NCBI GenBank assembly: GCA_902617645.1
Contig: CACMXM010000002.1
Span: forward strand, 1-52,024
Length of the DNA: 52,024 nucleotides
Reading direction: 5' to 3'
Source: an uncultured Pelagibacteraceae bacterium
GTDB lineage: Bacteria; Pseudomonadota; Alphaproteobacteria; Pelagibacterales; Pelagibacteraceae
Shown piece after piece: positions 1-52,024 of this stretch. Made by a program: the position numbers and the translations under genes. The notes beneath the pieces are model-generated. The model saw only the letters and a list, made by a program, of their open reading frames with translations. It made no database searches and was not told where the DNA came from. Every line of letters starts with the position of its first letter. The first letter of the stretch is position 1.

Positions 1-1
1 A

Positions 2-1120
2 AATCAAGGAGCAGTTATGGGAGATGGATTTGGTTTAGAGAGCGTTTTATGGTTTGCAAAAAATAAAGAAGATGCCTTTGAAGAGCCAACTATAAAAAGA
101 TCAAGATCTCATAATTACGTATCAAAAGAAGTTATAAATGTTAGAGAAAATGTAGGTGTGATGGAACTTGCAAATTTTTCAAAACACGAATTTGAAGGAC
201 CTGATGCTAGAAATTTTTTAAACTATATTATGGCTGGTAAAATTCCTAAACCAGGAAGAATTTCTCTTACCCCAATGCTTACTTACAGAGGAAAACTTTA
301 TGGTGACCTTACCGTGTCATGTATTGATGAAAATAAATTTATGGTTTTTGGATCTGGAGCAGCTCAAGAAATGCATAGAAGGTGGTTTGAAAGTCATTTA
401 AATAAATTTAAAGTAAATTATAAAAATCGATCAGATGATTTTCATGGTTTAGCAATATCAGGACCTAAATCCAGAGAGGTTTTTCAAAAAATTGTAAGAG
501 AAGATGTATCAAATAAAAATTTTAAATTTAGAGACTCTAGGAAAATGTTTGTTGGTGGAGTACCAGCAATTGTAAATCGATTATCTTTTACTGGTGAGCT
601 GGGATATGAAATTTATACAGCGCCACATTATCAAATTAAATTGTACGAAGAATTAATGGAAGCTGGTAAAGAATTTAATATTCAACCCTTTGGTTTAAGA
701 GCTTTAATGTCTATGCGTCTTGAAAAAAATTGGGGTGCTTGGACACTTGATTATAGACCAGACTTTACTGCAAAAGAGACAGGATTGGATGTATTCATTG
801 ACTGGGACAAAGATTTTGTAGGAAAAAATTTTGCAAAAAAAGATGAAAGCAAAAATAAACTTACACCATTAATTGTAGAAACAAATGATATTGACGTTAC
901 AAATAACGAAGCGGTATTAAAAAATGGAAAAGCTATTGGATACGTAACTTCAGGAGGTTTTGCACATTTTACAAATAAAAGTGTTGCGTTTTCATATCTT
1001 GATAGCAAAGAAATAAATTCGGAAAAAGGAATTCAAGTGGAAATAAATGGAGATTTGTTTAACTCTTCAGTAATAAAATCACCGCTTTATGATCCAACAG
1101 GACAAAAAATGAGAAGCTGA
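2..1120 (+). CDS. GcvT/DMGDH-type aminomethyltransferase domain; C-terminal part of a larger FAD-dependent dehydrogenase truncated by the window edge
   Basis: Codons 2-16 (NQGAV) are open and in frame before the listed ATG at 17. NQGAVMGDGFGLESVLWFA aligns by eye with the internal [19 protein letters not shown] of the complete 810-aa homolog at 37150, so the ATG at 17 is probably internal. Confidence 0.85.
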   Translation, partial: NQGAVMGDGFGLESVLWFAKNKEDAFEEPTIKRSRSHNYVSKEVINVRENVGVMELANFSKHEFEGPDARNFLNYIMAGKIPKPGRISLTPMLTYRGKLYGDLTVSCIDENKFMVFGSGAAQEMHRRWFESHLNKFKVNYKNRSDDFHGLAISGPKSREVFQKIVREDVSNKNFKFRDSRKMFVGGVPAIVNRLSFTGELGYEIYTAPHYQIKLYEELMEAGKEFNIQPFGLRALMSMRLEKNWGAWTLDYRPDFTAKETGLDVFIDWDKDFVGKNFAKKDESKNKLTPLIVETNDIDVTNNEAVLKNGKAIGYVTSGGFAHFTNKSVAFSYLDSKEINSEKGIQVEINGDLFNSSVIKSPLYDPTGQKMRS

Positions 1121-1749
1121 TGGCACAAAAAGACGTAGGAAATAAAATACCAATTTATAAATTAAAAAAAACCGATGAGGTAATGAAGTATTATGACGAT
1201 TGGGGACAAGAAAATAAATATGATAAAGACATGCTTGATTGGAACTATACTGGTCCAAAAGAAACTACTGAAACATTTATTAAATATCAAAAAAACAAGG
1301 ATGCTAAAATTTATGATGCTGGATGTGGCACAGGATTAGTTGGTGTTGAATTAAAAAAATTTGGGTATCATAATTTTTATGGTGCAGATCTTTCAAAAAA
1401 ACTCTTAGATTTGGTACCTGACCAACTTTACAAAAAACTTGATCAAGTAGATTTAAATAAACCTATTGAAGAAGAAAACGACTCCTTCGATGCTGTGATG
1501 TGTGTTGGGACTTTTACATTTGGACACGTTAAACCTCCTGCTTTAGACGAATTTATAAGAATTACTAAAAATAAAGGACATATATGTTTTACAATAAACG
1601 AAGGAATACACGAAGAGTATGGCTTTGATAAAAAAATTGAACAATTAAACAATGAAAATAAATGGAAAGAAATCGAATTTTTTAAATCTGACTATATTGC
1701 AAGCAAAGATGTAAATGCTTGGCTTGGGTTATATGAAGTGATAAAATAA
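1120..1749 (+). CDS. SAM-dependent class I methyltransferase
   Basis: DAGCGTGLVGVEL SAM-binding motif I; start overlaps the previous stop. Confidence 0.85.
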   Translation: MAQKDVGNKIPIYKLKKTDEVMKYYDDWGQENKYDKDMLDWNYTGPKETTETFIKYQKNKDAKIYDAGCGTGLVGVELKKFGYHNFYGADLSKKLLDLVPDQLYKKLDQVDLNKPIEEENDSFDAVMCVGTFTFGHVKPPALDEFIRITKNKGHICFTINEGIHEEYGFDKKIEQLNNENKWKEIEFFKSDYIASKDVNAWLGLYEVIK

Positions 1750-1752
1750 GTT

Positions 1753-2928
1753 ATGTCTGAAATTTATAATATTATAGACAAAAAAAAACTAGATGTTGTA
1801 AATAACTCTATTGAAAAAGCTCATGGATTACCAAACGAATGCTACACGAGCAAAGATTATACTTTAATTGAGAGAAAAAAATTATTTGAAGATAAATGGA
1901 TTGTAGCAGGAGTTGCAAGCTCTATACCTGAAATTGGAGATGTAAAACCAATAGATATTCTTGGAATGCCAATTTTAATTTTAAGAAACAAACAGAATGA
2001 AATTAAAGTTTTCCACAATGTTTGTAGTCATAGAGGAGTAAAACTGGTTTCTAAAAGTGGAAAAATTAATAGCCTTATTCGATGCCCATATCATTCTTGG
2101 TCATATAGTCTCGATGGAGAACTAATAGCAACACCTCACATTGGTGGTATGAATAAACATTCTGTAGAAGGTTTTGATAAATCAAAAAGTAATCTAAAAG
2201 AAATCAGATCTTATATTTGGTTAGATTTAATAATGATAAACATTAATCAAAATGAAATGTCTTTTGAAGAATATATAAAACCCTTAAGCGATAGATGGGA
2301 AAAATTTTGGCCAATAAAAGACAGAGAATTAATTCATCATTCAAATGATTTTGGATATTTCAAATTAAATGCAAAATGCAATTGGAAATTTGCAATTGAA
2401 AACTATTGTGAAAGTTATCATTTACCATGGGTCCATCCAGGATTAAATTCCTACTCAAAAATAGAGGACCATTATCATATTCAAGGTTTACCTAATCGCT
2501 TTGCTGGTCAAGGGACGGTTGTTTATAATCCTCAATTTAAAGGAAAAGAAAAACTTCCAAGTTTTCCAAACTGGCCAAAGGATAAAGAAAATATCGCAGA
2601 GTATGTTGCATTGTTTCCAAATGTTATGCTTGGAATTCATAAAGATCATTACTATGCTTATTGGATTGAACCAATTAGTCATGAGTTTACTCTTGAACAT
2701 ATGGAGTTATATTATGTTGGTGAACAAGCAGCTCAAGCTAATAAATTTAAATCATTACGAAAACAAAATCATAAACAATGGGAAGACATTCAAAAAGAAG
2801 ATGTTGATATAATACAGGGTATGCAAACTGGCAGAAACTCTCCATCATATAATGGAGGAAACTTTTCACCTGTAATGGATAATCCAACTCATCATTTTCA
2901 TAAATGGGTAGCACAAAATTTAATTTAA
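1753..2928 (+). CDS. Rieske [2Fe-2S] ring-hydroxylating-type oxygenase alpha subunit (GbcA/CntA-like quaternary amine oxygenase)
   Basis: Rieske motif CSHRG...RCPYHSW; mononuclear iron motif ENYCESYHLPWVHP with Glu at the bridging position. Confidence 0.88.
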   Translation: MSEIYNIIDKKKLDVVNNSIEKAHGLPNECYTSKDYTLIERKKLFEDKWIVAGVASSIPEIGDVKPIDILGMPILILRNKQNEIKVFHNVCSHRGVKLVSKSGKINSLIRCPYHSWSYSLDGELIATPHIGGMNKHSVEGFDKSKSNLKEIRSYIWLDLIMININQNEMSFEEYIKPLSDRWEKFWPIKDRELIHHSNDFGYFKLNAKCNWKFAIENYCESYHLPWVHPGLNSYSKIEDHYHIQGLPNRFAGQGTVVYNPQFKGKEKLPSFPNWPKDKENIAEYVALFPNVMLGIHKDHYYAYWIEPISHEFTLEHMELYYVGEQAAQANKFKSLRKQNHKQWEDIQKEDVDIIQGMQTGRNSPSYNGGNFSPVMDNPTHHFHKWVAQNLI

Positions 2929-2929
2929 A

Positions 2930-4165
2930 ATGAAATTTAGTAGAAAAATTGCACCGGAAATTAAAACATCACCAAAATTTTTAACAAAAAAAAGATTAAA
3001 AGAGGATGAGATAAATTTTGAAAAATTAAGATCATATAGACTTGATAGAGTTAGAAAAGAATTAGAAAAAAATAATCTCGAGGCATGCATACTCTTTGAT
3101 CCAGTCAATGTTAGATACGCCTTAGACACAGTAAATATGAGTGTTTACAATATGCACAATCTAACAAGATATTGTTTTGTGCCTGTTAATGGACCAACAA
3201 TTTTATATGAGTACTTTAATTGTGAAATTTTATCAAAGCACTTAAATTTAATCGATGAAATTAGGCCAGCCATAACTTGGGATTATTTTAGTAATGGAGA
3301 TCAAGCAAATGCTCAACTCAAAAAATGGATTAATGAAATTAAAGACTTATCAAATAAATATTTTAAAACTAAAAAAATTGCAATTGATGTATTAAATGGT
3401 CCAGCTGTATCTGAACTTAATAAACAAGGTATTGAAGTTGTTGATGCAAAATTAATACTAGAGCAAGCAAGAGTAATCAAATCTCCTGAGGAATTAAAAT
3501 GCATGCAAGCCGCGATAGAAGTTGCAGAGATTGGTGTTGCAAAAATGCGTGAGGAATTAAAACCTGGTATGACTGAGGATGAACTTTGGTCTATTCTTCA
3601 CAAAACAAATATCGAGCATGGAGGTGAATGGATTGAGTGTAGAATATTATCCTCGGGTGAAAGAACAAATCCGTGGATGCAAGAGAGTAGTAACAAAGTA
3701 ATGCAAACTGGAGAAATTGTTGCTTTTGATACCGATATGGTTGGTCCATATGGATATTGTGCAGACATTTCAAGATCTTATGTCGTGGGACATAAATTCA
3801 ATGATGAACAAAAAAAATTATATTCAATGGCAGTAGAACAAATAGATCATAATGCAAGATTAATTAAACCTGGAATGACTTTTAAAGAATTTATTGAAAA
3901 GTCATGGTTATTACCTGAGGAATATTATGGTAATCGTTACTCATGTATGGTTCACGGTATCGGTCTTTGTGATGAGTGGCCACAAATTAAATATCCAACA
4001 GATGGTGGAGAACAAGGTGGAAGTTTTGAACAAAATATGACTTTAACTGTTGAAAGCTACATAGGTAAAGTAGGTGGCAAAGAAGGAGTAAAATTAGAAC
4101 AACAATACTTAGTTGGACAAAATGGACTTGAGCTAATGTCTCACCATCCTTTAGAAAAAATATAA
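2930..4165 (+). CDS. dddP: M24 peptidase-fold protein, DddP-like (candidate DMSP lyase)
   Basis: FDTDMVGPYGYCADISRS, MVHGIGLCDEWP, TVES(x11)KLEQQ: D/D/D/H/D/E/E pattern with spacing close to that recalled for DddP metal and catalytic residues. Confidence 0.7.
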   Translation: MKFSRKIAPEIKTSPKFLTKKRLKEDEINFEKLRSYRLDRVRKELEKNNLEACILFDPVNVRYALDTVNMSVYNMHNLTRYCFVPVNGPTILYEYFNCEILSKHLNLIDEIRPAITWDYFSNGDQANAQLKKWINEIKDLSNKYFKTKKIAIDVLNGPAVSELNKQGIEVVDAKLILEQARVIKSPEELKCMQAAIEVAEIGVAKMREELKPGMTEDELWSILHKTNIEHGGEWIECRILSSGERTNPWMQESSNKVMQTGEIVAFDTDMVGPYGYCADISRSYVVGHKFNDEQKKLYSMAVEQIDHNARLIKPGMTFKEFIEKSWLLPEEYYGNRYSCMVHGIGLCDEWPQIKYPTDGGEQGGSFEQNMTLTVESYIGKVGGKEGVKLEQQYLVGQNGLELMSHHPLEKI

Positions 4166-4575
4166 TGAAAATCATTTTAATTATGGGTTTACCTGGCGCA
4201 GGTAAAACAACTCTAGCAGATGAACTTGCACCAATGGTAAATGCAAAAAGATTAAATGCTGATGAAGTTAGAAAAGCTGCAAATGATTGGGATTTTTCTG
4301 CAGAGGGTAGAAAAAGACAAGCAAAGAGAATGGCAGATCTTGCCCTGAAACTTAAAGCAGAAGGAAGTTATGTTGTTGCTGATTTTATTTGCCCAACACC
4401 GGAAGCAAGAAAATTATTTCCAGCTGATTATGTTGTTTGGGTGGATACTATAAAAGAGGGTAGATTCGATGATACAAATAAAATGTTTGTAAAACCTGAC
4501 AAATTTGACTTCCATGTAACCTCTCAGGATGCCAAAAATTGGGCACCTAAGATATATGAAGATTTAAAAAAATAG
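4165..4575 (+). CDS. P-loop kinase, small adenylylsulfate-kinase-like
   Basis: GLPGAGKTTLA Walker A, LNADEVR; start overlaps the stop of the upstream gene. Confidence 0.75.
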   Translation: MKIILIMGLPGAGKTTLADELAPMVNAKRLNADEVRKAANDWDFSAEGRKRQAKRMADLALKLKAEGSYVVADFICPTPEARKLFPADYVVWVDTIKEGRFDDTNKMFVKPDKFDFHVTSQDAKNWAPKIYEDLKK

Positions 4576-4597
4576 ATTAAAAATACCTTTAATTTTT

Positions 4598-6715
4598 ATG
4601 AATAAAATTTTCAAATTGAAAATAATTACTTTAATTATTCTTATTTTGCAAAGTTCAATTGCTTTTGCGGCAATTTCATTCGTTGATGATATTGATGTTC
4701 CTGCAAATGGTTCCAATGGTCAGAATATTCCTCATGGTGTAGCTTTTAATTCTGATGGTACAAAAATGTATATTATTGGTGCATCTGCGAACAGAGTAAT
4801 TCAGTTTACATTAAGCACACCTTTTGATATTTCAGAAGCTACTCTTTTGGCAGGAAGCGTTTGTACCGAAGGAATCGCGGGTGATGGATTAAAAATAACA
4901 TTTAACTCAGATGGAACGAAATTTTTTTTAGTTGATGATGGTACTCAGGATGTGGAAATATTAACTTTAACTACTGCTTACGATATTTCAACTTGTAGTA
5001 ATACCGGTAGTAAAGATTTTGGCACTACCAATCTGAGAGATTTAAAATTTAGTAATGATGGAAAAAAAGTTTTTTTATATGATGAAGGTGGAACTCATTC
5101 TATTAAACAATATTCACTTTCAAGCGCATTTGATATATCAAACCCTACTTTAGTTACAACATATACTGGCACAAGTAGTAAAACTTTAAAACAACTTACG
5201 GGTAATGAGAATAAAGTAAATGGCTTAGCATTTAGTTCTGATGGATCTAAAATGTTTGTAACAAATGATACAAAAATAACTGAATTTACTTTGTCTAATC
5301 CTTTTGATTTATCAAATGTGACTTCAGAAGGTAGAGAAAATATATCAGATGAAATTGTCAAGATATCTGGAATAGCTTTTAATAATGATGGTTCAAAAAT
5401 GTTTATAGTAGATTTTAACACAAATAAAACATCTGACGTTCATGAATATAATTTAACTTGTGGTTTTGGAGTAAAAAAATGTATTGATCCAACAGCAAAT
5501 AAAGATGATGTAGCTTCTATTGAAAGTCAATCTGAAGCTACCAAAAAAATCATACAGCATACAACATTCCCAGTGATTAACCGCATGGAATGGTTAAGAC
5601 GAAATAGCGGAAGAGTTAATTTAACTAATCAAAACATTAAGATTCGGTTTAATAATGCAATTTTGAATTCCTTAACAGATACTTTAGTTCCAATTTATTT
5701 TTCCAATGATGGTAATAGTGGGTTGGATTATCAAAATGCAAGCTGGTCTTTTTGGAGCGAAGGAACTATCAGCATCGGAAGTACGGGTGACACTAGTCAA
5801 TCCTCATCAAAAAGTATTAACACTTCTGCCATTACTCTTGGAGCAGATAAAAAAGGTCAGGATAATATAATAAGAGGTATTGCTTTAAGATTTGGTGCTG
5901 ATGATGTTGATGTTGGTGACCTTGGAAGTGCTTTAGATATGAATTCTTTTAGTTTAACTTTTTATGAAACAAAGCCAAAAGGAGAACAAAGATTTACAGA
6001 TCATTTATTAGGCATGAGTTTTATAAATTCAAATTTAATAAATAACAGTGGGTCTCAATCAACAAATGGTGACAGATACGGCGAACAATTATACGGATCC
6101 TTTAGCTTGAGAGATACGTTTTCAAAAAATCGATTAAATTTTACTCCTAAATTAAAAATTAATTATGGAATAACACATTTAGGCGCATATAAAGAAACAG
6201 GATCTGAAGGATTAAATTTAGAATATAAAGATCAATATATAGGTAATTTTACATCATCTGTAGGAACAAGTTTAGATAATACTTACGATTTTGAAGTTGG
6301 ATCCTTTATTCCGTATTTTGATTTTGAATATTATGCCGATATGAGTCCAGCCTCAAAACAGACATTCTCTTACGTTTCTAATGGTGAGGAATTTACTTTG
6401 AAAGGCATAGAAAACTCTACTCACAATTTTATAGGTGGTATTGGATTTGATTTTGTGTCGGAGACTGGTTTAACTTTTATGACTAAATACACCAGGGATC
6501 AGGCTCAAAATAGTAAGAATGATAGCTTTAATATTGCTTTAGATTACAGAGGTTCTCAAAGGTCTTCTTATGCAATGTCCATTCAAGATACATCTGCTAA
6601 GTTTTCACATGATAAAGAACTAAATAATTTTAAAATTAACATAGATAGTCACTATGATTTTTTAAAAAACGACCCAGATTATGGGCTTTATTTAAAAATT
6701 TCGAATATAAATTAA
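4598..6715 (+). CDS. Secreted beta-propeller protein with C-terminal autotransporter-like beta-barrel
   Basis: Signal peptide; five repeats F(N/S)xDGxKMF...LSxPFDIS; Gly/aromatic-rich beta-strand C-terminus. Confidence 0.7.
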   Translation: MNKIFKLKIITLIILILQSSIAFAAISFVDDIDVPANGSNGQNIPHGVAFNSDGTKMYIIGASANRVIQFTLSTPFDISEATLLAGSVCTEGIAGDGLKITFNSDGTKFFLVDDGTQDVEILTLTTAYDISTCSNTGSKDFGTTNLRDLKFSNDGKKVFLYDEGGTHSIKQYSLSSAFDISNPTLVTTYTGTSSKTLKQLTGNENKVNGLAFSSDGSKMFVTNDTKITEFTLSNPFDLSNVTSEGRENISDEIVKISGIAFNNDGSKMFIVDFNTNKTSDVHEYNLTCGFGVKKCIDPTANKDDVASIESQSEATKKIIQHTTFPVINRMEWLRRNSGRVNLTNQNIKIRFNNAILNSLTDTLVPIYFSNDGNSGLDYQNASWSFWSEGTISIGSTGDTSQSSSKSINTSAITLGADKKGQDNIIRGIALRFGADDVDVGDLGSALDMNSFSLTFYETKPKGEQRFTDHLLGMSFINSNLINNSGSQSTNGDRYGEQLYGSFSLRDTFSKNRLNFTPKLKINYGITHLGAYKETGSEGLNLEYKDQYIGNFTSSVGTSLDNTYDFEVGSFIPYFDFEYYADMSPASKQTFSYVSNGEEFTLKGIENSTHNFIGGIGFDFVSETGLTFMTKYTRDQAQNSKNDSFNIALDYRGSQRSSYAMSIQDTSAKFSHDKELNNFKINIDSHYDFLKNDPDYGLYLKISNIN

Positions 6716-6826
6716 ATTTAATATAAATAGTAAAATAAGTACGCAAGAATTAACAAGTTTTTCTGTAAATTTCGCATATAAATTTACCTTTTAATCTGCT
6801 GTAGATTTTGGATATAAAATGTTTTT

Positions 6827-9148
6827 ATGAAGTTTTTGAGAACAATTGTATTGTCATTAATTTTTTTATTCCCGATTTCTAATTCATTTGGTGCTATGAC
6901 TTTTAACCAAAAAGCTGAAGTTCATGATTATGATACTACTGGAACAACTGGTCTTATAGCTGGTATTGAATTTAATAACCATGGAACAAAAATGTTTATA
7001 AGTTACGCTAATAAATTTAGTGGTTCATCTACTCATTTTATAAATGAGTATAATTTAACTATTCCCTATGATGTTTCATCTAAAGTCTACGCAGGTGATG
7101 GCGAAAGATGTGTATTAACTGGAACCGACGGATTTACAATATATGACTTAGAATTTAGTAGTGATGGAATGAGATTATTTGTTGTCTCTAGACGTATGGC
7201 AGCTGGGGATCAAGACGGAGATAAGGTTTATGGATTTGATTTAACTTCACCTTATGATATTTCGACTTGTTCACTAGCTTCAGAAACCGAAAATTTAGAT
7301 AATGCAGTATTCACAATTGGTAGTAACGCTGGAGATTTTGGTTATACCCGAAATGCGTCAGATGTATTAAATAATTTAGCAAATCACAGACTACAGGGTG
7401 TTGAGATAAATAATGATGGTACCAAATTATTTTTAATTTTTATGGATACTGAAAGTGATACCGTTAATGGCAGGCTATATGAATTCAACCTCTCCACTCC
7501 ATATGATGTATCAACATTATCAATCATTACTTCTGCTGGAATTGCGTTAGGAACTGAAACTCAAACTGGTGTAACTAATCCAGCAGGGATGAGATTTAGT
7601 CCTAATGGAAAAAGATTAATTATAACAAGTCATGCTCATGGCGGAATAAAAAGAGTTATGCAAATTAGTCTTTCAAAAGGTTTTGATACATCCTCATTCA
7701 CAATTGATGGTAGTAGAATTCTTGGTGGAGCCGGTCTTGAAATGTCTGAAACAAACACACAAACAAGAGGGGCTGCATTTAGTGGGGCCGGACTTAAAGT
7801 ATATATAGGAAGTGATAGAGATCAAAATAATGATGAAGTTTATGAATATGATTTAGTATGTCCATTTAATATTATTGACGGAGTAGAATGTGAAGCTATG
7901 ACAGAGGGTGATCGAACTGGTATGGCAGAGGCACAAATGGAACTTGCTAGAAGAACGATTGACCATTCAACAAATTCAGCTTTAAACAGATTAAAATGGA
8001 TAAGAAGAAACAAAGATAAACAAGATTTAACAAATTTACAGATTGATATCAACTTCTCAAATCAAATGCTAGCTTCTCTTACAGAAGCAGTAAAGACATC
8101 GGCCATTAAAAAAAATAAACCCTTTAAAGATAAAAATGTATTTTATTGGAGCGAGGGAAGTATTTCAGTTGGAAAAGTGGGAGACACCAATGTTTCAACT
8201 TCAAAAGAAATTAATGCAAACTCTTTAACAATTGGTGCAGACAAATTTACCGACAATAATGGTATTATTGGATGGGCTCTTCGATATGGAAACGATCATA
8301 CTAAAGTAGGTTACAATGGTAGCAACATGAATGCAGACACTTTCAACCTTACACTGTACAACACCAGACCCTCATCTATTGACAATAAATATATTGATAC
8401 AATCTTTGGAATTGGAAAACTTAATTTGGATATCCTAAATTTAATTGATGGTGAAAATTTAGTTGCCAAAAGATCTGGAAGACAAATGTATGGAACAGTT
8501 AAGCTTAAAGATGAAATTATTAAAAATACATTAACAATAATTCCATCTGCTCAAATTGATTTTGGTCACACAATATTTGATTCTTATAAAGAAACTGGAA
8601 CGACTGCAATGAGCTTTAAGAAACAACATGTAAAATCTAGAAACATCAGAGCAGCTATTGCGGCGGTAGATAAATTAGAAAACGAAAAATTTTCAATTAA
8701 AAGACATGGAAAATTAGAATATCAAGCGAATTTGAAACGTTCTTCAAATATTAAATATACATATAAAGACGATTCTTCAAAATCATTTCAAACGAAACTA
8801 CACTCAGGTTCTTTGCATAATATTAATGGAGAGATTGGTATAGATATAATTTTTCCAGAAAATTATAGTATTTTTATAATCTACGAAAGAAAACAGGCAC
8901 TTGATCAAGGTGGTTTACATTATGGGTATGGCACGGGATATACAGACAACCTTTATATAGCTTTAGGTTATTTACCAGGCAAAGATACTGAGTATGCGCT
9001 AAAATTAAATAGTACTGATAATTTAATGACACAACTTGAGATTAAAAAAGATATAAAAGGATTTGATTTATTGTTTAACCTTAACGATGATTTAACAAAT
9101 CTAGGTGATGCAAGAGAAGCTTATATTGAACTAAATAAAGTCTTTTAA
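6827..9148 (+). CDS. Secreted beta-propeller / autotransporter-like protein, paralog of the upstream gene
   Basis: Signal peptide, five blade repeats, shared linker (IDHSTNSALNRLKWIRRNK / IQHTTFPVINRMEWLRRNS) and barrel region (WSEGSISVGKVGDT / WSEGTISIGSTGDT); ends in F. Confidence 0.72.
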   Translation: MKFLRTIVLSLIFLFPISNSFGAMTFNQKAEVHDYDTTGTTGLIAGIEFNNHGTKMFISYANKFSGSSTHFINEYNLTIPYDVSSKVYAGDGERCVLTGTDGFTIYDLEFSSDGMRLFVVSRRMAAGDQDGDKVYGFDLTSPYDISTCSLASETENLDNAVFTIGSNAGDFGYTRNASDVLNNLANHRLQGVEINNDGTKLFLIFMDTESDTVNGRLYEFNLSTPYDVSTLSIITSAGIALGTETQTGVTNPAGMRFSPNGKRLIITSHAHGGIKRVMQISLSKGFDTSSFTIDGSRILGGAGLEMSETNTQTRGAAFSGAGLKVYIGSDRDQNNDEVYEYDLVCPFNIIDGVECEAMTEGDRTGMAEAQMELARRTIDHSTNSALNRLKWIRRNKDKQDLTNLQIDINFSNQMLASLTEAVKTSAIKKNKPFKDKNVFYWSEGSISVGKVGDTNVSTSKEINANSLTIGADKFTDNNGIIGWALRYGNDHTKVGYNGSNMNADTFNLTLYNTRPSSIDNKYIDTIFGIGKLNLDILNLIDGENLVAKRSGRQMYGTVKLKDEIIKNTLTIIPSAQIDFGHTIFDSYKETGTTAMSFKKQHVKSRNIRAAIAAVDKLENEKFSIKRHGKLEYQANLKRSSNIKYTYKDDSSKSFQTKLHSGSLHNINGEIGIDIIFPENYSIFIIYERKQALDQGGLHYGYGTGYTDNLYIALGYLPGKDTEYALKLNSTDNLMTQLEIKKDIKGFDLLFNLNDDLTNLGDAREAYIELNKVF

Positions 9149-9188
9149 TTTCAATAATTAAGATTAAACTAATCATTGAGGAGTACCG

Positions 9189-9563
9189 ATGAGTTATAAG
9201 TGGGATAACAAAAAACCAACTGCACAAATGCTAGGAAGATGGCAACCATTTCACGACGGCCACTATGCTTTATTCAAAGAAATAATTAAAAAAACTGGAC
9301 AGGTTTGTATTCAAATTAGAGATGTGCAGGGAGTAGATGATAATCCATTTGATTTTGAAACAGTTAAAAAAAAAATAGAGGAGAGATTAAACCCTGAATT
9401 TGAAGGAAGATTTAAAGTGATATTAGTACCAAATATAACTAATATTTGTTACGGCAGAGGAGTAGGATATAAAATTGAGGAAATAGTGTTGTCCGAGGAA
9501 ATACAAAAAATATCTGCAACAAAAATTAGAGCTAAAATGCGAGAAGATGGAGATTTAAAGTGA
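9189..9563 (+). CDS. Nucleotidyltransferase superfamily (HxGH) protein, adenylyl/cytidylyltransferase-like
   Basis: GRWQPFHDGHYAL and ISATKIR motifs. Confidence 0.75.
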   Translation: MSYKWDNKKPTAQMLGRWQPFHDGHYALFKEIIKKTGQVCIQIRDVQGVDDNPFDFETVKKKIEERLNPEFEGRFKVILVPNITNICYGRGVGYKIEEIVLSEEIQKISATKIRAKMREDGDLK

Positions 9564-10411
9564 AAGAAAGACTTAAATCAATTGTAGATTTAGAAAAATA
9601 TCCAATTCACGACTTAAACTCACCAATAATAAAAAAATTAGTTGAAAAATGTAAAAAAGAGTTAGACGAAGATAGTTGTTCAACAATTCCAAATTTTATC
9701 CTGCCAAAGTCACTTGCAATAATGAATACAGAGTTAGAGAAACAACTTGATGAAGTTTATATGTCTAAAGAAAAAATTAATCCTTATTTATATGCCAAAG
9801 ACGATCCAGAGTTACCAAAAGATCACCCTAAAAGAACATTTATGAATAGATTTAATGGATATTTGAATTCGGATTGTTTTTTAAAAGGTTCCGAAATGAA
9901 ATTTTTGTACGAAACTGAAGAACTTTTGAAATTTGTTTCATTATGTTTAGGAGTTTCACCAATATATAGATGGGCAGATCCTTTGGCATGTCATGCATAT
10001 AATGTTATGAAGCCAGAGGGAATTTTGCCTTGGCATTTTGATAGTTGTGAATTTACATTAAGTTTAATGATTCAAAAATCTGAGAAAGGTGGAATATTTG
10101 AATACTGTCCGAATATTAGAGAACCTGGTAATGAAAATTTTGATGAAGTTAAAAAAGTTTTAAACGGAGATAGATCAAGAGTTAGACAATTAAAATTAGA
10201 GCCAGGAGATTTGCAAATATTTAAAGGAAGATTCACATTGCATAGAGTAACTAAAGTAGAAGGAAACAAATCTAGATATATGTGTATTCCTGCTTATGTT
10301 CTTGATCCTTGGAGAGTAAATACACCAGAGCATTCAAAAGCAATTTATGGAAAAGTTCTACCTATACATTTAGAAAGAAATGTTGCTCGATCAGATGGTT
10401 TAACAGATTAA
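9560..10411 (+). CDS. Fe(II)/2-oxoglutarate-dependent dioxygenase, HalD/ArpA-like, hydroxylase type
   Basis: WHFDSCEFTLSLMIQ ... GGIFEYCPNIR ... PGDLQIFKGRFTLHRVT: HxD...H facial triad. Confidence 0.7.
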   Translation: MKERLKSIVDLEKYPIHDLNSPIIKKLVEKCKKELDEDSCSTIPNFILPKSLAIMNTELEKQLDEVYMSKEKINPYLYAKDDPELPKDHPKRTFMNRFNGYLNSDCFLKGSEMKFLYETEELLKFVSLCLGVSPIYRWADPLACHAYNVMKPEGILPWHFDSCEFTLSLMIQKSEKGGIFEYCPNIREPGNENFDEVKKVLNGDRSRVRQLKLEPGDLQIFKGRFTLHRVTKVEGNKSRYMCIPAYVLDPWRVNTPEHSKAIYGKVLPIHLERNVARSDGLTD

Positions 10412-11350
10412 ATGATAAAAAAGGTTGCCGTAATAGGTACTGGAGTTATAGGTACTGGTTGGATTATTAGATGTTTGGCTCATAATTTTAAGGTTGTAGC
10501 CTATGACAAAGACCCTCGGTTAAAAAAAAAAATAATAGAAGAGATAAGAAGAGCATCACCGTTTGTAAAAAAACTCTTTAACAAAAAAAAAATCAATCTT
10601 AAAAATTTTCAATATGTAACTTCTTTAGAAATAGTACTTAAAGATGCAGACTTTATTCAAGAAAACGCTACAGAAAATTACAAAATTAAAATTAAATTAA
10701 TGAATCTTATCGGAAAGTACGCAAAAAATAGTGCAATTATTTCATCTAGTTCTTCTGGTCTACTTCCTACAAAAATTTATTCAAAATGCAGAAATCCTGC
10801 AAGAACTATGATTGGACATCCATTTAATCCAGTTTACTTATGTCCCGGAGTTGAGGTTGTTGCCGGTAAAAAAACTAAAACGAAATTTTTAAATAAAGCT
10901 AAGAAATTTTATAAATCTATTTCTATGAATCCAATTATTGTTAAAAAGGAATTACCCGGATATTTAGCGGATAGATTACAAGAAGCGTTATGGAGGGAAG
11001 GTTTGCATATTATTAATGAAGGTTATGCAACTACTAAAGATTTAGATAGAGCTATAGAGGATGGACCAGGACTTAGATGGTCTTTGATGGGAACATTTTT
11101 AACTTTTCACTTAGCAGGTGGCAAACTCGGAATGAAACATATGTTAGAACAATTTGGACCAGCATTAAAATTACCATGGACAAAATTAAAAGCTCCGAAA
11201 CTTTCAAAAAAATTATCTAGTAGAGTTATCAGTGGTACAAAATCACAAGCAAAAGGTAAGTCTGTGGCAATGATCTCCAGTATCCGAGATGAATATCTAG
11301 TTAATCTTCAAAAGCTTAGAAAGAAATATGAAGACAAATTAAGGAAATGA
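10412..11350 (+). CDS. 3-hydroxyacyl-CoA dehydrogenase family, carnitine 3-dehydrogenase-like
   Basis: GTGVIGTGW Rossmann motif; SSSSGLLPT; GHPFNPVYLCPGVEVV. Confidence 0.78.
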   Translation: MIKKVAVIGTGVIGTGWIIRCLAHNFKVVAYDKDPRLKKKIIEEIRRASPFVKKLFNKKKINLKNFQYVTSLEIVLKDADFIQENATENYKIKIKLMNLIGKYAKNSAIISSSSSGLLPTKIYSKCRNPARTMIGHPFNPVYLCPGVEVVAGKKTKTKFLNKAKKFYKSISMNPIIVKKELPGYLADRLQEALWREGLHIINEGYATTKDLDRAIEDGPGLRWSLMGTFLTFHLAGGKLGMKHMLEQFGPALKLPWTKLKAPKLSKKLSSRVISGTKSQAKGKSVAMISSIRDEYLVNLQKLRKKYEDKLRK

Positions 11351-12139
11351 TTGTACTTAAATATCATGACCGTATTAGTAAAAAATCTTGGAAATGGAAT
11401 TAAGAATGTAAAAATTAATGACCCAAAGTCATATAATTCATTAACTTTTGCAACTCTAAACCTACTTTTAAAAACCTTTCAGAAAATGGACAAAGATAAT
11501 TCGACAAGAGTAATTATCTTAGAAGGAGTTGGTAAAGGCTTTAGCGCAGGTCATAACCTTAAAGAAGTAAGAGGACTTAAAAAAAGATCAAAATATTTAA
11601 AACTATTTAACCTTTGTTCAAAGTTAATGATCCAAATTGTAGAAGGACGTAAACCTGTAATTGCCAAAGTTCATGGCGCTGCTTATGCGGCTGGATGTCA
11701 ATTAGTTGCAAGTTGTGACTTAGCTTATAGTACTAATGATGCAATCTTTGCAACGCCGGGTGTTAATATTGGATTGTTTTGTAGCACACCTATGGTTGCA
11801 GTAAGTAGAAAAGTTACAAGAAAAAGAATGATGAAAATGCTTCTTACAGGAGAACCGATTAAAGCAAACTATGCTAAAGAAGTTGGCTTAATAAATGATC
11901 ATTTTTCAAAAAAGAATTTAAACAAAGAAGTTATGAAAATTGCTAAAACAATTTCTTCAAAATCAAATTTAACAATTAAAATTGGAAAACAAGCTTTCTA
12001 TAAACAGTTAGAAATGCCATTAAAAAAAGCTTATGATTTCACAGCAAAAATGATGACGCTTAACATGATGTCAATTGATGCTAAAGAAGGTATTCAGGCA
12101 TTTTTAGAAAAAAGAAAACCTAAATGGAAAAATAGATAA
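11351..12139 (+). CDS. Enoyl-CoA hydratase/isomerase family protein
   Basis: GKGFSAGHNLKE and HGAAYAAGCQLVASCDLAYS oxyanion-hole motifs. Confidence 0.85.
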   Translation: MYLNIMTVLVKNLGNGIKNVKINDPKSYNSLTFATLNLLLKTFQKMDKDNSTRVIILEGVGKGFSAGHNLKEVRGLKKRSKYLKLFNLCSKLMIQIVEGRKPVIAKVHGAAYAAGCQLVASCDLAYSTNDAIFATPGVNIGLFCSTPMVAVSRKVTRKRMMKMLLTGEPIKANYAKEVGLINDHFSKKNLNKEVMKIAKTISSKSNLTIKIGKQAFYKQLEMPLKKAYDFTAKMMTLNMMSIDAKEGIQAFLEKRKPKWKNR

Positions 12140-12606
12140 TGACCGACGATCAGATTAAAAATATTTTAGAAAAGTCAAAAACAATCGCAATGATTGGTAT
12201 TAGCTCTGAAAAAAAAGGTGAAGATCCAAAAAATTTAAAAAGAAAACCTGCAAATGTAGTGATGAAATATATGCAAGACTTTGGTTATAAAGTGTATCCA
12301 ATCAATCCTTTTGCAGAAGGTGAAATAGTCAATAATGAAAAAGTATTAGCTGACTTAAAAAATGTTCCAGAAAAAATTGATATTGTTGACGTATTCAGGC
12401 CTTCAAAAGAAACACCAGGCATTGCACAACAAGCTAAAGAAATCGGATCAAAAGTTTTATGGTTGCAATATGGAATTCATAGTGACGAAGCAAAAGCAAT
12501 TGCTGAAAGTTCGAATATGGAGTTTATATCTAATAGATGTATTAAGCAGGAATACCAAAAGATTTTCCAAAAATCTAATCCTGTTTTTCCAGCACTGAAA
12601 AATTAG
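12139..12606 (+). CDS. CoA-binding domain protein (YccU-like)
   Basis: Short Rossmann fold, AMIGISSEKKGEDP...YKVYPINPFA. Confidence 0.8.
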   Translation: MTDDQIKNILEKSKTIAMIGISSEKKGEDPKNLKRKPANVVMKYMQDFGYKVYPINPFAEGEIVNNEKVLADLKNVPEKIDIVDVFRPSKETPGIAQQAKEIGSKVLWLQYGIHSDEAKAIAESSNMEFISNRCIKQEYQKIFQKSNPVFPALKN

Positions 12607-13178
12607 TGAAAAAGTTTTTATTGATAAGTTTTATTTTTTTTTTAGCAACAAATGTTGTTAAATCTGAAATATCAAAAGCTTATTTTGCAGGAGGATGTTT
12701 TTGGTGTATGGAAGAGGTTTTTGAAAAGACAGAAGGAGTGATTGAAGTAATATCAGGATACTCAGGTGGAACCTCAAAAAATCCTACTTATAAAGAAGTT
12801 ACATATGGTGATACAGGACATTTCGAGGTTGTTGAAGTTGTTTATAATAAATCAAAAATAAATTTTGAAAATCTAGCAAATATTTTTTGGAAAAATATCG
12901 ATCCTTTCGACAAAGCAGGTCAGTTTTGTGATAAAGGATACAGTTATAGGTCTGTTGCGTTTTATACAAATAATGATGAAAAGAAACTTATAGATGATGA
13001 TATTCAAGAAATTGAGAAAAAATTTAATCAAAAAGTAGTTACATATGTAAGGAAATTTGAAATATTTTATAAAGCAGAGGAACATCATCAAGATTATTAT
13101 AAAGAGAAATTTTTAAATTATTTGCTATATAAAGAGGGATGTGGAAGACAAAGAAAATTAGATAATATTTGGCAATGA
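12606..13178 (+). CDS. msrA: Peptide methionine-S-oxide reductase MsrA with signal peptide
   Basis: GGCFWCMEE, GYSGG, EEHHQDYY; N-terminal hydrophobic leader. Confidence 0.9.
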   Translation: MKKFLLISFIFFLATNVVKSEISKAYFAGGCFWCMEEVFEKTEGVIEVISGYSGGTSKNPTYKEVTYGDTGHFEVVEVVYNKSKINFENLANIFWKNIDPFDKAGQFCDKGYSYRSVAFYTNNDEKKLIDDDIQEIEKKFNQKVVTYVRKFEIFYKAEEHHQDYYKEKFLNYLLYKEGCGRQRKLDNIWQ

Positions 13179-13744
13179 AAAATATTTTTTTAGTATATGG
13201 ACATTATAATGATAATTCATTTAATGCAGCGATAAGAGAAACCTTTTTAGAAGAAGCAAAACAAAAAGGATTTTCTGTTGATTGTGTAGATCTATACAAA
13301 GAAAAATTCGATCCAGTATTTGCTGGTGAAAAACCAGATGATACAGTCCTAGATCACCAAAAACGAATTGAAAAATCAAATATAATTGTTTTGATTGCAC
13401 CTATTTGGAATTTTAGAATGCCTGCAATTGTTGAGGGATGGATAGACAAAGTTTTATCTCCACCTTGGGCATTTAGATTTAAAAAAATTATTGGTAATTA
13501 TGGTTATCCTATTGGAAACTTAAAAGGAAAAAGAGCAGTAGTATTTTGTACCTATGGATCACCTCAATTTGCAATTAGAACTTTTTTTTTAAATATGCCA
13601 ACTAAAAGATTAAGACGAGGTGTATTTAACATATGTGGGATAACTAATGTAATATATAAAAGGTATTTTGCAGTTCCTTTTGTTTCTGATCAAAAGAGGA
13701 AAAAATTTTTAGAAGATGTTAGAAAAACTGTAAGAAGTTTATAA
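13169..13744 (+). CDS. NAD(P)H dehydrogenase (quinone)/KefF-like flavodoxin-fold oxidoreductase
   Basis: VYGHYNDNSFNAAI, PIWNFRMPAIVEGWIDKV, flavodoxin-fold pattern. Confidence 0.8.
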   Translation: MAMKNIFLVYGHYNDNSFNAAIRETFLEEAKQKGFSVDCVDLYKEKFDPVFAGEKPDDTVLDHQKRIEKSNIIVLIAPIWNFRMPAIVEGWIDKVLSPPWAFRFKKIIGNYGYPIGNLKGKRAVVFCTYGSPQFAIRTFFLNMPTKRLRRGVFNICGITNVIYKRYFAVPFVSDQKRKKFLEDVRKTVRSL

Positions 13745-13749
13745 TTAAT

Positions 13750-14718
13750 CTATCTTGCGTATTCGACAAATTTCTTAAGAGATTTATTTATAAAACTTTC
13801 ATAAGAAATAGATTGTTTTTTTGATTTTATTCCATTTAAAAATGATTTAGACATTTTAAAATCGTAAGAGGGCTCAAAAAAGAAAGGTACCGAAATTCTT
13901 TCTGATTTATTCCAAAGAACTCTATGATTTGTAGCCTTAAACTTTCCTTTACTTAGATATTCTAATGCTCTTCCAGTATTAACAACTAGAGCATTTTTAT
14001 TAAAAGGTACATCATACCATTTCTTGTTTTTTCTATTTTGAACTTGTAGTCCTCCTACTTTATCTTGATATAAAACTGTAAATATCCCGCTATCCACATG
14101 TGTTTCACAACCCAATGCAACACCGTCTTGTTTAGAGATTTCCACAGGTTTACTTTGAATTGGATAAAAATTAAATCTTAAAGTACTCAGTGTTTTAAAT
14201 CTTGAAAAAGCTTTACCGGATAATAAAGGATCTTTCTTATATAGTTTGATAATACTTTTGAAAAGTAATTCGCTTAATAAATAAATATCATCATAATAGT
14301 TTGATAAATGATTTATTGAATTTTTTTGGAAACATTTTTCCAAATCTAAGTATTCTATATATTGATTTTTAATTTTCTGTGAAAAATTTTCTGATACTCT
14401 TAAGTCTCCAATATCCAAACCTTCTTTTCCATTTACGTCACTTGGAAAGTAGCCTCTATAAAAGTTTTTATTTTTTTTATTCCATTTATTTGGAGAAAGT
14501 TTAATTTTTTCTTTTTTATTAAGTTTAAAAAATTTTTCTCCAATTTTTACAATTTTTTTAATTTTTTTATGATCAATGCCATGACCAATAACTTGAAAAA
14601 AACCAACCTCAACACAAGCTTTCTCAATCTTTTTAATGATCTTCAGCGATTCTTTGGAACTCAGATCTTTGTTAACTAATGATGAAATATTTATAGTTGG
14701 TATATAGTTTTGTTTCAT
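13750..14718 (-). CDS. Isopenicillin-N-synthase-like 2OG-Fe(II) oxygenase
   Basis: DIOX_N-like N-terminus (VGFFQVIGHGID), HVDSG, ATNHRVLW. Confidence 0.85.
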   Translation of the reverse strand: MKQNYIPTINISSLVNKDLSSKESLKIIKKIEKACVEVGFFQVIGHGIDHKKIKKIVKIGEKFFKLNKKEKIKLSPNKWNKKNKNFYRGYFPSDVNGKEGLDIGDLRVSENFSQKIKNQYIEYLDLEKCFQKNSINHLSNYYDDIYLLSELLFKSIIKLYKKDPLLSGKAFSRFKTLSTLRFNFYPIQSKPVEISKQDGVALGCETHVDSGIFTVLYQDKVGGLQVQNRKNKKWYDVPFNKNALVVNTGRALEYLSKGKFKATNHRVLWNKSERISVPFFFEPSYDFKMSKSFLNGIKSKKQSISYESFINKSLKKFVEYAR

Positions 14719-15665
14719 TATCTGTTTGGTGTATCTGTTGCTATCATCTGACCTCTTACTTTTTCTCTAAAGTAAATATAGAACCCAGCCGCAATAATGA
14801 TTGCTGCACCTAAAAAAGTTCTAGGCACTGGAACAGTTTCAAAAAGAATATAACCAGCTAGCATAGCCCAAACAATATATGAGTATTCAAACAATGATAC
14901 AATTGATGGAGACGCAATACTATAAGCCGAGAAAACACAAAAGAATGATATAGACGCAACAATCCCCATAACAAGAACGTATGGCCATGAAGCTGAAGGA
15001 TTAGTAAACCACTCTCTTACAATAAATTGCATTGTTGGATCTGTAAAAGTATTAAATTTTCCATCCCCAGTTATTAAAAATATCATCAAACCTGCAAAGG
15101 TTGCAAAAATATAAAGCCAAGTCATCTGAGTATAAATACTATCTTTGTCAGATGTATATTTTGTTATTGTCATTGAACATGAATAGCAAATAGCACAAGC
15201 AACTGGTGCTAATTTAAAATAATCAAAGTCTTCCCAGTTTGGGTCTAAAACTATTATTACACCAATAAATCCAACTACAATCGCAGACCATCTTCTAATA
15301 CCAATTTGCTCTTTTAGAAAAAATTTAGCAAACATTGACATAAAAAAAGGACAGGAGAAGAAAAGTGCACTCGTCATTGCAAGTGTCATAAAAGTTAAAG
15401 ATATATAAAAAAAACTAAATCCAAAAAAGAAACAGATTACTCTTAAAAGAGTTAAAAAAGGGTAGTGTGTTTTTAAAGTAATATGTTTTTTTGTTATTAT
15501 TACAAATGCCAAAAGTATAGTCGCTTGGATTAGTGTTCTACCAAGGTATAATTCAAATAAAGCAATATCTTCAAAAATAAATTTAATAAGTGAGTCCTGA
15601 ATGGAAAAAAAGGCCATACCAGTCATTATAAAAAAAATACCTTTTGTATTATTATTTGCTTCCAT
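14718..15665 (-). CDS. EamA/DMT family transporter
   Basis: About 10 TM segments with EamA-type repeats. Confidence 0.8.
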   Translation of the reverse strand: MEANNNTKGIFFIMTGMAFFSIQDSLIKFIFEDIALFELYLGRTLIQATILLAFVIITKKHITLKTHYPFLTLLRVICFFFGFSFFYISLTFMTLAMTSALFFSCPFFMSMFAKFFLKEQIGIRRWSAIVVGFIGVIIVLDPNWEDFDYFKLAPVACAICYSCSMTITKYTSDKDSIYTQMTWLYIFATFAGLMIFLITGDGKFNTFTDPTMQFIVREWFTNPSASWPYVLVMGIVASISFFCVFSAYSIASPSIVSLFEYSYIVWAMLAGYILFETVPVPRTFLGAAIIIAAGFYIYFREKVRGQMIATDTPNR

Positions 15666-15716
15666 GTTCTGTACCTATAACAAAAAACTTATCTTTTTAA
15701 TTTGAAAAGAATGAAA

Positions 15717-16187
15717 CTATTTTTTTAGTTTATTCGAGAATATTAGATTTTCGCTCTTGAAGGAATGTTTATTTTCACTGATGAATTTTGCCATAAGGTC
15801 TACTTTTTCTTTTTCAAATTCAGCAACTTTTCTCTCTTTTAAATCAACGTAAAGGGCTAAAACTTCAATTGTTGATGCTAAATATTTTTTTTCTTTATGT
15901 ACCATTTCAAACTTATACTGTATTCTTTTTTTATCGTGGTCAAAGTGTATAAGGTTTAATTCAACTTCATCTCCCTCAATCAATTCTTGGTTGTAAGTAA
16001 TATGTGACTCAACTACCATTGTACTTTTATTAGTTTCTAAAGCAGATTTTTCACCCATATCAAGTTTTGTCATTAAAGTTTCCGCTGCATTTTGATCAAA
16101 AATTAAAATGTAATAAGCCACATTCATGTGGCCATTATAGTCAGTCCACTCTTTTTTAATTTTTGCTGTCGAAATTTTTATTGTCAT
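15717..16187 (-). CDS. Hotdog-fold acyl-CoA thioesterase, betainyl-CoA thioesterase-like
   Basis: WTDYNGHMNVAYYILIFDQ motif; context with carnitine genes. Confidence 0.7.
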   Translation of the reverse strand: MTIKISTAKIKKEWTDYNGHMNVAYYILIFDQNAAETLMTKLDMGEKSALETNKSTMVVESHITYNQELIEGDEVELNLIHFDHDKKRIQYKFEMVHKEKKYLASTIEVLALYVDLKERKVAEFEKEKVDLMAKFISENKHSFKSENLIFSNKLKK

Positions 16188-16220
16188 TAAATAATTATTA
16201 CCTCAAAATTAATTACAGAT

Positions 16221-17009
16221 CTAATGTAATCTAATAGCATCTCCATCAACACCGATTACTTGTCCAGATACTCTTGCTGCATCATCAGAAATCAAAAAGC
16301 CACACATTTTCCCAATATCACTTTCGTAAATCCAACAATTCATGGATGCCATTGATATAAATTCTTTTTCGATAGATTTTTTTGAAATTTTTAAAAGTTT
16401 TGCTTTATCTTTTGCAACTCTAATCATTCTATCACCTTTTATTGTTCCTGGGCATAATGCATTCACACGTATTTTAAATTTACCAAGCTCCATAGACAAA
16501 GTTTTTGTCATTCCTACAATTGCCCATTTACTTGCAGCATAAGGCGACCTTAAAGGGAAACCCATTATTCCAGCGCCTGATGAAATATTTATAATTGATC
16601 CACCCTTATTTTTTTTTAACATTGGTATTGCTAGTCTAGTGAAATAATAATGACTAAATACATTTACTTTCATTGTATTTTTCCAATCGTCTGTTGATAT
16701 ATTCTCTAATGTTGCAGTTGGACCTGCTATACCAACGTTATTAATCAGGCAATCAATTTTGGATGTCTTTTTCTTTATTTTTTCAAATAATTCATTTACT
16801 TGATACTCGTCTGAAGCATCACAATTAAAAACGAAGAGTTTTTTATTTATTTTTGAATTTTTTTTTAATTTATTGATATATTTTTCATTTATATCACTTA
16901 CGAATACTGTTGCACCTCTATCTAAACAAACTTTAACTGTGGCTAACCCAATTCCAGATGCTCCAGCGGATATTATGATTTTTTTATTTTTTAATGTTTG
17001 ATTTGCCAT
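16221..17009 (-). CDS. Short-chain dehydrogenase/reductase (SDR)
   Basis: SAGASGIG cofactor motif, NNVG, SxxYxxxK (SPYAASK). Confidence 0.9.
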   Translation of the reverse strand: MANQTLKNKKIIISAGASGIGLATVKVCLDRGATVFVSDINEKYINKLKKNSKINKKLFVFNCDASDEYQVNELFEKIKKKTSKIDCLINNVGIAGPTATLENISTDDWKNTMKVNVFSHYYFTRLAIPMLKKNKGGSIINISSGAGIMGFPLRSPYAASKWAIVGMTKTLSMELGKFKIRVNALCPGTIKGDRMIRVAKDKAKLLKISKKSIEKEFISMASMNCWIYESDIGKMCGFLISDDAARVSGQVIGVDGDAIRLH

Positions 17010-17016
17010 AATAAAA

Positions 17017-17044
17017 AAAGGCCCTTTTGTAAAAAAGGGCCTTT
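17017..17044 (-). terminator. Intrinsic terminator downstream of proX-like gene
   Basis: Perfect 12-bp stem AAAGGCCCTTTT-GTAA-AAAAGGGCCTTT followed by a U-tract on the minus strand. Confidence 0.85.
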
Positions 17045-17066
17045 GATTTTAATTATTTAAAAAGTA

Positions 17067-18074
17067 TTATTTTAACCAAGGCTTCCATTTATCTGGATTG
17101 TTGTCTAACCACTCTTTAACAACTTCTTTTACAGGTCTTTTCTTAATATCAACTTCAACTAACATTTTAGCTTGATCAATATTTTGTAAAGACATGTTTT
17201 CGAAGAATTTTTTAGCATCAGCATGTTCAGCTTTTGCAAAAGTAGCAGGATTACCATAATTCATTGTATAATCCTTAGCCCAACCAGTTGCTGGCCAACC
17301 TTTTGTTCCACAGTCTTTCCAGTTGTTTGCTTCAGTAAATGTATCTGGGTCGCAAACTTTGTGGTCTGGCAGTTGAACTCCTACCATCTCATACTCACCA
17401 AAAAACCAATGTGGTGACCATAGGTATAATAAGAAAGGTTCTTTTCTCATATAAGCTGCTTTTGCTTCTGCAATAGCTGCCGCTTCTGTACCAAGTTCAT
17501 CAGCTTGGAAATCAATTCCTAAAAGATCAAGTCTTTTTTGGTCATGACAATTCCAACCAGCTACCGGACAACCAATAAGTCTACCTTTGCTTCCAGTTTC
17601 AATAGTTGCAAATTTTGCTTTATGTTTATTTAGGTCTTTCCAAGTTTTAATACCTAGTTCATCAGCTGCATATTTTGGTATCCAGTAGTCTGACATACCA
17701 ATTATTCCTGCTGTTCCAAGTAAATCTACGCTTCCGTCTCCGCTATAAGATCCTACGACTTTACCCTCGTAAATTAGATCTTCATTTAACATTACAGAGT
17801 CCGCTTCAGCATAACTTGGCCAACTTTCACAAGCAAAATCGAGTTCGCCTGCTGCAATTGCTTCCCATAAACCAGTCCCTGATGGAAATACCGTTTGCTT
17901 TATTTTATATCCATATTCTCTTTCAAGAATTGCTACAGCAACTTCACAAGTGATAATACCACCAGTCCAGTCAGCAATAGCTGCGTGTAGTCTTTTAGCA
18001 TGAGCTTGCCCTAAACTACCCACTAATAGCACCAATGATAAAAATAGTGCTGATATTGTTTTTGATAATTTCAT
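17067..18074 (-). CDS. proX: Glycine betaine/proline-type ABC transporter substrate-binding protein (ProX/OpuAC family)
   Basis: Signal peptide; OpuAC-type sequence (AIADWTGGIITCEVA, ELDFACESWPSYA). Confidence 0.85.
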   Translation of the reverse strand: MKLSKTISALFLSLVLLVGSLGQAHAKRLHAAIADWTGGIITCEVAVAILEREYGYKIKQTVFPSGTGLWEAIAAGELDFACESWPSYAEADSVMLNEDLIYEGKVVGSYSGDGSVDLLGTAGIIGMSDYWIPKYAADELGIKTWKDLNKHKAKFATIETGSKGRLIGCPVAGWNCHDQKRLDLLGIDFQADELGTEAAAIAEAKAAYMRKEPFLLYLWSPHWFFGEYEMVGVQLPDHKVCDPDTFTEANNWKDCGTKGWPATGWAKDYTMNYGNPATFAKAEHADAKKFFENMSLQNIDQAKMLVEVDIKKRPVKEVVKEWLDNNPDKWKPWLK

Positions 18075-18121
18075 TATTTTCCCTCCAATGAATTAATTAA
18101 AAACTCATTTTAGTTCAAAAG

Positions 18122-18135
18122 TTACATAAATGTAA
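18122..18135. promoter_or_regulatory. Palindrome TTACAT-AA-ATGTAA between permease and proX
   Basis: Perfect 6-2-6 inverted repeat in intergenic DNA. Confidence 0.4.
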
Positions 18136-18181
18136 ACCCCTCGAAAAAACGCACTAATTACTTGCAATATATATAGTAAAT

Positions 18182-20296
18182 CTAAAGACCCAATGCTTCT
18201 CTTTGTTTTCTTGTCCAAGCCAAAGTAATTCTGTCTATTATTATAGCTAAAAGAACAATACCGATTCCTGCTGCTAGACCTCTGCCAGTATCAGATCTGG
18301 CTAATCCATTAAATACCTCTAACCCAAGGCCCTTACCACCAATTAATGGTGTAACTATTTGCATTGCAAAGGCCATTATTACTGTTTGGTTAAAGCCTAT
18401 CACTAAACTTGGAACCGCTAAAGGAAACTTTATTTTTTTTAAAGTTTGAATTAACGTTCCACCAAACGATCTTGATACTTCTGAATAAGTTCCTGATACT
18501 TGTGTTAAACCCAAACAAGTTAATCTTACTATAGGTGGTATCGAGTAAATAACAGTAGCTAAAACAGCAGAAACAATTCCACCACCAAAAAACATTAGAA
18601 CTGGTATTAGATAACAGAAATAAGGAAGAGTTTGCATTGCATCTAATACAACGTTTTGAATATTTCTAAATCTTTCACTATATGATGCTATTATTCCTAA
18701 AGGTACTCCAACAACAAAACATAAAGCAACTGAAACTAAAACAGATGATAGAGTAATCATTGATTGAGACCAGATCCCACAGGCACCAATAAAAAGCAAC
18801 AATATAGCAGTTATGATTGCAAATCTTACTCCAACGGTAATGTAGCCCAAGGCAACAAATACAGCCATAGTGTACCACCAAGGTATGTGAGTTAAGAAAA
18901 CATCTAATGGACGCAATAAATTAAGATAGACAAAAGCCCTTAAACTTTTTGTAAAAGCAATAAAACCTGGATTTACTGTTAAACTTTCCACAGCATTTGT
19001 AATTGGTTGTCTTATAGATAGTTTCCATTCTTCAGGAAAAGAACCAAAGCTAATTAAATATGTATCGATTAAACTAATTAGAAAAAAAACTATAAATGAC
19101 GGTATTATATAATATCGTTTACTTATAAATTCTTTAATATCATTTGCAGTTCTTTTATTAAATATTGAAATTAAAAACTGAAAAAAATAGGCAATTAAAC
19201 TAGTAACAAATAAACAGACATATTTAATTACATCATGAGAAATTTTTATAGGTTGTTCTATAATTCTTGCTAAAGAATATTTAGCCCAACTTTGTGGTAA
19301 AAAATAAAATTTCTGCACATCATCTGGAATTCTTTCTTCAGTTTTACTGAATGACATGCTGAACCTATCAAACATTATTGCCATAAACAAAATACAAAGC
19401 CCACCTTCCATAGCCCATCCAACATCGAGCCTTCTAATAGCCTGCCAAACCTGTCCACCAATACCTTCAGCTCCAATGAAACATGCAAGAACAACGAGGG
19501 CCAGAGCCATCATAATTACCTGATTGATACCCATCATGATACTAGGTAATGACAAAGGAATTTTTATCTTAAATAAAAGTTGTAATTTATTTGAACCAAA
19601 TGCAGTCGCGCTTTCTATGGTTTGAGCTGGAACTTGTCGTATTCCTGAATTTGTTAATCTTATAATTGGAGGCATTCCATAAATCATAGTTGCTAGAATT
19701 GCTGGTGCACCACCGATACCAAAAAAAAATAAAGCTGGAAATAAATATACAAAAGCTGGCATCACCTGCATGGTATCTAAAACTGGTTTCATAAAATTTT
19801 CAAACCGGTCACTTTGAGAACATAACACTCCAAGGATAAATCCAAAAAATACACAAAGTAAAACTGATAAACCCATTAAAGCAACGGTTTGAAGGGAAGG
19901 TTCCCACATACCTGTTGCACCCCAAAAATAAACTACAAATAATGAGTAGAGGCCAAGTCTTAAACCACCTGCAATCAAACATGGTAAAAATATTATAGCA
20001 GCGATTAATAACCATGGAGAATCAAGTAAAAAATCTTCTACAAAATAATAGCAAGCCTTAATATATCCAGCTACAATTTTGGTCATCCATCTGTAGTTTT
20101 TTTTTAAAAAATCTTCTCCCTCATTTACCCATGCAGTAAAAGTAAATTGATCTGTTACATACTTTGGAAACTTTGATGGGCCTTCATTTTGAGTAGAAAG
20201 CCATAAAGCAACTAAAAATACTAAGCCAACTATTAAATAAGTTATGATATTTTTTGAATGGCTTGATTTTTTTATAATTTCAGTACTGGCAGACAT
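18182..20296 (-). CDS. proW: Glycine betaine/proline ABC transporter permease, two ProW domains fused
   Basis: Two copies of the BPD permease core (GMPPIIRLTNSGIRQV... and SIPPIVRLTCLGLTQV...) in one ORF. Confidence 0.88.
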   Translation of the reverse strand: MSASTEIIKKSSHSKNIITYLIVGLVFLVALWLSTQNEGPSKFPKYVTDQFTFTAWVNEGEDFLKKNYRWMTKIVAGYIKACYYFVEDFLLDSPWLLIAAIIFLPCLIAGGLRLGLYSLFVVYFWGATGMWEPSLQTVALMGLSVLLCVFFGFILGVLCSQSDRFENFMKPVLDTMQVMPAFVYLFPALFFFGIGGAPAILATMIYGMPPIIRLTNSGIRQVPAQTIESATAFGSNKLQLLFKIKIPLSLPSIMMGINQVIMMALALVVLACFIGAEGIGGQVWQAIRRLDVGWAMEGGLCILFMAIMFDRFSMSFSKTEERIPDDVQKFYFLPQSWAKYSLARIIEQPIKISHDVIKYVCLFVTSLIAYFFQFLISIFNKRTANDIKEFISKRYYIIPSFIVFFLISLIDTYLISFGSFPEEWKLSIRQPITNAVESLTVNPGFIAFTKSLRAFVYLNLLRPLDVFLTHIPWWYTMAVFVALGYITVGVRFAIITAILLLFIGACGIWSQSMITLSSVLVSVALCFVVGVPLGIIASYSERFRNIQNVVLDAMQTLPYFCYLIPVLMFFGGGIVSAVLATVIYSIPPIVRLTCLGLTQVSGTYSEVSRSFGGTLIQTLKKIKFPLAVPSLVIGFNQTVIMAFAMQIVTPLIGGKGLGLEVFNGLARSDTGRGLAAGIGIVLLAIIIDRITLAWTRKQREALGL

Positions 20297-20338
20297 ATTT
20301 ATAAAATTAGAATAATTAAATTTACTTTTAAAGCAAAA

Positions 20339-20358
20339 TATTGTCTATTTTGACAATA
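20339..20358. promoter_or_regulatory. Inverted repeat TATTGTC-N6-GACAATA in divergent proW/proV intergenic region
   Basis: 7-bp perfect arms, 6-nt spacer, within 20 bp of the proV start codon. Confidence 0.5.
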
Positions 20359-20374
20359 AATTATAATTTTAAGC

Positions 20375-21421
20375 ATGAATAAAGACCAAAAAATCACCTG
20401 CTCAAACATTTGGAAGTTATTTGGACCAGATGAAAAAAGAATAATAAAGAATTTAGATAAAAGTCTGTCTATTAAAGAAGTACAAGAAAAAACAGGGCAC
20501 GTTGTAGCTGTAAAAGATGTAAGTTTCTCAATTCAAAAAGGAGAAACGTTTGTAGTGATGGGCCTATCTGGTAGTGGAAAATCAACATTGGTAAGATGCA
20601 TTTCAAGATTAATTGAACCTACATCAGGCACTGTAAAAATGGACGATGTTGATGTCACTAAAATGAGTTCAAAAGATTTATTAGAATTAAGAAGAAATAA
20701 AATGAGCATGGTCTTCCAGCATTTTGGACTTTTTCCACATAGAACAGTTGTAGAAAATATTGGGTACGGATTAGAAGTTAGAGGTACAAAAAAAGAAATA
20801 AGATTGGAAAAATCCATGGAAGTTTTAAAAATGGTTGGATTAGATGGGTGGCAAAATAATTATCCTAGAGAGCTATCAGGAGGTATGCAACAAAGAGTTG
20901 GATTAGCAAGAGCACTTGCAGTGGATCCTGAAATTTTAATTTTTGATGAACCATTCTCAGCTTTAGACCCACTAATAAGAAGAGAGATGCAAGACGAACT
21001 TTTAAAAATTCAAGAAAAACTCCAGCGAACTATGGTTTTTATTACACATGATTTTTTAGAGGCTATTAAGATGGGAGATCACATTGCAATTATGAAAGAT
21101 GGTGAAGTTTCTCAGGTTGGAACACCTGAAGAAATTGTTGCTAATCCTAAAGATCAATATGTCAAAGACTTTTGCGAGGATGTTCCAAAATATAAAGTTT
21201 TAAGTGCAGGCAAAGTAATGAGAAAAGATTGTTGCAATCAATCAAAAGAATTATTTAAAAATAAATCGGACTGCATTTTAGATAATTCAAAAATTGAAAC
21301 TTTAATTGATAAATTAGTTGAGTCAGATAAAATTTACCCAGTAGTATGCTCAGAGACTGGAGAACTTCTAGGAGAGATAGACCGTTCTATAGTAATGAGA
21401 TCAATGAAATCAAAAACATAA
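20375..21421 (+). CDS. proV: Glycine betaine/proline ABC transporter ATP-binding protein
   Basis: GLSGSGKST, LSGGMQQRVGLARAL, ILIFDEPFSALDP; C-terminal CBS-like extension. Confidence 0.9.
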   Translation: MNKDQKITCSNIWKLFGPDEKRIIKNLDKSLSIKEVQEKTGHVVAVKDVSFSIQKGETFVVMGLSGSGKSTLVRCISRLIEPTSGTVKMDDVDVTKMSSKDLLELRRNKMSMVFQHFGLFPHRTVVENIGYGLEVRGTKKEIRLEKSMEVLKMVGLDGWQNNYPRELSGGMQQRVGLARALAVDPEILIFDEPFSALDPLIRREMQDELLKIQEKLQRTMVFITHDFLEAIKMGDHIAIMKDGEVSQVGTPEEIVANPKDQYVKDFCEDVPKYKVLSAGKVMRKDCCNQSKELFKNKSDCILDNSKIETLIDKLVESDKIYPVVCSETGELLGEIDRSIVMRSMKSKT

Positions 21422-21422
21422 A

Positions 21423-22355
21423 CTAGTAAAATTTCTTATTAGCTTTAACCGTTTTTATTTTTTGAGAATCTCTCCATATAATTATGAAACCAGCAGAAAC
21501 TATTAATAAAACACCTGGAAACAATTGTTGCCACGGAGCTTCATTAAAAAAAATCCAACCTAATAAAAATGAAGATGGGATACCAAAATATTCAAAGGAG
21601 GCGAGCTTACTTAATGAAATTAGTCTATAAGCGTATACAAATAATATTGCTGCTGTACCACCTAGTATTCCTGTTAAAACCATTAATAGTAAATCTCTTA
21701 GATTATTAACCGTAAAATCGTTTGATAAAATAACAAATAAAAAAAATGCACCTATCACATTAAACATCAAAGTATAAAATTGTATTTTGGACGTTGAGAA
21801 GTTCGAAGGAATGAACTTAAGTATTATAACAGTTACTCCCCAAGCAAAAGCTGTTAGTATTGAATATATAGAATAATAATTAAATATATCACTCGTTGGC
21901 TTTAAAATTAATACCACACCTAAAAAGCCAATTATAATTGCAGACCATCGATATATACCGACTTTATCTTGTAAAAATATAATCGAAAGTATTACTATAA
22001 AAAATGGAGATGAAAAAGTTAAAGTCATTGCTGTTGCAAACTCAACATTAATTACCGAGATAAAAATAAATATATTCATTGCAAGAAAACTTAATCCTCT
22101 AAAACAACAAAGAGATAAAAATTTCTTATTTACATTCTTAAAAAGAGAGTTGTATTCTCCTGAAAAGAAAAGCAGAACAAGCAATGGTATTACCGCAAAA
22201 AAATTTCTAAAAACAGCTAATTTAAACACTGAATAGTCATTTCCTATAAATCTAATTACTACTAAATACAAATCTACGCAAACTACACCTAATAGCATTG
22301 TAAGTATTGCGATTAAAGTTTTCCTAAGATCTACTTTTTCTTTTGCGATTTTCAT
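21423..22355 (-). CDS. EamA/DMT family transporter
   Basis: Multi-TM EamA-like sequence. Confidence 0.8.
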   Translation of the reverse strand: MKIAKEKVDLRKTLIAILTMLLGVVCVDLYLVVIRFIGNDYSVFKLAVFRNFFAVIPLLVLLFFSGEYNSLFKNVNKKFLSLCCFRGLSFLAMNIFIFISVINVEFATAMTLTFSSPFFIVILSIIFLQDKVGIYRWSAIIIGFLGVVLILKPTSDIFNYYSIYSILTAFAWGVTVIILKFIPSNFSTSKIQFYTLMFNVIGAFFLFVILSNDFTVNNLRDLLLMVLTGILGGTAAILFVYAYRLISLSKLASFEYFGIPSSFLLGWIFFNEAPWQQLFPGVLLIVSAGFIIIWRDSQKIKTVKANKKFY

Positions 22356-22391
22356 TTATTTTTGTAAGTTAGTATAAATTTTTAAATAAAT

Positions 22392-23585
22392 ATGCAAAAT
22401 TTTAAACTCAATAAAGACGATTTATTAGGCAAACAAGATTGGACCTTTCCAACATTTACAGCTTATGGACCAGGAAGATTTAAAGAAATTGGAAAATTCT
22501 GCAAAGATTTCAATATTCAAAATCCTTTAATCGTAATAGATAGTGGAAGCACTAAGCTGCCCTTTATAAGTGAATTACAAAATCTGCTTTCTGATACAAA
22601 AATTAAATCAAATATTTATTCTAATATATCTCCCAACCCTAGAGATGATGAAATCGATGGTGGCTGCAAAGCATTCAAAGACGGTAATCATGATTCTATA
22701 ATCGCAATAGGTGGGGGCAGTGCTATGGATGGAGGAAAAGCTATATGTTTAACTGTTAATAGCGGAATACCTTTGTGGGATTTTGAATTTTTAGATAAAG
22801 TTCCAAGAGATCTGAAAGGTAAAAACCCTTTTCCAAAACTAATAACTATACCAACAACTGCTGGTACAGGTGCAGAAACAGAAATAACTGCAATGGTTAC
22901 TGATACAAAAAAAGGTATGAAATTTTGTATATGGCATCCAGAAGCTAGACCCTGCTTAGCATTAGTTGATCCAGAATTAACTTTAAAGTTACCAGCAAAC
23001 CTAACAGCTTGGACCGGTATTGATGCAATGATACACGCTATTGAGGGTTACAGTGTTCCTATGTTTCATCCGTTATGTGATGGTTCAGCTTTAGAAAGTT
23101 TAAATTTAATTTCTAAGTCTCTTAAACTGGCAGTAAATGAACCAGACAATTTAGTTGCAAGGGGAGGAATGATTGTAGGGTCTTATTTAGGAGGAGTAGC
23201 TTTTTTAAAAGGCTTAGGTTTAGTACATGCCATCTCTCATATGGTTGGTGCAGAATATAATACCCATCATGGACTCACAAATGCAATAATTCTCCCAACA
23301 GTAATGGAATATAATTTACCTGGTTTAGAGGAAAAAGTTCAGCGAATGTCAGAGGCAATGCAATTTGATAACCATTCAGTTAAAGGTTTTAAAGAAAATT
23401 TAAATAAAATGTTAGATGAACTTGATATTCCAAGAGGGTTAAATGAAATTGGTGTACCTGAGGATTCATTCAAAAGAATTGCGAAAAAATCTATGCTCGA
23501 CCAGGCCTATGGTCAAAATCCTAAAAAAGCAACTTTAGAAGAGGTTGAACAATTAACTTTAAAAAGTATTAAAAAAGCTCGCTAG
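22392..23585 (+). CDS. Iron-containing alcohol dehydrogenase
   Basis: IAIGGGSAMDGGKA, TIPTTAGTGAETE, HAISHMVGAEYNTHHGL. Confidence 0.9.
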   Translation: MQNFKLNKDDLLGKQDWTFPTFTAYGPGRFKEIGKFCKDFNIQNPLIVIDSGSTKLPFISELQNLLSDTKIKSNIYSNISPNPRDDEIDGGCKAFKDGNHDSIIAIGGGSAMDGGKAICLTVNSGIPLWDFEFLDKVPRDLKGKNPFPKLITIPTTAGTGAETEITAMVTDTKKGMKFCIWHPEARPCLALVDPELTLKLPANLTAWTGIDAMIHAIEGYSVPMFHPLCDGSALESLNLISKSLKLAVNEPDNLVARGGMIVGSYLGGVAFLKGLGLVHAISHMVGAEYNTHHGLTNAIILPTVMEYNLPGLEEKVQRMSEAMQFDNHSVKGFKENLNKMLDELDIPRGLNEIGVPEDSFKRIAKKSMLDQAYGQNPKKATLEEVEQLTLKSIKKAR

Positions 23586-23590
23586 GGCAG

Positions 23591-25003
23591 ATGCTAGAAA
23601 ACAAAAAAGTATCTGAAATTATTAAATTAATTCAGACAAAACAGATATCAGTAAAAGAAGTAGTAGAATTCTATTTAGCAAGAATTGAAAAGTATAATCC
23701 AAAATTAAATGCAATTGTTCTTTTAAAAGAGACTGATAAAATTTTAGAAGAAGCTAAAAAAAAAGATAATCAACAGAATAAAAATAAATCTTTGTTCGGA
23801 TTACCATTAGCTATTAAAGATTTAAGTGATGTCGTTGGAATTCAAACAACATACGGTTTTAAAGGTTACAAAGATTATTTTCCGAAAAAAAATTCTTTTT
23901 TTGTGGATAAACTAATTGAAAACGGCGCAATAATAATTGGAAAAACTAATACAGCTGAACTCGGAGTTGGAGGACATACAATTAATAGACTTTTTGGTCC
24001 AACTTCAAATGTTTATGACTTAAGCAAGTCGTCTGGTGGTTCAAGCGGAGGCGCAAGTTCAGCAGTCGCAGCTCAATTAATTCCATTTGCTGATGGTACA
24101 GATCAAATGGGTTCATGTAGGAATCCTGCTGCATATTCTAATATATACGGTTTTAGACCAACCCCAGGAGTTATTGCTTCTGCTAGATCAGACAACCAAA
24201 AAAATATTCCTATTTTAACTACTCCTGGTTTTTTATCTAGAACACCAGACGATATGACAATTATTTTAGATAGCGTAACTGGTAAACACAGTTTGGACCC
24301 ATATTCTTTAGAATTAAAATCTAATTTTCAAAATTTTGAAATAAAAGATTCAGAAATTAAAAATATAAAAATAGGATGGTTATCCGATATTAATGGTAAT
24401 TATAAATTTGAAAATGAAATATTAGAAATTTGTGAAAAAAAATTAAGTGAGTTAAATAAACAAAATATAAAAATAGATTTTTTGAAATCAGGTATTAATA
24501 CTGATGAACTATGGGACTCGTGGTTAACATTCAGATCAAGAAGTATATTTATGGATATTGGAAGCATGAGTATTAAAGATATTAATGAAATGACTTTTCA
24601 GGCAATTTGGGAGTACAATAGGGGAAAAGATATTAAAGATAATGACATTGATATTGCATTAGAAAAAAGAAAAAAATCTATAAATGATATAAATCAGATA
24701 TTTAAAGATTACGATTTTTTAGCTTTACCGTCAGCACAAGTATTTCCATTTAAAAAAGAATTAAATTATCCAGAAAAAATAAATGATTTTAATCTAGATA
24801 CTTATCATCGATGGATTGAAGTTTTTATATTATCAAGCCTTTTAGAATTACCAACTATAACAGTTCCAGTTGGTTTTAATAAAAATAAACTACCAATGGG
24901 TATGCAAATAATAGGAAAAAAGAACGATGATTTAAAAGTACTTGCATTTGCAAGAAAATACGAACAAATGTTCAATTATTCAAAAATAAAACCAGAAATA
25001 TAA
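23591..25003 (+). CDS. Amidase (amidase signature family)
   Basis: GLPLAIKD, KSSGGSSGGASSAVAA Ser-cisSer-Lys signature. Confidence 0.9.
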   Translation: MLENKKVSEIIKLIQTKQISVKEVVEFYLARIEKYNPKLNAIVLLKETDKILEEAKKKDNQQNKNKSLFGLPLAIKDLSDVVGIQTTYGFKGYKDYFPKKNSFFVDKLIENGAIIIGKTNTAELGVGGHTINRLFGPTSNVYDLSKSSGGSSGGASSAVAAQLIPFADGTDQMGSCRNPAAYSNIYGFRPTPGVIASARSDNQKNIPILTTPGFLSRTPDDMTIILDSVTGKHSLDPYSLELKSNFQNFEIKDSEIKNIKIGWLSDINGNYKFENEILEICEKKLSELNKQNIKIDFLKSGINTDELWDSWLTFRSRSIFMDIGSMSIKDINEMTFQAIWEYNRGKDIKDNDIDIALEKRKKSINDINQIFKDYDFLALPSAQVFPFKKELNYPEKINDFNLDTYHRWIEVFILSSLLELPTITVPVGFNKNKLPMGMQIIGKKNDDLKVLAFARKYEQMFNYSKIKPEI

Positions 25004-25009
25004 TAATTA

Positions 25010-25915
25010 ATGCAAAGACACCCTCATCATTTTAAAATTGCACTTGCTTTAGCATTTTCCGCTGGAGCTTGGGGAATTTATTGGCTCCCTCAACGCACAC
25101 TGGAAGCTGGAGGATTAACTGGCGGATGGGGTACAATTGCCCAGATGGTAATTGGAGTATTATTGTTGTTACCAATCGCTCTCTGGAGAGTTTATAAAAA
25201 AAAAGGAAGTGGCTTCGAACTTCCATTAACAGGTTTATTGGTTGGCGGTGGTTTTATTTGTTATGCACTAAGTTTTCTATTAACAGATGTAATAAGAGCT
25301 TTAATACTTTTTTACATGACTCCTATTTGGACTACTATTTTTGAAATCTTATTTTTAAAAAGAAGACCTGGCTGGCAAAGAGCCGTTACACTTTCACTAG
25401 CTCTCGCTGGCTTATGGATAGTTTTTAGTAAAGATGCAATTATACCATTACCTCAAAATGCTGGGGATTGGATAGCTCTTATTGGAGGAGCAATTTTTGC
25501 AGGAGGAATGATAAGACTTGAGGTTGTAAAGACTGATGGAGTATTCCCGATTATATTTTCATTTTTCTTCTACGGAACATTATTTAATATTGTGGCTGGT
25601 TTTTTATTAGTTGATTATTTGGGCGAGACACCACCAATAGAATCTTTTATTCCAATGGCAATGTTTTTAATTGTTTTGTCATTATTTTATTTCATTCCTA
25701 CAGGAATTGTTATTCTTTGGGCACCAAGCAAACTAGGTGCTGGACTATGCTCAATTCTTTTTCTGACAGAAATAGTTGTTGGAGTTGTAAGCTCCAGTAT
25801 TTTAACTGATGAACCTTTTGGATGGAGAGAGATAGTTGGAAGTTCAATGATTATTTTAGGTGGAATTTTAGCTGTTGTTCTTGCTCCTAAAGAGGATAAA
25901 AAAATTACCGCTTAA
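25010..25915 (+). CDS. EamA/DMT family transporter
   Basis: Multi-TM EamA-like sequence. Confidence 0.8.
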   Translation: MQRHPHHFKIALALAFSAGAWGIYWLPQRTLEAGGLTGGWGTIAQMVIGVLLLLPIALWRVYKKKGSGFELPLTGLLVGGGFICYALSFLLTDVIRALILFYMTPIWTTIFEILFLKRRPGWQRAVTLSLALAGLWIVFSKDAIIPLPQNAGDWIALIGGAIFAGGMIRLEVVKTDGVFPIIFSFFFYGTLFNIVAGFLLVDYLGETPPIESFIPMAMFLIVLSLFYFIPTGIVILWAPSKLGAGLCSILFLTEIVVGVVSSSILTDEPFGWREIVGSSMIILGGILAVVLAPKEDKKITA

Positions 25916-27069
25916 TATTTGGTATCCACTAAATCAATCAACATATTAATCATATCTACTTTGTAACTTTCTTTTGTTGCTGATTTAGTTTCTAAAACAG
26001 AAAAAAAAGCAGCAACGTTTCCAGTTTTTAAATTTACGGCTAAAAATTGACCACCATAACCTGAATGGCCGATCATATTTCCAGATACCATAGTAGAGTT
26101 AGAATAATATAAATATTTATTATTTGATAAGTTCATATATTTTGGACCAACATTGTTTAAAGTTCGGTTTAAAAAAGAGCTTGAGCCAATCTTCCTATTT
26201 CCCACTCCTTTACCTTTTCTTGCAAATAAAAGACCCATTCTTAAAAAGTCTCTTGTAATCAAACATCCACCCCCTGACACCCAAGGCATGCCATATCTGT
26301 CAGATGCAATATAAAGCCCATCTTCAAACCCAGCTGCCTCAACCGCTCTTAACATCCAATGTCTTAATGATTTACCGCTGATCTTTTCAACTATTAATCC
26401 TATAACATCGGTATTTGCAGATTTATAAAAAGCTAAATTACTTTTGTTTTTTAAATTTTTATTTTTTTTTGATTTGATAGTATTTAAATAACTTTCCTGA
26501 CTTAAATGCGTATCACCACTTTTTGGTAGTCTCCATCCACCAACAGGCTCATGTAAAAAAGATGAAGAGTATGCCTTGGTGTAATCTTCTGTGTAGGCAT
26601 TTATTACATTCATATTTAATACGTCTTGCACTTTAGCATTGGCATATCCACTCCCAATTTTTGGAAGGTAGTAAGATACTTTTTTATCAAGATTTATTGA
26701 CTTATTATTCAAAAGTTCTCCAACGAAAAGATTAACAAACATTTTTGTTATAGACATTATCGTTTGAGGTTGATTTGTTGGAAAATCTTTTGCGTATTTT
26801 TCAAAATAAATATTTTGTTTATTTCCAACTATTAAAGAGCAAAAAGACTTTTGTTTAGTCATTTTTTTTACCAGTGGCTTTTTATAGATTGTATCTTTGT
26901 ATTTTTTTTTTAATTTTAAAACCAAATCTGATCTTAAAAATAATCCATATCTATTTATTTTGTGAAGATTTCTATAACCATGTCTTCTAGTTTTAGGGAG
27001 ATTCCATACAGCTTTATTATCTTTGACTGTTGCTAATTCAGGATTCTTATATGATATTATTTTAGTCAA
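25912..27069 (-). CDS. Serine hydrolase, beta-lactamase/penicillin-binding family
   Basis: SITK (SxxK) motif; class C beta-lactamase-like layout. Confidence 0.8.
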   Translation of the reverse strand: MTKIISYKNPELATVKDNKAVWNLPKTRRHGYRNLHKINRYGLFLRSDLVLKLKKKYKDTIYKKPLVKKMTKQKSFCSLIVGNKQNIYFEKYAKDFPTNQPQTIMSITKMFVNLFVGELLNNKSINLDKKVSYYLPKIGSGYANAKVQDVLNMNVINAYTEDYTKAYSSSFLHEPVGGWRLPKSGDTHLSQESYLNTIKSKKNKNLKNKSNLAFYKSANTDVIGLIVEKISGKSLRHWMLRAVEAAGFEDGLYIASDRYGMPWVSGGGCLITRDFLRMGLLFARKGKGVGNRKIGSSSFLNRTLNNVGPKYMNLSNNKYLYYSNSTMVSGNMIGHSGYGGQFLAVNLKTGNVAAFFSVLETKSATKESYKVDMINMLIDLVDTKY

Positions 27070-27081
27070 ATTTAAATAAAG

Positions 27082-27537
27082 TTAATCAAATTTCAAAGAT
27101 TTTTTTTGTTCATATTTTTGATGATAACCTTCAGCCTTACAATAATTTTTCTCTTTTGAAACTTTGGTAGAAACTTTACCGCCAAGTTTATTATTCATTT
27201 CCTCTAAAACTTTTTCTGCAATTTTTTTTTCTTCATCATTATTATAAAAAATTTCAGATCTATATTGAATTCCCACATACGTACCTTGACGATTTACTTG
27301 AGTAGAGTCGTGTAATTTAAAAAATAGTCTCACCATATCTTCATATGATTTAACTTTTTCATCATACTCTACTTTAACAACTTCAATATGACCAGTATCT
27401 CCACCACATACTGCTTTATAAGTGACGTTTGGTTCGTCTCCGCCGCAATAACCACACTCAGTAGAAATTACTCCCTCAATACCTTCGTACTTAGTTTCAT
27501 CCCAAAAGCAGCCAATACCACCAATAAACGTCTTCAT
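27082..27537 (-). CDS. msrA: Peptide methionine-S-oxide reductase MsrA, cytoplasmic
   Basis: GGIGCFWDE, TGHIEVVKVEYD, AEGYHQKY. Confidence 0.85.
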   Translation of the reverse strand: MKTFIGGIGCFWDETKYEGIEGVISTECGYCGGDEPNVTYKAVCGGDTGHIEVVKVEYDEKVKSYEDMVRLFFKLHDSTQVNRQGTYVGIQYRSEIFYNNDEEKKIAEKVLEEMNNKLGGKVSTKVSKEKNYCKAEGYHQKYEQKKSLKFD

Positions 27538-27551
27538 ATTTTTATTTTATA

Positions 27552-28463
27552 TTAATTTTTTAGAATTGAAATTGCTTTTATCTCTTCAACTCCAATACCA
27601 CAACAACCACCAATAATTTGTGCCCCACTATCAATCCATTTTTTTGCGCTTTTAACATAATCACTTGGTTTAATATCCTCAGTAAACTTCCATTCTGGTT
27701 TAACAAAGTGTCCTCTGTTTGGATAAGCGCCAACTGTATTATTATGATTATTTTTTAGTATTCTGACTGCTTCTTCAGTTACACTCATGTTTGAGTGCGC
27801 AACAAGTATTGGTCCTGAATGAAATTTTTTAAATCTATGTAATGAAACTTCAAGTTCCTCATAAACTTGAGGATCTTTATGAGACACATCATCATCATAT
27901 CCAAGATGAATATTTTTATTTTTATCAAATACACAAGATATTGATAACCACGTTGGTAATCTTAAATTACTTGAACATTCAACTAAAGTTTCAACAATGT
28001 CAGCTTGTGACGACATAGCTTCAAGAATAATTAAATCTACTCCTGTATCTGACAAAATTTTTAAGTGTTCATCAAAACTTGGTTTCATTTTAGCAACACC
28101 ATCTTTCATAAAATAACCATAAGTGGAAACAGATCCAGCAACTAAAACATTTTTACCTGACACGGCCTCTTTTGCAATTTTGATACTTTTATGATTGCAT
28201 TCTTTAATCAGATCTTCATAACCATATTTTTTCATTGATATAGGGGTTGAAGCATAAGTATTTGCGGTTATTACATCAGCACCAGCTTTAACATAATTTT
28301 GGTGCACTTTTAAAAGTTCATTTGGACTATCTAAAGAACATCTCCCACACCACAGTCCTTCATCCATTTTTGCTCCAACTTTTTGTAATTCTCCTCCTAT
28401 TCCCCCATCAAGAATTATTATTTTTCCTTCAGCTAATCGCTTTTCAATTGATGAATAAGACAT
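27552..28463 (-). CDS. Homocysteine S-methyltransferase family protein
   Basis: ILDGGIGGEL; ADVITANTY; GGCCGIG. Confidence 0.82.
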   Translation of the reverse strand: MSYSSIEKRLAEGKIIILDGGIGGELQKVGAKMDEGLWCGRCSLDSPNELLKVHQNYVKAGADVITANTYASTPISMKKYGYEDLIKECNHKSIKIAKEAVSGKNVLVAGSVSTYGYFMKDGVAKMKPSFDEHLKILSDTGVDLIILEAMSSQADIVETLVECSSNLRLPTWLSISCVFDKNKNIHLGYDDDVSHKDPQVYEELEVSLHRFKKFHSGPILVAHSNMSVTEEAVRILKNNHNNTVGAYPNRGHFVKPEWKFTEDIKPSDYVKSAKKWIDSGAQIIGGCCGIGVEEIKAISILKN

Positions 28464-28468
28464 TTAAT

Positions 28469-28852
28469 TTATTTGTTATTTGTAAAAGCGCAGATTTTAT
28501 TTCCATCTAAATCGCGAATATATGAATAATATACACCAGAACCTTCTGGTCTTTCTCCGCCGCTTCCTTCGCTGCTACCGCCTGCTTTTAAACCGATCTC
28601 ATGAAATTTATCAACTATCTCTCTTGATGAAACAATAAAAGAAACTTGTGTTCCATTCCCGAAAGTAGCAGTTTTACCATTTGCTGGTTTTGTAACATAA
28701 AATTCTATCGTACCATCGCCATCTTTTTGCGTATATCCAGCACAAAATTCATCAGTATCTTTTCTTTTTAAATTTATAATTTGTAAAACTTCATCATAAA
28801 AATTAATGGCTTTATCTAGATTATTTGTGCCTACCATTACATACCCAATCAT
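28469..28852 (-). CDS. VOC/glyoxalase family protein
   Basis: GYVMVGTNNLDKAINFYDEVL...YSYIRDLDGNKICAF. Confidence 0.85.
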   Translation of the reverse strand: MIGYVMVGTNNLDKAINFYDEVLQIINLKRKDTDEFCAGYTQKDGDGTIEFYVTKPANGKTATFGNGTQVSFIVSSREIVDKFHEIGLKAGGSSEGSGGERPEGSGVYYSYIRDLDGNKICAFTNNK

Positions 28853-28853
28853 C

Positions 28854-30287
28854 TTAATTTTTCCATTCAGTGATAGTTTTCACTTCCAAATATTCATGTA
28901 AACCCCAGGTACCTCCTTCACGTCCATTTCCAGACTGTCTATAACCACCAAATGGAGTGCCAGAGTCCGCAGGTTTATGATTTACGTACACAATTCCAGA
29001 TCTTAATTTTTTTGAAACTCTTTTTGCTTTTTCTTTATCTTCAGTTTGCAAATAGTTTCCAAGACCATATTCAGTGTCATTTGTAATTTTTATTGCCTCC
29101 TCTTCATTCTCAAAGGGAATTATAGATAAAACTGGACCAAAAATTTCCTCTTTAGCAATTCTCATATCATTATTTACATCTGTGAACACTGTTGGCTTTA
29201 TAAAATATCCTTTTTTGAAATCTTCAGGTTTCTCAGGTCCACCAGCTACTAAAGTTGCACCTTCTTCAATTCCGCTCTTGATTAAACTTTGAATTTTATC
29301 GTATTGAGTTTTAGATATCACCGGACCTATATGTTCGCCAGCTTTTGATGCAAGATTTACTTTAATTTTATTAGCTTCATCTGCAGCTTCTTCTACTGCT
29401 CGTTTGTATATTGATTTTTCTACTAACATTCTTGTTGGTGCATCACATGATTGACCAGAGTTACTCATGACGTTTCGTATTCCATCTCTTACTGCATCAG
29501 GATAAGCATCAGCAAATACAATATTTCCACCTTTACCTCCAAGCTCTAAACAAACTCTTTTAATTGTATCAGCTGCATTTTTTGTAATTAACTTTCCAGC
29601 TCTTGTCGATCCAGTAAAGGAAACCATATCAACATCAGGATGTCCTGATAAATCTGTACCAACACCAGGCCCATCTCCGTTTACTAAATTAAACACACCC
29701 GCAGGAAATTTTGCTTCATGAATCATTTCTGCAAAAAGCATTGCTGATAAAGGAGCTATCTCAGAGGGTTTCAAAACCATTGTACAACCAGTTGCAAGTG
29801 CTGGCACAACTTTTAGAGCTATTTGATTAATTGGCCAGTTCCAAGGGGTAATTAAACCACATACACCAATTGGTTCATATACAATGTGATTAACAGATCC
29901 TTTGTCAAAACCAGGTTCAAAATTAAATTCTTTTAATCTTTTTATAAAATCTTCAATATGACCCGCACCTGATGCAGTTTGATTAGCTGAACACCAATCT
30001 TTTGGACAACCAAGTTCAGTTGATATGGCATCAGTCATTTCATCCCATCTAGATTTATAGATTTCTAATAATTTTTCTAAAAGTTTTATTCGTTCTTGCT
30101 TTGAAGTTTCTTTCCAAGTTTCAAAAGATGACTTTGCAGATTTTACAGCAAGATCAGTATCTTCTGAGCTACCTAGAGAAATTATTGCGCAAACTTCTTC
30201 AGTAGAGGGATTAATTACATCAAAATCTTTTGCTGTAATTGGATTGACCCATTGTCCATTTATATAAAATTTTTTTTTATCTTTCAT
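28854..30287 (-). CDS. Aldehyde dehydrogenase
   Basis: TPWNWP, FTGSTRAGK, LELGGKGGNIVF, NSGQSCDAPTRM, EEIFGPVL. Confidence 0.93.
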   Translation of the reverse strand: MKDKKKFYINGQWVNPITAKDFDVINPSTEEVCAIISLGSSEDTDLAVKSAKSSFETWKETSKQERIKLLEKLLEIYKSRWDEMTDAISTELGCPKDWCSANQTASGAGHIEDFIKRLKEFNFEPGFDKGSVNHIVYEPIGVCGLITPWNWPINQIALKVVPALATGCTMVLKPSEIAPLSAMLFAEMIHEAKFPAGVFNLVNGDGPGVGTDLSGHPDVDMVSFTGSTRAGKLITKNAADTIKRVCLELGGKGGNIVFADAYPDAVRDGIRNVMSNSGQSCDAPTRMLVEKSIYKRAVEEAADEANKIKVNLASKAGEHIGPVISKTQYDKIQSLIKSGIEEGATLVAGGPEKPEDFKKGYFIKPTVFTDVNNDMRIAKEEIFGPVLSIIPFENEEEAIKITNDTEYGLGNYLQTEDKEKAKRVSKKLRSGIVYVNHKPADSGTPFGGYRQSGNGREGGTWGLHEYLEVKTITEWKN

Positions 30288-30298
30288 AATTTATTTTT

Positions 30299-31027
30299 TT
30301 AATTTTGATAATCAGGTTCTTCTTTATCTAAAATTAATCTGATCTGATCTAAATGTGCCCTTCCCATATCAGAAGGATAGTTTGACCATTCTTGTGCCGT
30401 TTTTTCTGCCACTTCATGTGATGCTACATTTAATTCTTTACCAGTTGCTAAAGCTGTTAAATATGTCTCTGCAGATTTTTCAAAATAATATAATGCATCA
30501 AATCCATCCGAAACAGTTTCACCAGTGGTTAAAATTCCATGATTTGACATTAAAAGATTTTGTTTATTTCCCAATGCAGCTGCCATTTTTAGCGATTCTT
30601 CTTCAAAACCCATACCACCATACTCATTATATATAGATACTCTGTTATAAAACCTCATCGTATTTTGATCTATTGGAGGAAGAGTAGGGTTTTTCAAAGC
30701 AGAAAGAGCTGTCGCGTATTTTGAATGGACATGAAATATACATTTTGCATGAGGTACTTTTTGGTGAATTGTCCCATGAATATTTATTGCAGTAGCATCC
30801 ACAAGGTCGGGCTTTTTTTTTAATTCCTCAATATTTTCTTTGGTAACCAAAATTAAATCGCTTACTTTCATTTGGCTAAAATGAATACCTGATTTATTAA
30901 CTAAAAATTCATCAGTTGAACCAGGCACACATGCGCTAAAGTGATTTGCAACTCCCTCATTCATATTCAATCTAGCGGTCCATCTAAAGGTAGCTGCTAA
31001 ATCTCTTTTTAATTCTGTTATTTCCAT
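30299..31027 (-). CDS. Class II aldolase/adducin family protein
   Basis: NEGVANHFSACVPG, HVHSKYATALSA, LMSNHGIL. Confidence 0.9.
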   Translation of the reverse strand: MEITELKRDLAATFRWTARLNMNEGVANHFSACVPGSTDEFLVNKSGIHFSQMKVSDLILVTKENIEELKKKPDLVDATAINIHGTIHQKVPHAKCIFHVHSKYATALSALKNPTLPPIDQNTMRFYNRVSIYNEYGGMGFEEESLKMAAALGNKQNLLMSNHGILTTGETVSDGFDALYYFEKSAETYLTALATGKELNVASHEVAEKTAQEWSNYPSDMGRAHLDQIRLILDKEEPDYQN

Positions 31028-31060
31028 ATTAATTATAATAAACTATACCATTAATAAATT

Positions 31061-31945
31061 ATGAACAATAAAGTATTTATATCGTGTGCAGTTACTGGAT
31101 CTGGTGATACTGCTAAAAAACATCCTGATTTACCAAAGACACCAGAACAAATAGCAAAATCTGCAATCGAAGCAGCAAAAGCAGGCGCAGCGATTGCACA
31201 TATACATGTTAGAGAGGAAGATGGAACACCAAGTAGAAGATTAGAGTTATACAAAGAAGTAGTCGATAGAATCAGATCATCAGACACAGATGTAGTTCTA
31301 AATCTTACAACTGGAATGGGTGGTGATTTAGATATTGGAGAAAATAGCCCACTTCAATTTGGTCCATTAACTGATATGGCGAATGTAATGGAAAGAATTG
31401 CAAATGCCGAACAGTTCTTGCCTGAGATTTGTACTCTTGATTGTGGGACTTTAAATTTTGGAGATGGATCTGTTATTACAATCAATACCCCAAGAGATTT
31501 AAGAAAAGCAGCAAAAAGACTCCAAGAAATAAAAGTTAAACCAGAGATAGAAGCTTTTGATTTAGGAAATATGTGGTTTGGAGCTCAGTTATATCAAGAG
31601 GGATTGCTCAGTGATCCCCCAATGTTCCAAATGTGTTTAGGCATTCCTTGGGGTGCACCCGCTACACCTTTAGCAATGCAAGCAATGAAAGATATTATGC
31701 CGAAAGAGGCAGTGTGGAGTGGTTTTGCAATTTCTAAAAATGAAATGCCTTATGTTGCTCAAACAGTAGTAATGGGTGGAAACCCAAGAGTAGGGCTGGA
31801 GGATAATTTATATATTTCAAAAGGAAAGTTAGCTACAAATGCTCAACTAGTTGAAAAGGCAAGAAGAATTGTTGAGGACTTAGGAGCTTCAGTAATGACG
31901 CCTGCCGAAACTAGAGAAAAGTTAAAATTAGTAAAGCATAAATAA
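31061..31945 (+). CDS. Beta-keto acid cleavage enzyme (BKACE, DUF849), dehydrocarnitine cleavage candidate
   Basis: ISCAVTGSG, AAIAHIHVRE Zn-binding HxH, CTLDCGTLNFG. Confidence 0.85.
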   Translation: MNNKVFISCAVTGSGDTAKKHPDLPKTPEQIAKSAIEAAKAGAAIAHIHVREEDGTPSRRLELYKEVVDRIRSSDTDVVLNLTTGMGGDLDIGENSPLQFGPLTDMANVMERIANAEQFLPEICTLDCGTLNFGDGSVITINTPRDLRKAAKRLQEIKVKPEIEAFDLGNMWFGAQLYQEGLLSDPPMFQMCLGIPWGAPATPLAMQAMKDIMPKEAVWSGFAISKNEMPYVAQTVVMGGNPRVGLEDNLYISKGKLATNAQLVEKARRIVEDLGASVMTPAETREKLKLVKHK

Positions 31946-32025
31946 AAACCTTTCAAACTATATCCTGTGGCAACTTGCTCCAATATTAGAGTTGATAAGA
32001 TAACTTTTAATACTAAATAACCTGT

Positions 32026-32469
32026 ATGAATTTAAAATATATAATCAGCAGATCTTTAATAACCATTTCAATTACTTTATTACCAAATTTGTTGAACGCA
32101 GCAGATGTAACAATTGAGATGCTTAATAAATTAGGAAAAGAGAGTATGATTTACTCGCAAAAAATTGTAAAAGTAAATTCAGGTGATACAGTTTTTTGGA
32201 AAGCGACAACCAAAGGTCATAACGTAGAGTTTATAAAAGGTGGGTTTCCTACTGGTGTTGAAAAATTCAAATCTAAAATGAACAAAGATGCTGAATATAA
32301 ATTTACTGTGCCAGGTATTTATGCTTATTGGTGCACACCTCATAAAAGTATGGGGATGATTGGATTTGTTGTTGTTGATGGAGATAAATCAAATTTAGAG
32401 GCTATAAAAGCACTTAAATTTTTTGGAAAATCAAAAAAAATTGCTCCAGATTTAATAAATCAATTATAA
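32026..32469 (+). CDS. Pseudoazurin-like cupredoxin (type 1 blue copper)
   Basis: Signal peptide; KGHNVEFIKGGFP; YWCTPHKSMGMIG copper ligands. Confidence 0.88.
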   Translation: MNLKYIISRSLITISITLLPNLLNAADVTIEMLNKLGKESMIYSQKIVKVNSGDTVFWKATTKGHNVEFIKGGFPTGVEKFKSKMNKDAEYKFTVPGIYAYWCTPHKSMGMIGFVVVDGDKSNLEAIKALKFFGKSKKIAPDLINQL

Positions 32470-33522
32470 TTAATTAGTTTTAACTGCTTCTTTTAAATGC
32501 TCTTTGGCAAGTGCTTTAGATAATTCTTTTTGGGTTAGATAACCCCTAGTGTTTCCACTTTTATCTACAACCTCACAGTTTGCATTTGAACAAACTACTT
32601 GTGGTAGGAATTCCTCTATAAATTGATCTTCATTTATTTTAACAAGATTTGATTTGTCAATATTATCAACCTCATTTACTGATTTCATTATTATTTTGGC
32701 CTTTATAACTTTTGCTCTATTTACATCTTTAACAAATGCTGAAACATAATCATCTGCAGGTTTCATTATTATTTCTATTGGGGTTCCGACTTGAACTAAT
32801 CTTCCTCCATTTAAAATTCCAATATGATCACCTAATTTTAAAGATTCATCTAAATCATGTGTAATGAAAACTATCGTTTTTTTTAATTCGCCTTGTAAAT
32901 CAAGCAACTGCTTTTGCATGTCACTTCTTATTAAAGGGTCAAGTGCTGAAAAAGCTTCATCCATTAATAATATGTCAGTGTCAGTAGCAAGCGCTCTTGC
33001 TAAACCAACTCTTTGTTGCATACCTCCAGATAGTTGGTTTGGGTATTGGTTTTCAAAGCCACTTAAACCAACAGCTTCTATTTTTTCCATAGCAACTTTA
33101 TTTTTATCCTCAGGTTTTTTACCCTGAACCTCAAGTCCGTAACCCACATTTTCTAAAACAGTTTTATGTGGAAATAGCCCAAATCTTTGAAAAACCATGC
33201 TCATTTTATGTCTTCTAAAATCTATTAATCTATTTTTGTCTAAACTCATCACATCAGTACCTTCTACAGAAACCACACCTGATGTTGGGTCGATTAAACG
33301 ATTAATATGTCTAATTAAAGTAGATTTACCTGAGCCAGATAAGCCCATACATACAAATGTTTCACCTTCTTCAATCTTAAGTGACACATTATCTAAACCT
33401 ACTGTATGTCCTGTTTTTTCTAAAACTTCTTCTTTAGTAGCACCTTCTTGAACCATCGGAAGAATCTTCTTTGGAGAGGGACCAAATATTTTATAAACGT
33501 TATTAATTTCAATTTTACTCAT
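32470..33522 (-). CDS. Second glycine betaine/proline ABC ATP-binding protein (ProV family), orphan
   Basis: GLSGSGKST, LSGGMQQRVGLARALA, LLMDEAFSALDP; no permease or binding protein beside it. Confidence 0.9.
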   Translation of the reverse strand: MSKIEINNVYKIFGPSPKKILPMVQEGATKEEVLEKTGHTVGLDNVSLKIEEGETFVCMGLSGSGKSTLIRHINRLIDPTSGVVSVEGTDVMSLDKNRLIDFRRHKMSMVFQRFGLFPHKTVLENVGYGLEVQGKKPEDKNKVAMEKIEAVGLSGFENQYPNQLSGGMQQRVGLARALATDTDILLMDEAFSALDPLIRSDMQKQLLDLQGELKKTIVFITHDLDESLKLGDHIGILNGGRLVQVGTPIEIIMKPADDYVSAFVKDVNRAKVIKAKIIMKSVNEVDNIDKSNLVKINEDQFIEEFLPQVVCSNANCEVVDKSGNTRGYLTQKELSKALAKEHLKEAVKTN

Positions 33523-33534
33523 TTTTCATAAAGT

Positions 33535-33570
33535 TTTAACAGTTGTTAAAGTTTGTTGCAAAGTAACAAA
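33535..33570. promoter_or_regulatory. Two adjacent inverted repeats: TTTAACA-GT-TGTTAAA and TTTGTT-N7-AACAAA
   Basis: Tandem dyads in the divergent proV2/GBBH intergenic region. Confidence 0.5.
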
Positions 33571-33618
33571 TTTTATTTTTGATATTATTAAAAAAAACAA
33601 TAATTTATCAACTATAAA

Positions 33619-33646
33619 TTGCATTGAAAATGTAAATAAGTATAAT
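33619..33646 (+). promoter_or_regulatory. Candidate sigma70-type promoter for GBBH gene (TTGCAT-N16-TATAAT)
   Basis: Perfect -10 hexamer, plausible -35, just upstream of the start at 33658. Confidence 0.55.
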
Positions 33647-33657
33647 AGATCTTAACC

Positions 33658-34782
33658 ATGTTTAGTATTTCAAAACTTGAAAAAAATGGAACTTACTTAA
33701 GAATTCTTTGGAGCGATGGAGAAGAAAGTAAATTTAATTATTTATGGTTAAGAGATAATTGTCCAACGGCTCACGACAAAGATTCTAGGCATAGAATGTT
33801 TGATATATTAAACGTTTCTAAAAATTTAAATCCAACAGAATATAAAGTAAATGATGAGGGTAAACTAGAAATAGTTTGGAGCGAGGGAAATCATACAAGT
33901 TTTTACGACATTAATTGGTTAAGAAAAAACTGTTACACAATCAAAAATAAACAAAAATACATTTCTCCATACCAACTTTGGGATAAATCGATTGAAAAAA
34001 ATATTAAGTCAATAAGTATTGATTGCGATGAAATCATGTCTTCAGAGGAAGGTTTAATAAAGTGGTTAAAACTTCTTCACTATAAAGGAATAGCTTTAGT
34101 AAATAACGCACCAACAAAAGAAAAGTCAGCTTTTGAAGTTTTAAACAGAATTAGTCACACAAGAGAAACTTTTTTTAAAACACCTTTTGAAGTTATAAAT
34201 ATACCTAAACCAAATAACTCAGCCTATACAGCTCACGCATTGAAAAATCATATGGATTTACCTTGGTTTGAAAATCCACCAGGCTACCAGTTTTTACATT
34301 GTCTTATAAACTCTGCTAATGGAGGGGATTCTTCAGCAGTTGATGGTTTTGCTGTTGCAGATTACTTAAAAAATAATGAAAAGGATATTTTTGATACTTT
34401 GGTAAATGTACCGTTAAAATTTAGAGATAAAGATTATACCCAGCAAGCCCACAGAAGTTTTTATGCACCTGCAATAAGTTTAACTAAAGATGGTGATTAT
34501 AATGATATTAGATTTAGTGTTGCAACCATGGATGCATTAGATTGTCATCCAGATGTAATGGACCAAGTTTATTTCGCACATCATAGATTTGGCAATCTGT
34601 TACATGATGATAGATTTGTTATTAATTTCAGACTAAATCCAGGGGACATATACTCTTTTAATAACAGAAGAGTTTTGCACGGCAGAACAGCATTCGATCC
34701 TAACTCAGGACATAGACACCTACAAGGTTACTATATGGATCGTGATGAAATAATAGGAAGACTCAGTTATCTTTCACAATAA
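33658..34782 (+). CDS. Gamma-butyrobetaine hydroxylase-like 2OG-Fe(II) dioxygenase
   Basis: WLRDNCP N-terminal domain; HMDLPW HxD; RRVLHGRTAF distal His; TauD-like core. Confidence 0.85.
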   Translation: MFSISKLEKNGTYLRILWSDGEESKFNYLWLRDNCPTAHDKDSRHRMFDILNVSKNLNPTEYKVNDEGKLEIVWSEGNHTSFYDINWLRKNCYTIKNKQKYISPYQLWDKSIEKNIKSISIDCDEIMSSEEGLIKWLKLLHYKGIALVNNAPTKEKSAFEVLNRISHTRETFFKTPFEVINIPKPNNSAYTAHALKNHMDLPWFENPPGYQFLHCLINSANGGDSSAVDGFAVADYLKNNEKDIFDTLVNVPLKFRDKDYTQQAHRSFYAPAISLTKDGDYNDIRFSVATMDALDCHPDVMDQVYFAHHRFGNLLHDDRFVINFRLNPGDIYSFNNRRVLHGRTAFDPNSGHRHLQGYYMDRDEIIGRLSYLSQ

Positions 34783-35436
34783 TTATAAATTTTCAATAAT
34801 AAGATTTTTTCCTAAAAATTTTATTCTAACTTTTTTATCTTTTAGTGTGTAAAAATAAATAGGTTTTTTTATTTTTATAAGTTTTCTATTAGCAAGAAAT
34901 TTTTTTTCTAAAACTAATAATCTAAGGTACTTTAATTTACTTTTTTGTAAAATAAGTTTTATTGAAGTGGTCGAAGAAAAAACTAGTCCTAAATTTAAAT
35001 TTTTTTTAATTTTATTTAAATTTGAAATATTTTTTTCATTAAAAGAAGTTATACTATAATGTTTTAATCTATTTATAATTGAAATAAGATCTAAAAAATT
35101 TTTTTTTGTAAATTTTGATTTAATTTCAAGCATTAAGTAATTTTTTTTCGAAATTTTAACTATTTCATTCAAAGTTGGAATATGCATTTTATATTTTGAT
35201 GCTATTTTATTTATATCTTTATATTTTAAATTTTTTATTAACTTTTTACTCTTAAATCGTTTAAGACTAAAATCATGGTAACAAACAATTTTATTATCTA
35301 AAGTTGTATGTAAATCAGTTTCAATTCCATAATTTTTTTTAAAGCAAAACTTAAAGGCTTGAATTGAATTTTCTTTGAAAGTTTTTTTTGCTAGTCCTCT
35401 GTGAACAATATTATGACCTTGTCTGTTATATCTCAT
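34783..35436 (-). CDS. Glycerophosphodiester phosphodiesterase family protein
   Basis: VHRGLAKKTFKENSIQAF...GIETDLHTTLDNKIVCYHDFSLKR. Confidence 0.85.
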   Translation of the reverse strand: MRYNRQGHNIVHRGLAKKTFKENSIQAFKFCFKKNYGIETDLHTTLDNKIVCYHDFSLKRFKSKKLIKNLKYKDINKIASKYKMHIPTLNEIVKISKKNYLMLEIKSKFTKKNFLDLISIINRLKHYSITSFNEKNISNLNKIKKNLNLGLVFSSTTSIKLILQKSKLKYLRLLVLEKKFLANRKLIKIKKPIYFYTLKDKKVRIKFLGKNLIIENL

Positions 35437-36367
35437 AACCTTTCTTTTCAGGTTCTTTATCTATAAGTTCGGTTGGAAAACCCTTTGCTCTAAAGTCTAT
35501 TTTATTTTTATCCTCCATTCTTTTAACTATCATTGAAGACCAGGCACGAGGACCATAGTTTTTCAAACCTTCCTGAAAAATTTTTACAATCATTGGTGAT
35601 ATTTCTAAAGATGAATTAAGATTTTTTGCTAAATTATCAAATAAGGAAGTATCTTTTAAAACTAAATCCATTGTAAAATTTATATTATAGGAACCATTTA
35701 ATATTACTTGGCTTTCTGTTTCGTGCACAAATGAATTTCCAGAGGAAATAGCAATTCCCTTAAAAGTTTTTTCTAAATCCAAATTAGATTTTTTTGCAAC
35801 AGTCCAAGCTTCACCTAATGCAACTAAATGAACTGATGCTAAGTAATTTGTTATAACTTTCAAAACGGAGGCAGAACCTAATTCTCCAGTATGAAGAATT
35901 TTTTCACCCATTGCAGAAAGAGGAGAAAAAATTTTTTCAAATGCTGATCTTTCTCCACCAACAAATATTGCTATATTTCCTGTATCAGCTCTATGGCACC
36001 CACCACTTACCGGTCCATCAAGAGCAAATGCTTTTTTTTGTTTAACTAACTTTCCAATTCTTTTTACCTCGTTTTCATCCGTTGTACTCATTTCGAGCCA
36101 TATCTTATTCTCTGACAATCCATTAATTACACCGTCTTTAGACTCCATTACTTCTCTGCATATTTCAGGCGATGGTAAGCATGTAATAATTAGATCAGAG
36201 TCTTGAGTAAGTTCTTTTGGATTTTTTGAAATACTTGCTCCTTTTGAACTTAAATTTTCCATTGTTTTTGGGTCAAGATCATAAACAGTCAATTTGAAGT
36301 TGTTTCTCAATAGACTGCCTGCAAGTTTCCCACCAACATTTCCTAGGCCTATAAAACCAATTTTCAT
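35426..36367 (-). CDS. 3-hydroxyisobutyrate dehydrogenase family NAD-binding protein
   Basis: GFIGLGNVGGKLA, LDGPVSGG, KVITNYL. Confidence 0.9.
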   Translation of the reverse strand: MKIGFIGLGNVGGKLAGSLLRNNFKLTVYDLDPKTMENLSSKGASISKNPKELTQDSDLIITCLPSPEICREVMESKDGVINGLSENKIWLEMSTTDENEVKRIGKLVKQKKAFALDGPVSGGCHRADTGNIAIFVGGERSAFEKIFSPLSAMGEKILHTGELGSASVLKVITNYLASVHLVALGEAWTVAKKSNLDLEKTFKGIAISSGNSFVHETESQVILNGSYNINFTMDLVLKDTSLFDNLAKNLNSSLEISPMIVKIFQEGLKNYGPRAWSSMIVKRMEDKNKIDFRAKGFPTELIDKEPEKKGYEI

Positions 36368-36424
36368 TTGCGTCCTTATTGTAAAGTTAATTTATTTTTC
36401 ACATGTTATATTGTTTACGTAAGA

Positions 36425-36898
36425 ATGTATTTATATAAAAATAAACTTGTAATATTAATCTTTTTAAGTTTTTGTTTTCAGTCTATTTGTAATGCTGAGT
36501 TAATCAAACCAAAAAACTCAATTAAGCCGTTAGAGGTTGTAGAGATACAATTAAATGGGTTAAAAAATAATAATGAACCGTACGAAGACTTTGGTATTGA
36601 GCAAACATGGGAGTTTGCACACCCAAATAATAAAAAATATACAGGTCCACTGGAAAAATTTAAGTCAATGCTCAAAAGTGATATGTATGAAATGTTAATT
36701 AATCACATTGAAAATAAAATAGATATTATTTCTGCATCAGAAAATAGTGCAACCTATAGAGTTACTGTTTTAGATGATAAGAAAAAATACTATCAATTCG
36801 AATGGGTGGTTAAAAAATATGACAAATCTGGTCCACTCAAAAACTGCTGGTTAACAAGCGGTGTCTCACAACCAATGCCACTAGGATCGTCAATTTAA
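36425..36898 (+). CDS. DUF4864-like secreted protein
   Basis: Listed ORF begins at a TTG at 36368; the signal peptide starts at Met 36425 (MYLYKNKLVILIFLSFCFQSICNA), a more likely start. Confidence 0.65.
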   Translation: MYLYKNKLVILIFLSFCFQSICNAELIKPKNSIKPLEVVEIQLNGLKNNNEPYEDFGIEQTWEFAHPNNKKYTGPLEKFKSMLKSDMYEMLINHIENKIDIISASENSATYRVTVLDDKKKYYQFEWVVKKYDKSGPLKNCWLTSGVSQPMPLGSSI

Positions 36899-37105
36899 AT
36901 GAAAAAAAAACCTTTTTATGAAAGAGTTCCAATTTTGATGATAATTTTATGCGTACCAACAATAGGTTCCACTCAACTTGGTTGGTATTTCTTTGGTAAG
37001 CAATTTGGCCTCAACTTAGGCATGATAGTAGGATGTATAAGTGTAACTGTGGCTGCGTATTTGATGTATATAAAAGGATGGAGAGATGAGGATGATGACT
37101 ATTAA
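36899..37105 (+). CDS. Small membrane protein, two predicted TM segments
   Basis: 68 aa, immediately follows the upstream stop, acidic C-terminal tail. Confidence 0.7.
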   Translation: MKKKPFYERVPILMIILCVPTIGSTQLGWYFFGKQFGLNLGMIVGCISVTVAAYLMYIKGWRDEDDDY

Positions 37106-37107
37106 AA

Positions 37108-37128
37108 TTTTGTTTCGTTCAAACAAAA
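37108..37128. promoter_or_regulatory. Inverted repeat TTTTGTTT-CGTTC-AAACAAAA upstream of DMGDH gene
   Basis: 8-bp perfect arms, 5-nt loop, in the 44-bp gap. Confidence 0.4.
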
Positions 37129-37149
37129 AATCTAGTAGGAATCGGTTTT

Positions 37150-39582
37150 ATGAAATCAAAAGCTAAAGTAGTTATTGTCGGAGGTGGAGTAGTTGGTGTA
37201 AGTGCTTTATATCATTTGGCAAAAAAAGGTTGGTCTGACGTTGTATTAGTTGAAAGAAAAGAGCTTACCTCTGGTTCAACATGGCATGCCGCAGGTTTAC
37301 TGCCACTCTTTAATATGAGTTACTCGGTTGGCCAATTACACAAATACGCTGTTGACCTTTATAAAACTCTTGAAGAAGAGACAGGTAAAAATGTTGGCTT
37401 TAGTGTTGTTTCAAATATTCGACTTGCAAGTACAAAAGATAGAATGGATGAATACCATCAGTATGCTGGTGTTGCACAAACAATAGGCGTAGATGTAAAA
37501 TTTTTAATACCAGATCAAGTAAAAGAAATTTGGCCTTTATGTAATACAAGTGATTTAGTTGGAGCAATTCAGCACCCAGAAGATGGTTACATTCAACCTG
37601 CTGATCTTACACAAGCTTTAGCTACTGGAGCAAGAAATAGAGGAGCAGAGATTTACAGAAATACAAATGTAGTTGGAATTAAACAAACAAAAAATGGCTG
37701 GGTCGTAGAAACTGATAAAGGCAGTATTGAATGTGAACATGTTATGTCATGCTCAGGAAATTTTGCAAGACAAACTGGAAAAATGGTTGGATTAGAAATA
37801 CCAGTCATACCAGTTGAACATCAATACATTGTTACAGAGCCTCATCCTGAAATTCAAAAAAGAAAAAAAGAAGGTTTACCCGAAATGGGAGTATTAAGAG
37901 ACAGTGATAGTAGATGGTATATGAGAGAAGAAGCAGGTGGTCTTATACTTGGACCTTATGAAGATGGTGCTCCATGTTGTTATGTTGATGGACCATCAAA
38001 AGATTCTGAATATGAATTATTTCAAGAAGATTTAGACAGATTAGCTCCACATATTGAAGGAGCAATTCACAGAGTTCCTGCTTTTGGAGAAGTGGGTGTT
38101 AAAAAAGTTTATAATGGAGCAATTTGTTATACTCCAGACGGAAATCCAATTGTTGGACCTGCATGGGGACTTAAAAACTTTTGGATTAACGAAGGTCATA
38201 GTTTTGGAATAACTGCGGCTGGAGGAGCAGGTTGGCAATTAGCAGAATGGATTGTAGATGGCGAACCTACAATTGACATGCTTGGCGTTGAACCTAGAAG
38301 ATATGGTGATTATTGCTCTAAATCTTATTTAAAAGAAAAGAATGAAGAAGCTTATAGAAATGTATTTATAATTCATTACCCTGATGAAGAAAGAGAAGCA
38401 GCAAGACCTTTAAGAACAGCACCGTGTTACGATAGAATGAAAAAATTAGGCGCTGTGTTCGGTCAAAAATTTGGGTGGGAAAGACCAAATTTTTTTGCAA
38501 CAGATGGCATGGAACAAAAAGACGATTGGTCTTTTAGAAGGTCAAAATGGTTTAAAGCAGTTGAAAAAGAATGTAAGAACGTTAGAGAAAATGTCGGGCT
38601 GCTAGACATGACTGCATTTGCAAAATGCAGAATTAAAGGTCCAAAAGCAGAGGAATTTTTAGATAATTTGGTTGCAAACAAACTTCCGAAAAAAGTAGGT
38701 AGAGTAAATTTATGTCATGCATTAAATACAAAAGGTGGCGTGCATTCAGAATTTACAATCTTAAGAGAAGCTGAGGATAGTTTCTATTTAGTTTCTGCAG
38801 GAGCTTTTCAAAGACTTGACCATGACTGGATCCATAAATGGATGCCTAAAGATGGAAGTGTTATATTTGAAAATTTAACTAATAGTACAGGAGTATTAGT
38901 GGTTGCGGGTCCAAAATCAAGAGAGCTAATGCAAAGAGTTTCAAAAGATGATTTTTCTAATGAGAATTTTAAATGGTTGAGTGCGAAAAACGTAGATGTA
39001 GGTTATGCACCTGTAAATGCTATGAGAGTAAATTTTGTTGGTGAATTAGGCTGGGAACTCCATCACCCAATTGAATACCAAAATCATATATTTGATAAAT
39101 TAATGGAGGCGGGAAAAGACTTAGGCTTAAAACCTTTCGGAATAAGAGCAATGAACAGTTTAAGAGTTGAAAAATCTTACAAACTTGTGGGTACAGAATT
39201 ATCAATTGAATATGCACCGTATGAGAGTGGATTAGATAGATTCATTCATCCAAATAAAGGAAGCTTCATTGGATTAGATGCACTTAATAAATGGAGAGAA
39301 AAAGGATTTAATAATAAATTGGTAACATTGGAAGTTCATAACGTCACTGATGCCGATGTATTAGGAAATAATCCAATTTATGAAAATGGATCTGTTGTTG
39401 GAAGAGCCACAGGCGGAGATTATGGTTTTAGATTAGGAAAATCAATTGCACTTGGTATGGTAAAGCCTACGTTGGCAAATGTTGGACAAAAACTTAAAAT
39501 TGATATACTCGGCAAAATGCATGAAGCAACAATTTTAGAAGACAGTCCCTATGATGCAGAAAATAAATTATTAAGAGCCTAA
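37150..39582 (+). CDS. Dimethylglycine/sarcosine dehydrogenase family (FAD oxidoreductase + GcvT domains)
   Basis: [26 protein letters not shown] (flavinylated-His context), C-terminal GcvT folate domain. Confidence 0.9.
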
Positions 39583-40331
39583 TGAAAATAATAGTAGCAG
39601 TTAAAAGAGTTATTGATTACAACGTCCAAATCAGAGTTAAAGAAGATGGATCTGGCGTTGTTACAGATAATGTAAAAATGTCAACAAATCCACCAGATGA
39701 TAATGCGGTTGAAGAGGCAGTAAAAATAAAAGAGTCTGGCAAAGCGAAGGAAATAGTTGCTGTAACGGTTGGAGAAGAAAAAGCTCAAGAGACAGTTAGG
39801 AAAGCATTGGCAGTTGGTGCTGACAGAGGAATATTAGTAAAAGCACCTGGTACTATTGAACCATTAGCGGTTGCAAAAATTTTACAAAAAATTGTTGAAA
39901 AAGAAAAACCAGATTTAGTTTTTATGGGCAAACAGGCTATAGATGATGATTGTAATCAAACAGGTCAAATGTTAGCTGCAATTTTAAATTGGCCTCAAGC
40001 AACATTCGCTTCTAAAATCGATGTAAAAGAAAATGTATTAGAGGTAACAAGAGAAGTTGATGAAGGTCTTGAGACAATAGAAGTTAAAATACCTTCTATT
40101 GTTACATGTGATTTAAGACTAAACGAGCCTAGATACGCATCATTACCTAATATAATGAAGGCAAAGAAGAAACCTTTAGAGCAAATAGATGCTTCAGAAT
40201 TAGGCATTGATATAAAACCTAGAATCGAGCAAATTAAAGTTGAAGAACCACCTAAAAGAAAAGCTGGGATTAAAGTTTCGAGCGTTGAAGAATTGGTTCA
40301 AAAATTAAAAAATGAGGCTAAAGTAATATAA
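39582..40331 (+). CDS. etfB: Electron transfer flavoprotein beta subunit
   Basis: [17 protein letters not shown] signature. Confidence 0.95.
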
Positions 40332-41284
40332 TGTCAGTTTTATTAATAGCAGAGCATAACAATAAAGAGGTAAAACCGTTTACTCTTAATGCTATAACTG
40401 CTGCATCACAAATAAATGATGATTTACACGTATTGGTAATAGGTAAAAATGCTGATCCGGTTGCAAAATCATTATCAGAAGTTCCTAATGTTAAAAAAGT
40501 AATACATGTAGATAATGATATTTACGAAAACTATATCGCAGAAAATTATACACCGGTGATACTCAAACAAGCAGAAAATTACTCACACATTGTTTGTTCA
40601 GCAAATACATTTGGAAAAAATTTAATGCCTAGAATTGCTGCGTTATTAGATACTTCTCAAGTAAGTGATATCATAAAAGTTATTTCTGAAGACACCTTTT
40701 TAAGACCTATTTATGCAGGCAATGCCTTTGCAACAGTTAAAAGTACTGATAAAAAAAAATGTGTCACCATTAGACCTACGTCATTTGATCCAGCTCCGAC
40801 ATCAGGTGGATCAGCAGAAATAGTTAAAGGTGAAAATACAGATCCATCTCAAAATACAAAATTTGTTAAAAAAGAAGAAATTAAATCAGACAGACCAGAG
40901 CTTGGCACTGCAAGAATAGTAATTTCAGGTGGAAGAGGTATGCAGAGTGGTGAAAATTTTAAACTCATTACAGCAATTGCTGATAAATTAAATGCAGCGA
41001 TTGGTGCATCTAGAGCAGCAGTTGATGCAGGCTACATTACAAACGATCACCAAGTTGGTCAAACTGGTAAAGTAGTTGTTCCAGATTTATACATAGCAGT
41101 CGGAATTTCAGGCGCAATTCAACATTTGGCTGGCATGAAGGAGAGCAAAGTAATTGTCGCAATAAATAAAGATGGTGAGGCACCTATTTTTTCTGTTGCA
41201 GATTATGGCTTAGAAGCTGATTTATTTGATGCCCTTCCTAAATTTCTGGAAGAATTGAACAAATTAAACACTATACAAAAATAA
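40331..41284 (+). CDS. etfA: Electron transfer flavoprotein alpha subunit
   Basis: VVPDLYIAVGISGAIQHLAGMKESKVIVAINKD. Confidence 0.95.
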   Translation: MSVLLIAEHNNKEVKPFTLNAITAASQINDDLHVLVIGKNADPVAKSLSEVPNVKKVIHVDNDIYENYIAENYTPVILKQAENYSHIVCSANTFGKNLMPRIAALLDTSQVSDIIKVISEDTFLRPIYAGNAFATVKSTDKKKCVTIRPTSFDPAPTSGGSAEIVKGENTDPSQNTKFVKKEEIKSDRPELGTARIVISGGRGMQSGENFKLITAIADKLNAAIGASRAAVDAGYITNDHQVGQTGKVVVPDLYIAVGISGAIQHLAGMKESKVIVAINKDGEAPIFSVADYGLEADLFDALPKFLEELNKLNTIQK

Positions 41285-41307
41285 CAAATACTGTAAAAAT
41301 TTCCAAT

Positions 41308-42927
41308 ATGTCTCGTGAGGTAATGGAATACGATGTTGTAATTGTTGGAGGAGGTCCATCTGGATTGTCAGCAGCAATTAGACTTAAACAATTAAATTCC
41401 GATTTAAATGTTTGCGTTTTGGAAAAAGCTTCTGAAATAGGAGCGCATATTTTGTCAGGCAATGTTTTTGAAACTCGTGCTTTAGATGAACTGATACCCA
41501 ATTGGAAAGAATTAAATAGTCCAATTAAAACAAAAGTTTCTAAAGAAAAATTTTTATTTTTAGGTAAAACAAAATCTTTGAGTTGGCCTACTTGGTTATT
41601 ACCTAAAGTTCAACAAAATCATAATAACTTTATTATTAGCCTAGCAAATTTATGCAGATGGCTTGCAGAACAAGCCGAAGGTTTAGGCGTTGAAATTTTT
41701 CCAGGTTTTCCAGCTAGTGAAATTTTATATAACGATGATGGTTCAGTTAAAGGTGTTGCAACACAAGATATGGGTTTAGATAAAAATGGTGAAAAAAAAG
41801 ATAGTTATGAACCAGGTATGGAATTACATGCAAAGGTTACGGTATTTGCTGAAGGGTGCAGGGGACATCTAGGAAAACAATTAATAAATAAATTTGAGTT
41901 AAATAAAGGAAAAGATCCTCAGCAATACGGAATTGGTTTCAAAGAGATTTGGGAAATTAGTGAGGATATGCACCATGAAGGTTTGGTAATGCATACTGCA
42001 GGATGGCCACTAGATAATCAAACCTATGGTGGTAGCTTTATGTATCACGCGGAGAATAAACAAATTTTTCTAGGGTATGTAATCGGATTAGATTATAAAA
42101 ACCCACATTTATCTCCGTTTGATGAATTTCAAAGATTTAAAACTCATCCAGCAATAAAAAAATATATAGAGAATGGAAAAAGAATTTCTTACGGTGCGAG
42201 AGCATTAATTGAAGGTGGCATTCAAAGTTTACCAAAAATGTATATGCCTGGTGCTTTACTAGTAGGTTGTGATGCAGGAACACTAAATATGCCAAAGATT
42301 AAGGGCTCTCATACAGCCATGAAAAGTGGAATGATTGCAGCTGAAACAATATTTGAACACTTAGGTCAACAAAAAGACCTATCAATATATGAGGAAAAAT
42401 TTAGTAAAAGTTGGGTTTATGAAGAGCTTCATGCAGCCAGAAATGTAAAACCAAGTTTTAGTTGGGGTTTAATACTAGGAATAATTTTTACAGGAATAGA
42501 TCAAATATTATTTAGAGGTAGACTACCTTTTACTTTAAGCCACAAACATGCTGACCATGAAACATTAAAAGATGCAAAAATAATGCCAAAAATTGATTAT
42601 CCTAAACCTGATAATAAAATTACTTTTGACAAAACAAGCTCTGTTTATTTGACCGGAACAAACCATGCTGAAAATCAGCCAGTGCATTTAAAGCTTAAGG
42701 ACCCAAATTTACCAATTAGTTATACATTAGAAAAATATGACGAACCTGCTCAAAGATACTGCCCTGTCGGTGTTTATGAAGTTCAAATTGAAAATGGTTC
42801 CTCTAAATTTGTCATTAATTCACAAAATTGTATACATTGCAAAACTTGTGATATCAAAGAGCCGTCTCAAAATATTACTTGGGTAACACCAGAAGGTGGC
42901 GGTGGACCAAAATATGGAAATATGTAA
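41308..42927 (+). CDS. Electron transfer flavoprotein-ubiquinone oxidoreductase
   Basis: GGGPSGLSAAIRLKQ; GCDAGTLNMPKIKGSHTAMKSG; C-terminal 4Fe-4S motif NCIHCKTCDIKEP. Confidence 0.95.
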   Translation: MSREVMEYDVVIVGGGPSGLSAAIRLKQLNSDLNVCVLEKASEIGAHILSGNVFETRALDELIPNWKELNSPIKTKVSKEKFLFLGKTKSLSWPTWLLPKVQQNHNNFIISLANLCRWLAEQAEGLGVEIFPGFPASEILYNDDGSVKGVATQDMGLDKNGEKKDSYEPGMELHAKVTVFAEGCRGHLGKQLINKFELNKGKDPQQYGIGFKEIWEISEDMHHEGLVMHTAGWPLDNQTYGGSFMYHAENKQIFLGYVIGLDYKNPHLSPFDEFQRFKTHPAIKKYIENGKRISYGARALIEGGIQSLPKMYMPGALLVGCDAGTLNMPKIKGSHTAMKSGMIAAETIFEHLGQQKDLSIYEEKFSKSWVYEELHAARNVKPSFSWGLILGIIFTGIDQILFRGRLPFTLSHKHADHETLKDAKIMPKIDYPKPDNKITFDKTSSVYLTGTNHAENQPVHLKLKDPNLPISYTLEKYDEPAQRYCPVGVYEVQIENGSSKFVINSQNCIHCKTCDIKEPSQNITWVTPEGGGGPKYGNM

Positions 42928-43483
42928 AAAAATTATTTTATTTTCAATTTTAATATTTTTCTCCTTAATCCAATATACTCATGCAAATAATCTGAAAGAT
43001 ATAAAACCAACTATTAAGGATTTGATATTAATGAAATACGAAATTTTTTTCTTAAAAAATCAATCTAGAGTAATAAACTCAAGAAAAACGGGACTAATGG
43101 TTCGTTATCAATCTATTAATTATGAAATCAAAATTGATGATGATACTAATACAAAAGTAATAATTAATTCAATAATGGATAAAAATAGATATCTTAAGAA
43201 AAAAAAATATAAGCCCAAGATTGTGGACTGCAATATAGTGAGAAATAAAATTGTCACTGACAAATTTGGATACAATCCATTAACTTTAAGACAAAATTAT
43301 TCAGTCACAGAGGAAGTTTTGTTTGAATACATTAAAAACAATATTTTTAATTTTCAGAATTTAAAAGAAGATGAAATTGAAAGATTAATAAATAAAACAT
43401 CTGTTACAGTAAATATAATACACCCTATTTCAAAATTTAATTTAACATGCTCTGGTAAGTTATCAGATGCACAACTTTATTAA
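42914..43483 (+). CDS. Hypothetical secreted protein
   Basis: Signal peptide MEICKKIILFSILIFFSLIQYTHA from ATG 42914 (listed ORF starts at GTG 42896); overlaps the 3' end of the upstream gene. Confidence 0.55.
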   Translation: MEICKKIILFSILIFFSLIQYTHANNLKDIKPTIKDLILMKYEIFFLKNQSRVINSRKTGLMVRYQSINYEIKIDDDTNTKVIINSIMDKNRYLKKKKYKPKIVDCNIVRNKIVTDKFGYNPLTLRQNYSVTEEVLFEYIKNNIFNFQNLKEDEIERLINKTSVTVNIIHPISKFNLTCSGKLSDAQLY

Positions 43484-43484
43484 T

Positions 43485-43859
43485 TTAAGATAAATCTATT
43501 GCAAATTTTTTTAAAGTTTCAATAGGAATTAATTTTAAAGTGTTTTGGTGTGTTTTTTTTAAATAAATTGGACATCCTTTACCTGCCTCAACTGCTCTTG
43601 CGTACCAACTAGCACATACACACCAACAGTCTCCTTCTTTTAATCCGGGAAAACCAAACTCAGGATGAGGAGTGATTAAATCATTTCCTGCATTCTTGCA
43701 CCAATTTAAAAATTCATTATTTACTTTAGCGCAAACTGTATGAACCCCTTTATCATTCTCGTCTGTCTTACAACATCCGTCTCTATACCATCCAGTTAAC
43801 GGATCCATAGAACAATCCTCAAGATCTTCTCCCAAAACATTTTTTTGATTATCTTCCAT
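43485..43859 (-). CDS. DUF2237 family protein
   Basis: VLGEDLEDCSMDPLTGWYRDGCC...GDCWCVCASWY. Confidence 0.85.
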   Translation of the reverse strand: MEDNQKNVLGEDLEDCSMDPLTGWYRDGCCKTDENDKGVHTVCAKVNNEFLNWCKNAGNDLITPHPEFGFPGLKEGDCWCVCASWYARAVEAGKGCPIYLKKTHQNTLKLIPIETLKKFAIDLS

Positions 43860-44326
43860 TAAATTTTTGTAGGATTCGGCTGTCCTTTATAAACTTTTTC
43901 TGGATCAAATTTTTTTTCTTTCTCTTCAAATTTCATTTCAATATTTCTAGCATTATCGATTTTACCTAATGGAATCGATCTATAAAAACATGATCTATAA
44001 CCAACATGGCAGCTAGCACCCTCACCAATATCAACACTCATCCAAATAGAATCTTGGTCATCATCAATTCTTAATTCCTTAACTTTTTGAACAAATCCAC
44101 TAGTTTTACCTTTGTGCCAAATTTGGTTTCTTGATCTGCTCCAATAATGTGCTTCCTTTGTTTCCATTGTTAATTTAAGTGCTTCTACATTCATGTAACC
44201 ATGCATTAATATTTCTTTTGTATTGGCACATGTTGTCACAACTGGTATCAAGCCATCATTATCAAATTTTGGTGATAAGAGCTTACCTTCCTCTATTTCT
44301 GTAACATTTTCTCTTTTTTTAAACAT
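43859..44326 (-). CDS. hisI: Phosphoribosyl-AMP cyclohydrolase
   Basis: YWSRSRNQIWHKGKTSG, HVGYRSCFYR. Confidence 0.9.
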   Translation of the reverse strand: MFKKRENVTEIEEGKLLSPKFDNDGLIPVVTTCANTKEILMHGYMNVEALKLTMETKEAHYWSRSRNQIWHKGKTSGFVQKVKELRIDDDQDSIWMSVDIGEGASCHVGYRSCFYRSIPLGKIDNARNIEMKFEEKEKKFDPEKVYKGQPNPTKI

Positions 44327-44402
44327 ATATAGTTCTTATGTAGCACATTCATAGATATATTAAATATTTTAAAAATAAGTATTTATATGTATAAGGGCTT
44401 TC

Positions 44403-45008
44403 ATGAAATTAGTTAAAGAATTAAATAAATCAGCATTAGAAAGTGAAATTTCTGATAAGGAAGCAGAAGAAGCTTTCGTTAAAATTTTAAAATATATTGG
44501 TGAAGATCCTGGTCGAGAAGGCTTACTAGAAACTCCAAAAAGAGTTAGAAAAGCATTCAAAGAATATTTTAAAGGCTATCAAGAAGATCCTTACAAAATT
44601 TTGTCAAAAACGTTTGGAGATGTGGATGGATATAACGACATCGTAATACAAAAAAATATATCTGTTCAAAGTCACTGTGAACATCATATGGCACCTATAA
44701 TTGGTATAGCTCATGTAGCCTACATTCCTAATGAAAGAGTTGTAGGATTAAGTAAGTTAGCAAGAGTAGTAGAAGCTTTTTCTAAAAGACTCCAAACTCA
44801 AGAAAGGTTAACTATGCAAATTGCTAAAACTGTTATGGAAGCTCTAGATGCAAAAGGTGTTGCTGTAACAATAGACTCTAATCATATGTGTATGACTATG
44901 AGGGGAGTAAAGAAAGAGCAAGCAACAACAGTAACTAATTACTATTTAGGTCAATTCAAAGAAGATCTAAGTTACCAAAACAGATATTTAAGATTTATTA
45001 GCAAATAA
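44403..45008 (+). CDS. folE: GTP cyclohydrolase I
   Basis: SHCEHHMAPIIG, GLSKLARVVEAFSKRLQTQERLT, MCMTMRGV. Confidence 0.96.
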   Translation: MKLVKELNKSALESEISDKEAEEAFVKILKYIGEDPGREGLLETPKRVRKAFKEYFKGYQEDPYKILSKTFGDVDGYNDIVIQKNISVQSHCEHHMAPIIGIAHVAYIPNERVVGLSKLARVVEAFSKRLQTQERLTMQIAKTVMEALDAKGVAVTIDSNHMCMTMRGVKKEQATTVTNYYLGQFKEDLSYQNRYLRFISK

Positions 45009-45034
45009 ATATCTGTATAATAATTTACAGATAT
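45009..45034. promoter_or_regulatory. Palindrome ATATCTGTA-N8-TACAGATAT spanning the folE-acuI junction and acuI start codon
   Basis: 9-bp perfect arms; occupies the entire intergenic gap. Confidence 0.6.
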
Positions 45035-46034
45035 GTCTGATAATTTCAAAGCATTAGTTGTAAACCAAGAGGGTGATAAATTCTCCAGAGAAGTAAAATC
45101 AGTAAACAAAGAATTTTTAAAACATGGAGATGTTTTAGTAAAAGTAGAATATTCTGGATTGAACTATAAAGATGCTCTAATTTTAAAAAATGGGGCTAAA
45201 TTAGTTAAAGAGTTTCCTCATATACCAGGAATAGATTTCTCAGGGACTGTTGTGGAAAGTAAAAATGAAAATTATAAACAAGGTGACGAAATTATTTGTA
45301 CAGGTTGGAGAGTTGGTGAATTATATTATGGAGGATATTCACAGTATGCTAAAGTAAAAGGTGAGTTTCTTGTAAAAAGACCGAAAAATCTATCAGCAAA
45401 GCAATCAATGATATTAGGAACTGCGGGCCTCACAGCTATTCAATGCGCATTTGCAGTTAAAGCAAGAGAAGAATTATTACTACAAAAAAAAGTAGTTGAT
45501 GTGATTGTGACTGGAGCTTCTGGAGGAGTTGGAAGTATGGCAGTAATGATTTTAAATAAATTAGGTATAAATGTTACTGCAGTTTCAGGAAAAAAAAAAA
45601 ATCATGATTATTTAAAATCCTTAGGTGCAAAAAACCTTATAAATACTGCTGATTTGGATAAAGATGCTAGACCTCTTGATAAAGGATTATATGATGGTGC
45701 AGTAGATACTGTTGGCGGAAATATCCTAGCAAATGTTCTTTCACACATAAGAGATAAAGGAATTGTTGCAGCATGCGGTAATGCTAATCACTACAAATTA
45801 AATACAACAGTTATGCCATTTATTATTAGAGGAGTTAAGCTCTGGGGTATAAACTCAGTAGATACATCAAAAAAAAGAAGAGATTTTTTATGGGGAGAAC
45901 TACCAAATCTTATAGATTTTAGTTTATTAGAAAAATCTGTTAAAGAAATAAGTCTTGATGAGCTTTTAAACACATACTCACAAATGCTTGAGGGAAAAAC
46001 ATCAGGAAGATACTTAATTAATCTGAGCAAGTAA
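45033..46034 (+). CDS. acuI: Acryloyl-CoA reductase AcuI/YhdH family quinone oxidoreductase
   Basis: GLNYKDALIL, PGIDFSGTV, VTGASGGVGSMA. Confidence 0.88.
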   Translation: MSDNFKALVVNQEGDKFSREVKSVNKEFLKHGDVLVKVEYSGLNYKDALILKNGAKLVKEFPHIPGIDFSGTVVESKNENYKQGDEIICTGWRVGELYYGGYSQYAKVKGEFLVKRPKNLSAKQSMILGTAGLTAIQCAFAVKAREELLLQKKVVDVIVTGASGGVGSMAVMILNKLGINVTAVSGKKKNHDYLKSLGAKNLINTADLDKDARPLDKGLYDGAVDTVGGNILANVLSHIRDKGIVAACGNANHYKLNTTVMPFIIRGVKLWGINSVDTSKKRRDFLWGELPNLIDFSLLEKSVKEISLDELLNTYSQMLEGKTSGRYLINLSK

Positions 46035-46924
46035 TGGATTGGGATAAATTAAAAATCTTTCATGCAGTAGCTGAAGCTGGAAGTTTTACTAGTGCAACGG
46101 TGATTTTAAATTTAAGTCAGTCCGCTATAAGTAGACAAATACAATCATTAGAGGAGGATTTAAAAGTCAAGTTATTTGAAAGACATGCAAGAGGCTTAAC
46201 CCTCACAGAAAATGGAGAATATGTCTATAAAACTGCTCATGAGGTGATAAGTAAATTAAAAGAGGTCGAAACCTCATTAGGTGATCAAAAAAATAAACCA
46301 ACCGGAAAAATCATCATTACTACAGTTAGAAGTTTTGGCACACATTGGCTTACTCCAAGAATTCAAGAATTTATGCAACTTCATCCTGAAATGGAAGTTG
46401 AGCTTATTTTCGATGATAAGGAGCTAGATTTAAGTACTAGACAAGCAGATATTGGTATTTTTATGAGAAGACCTAAACAACTAAACTACATCCAAAAAAA
46501 ATTAATGGATATTAATTACCATATTTATGGCTCTAACACTTACTTAGAAAAATATGGTATGCCAAAGAGTATAGCTGACTTAAACAAGCATAAATTTATC
46601 TCTTTTGGAAAAGGAACTCCTTCACCAGTTTATAATCCAGATTGGGCGCTTAAAATTGGCATGAAAGACTCAAAAAAAAGAAAATCAATTATGAAAGTTA
46701 ACAGCGTAATGGGATTATTATTGGCTGTTGAGAGTGGAGTGGGTTTAGCAGCATTGCCTGATTACTTAGTTTTTCAATCAAAAAATTTGATTAAAGTACT
46801 CCCAAAAGTTGAAGGACCAATTACTGAAGCTCACTTCGTTTACCCGCAATCTTTAAAAAATGTTGCCAGGGTTCAGGCATTTAGAAATTTTTTATATAGT
46901 AAAATTTCAGAGTGGAAATTTTAA
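46034..46924 (+). CDS. LysR family transcriptional regulator
   Basis: N-terminal wHTH (FHAVAEAGSFTSATVILNLSQSAISRQIQSLEEDL) and substrate-binding domain. Confidence 0.93.
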   Translation: MDWDKLKIFHAVAEAGSFTSATVILNLSQSAISRQIQSLEEDLKVKLFERHARGLTLTENGEYVYKTAHEVISKLKEVETSLGDQKNKPTGKIIITTVRSFGTHWLTPRIQEFMQLHPEMEVELIFDDKELDLSTRQADIGIFMRRPKQLNYIQKKLMDINYHIYGSNTYLEKYGMPKSIADLNKHKFISFGKGTPSPVYNPDWALKIGMKDSKKRKSIMKVNSVMGLLLAVESGVGLAALPDYLVFQSKNLIKVLPKVEGPITEAHFVYPQSLKNVARVQAFRNFLYSKISEWKF

Positions 46925-46967
46925 AAACTAAGCAAAATAGGCTTTTTTAAGAGCAGATTGACGCAAC

Positions 46968-46982
46968 TGATAATCATTCTCA
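46968..46982 (+). promoter_or_regulatory. Fur-like box TGATAATCATTCTCA
   Basis: 7-1-7 match with one mismatch to TGATAATnATTATCA, immediately upstream of the -35 of the iron ABC promoter. Confidence 0.7.
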
Positions 46983-47011
46983 TTGCAAACAGTTATCAAT
47001 TGCAATATAAG
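46983..47011 (+). promoter_or_regulatory. Candidate promoter TTGCAA-N17-TATAAG for the iron transporter operon
   Basis: Near-consensus hexamers with 17-bp spacer; GAGGAG SD at 47035-47040. Confidence 0.6.
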
Positions 47012-47045
47012 CAACCCAATATTTACTTAACACTGAGGAGATTAA

Positions 47046-48074
47046 ATGAGAAAAATAACAATTTTTGCATTTATTTCATTTTTGTTTGCTTCTACTTTTG
47101 CTATCGCGAATGAAGTCAACATATTCAATGCAAGACACTATAAAGCAGACGGAGAGCTTTACAGTAAATTTACCAATATGACTGGAATAAAAGTTAATCT
47201 GATTAACGGAAAATCAGGAGCTTTAGAAAAAAGAATACTTGAAGAAGGTGCTGATGCTACTGCAGACCTTTACATCACAGCAGATGCTGGAAGATGTGGT
47301 GCTATGGATAAAAAAGGAGCACTTCAAGGAGGTTTAACTTCTGCTGCTATTAAAGCAGCTGTTCCAAAAAGTTTTAGAACAAATAAGTGGGTTGGTATCG
47401 CAAAAAGAGCAAGAATAATTTATTACTCACCAGAAAGAGTTACTGGTGCTGAATTATCTGGAATGACTTATGAAGGTTTAGCTGATCCTAAATGGAAAGG
47501 CAGATTAGTAATAAGAAAATCTAGCAACATATACAATAAATCTCTTGTAGCATCTTTGATCAAAAATAATGGTAAAGCAGCTACTGCTGAGTGGGCAAAA
47601 GGAGTTGTAGCAAATATGGCAAGAACACCTGAAGGTAATGACAGAGCACAAATTATGGCTGTTGCTGCTGGTGAAGCTGATATTGCTGTAGCGAATACTT
47701 ACTATTTAGCACTTATGTTATCTGGTAAAAAAGGTGCAGAGCAACAAGAAGCTGCTAAAAAGGTTAAGGCTTTTTTCCCTAATCAAAATGATAGAGGAAC
47801 ACACATGAATGTTAGCTGTGCAGCTTTAGTAAAAGGTGCGCCTAATAAAGCTAATGCAGTTAAACTTGTTGAGTTTTTATTAACACCAGAGTCTCAAGAG
47901 CATTTTACAAATAATACTTTTGAGTTTCCAATGATTGATGGTGTTTCACCAAGTCCATTAGTAGTAAATAACCTAGGATTAGATTTCAAACAAGATATGA
48001 AAACTAAGCTTTCTTCTTATGGAAAAAATCAAGCTGCTGCAGTAGAGGTTATGACAGCTGCTGGTTGGAAATAA
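47046..48074 (+). CDS. fbpA: Fe(3+) ABC transporter substrate-binding protein (FbpA/FutA-like)
   Basis: Signal peptide, NIFNARHYKADGELY, ANTYYLALML. Confidence 0.92.
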   Translation: MRKITIFAFISFLFASTFAIANEVNIFNARHYKADGELYSKFTNMTGIKVNLINGKSGALEKRILEEGADATADLYITADAGRCGAMDKKGALQGGLTSAAIKAAVPKSFRTNKWVGIAKRARIIYYSPERVTGAELSGMTYEGLADPKWKGRLVIRKSSNIYNKSLVASLIKNNGKAATAEWAKGVVANMARTPEGNDRAQIMAVAAGEADIAVANTYYLALMLSGKKGAEQQEAAKKVKAFFPNQNDRGTHMNVSCAALVKGAPNKANAVKLVEFLLTPESQEHFTNNTFEFPMIDGVSPSPLVVNNLGLDFKQDMKTKLSSYGKNQAAAVEVMTAAGWK

Positions 48075-48078
48075 ATTG

Positions 48079-48249
48079 ATGAATAAAAAGAATTTATTTG
48101 AAATTGATCTAAATAAATCTACTAAGGGATGCGATCCGTGTGCTTTAGAGTGTGAAAAAATCAATGAAAAAATAAATAAAAGAAAGTTATCTGAGCTCAA
48201 AAATAAAGAGGTTTCACACATCCTTAGTATTTTTGAAGACAAAAAGTAA
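48079..48249 (+). CDS. 56-aa cysteine-motif mini-protein (below the ORF-track length cutoff)
   Basis: ATG 5 nt after the fbpA stop, TAA at 48247-48249; MNKKNLFEIDLNKSTKGCDPCALECEKINEKINKRKLSELKNKEVSHILSIFEDKK; CxxCxxxC. Confidence 0.65.
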   Translation: MNKKNLFEIDLNKSTKGCDPCALECEKINEKINKRKLSELKNKEVSHILSIFEDKK

Positions 48250-48267
48250 TTTTCTTTACTCACAGAC

Positions 48268-48331
48268 AAGGTTCGTAACTATTTGGTATTACCCCTTTTA
48301 GTTACGAGCCTTTAGTATTATAAGGGTAATA
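48268..48331 (+). promoter_or_regulatory. Predicted H-type RNA pseudoknot in the fbpB leader
   Basis: Stem 1 AAGGTTCGTAACT/AGTTACGAGCCTT (13 bp, one G-U); loop TATTACCCCTT pairs with downstream AAGGGTAATA containing the SD. Confidence 0.6.
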
Positions 48332-48333
48332 TT

Positions 48334-49959
48334 TTGACAAAAAAATTTAATATTTGGTTTGTACTTTCGTTTACAATCTCATTGTTTGTATGCATACCTA
48401 TTATAACTGTTTTTTCAAGTTTCTTTCAGAACACTTCAAATTATTATGAGGTTTTAAAAGATACTTTCTTAATTGAATACATTCTAAATTCATTAACTTT
48501 ACTTATATTGGTTTTAGTATTTACATTTATATTAGGAACTGGAACTGCTTATTTGGTATCATTTTTTACGTTTCCTTTAAGCGATTTTTTTAAGTGGGTA
48601 TTAATTTTATCTTTTGCTGTTCCACCTTATATATATGCTTATTCTTTAACAGCCTTTTTTGATAACTATGGCACTGCTTTTACTATTCTGACAAATTTAC
48701 TAGGCGAGGGTGAATATAATAAAATTATTCCAAAATTTAATGGAATGTTTGGTGCTGTTTTATCAATGACATTTTCTCTATTTGCTTATGTATTCATACT
48801 CTCGAGAGCATCATTTTTGTATCAATCACAAAACCTAATTGATTTAGGAAAAAACCTTGGTTTTTCAAGATTTAAATCGTTTTTTAAGATAATATTGCCA
48901 GCAGCTAGACCTGCTATTGTTGCTGGCTTATCTCTTGTGGCAATGGAAACATTAGCAGAATTCGGTGCAGTAGATTTTTTTTCTATAAATACATTAACAA
49001 CAGGCATTTATAATTCTTGGATTGCTTTTGATGATCTTGCATTTGCCAATAGAATAGCTTCATTTTTATTAGTGTTTATATTTTCCCTTTTTATAATAGA
49101 AAATTTATCAAGAAAAAAAGCTAAGTATCACTTCAATATCAAAGGTGGATTTAAACAGAAAGAAAAGATCAAACTTAAAGGCGCAAAGTCTTTCTTTGCC
49201 TTTGTGTTTTGTTTTTTTGTTTTTTTTATGAGTTTTATATTTCCATTAAGTCAAATGTTATATTGGACGATAAAATTTCCAGAAAATTTATTCGATTTAC
49301 AAATTGTTACTCTTTCTCTTAATACTCTTTATCTAGCATTACTATCTAGCGTAGTATTGATATCGTTTTCTTTAATATCTAATTATGGAAACAGAGTAAC
49401 AAATAACAAAACTTTAAATATCTTATCTACCATGTCAATTTCTGGATATGCAATACCAGGAGTAATACTTGCTGTCGCTTTCATAACCTTCATTGCTTGG
49501 TTTGATAATACAATAATTAAATCATTAGGATTCTTGTCTATTAAAAAAATCTTTTTTGGATCAATATTGGGTTTAGTCCTAGTTTACTTTATAAGATTTT
49601 ATTCTTTAGCATTTAATGGAATAAAATCTGGTTATGAAAAAATTAATATTGCCGTTGATGAAAGCGCTTATATGTTGGGTTACTCAAAAAGAAAAACATT
49701 TATGAACATACATGTCCCCTTTTTAAGAAATTCATTATTATTAATTGTAATATTAATTTCTTTAGAAATAATAAGAGAGTTGCCCATAACTCTTATTTTA
49801 AGGCCTTTTAATTTTGAGACATTTGCAACAACGGCATATGTTTCTGCATCAGAAGATTTACTTGAAGCAGCTGCCGTACCTTCTTTATTTTTAATTTTAA
49901 TTGCGTCAATCTTTATTATAATTGCATCTAAATATATTCTAAGAGAACATAATGAATAA
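48334..49959 (+). CDS. fbpB: Fe(3+) ABC transporter permease (two-domain), TTG start
   Basis: Twin BPD permease domains; second-position gene in iron ABC operon. Confidence 0.9.
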   Translation: MTKKFNIWFVLSFTISLFVCIPIITVFSSFFQNTSNYYEVLKDTFLIEYILNSLTLLILVLVFTFILGTGTAYLVSFFTFPLSDFFKWVLILSFAVPPYIYAYSLTAFFDNYGTAFTILTNLLGEGEYNKIIPKFNGMFGAVLSMTFSLFAYVFILSRASFLYQSQNLIDLGKNLGFSRFKSFFKIILPAARPAIVAGLSLVAMETLAEFGAVDFFSINTLTTGIYNSWIAFDDLAFANRIASFLLVFIFSLFIIENLSRKKAKYHFNIKGGFKQKEKIKLKGAKSFFAFVFCFFVFFMSFIFPLSQMLYWTIKFPENLFDLQIVTLSLNTLYLALLSSVVLISFSLISNYGNRVTNNKTLNILSTMSISGYAIPGVILAVAFITFIAWFDNTIIKSLGFLSIKKIFFGSILGLVLVYFIRFYSLAFNGIKSGYEKINIAVDESAYMLGYSKRKTFMNIHVPFLRNSLLLIVILISLEIIRELPITLILRPFNFETFATTAYVSASEDLLEAAAVPSLFLILIASIFIIIASKYILREHNE

Positions 49960-51010
49960 TTTTTTTGAAGTTGAAAACGTTGATTTTGTTGTTGGTGGAA
50001 ATACAAAAGTTAAAAATATGTCATTTTCTATTGAGAAAGAGGGTGACATTGTTTGTCTATTAGGACCATCCGGGATCGGAAAAACTACCATATTGAGAGC
50101 TATAGCAGGATTAGAAAAAATTAAAAATGGTCATATAAAATTGAAAGGAAAAATTTTGTCTTCAGAAAAAATAAATATTGAACCAGAAAATCGAAATATA
50201 TCACTAGCTTTCCAGGAAAATAGTTTGTTTCCTCATTACTCAGTAGAAAAAAATATATTATTAGGTGCTGAAAAAAATCCAGATAATAAAGACAAAAAAG
50301 TTAGTTTTGATAAGATAGTGGATTTATTAGATATTTCAAAAATATTAAATCAGTATCCACACCAAATTAGTGCTGGAGAGGCTCAAAGAGCTTCTCTTGC
50401 AAGATCTCTTTTATCTAAACCAGATTTACTTTTATTAGATGAACCTTTGTCAAATGTGGATCAAAGTCACAAAGAGGATATACAGGAAAAAATTAAAAAA
50501 TTGCTCGCAAAATTAAAGATTACAACAATAATTGTAACACATGATTCTTATGAAGCTTTTTATTTAGGTACCAAGTGTGGAATAATACTAAACAATGAGC
50601 TTAAACAGTATGATGATCCTTATAATGTTTACCATCTACCTAATTCAATTGAAGTTGTTAATTTTTTAAATAGAGGAATTTTAATACCAGCAAAAGTAAC
50701 TAGTCCAAAAAGTCTTGAAAATGATGAACTTGGAACGATAACCGGAAATTTTGTAAAACCATTTCCACTAGGTGCAAATGTAAAACTTTTGATTCAACCC
50801 GAGGACTTAGAACATGATGATAAAAGCAATCTTCAATTGGAAGTAGTTGATAGAAAATTTAGAGGTACAAATTTTATTTATACATTAAAGACTATGAAAA
50901 ATTTACTTTTACCTGTTTTTGTTCACTCTCATCATATTCATCAACACGATTTAGAAGAAAAATTTGGAATTAAAAGACCAATTCATATCGAGCACCTAGT
51001 TTGTTTTTGA
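49952..51010 (+). CDS. fbpC: Fe(3+) ABC transporter ATP-binding protein
   Basis: GPSGIGKTT, ISAGEAQRASLARSL, LLLLDEPLSNVD. Confidence 0.92.
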   Translation: MNNFFEVENVDFVVGGNTKVKNMSFSIEKEGDIVCLLGPSGIGKTTILRAIAGLEKIKNGHIKLKGKILSSEKINIEPENRNISLAFQENSLFPHYSVEKNILLGAEKNPDNKDKKVSFDKIVDLLDISKILNQYPHQISAGEAQRASLARSLLSKPDLLLLDEPLSNVDQSHKEDIQEKIKKLLAKLKITTIIVTHDSYEAFYLGTKCGIILNNELKQYDDPYNVYHLPNSIEVVNFLNRGILIPAKVTSPKSLENDELGTITGNFVKPFPLGANVKLLIQPEDLEHDDKSNLQLEVVDRKFRGTNFIYTLKTMKNLLLPVFVHSHHIHQHDLEEKFGIKRPIHIEHLVCF

Positions 51011-51011
51011 T

Positions 51012-52022
51012 TTATTGATCACTAACATAAACTGAGACACCTCTTGAGTTTACATCAACATCAAATTTTTTATGAAGAGGTGGAAATGCTCTTTGAGAAC
51101 AGTCTAATCTATCACAAGTTCTACAAGAGACGCCTATAGGTATTTCAGTTTTTTTATCATTTAAATTTAAGTTTTCAGTATAAACAAAATCTTTTGCATA
51201 TTTTGCTTCGCAACCTAGTCCTATTGAGAGAATACTTTTTGCCTCACCAAATCTTCCAATACCTTTTTCTACTGTTTTAGCAATACAGACATATTTTTCA
51301 CCATTTGACATTTTACTAACAGCAGCTTGAATTATTCCAGGTCTTGTGAATGCTGAATATACATTCCATCTTGGACATGCACCACCATACCTTGGTATTT
51401 CAATACCTGATAGTGAAAATCTTTTTGAGATATTTCCTGCAATATCCACTCTTAAAAAATGAAAAGGTATACCTGGCATTTTAGGATCTTGCAAACACGT
51501 TACCCTATGAGCAATTTGTTCAAAAGTTGTTGCAAAAGTATTTTGTAAAAGTTCAAGATCATATTTATTTTTCATACATTCTTTATGAAAAAGTTTGTAT
51601 GGCATTAATATTGCTGCACCACAATAATTTAATAAAGCAACTTGTGTAAGTTTTTTCGACTCATCACTTGGAAAAGAAAATTTTGCTAAATAATCGTTAA
51701 TTATTTTTATTGCACCCTCATGAGCTATCTGCGCAGCAACAAATAATTTTTTTGTCTCGAGTGCTACATAATCGCTTAGCAACAGTTCTTTTTTTCTTTT
51801 ATCGTAAAATTTTGAAAATGGCTTTCTTTCTTCTGGGATAACGTCTTTTACAATAATATTATATTCTTTTTTTAAATATTCGTTAAGAGCAAGATATGTA
51901 GCTCTGTTGTTTACTTGAATTTTATCAAAAATAGTATTTGCATATTCTTCCAATTTAGGAAAATAGTTTTCATTTTCTTGCAAAAAATCTGATACAATTT
52001 CTCCTGGAAAAGCAGCTTTCCT
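51012..52022 (-). CDS. XRE/ScfR-type short-chain fatty-acyl regulator (IrrE-like + DUF2083), truncated at the right edge
   Basis: C-terminal IPIGVSCRTCDRLDCSQRAFPP; frame is open through the window end (RKAAFPGEIVSDF before the listed TTG start at 51983). Confidence 0.8.
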   Translation of the reverse strand, partial: RKAAFPGEIVSDFLQENENYFPKLEEYANTIFDKIQVNNRATYLALNEYLKKEYNIIVKDVIPEERKPFSKFYDKRKKELLLSDYVALETKKLFVAAQIAHEGAIKIINDYLAKFSFPSDESKKLTQVALLNYCGAAILMPYKLFHKECMKNKYDLELLQNTFATTFEQIAHRVTCLQDPKMPGIPFHFLRVDIAGNISKRFSLSGIEIPRYGGACPRWNVYSAFTRPGIIQAAVSKMSNGEKYVCIAKTVEKGIGRFGEAKSILSIGLGCEAKYAKDFVYTENLNLNDKKTEIPIGVSCRTCDRLDCSQRAFPPLHKKFDVDVNSRGVSVYVSDQ

Positions 52023-52024
52023 TT

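Follow-up and report, generated by a model that had tools for sequence, protein, structure and literature searches.

A previously missed 56-amino-acid protein gene in the ferric-iron uptake operon of Pelagibacteraceae

A small gene between fbpA and fbpB

The window, by which we mean the whole stretch of 52,024 nucleotides from an uncultured Pelagibacteraceae bacterium that was analyzed here, carries on its forward strand an operon with the order fbpA, mini-protein gene, fbpB and fbpC. The first gene, fbpA (sfuC/futA type; 47046–48074), encodes a ferric-iron binding protein that matches Pfam SBP families and whose best PDB match is 6g7n (E 2e-87), with 2pt1, described as an 'Iron transport protein', matching at E 6e-86. 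The permease gene fbpB (sfuB; 48334–49959) begins with TTG and matches Pfam BPD_transp_1, and fbpC (sfuA; 49952–51010) encodes an ATPase that matches Pfam ABC_tran and the FbpC structure 3fvq (PDB, E 1e-41). A ferric-iron binding protein, a two-domain permease and an ABC ATPase are thus encoded in one operon, which defines an importer of the FbpABC/FutABC type. Upstream of fbpA, a Fur-box-like site (46963–46981, forward strand) agrees with the Fur consensus GATAATGATAATCATTATC at 15 of 19 positions, a score that was reached by 2 of 300 shuffles and that two more sites within the window also attain. In strain HTCC1062, the sfuC, sfuB and sfuA mRNAs increase 16-, 10- and 5-fold, respectively, under iron limitation (PMC2864753).

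The C-terminal domain of FbpC in Pelagibacteraceae ends in a conserved histidine cluster, HSHHxHQH..KFGIK.PI.I.H.VCF (approximately 50924–50947 in the window; also read in L161–L174), which is a candidate for a cytosolic metal-sensing site. Converging on the operon from the reverse strand is a gene (51012–52022) whose product has ScfRs and IrrE-type peptidase domains (short-chain acyl-CoA regulator family).

The mini-protein gene occupies positions 48079–48249 of the forward strand, from an ATG at 48079–48081 to a TAA at 48247–48249, and encodes 56 amino acids. A clean reading frame behind fbpA that ends shortly before a pseudoknot had been proposed from the nucleotide sequence, and its translation was recovered as given: 4 nt separate the fbpA stop codon, which ends at 48074, from the ATG, and the downstream stem-loop begins at 48268, 18 nt past the stop. 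A TTG at 48076 offers an alternative in-frame start.

Comparison of homologues establishes that this frame is a genuine, previously missed protein-coding gene under purifying selection. Across 42 disjoint pairs, we counted 256 amino-acid differences, whereas random placement of those substitutions would be expected to give 357 (z = -11.8). The probability that no stop codon would appear in any pair is approximately 1e-13. Within the window's own clade, variable columns are distributed over the three codon positions as 20:7:21 and the median dN/dS of 66 pairs is approximately 0.29, well below 1; because antisense frames in this clade give medians from 0.37 to 2.1, dN/dS alone is not decisive there, and the wider test of 42 pairs is. 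No alternative frame is open throughout the 93 distinct copies, although these homologues were gathered as open frames, which makes the openness of the +0 frame partly a matter of construction; an overlapping antisense ORF of 96 amino acids was rejected, its frame being open in just 42 of these 93 relatives. Conservation of the frame in homologous operons and dN/dS, the two checks suggested with the original prediction, thus both favor a coding gene. A chance ORF within AT-rich intergenic DNA could be imagined, given that the genome is AT-rich and that several strains have a broken copy or have lost the gene, but the substitution and stop-codon statistics, together with homologues in 223 genomes, already refute this explanation, to which we assign almost no probability. 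The protein has no significant family match in Pfam, NCBIfam or the PDB, and a literature search found no published work on it.

Distribution, losses and conserved residues

A profile search found the mini-protein in 223 of 397 sampled Pelagibacteraceae (SAR11) genomes, with one copy per genome; among the 140 of these that are near-complete, 102 have it. Nothing credible emerged outside this family among 385 genomes across the class, in which the only matches, in G555, were chance ones; the viral contigs searched held no relative, and the gene is absent from five loci (L084–L088) of the neighboring family f2. We examined 90 distinct loci: a script placed the start codon between -20 and +16 nt from the fbpA stop in 85, and inspection by eye located the gene behind fbpA in the remaining five (g6 type) as well. 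Across the genus, the mini-protein occurs essentially where fbpB occurs, a pattern that linkage alone would also give, and adjacency to fbpA can reflect operon structure only.

Mapped onto a tree of FbpA, presence of the mini-protein requires seven changes, at least five of them on well-supported branches. The tree alone cannot separate gain from loss, a distinction that remnants can make. L158 retains a remnant of the gene, the copy in L134 is frameshifted, L151 and L152 have clean deletions, and the deletion in L149 extends into a peroxiredoxin remnant. The gene is also absent from L075; we presume that L075 is HIMB5 and L134 is HTCC7211. It is likewise missing from L153, which we take to be HTCC1062, in part from coordinates in PMC2704228. 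Most simply, the gene had a single origin in Pelagibacteraceae and was lost repeatedly while fbpABC was kept. Its repeated loss from strains with an intact fbpABC implies that it is not essential for transport; conserved adjacency supports its being a partner of FbpABC, but the association is not obligatory.

We collected 95 distinct family proteins by means of an anchor that makes no use of cysteine. All 95 contain CxxC, usually as CxPC, with proline preceding the second cysteine in 89, and the family core reads CxPC-x2-E-x2-K-[IM], followed by an N-x-R-x-x-S-E-I stretch. The window's protein has cysteines at positions 18, 21 and 25 (Cys18-Asp-Pro-Cys21...Cys25, codons at 48130–48153), and the motif GCDPCALEC is present as originally described, but only C18 and C21 are family-wide: the third cysteine is kept in 71 of the 95 proteins and is alanine or valine in the other 24. 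CxxCxxxC is therefore a lineage-level motif, whereas the family core is CxPC, and the argument for metal binding that had been built on the three-cysteine spacing is unsupported in that form. Histidine at the position of His47 (codon at 48217–48219) occurs in 54 of the 95 proteins and never without the third cysteine, the single protein tabulated as an exception having its histidine at another position. On the FbpA tree, these two residues change alike in about three quarters of the well-supported independent contrasts and never oppositely; as there are just four such contrasts, too few for significance, we treat the linkage as suggestive and not as proof of a metal site.

An AlphaFold2 model based on 13 sequences places helices at residues 19–33 and 43–54, with the cysteine pair opening the first helix, at low confidence (pLDDT 66, with a poor pTM of 0.30). 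The protein is hydrophilic (GRAVY approximately -0.9), and no signal peptide or membrane stretch is apparent when the sequence is read by eye. Its charge is not conserved, the pI being 8.8 in the window type versus 5.3 in L080.

Structured RNAs behind the gene

An intercistronic stem-loop with a 14-bp stem and a 17-nt loop follows the mini-protein gene (48268–48312, forward strand; fold z = -3.58), and stem-loops occupy the same place elsewhere. On the same strand, its loop sequence GGTATTACCC (48285–48294) pairs beyond the level of shuffles with GGGTAATATT (48324–48333), which forms the ribosome-binding region of fbpB and the 3′ strand of the pseudoknot. A permissive search recovered a stem-loop at all 70 loci with a gap of 60–120 nt to fbpB; it follows fbpA in L153 and L154 and the ORF in the others. 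Pairing between the loop and the ribosome-binding site is significant in 17 of these 70 loci and is confined to TTACCC/GGGTAA lineages, including that of the window, while the others have the stem-loop only; a universal pseudoknot that sequesters the ribosome-binding site was thus rejected. HTCC1062 (L153) and L154 lack the ORF, yet in both of them TTACCC lies opposite ATGGGTAAT where fbpB starts, a pairing that is significant in L154 and has p 0.165 in L153. The GGGTAA partner coincides with the fbpB ribosome-binding site in the window versus the start codon in the HTCC1062 type.

The RNA is therefore kept without the mini-protein ORF in L153 and L154, and the ORF is kept without the RNA in L137, L140, L141 and the g6 loci. 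Because the two have been lost independently, a partnership between them is unlikely, and we rejected as a main idea the possibility that the mini-protein is a dedicated partner of the RNA element.

In other lineages this position is taken by the orphan potC RNA (RF01751), which is listed as marine only (PMC2864571). A search of 300 genomes from the genus detected this RNA above the cut-off in 33, and it lies directly behind the mini-protein ORF in all 30 SAR11 loci that were fetched (L176–L205; for example, L080, L081 and L094), three of which were read by eye. The gene that follows it in these 30 loci is a Redoxin-family peroxiredoxin gene or fbpB. Its consistent position behind the ORF indicates that the potC RNA belongs to the iron operon. 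The window's own element does not match the potC model at the covariance-model cut-off of 44 bits, and the element of L134 is intermediate, matching at 36.4 bits, below this cut-off. As the potC RNA and the window-type elements have the same position and a common TTTACCC loop, their common descent is plausible on these two grounds. We found no paper on the function of the potC RNA in a literature search.

Further structures and genes were observed in the same interval. A group of genomes designated g7 (L133, L135, L136, L138, L139, L143 and L145) has a large conserved hairpin behind the mini-protein ORF, with the core AAATGCTAGCT..TTCTACACTCAAGCC, which precedes either fbpB or an inserted flavodoxin-like gene; it has no Rfam match and is possibly a new structured RNA. 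Two successive stem-loops with TCTCCTT loops follow the ORF in L017/L079 and L102, and between these and fbpB in L079 lies an ORF (1629–2186) that has no Pfam match and resembles a divergent gene of the peroxiredoxin type. In L078, L080, L081, L084 and L086, the interval from fbpA or the mini-protein gene to fbpB contains a peroxiredoxin gene of the Redoxin family (Pfam E 7e-25), an arrangement seen in several SAR11 lineages, including the neighboring family f2.

Possible roles in ferric-iron uptake

Several known systems resemble the mini-protein in part. FeoC is a small cytosolic winged-helix protein that contains cysteine and is encoded in feoABC ferrous-iron operons, and the mini-protein is likewise small, contains cysteine and is encoded in an iron-transporter operon. 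The operon, however, is that of the FbpABC ferric ABC importer, the cysteine spacing is different, the FeoC models of Pfam and NCBIfam give no match, and in all loci read the gene lies between fbpA and fbpB and not beside feoAB, so the protein is not a FeoC. HMA/CopZ soft-metal chaperone domains also have a CxxC that starts a helix, but they adopt a beta-alpha-beta-beta-alpha-beta fold of approximately 70 amino acids with an MxCxxC motif, whereas the low-confidence model of the mini-protein has helices only and its operon concerns iron, not copper; Pfam HMA gives no match, and the mini-protein profile matches a CopA HMA domain at a non-significant E of 0.09. NqrM (PF04400), a protein of Na+-NQR maturation, is similarly small and cysteine-containing, but no nqr genes lie beside the mini-protein, and the E values down to 0.034 in 3 of 28 members are at chance level over 28 queries, which led us to reject this identity. 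The CGPC site of thioredoxin is comparable to CxPC; the thioredoxin fold is lacking, as 56 amino acids compare with approximately 100 for that fold and Pfam gives no match. The FbpA, FbpB and FbpC proteins of Bacillus subtilis, which PMC2864753 cites, belong to the iron-sparing response; they are small and basic and act as partners of an sRNA in trans. They share with the mini-protein a small size and a tie to iron limitation, and no cysteine motif is known to be common to them and the mini-protein.

An accessory protein of ferric-iron uptake is the best-supported reading. More specifically, we favor a thiol protein of the cytosol that may bind iron as it enters, pass it along or sense it, a proposal to which we give somewhat less than an even chance. 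Such a protein would be produced alongside FbpA under iron scarcity, would fold into two helices with the thiols starting the first, and would act on the cytosolic side of FbpBC. There its CxxC pair could bind iron that reaches the cytosol, and thereby buffer it, pass it along or signal its arrival. The third cysteine and the histidine might supply further ligands in many lineages, and in those with CxxC only, two chains might pair to bind iron. Its place before the stem-loop and its tight coupling to fbpA may also keep its level nearer to that of FbpA than to that of FbpB. Two cysteines alone make a weak argument for metal, and the third cysteine and the histidine are not family-wide. What stands of the 'small cytoplasmic iron-handling or regulatory partner' originally envisaged is a small, hydrophilic protein encoded in the FbpABC operon; its iron binding or regulatory action we infer. 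A broader proposal, which we consider less likely than not, is that the mini-protein represents a new protein family, a dedicated cytosolic iron acceptor or sensor for the ferric ABC importer, in an operon split by the potC-type RNA such that the binding protein and mini-protein are separated from the permease and ATPase.

The CxPC might instead be a dithiol/disulfide switch that does not bind metal and serves the transporter or neighboring oxidative-stress enzymes, or aids the reduction of imported Fe(III). The proline before the second cysteine would suit such a redox partner, as would the peroxiredoxin gene that in many lineages separates the mini-protein gene from fbpB and the flavodoxin-like gene inserted before fbpB in L143 and L145. 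Most mini-protein lineages, however, have no peroxiredoxin there, a thioredoxin fold would need a much longer protein, and the co-occurrence of the extra cysteine with histidine fits a set of ligands better, which makes this role rather unlikely in our estimation. Alternatively, the mini-protein might bind FbpC, for example at its histidine cluster, or the mRNA, and so hold back iron import or the translation of fbpB depending on iron status. It shares an operon with FbpABC, the window-type protein is basic, and a structured RNA follows directly, pairing with the fbpB start region in some lineages or being a potC RNA in others; moreover, the histidine cluster is absent from the shorter ATPases (L165, L166) of family f2, which lacks the mini-protein. 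The cluster nonetheless persists in strains that have no mini-protein, the basic charge is not conserved, and the RNA and the ORF each occur alone, so that neither depends on the other; we hold a regulator of this kind to be unlikely.

If translation of the ORF mattered and its product did not, the gene would be a leader peptide or translational spacer that couples translation or remodels the stem-loop. Its position just before a stem-loop able to hide the fbpB start region, and a start codon that overlaps or abuts the fbpA stop, would fit this explanation, but an amino-acid sequence that is conserved across genera under purifying selection, with an invariant CxxC, and the presence of the gene where no RNA structure follows render it highly improbable.

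SAR11 bacteria dominate the heterotrophs of the surface ocean, where iron often limits productivity. The name of the potC RNA suggests a polyamine context, and its placement in the iron operon points to iron or oxidative stress, in place of polyamines, as the candidate signal. Most Pelagibacteraceae SAR11 genomes carry an uncharacterized protein within their ferric-iron uptake operon, while HTCC1062, the strain profiled under iron stress, lacks it and L134, which we take to be HTCC7211, has a frameshifted copy. If the mini-protein handles or senses iron, the iron physiology of SAR11 as derived from laboratory strains would therefore be missing a component.
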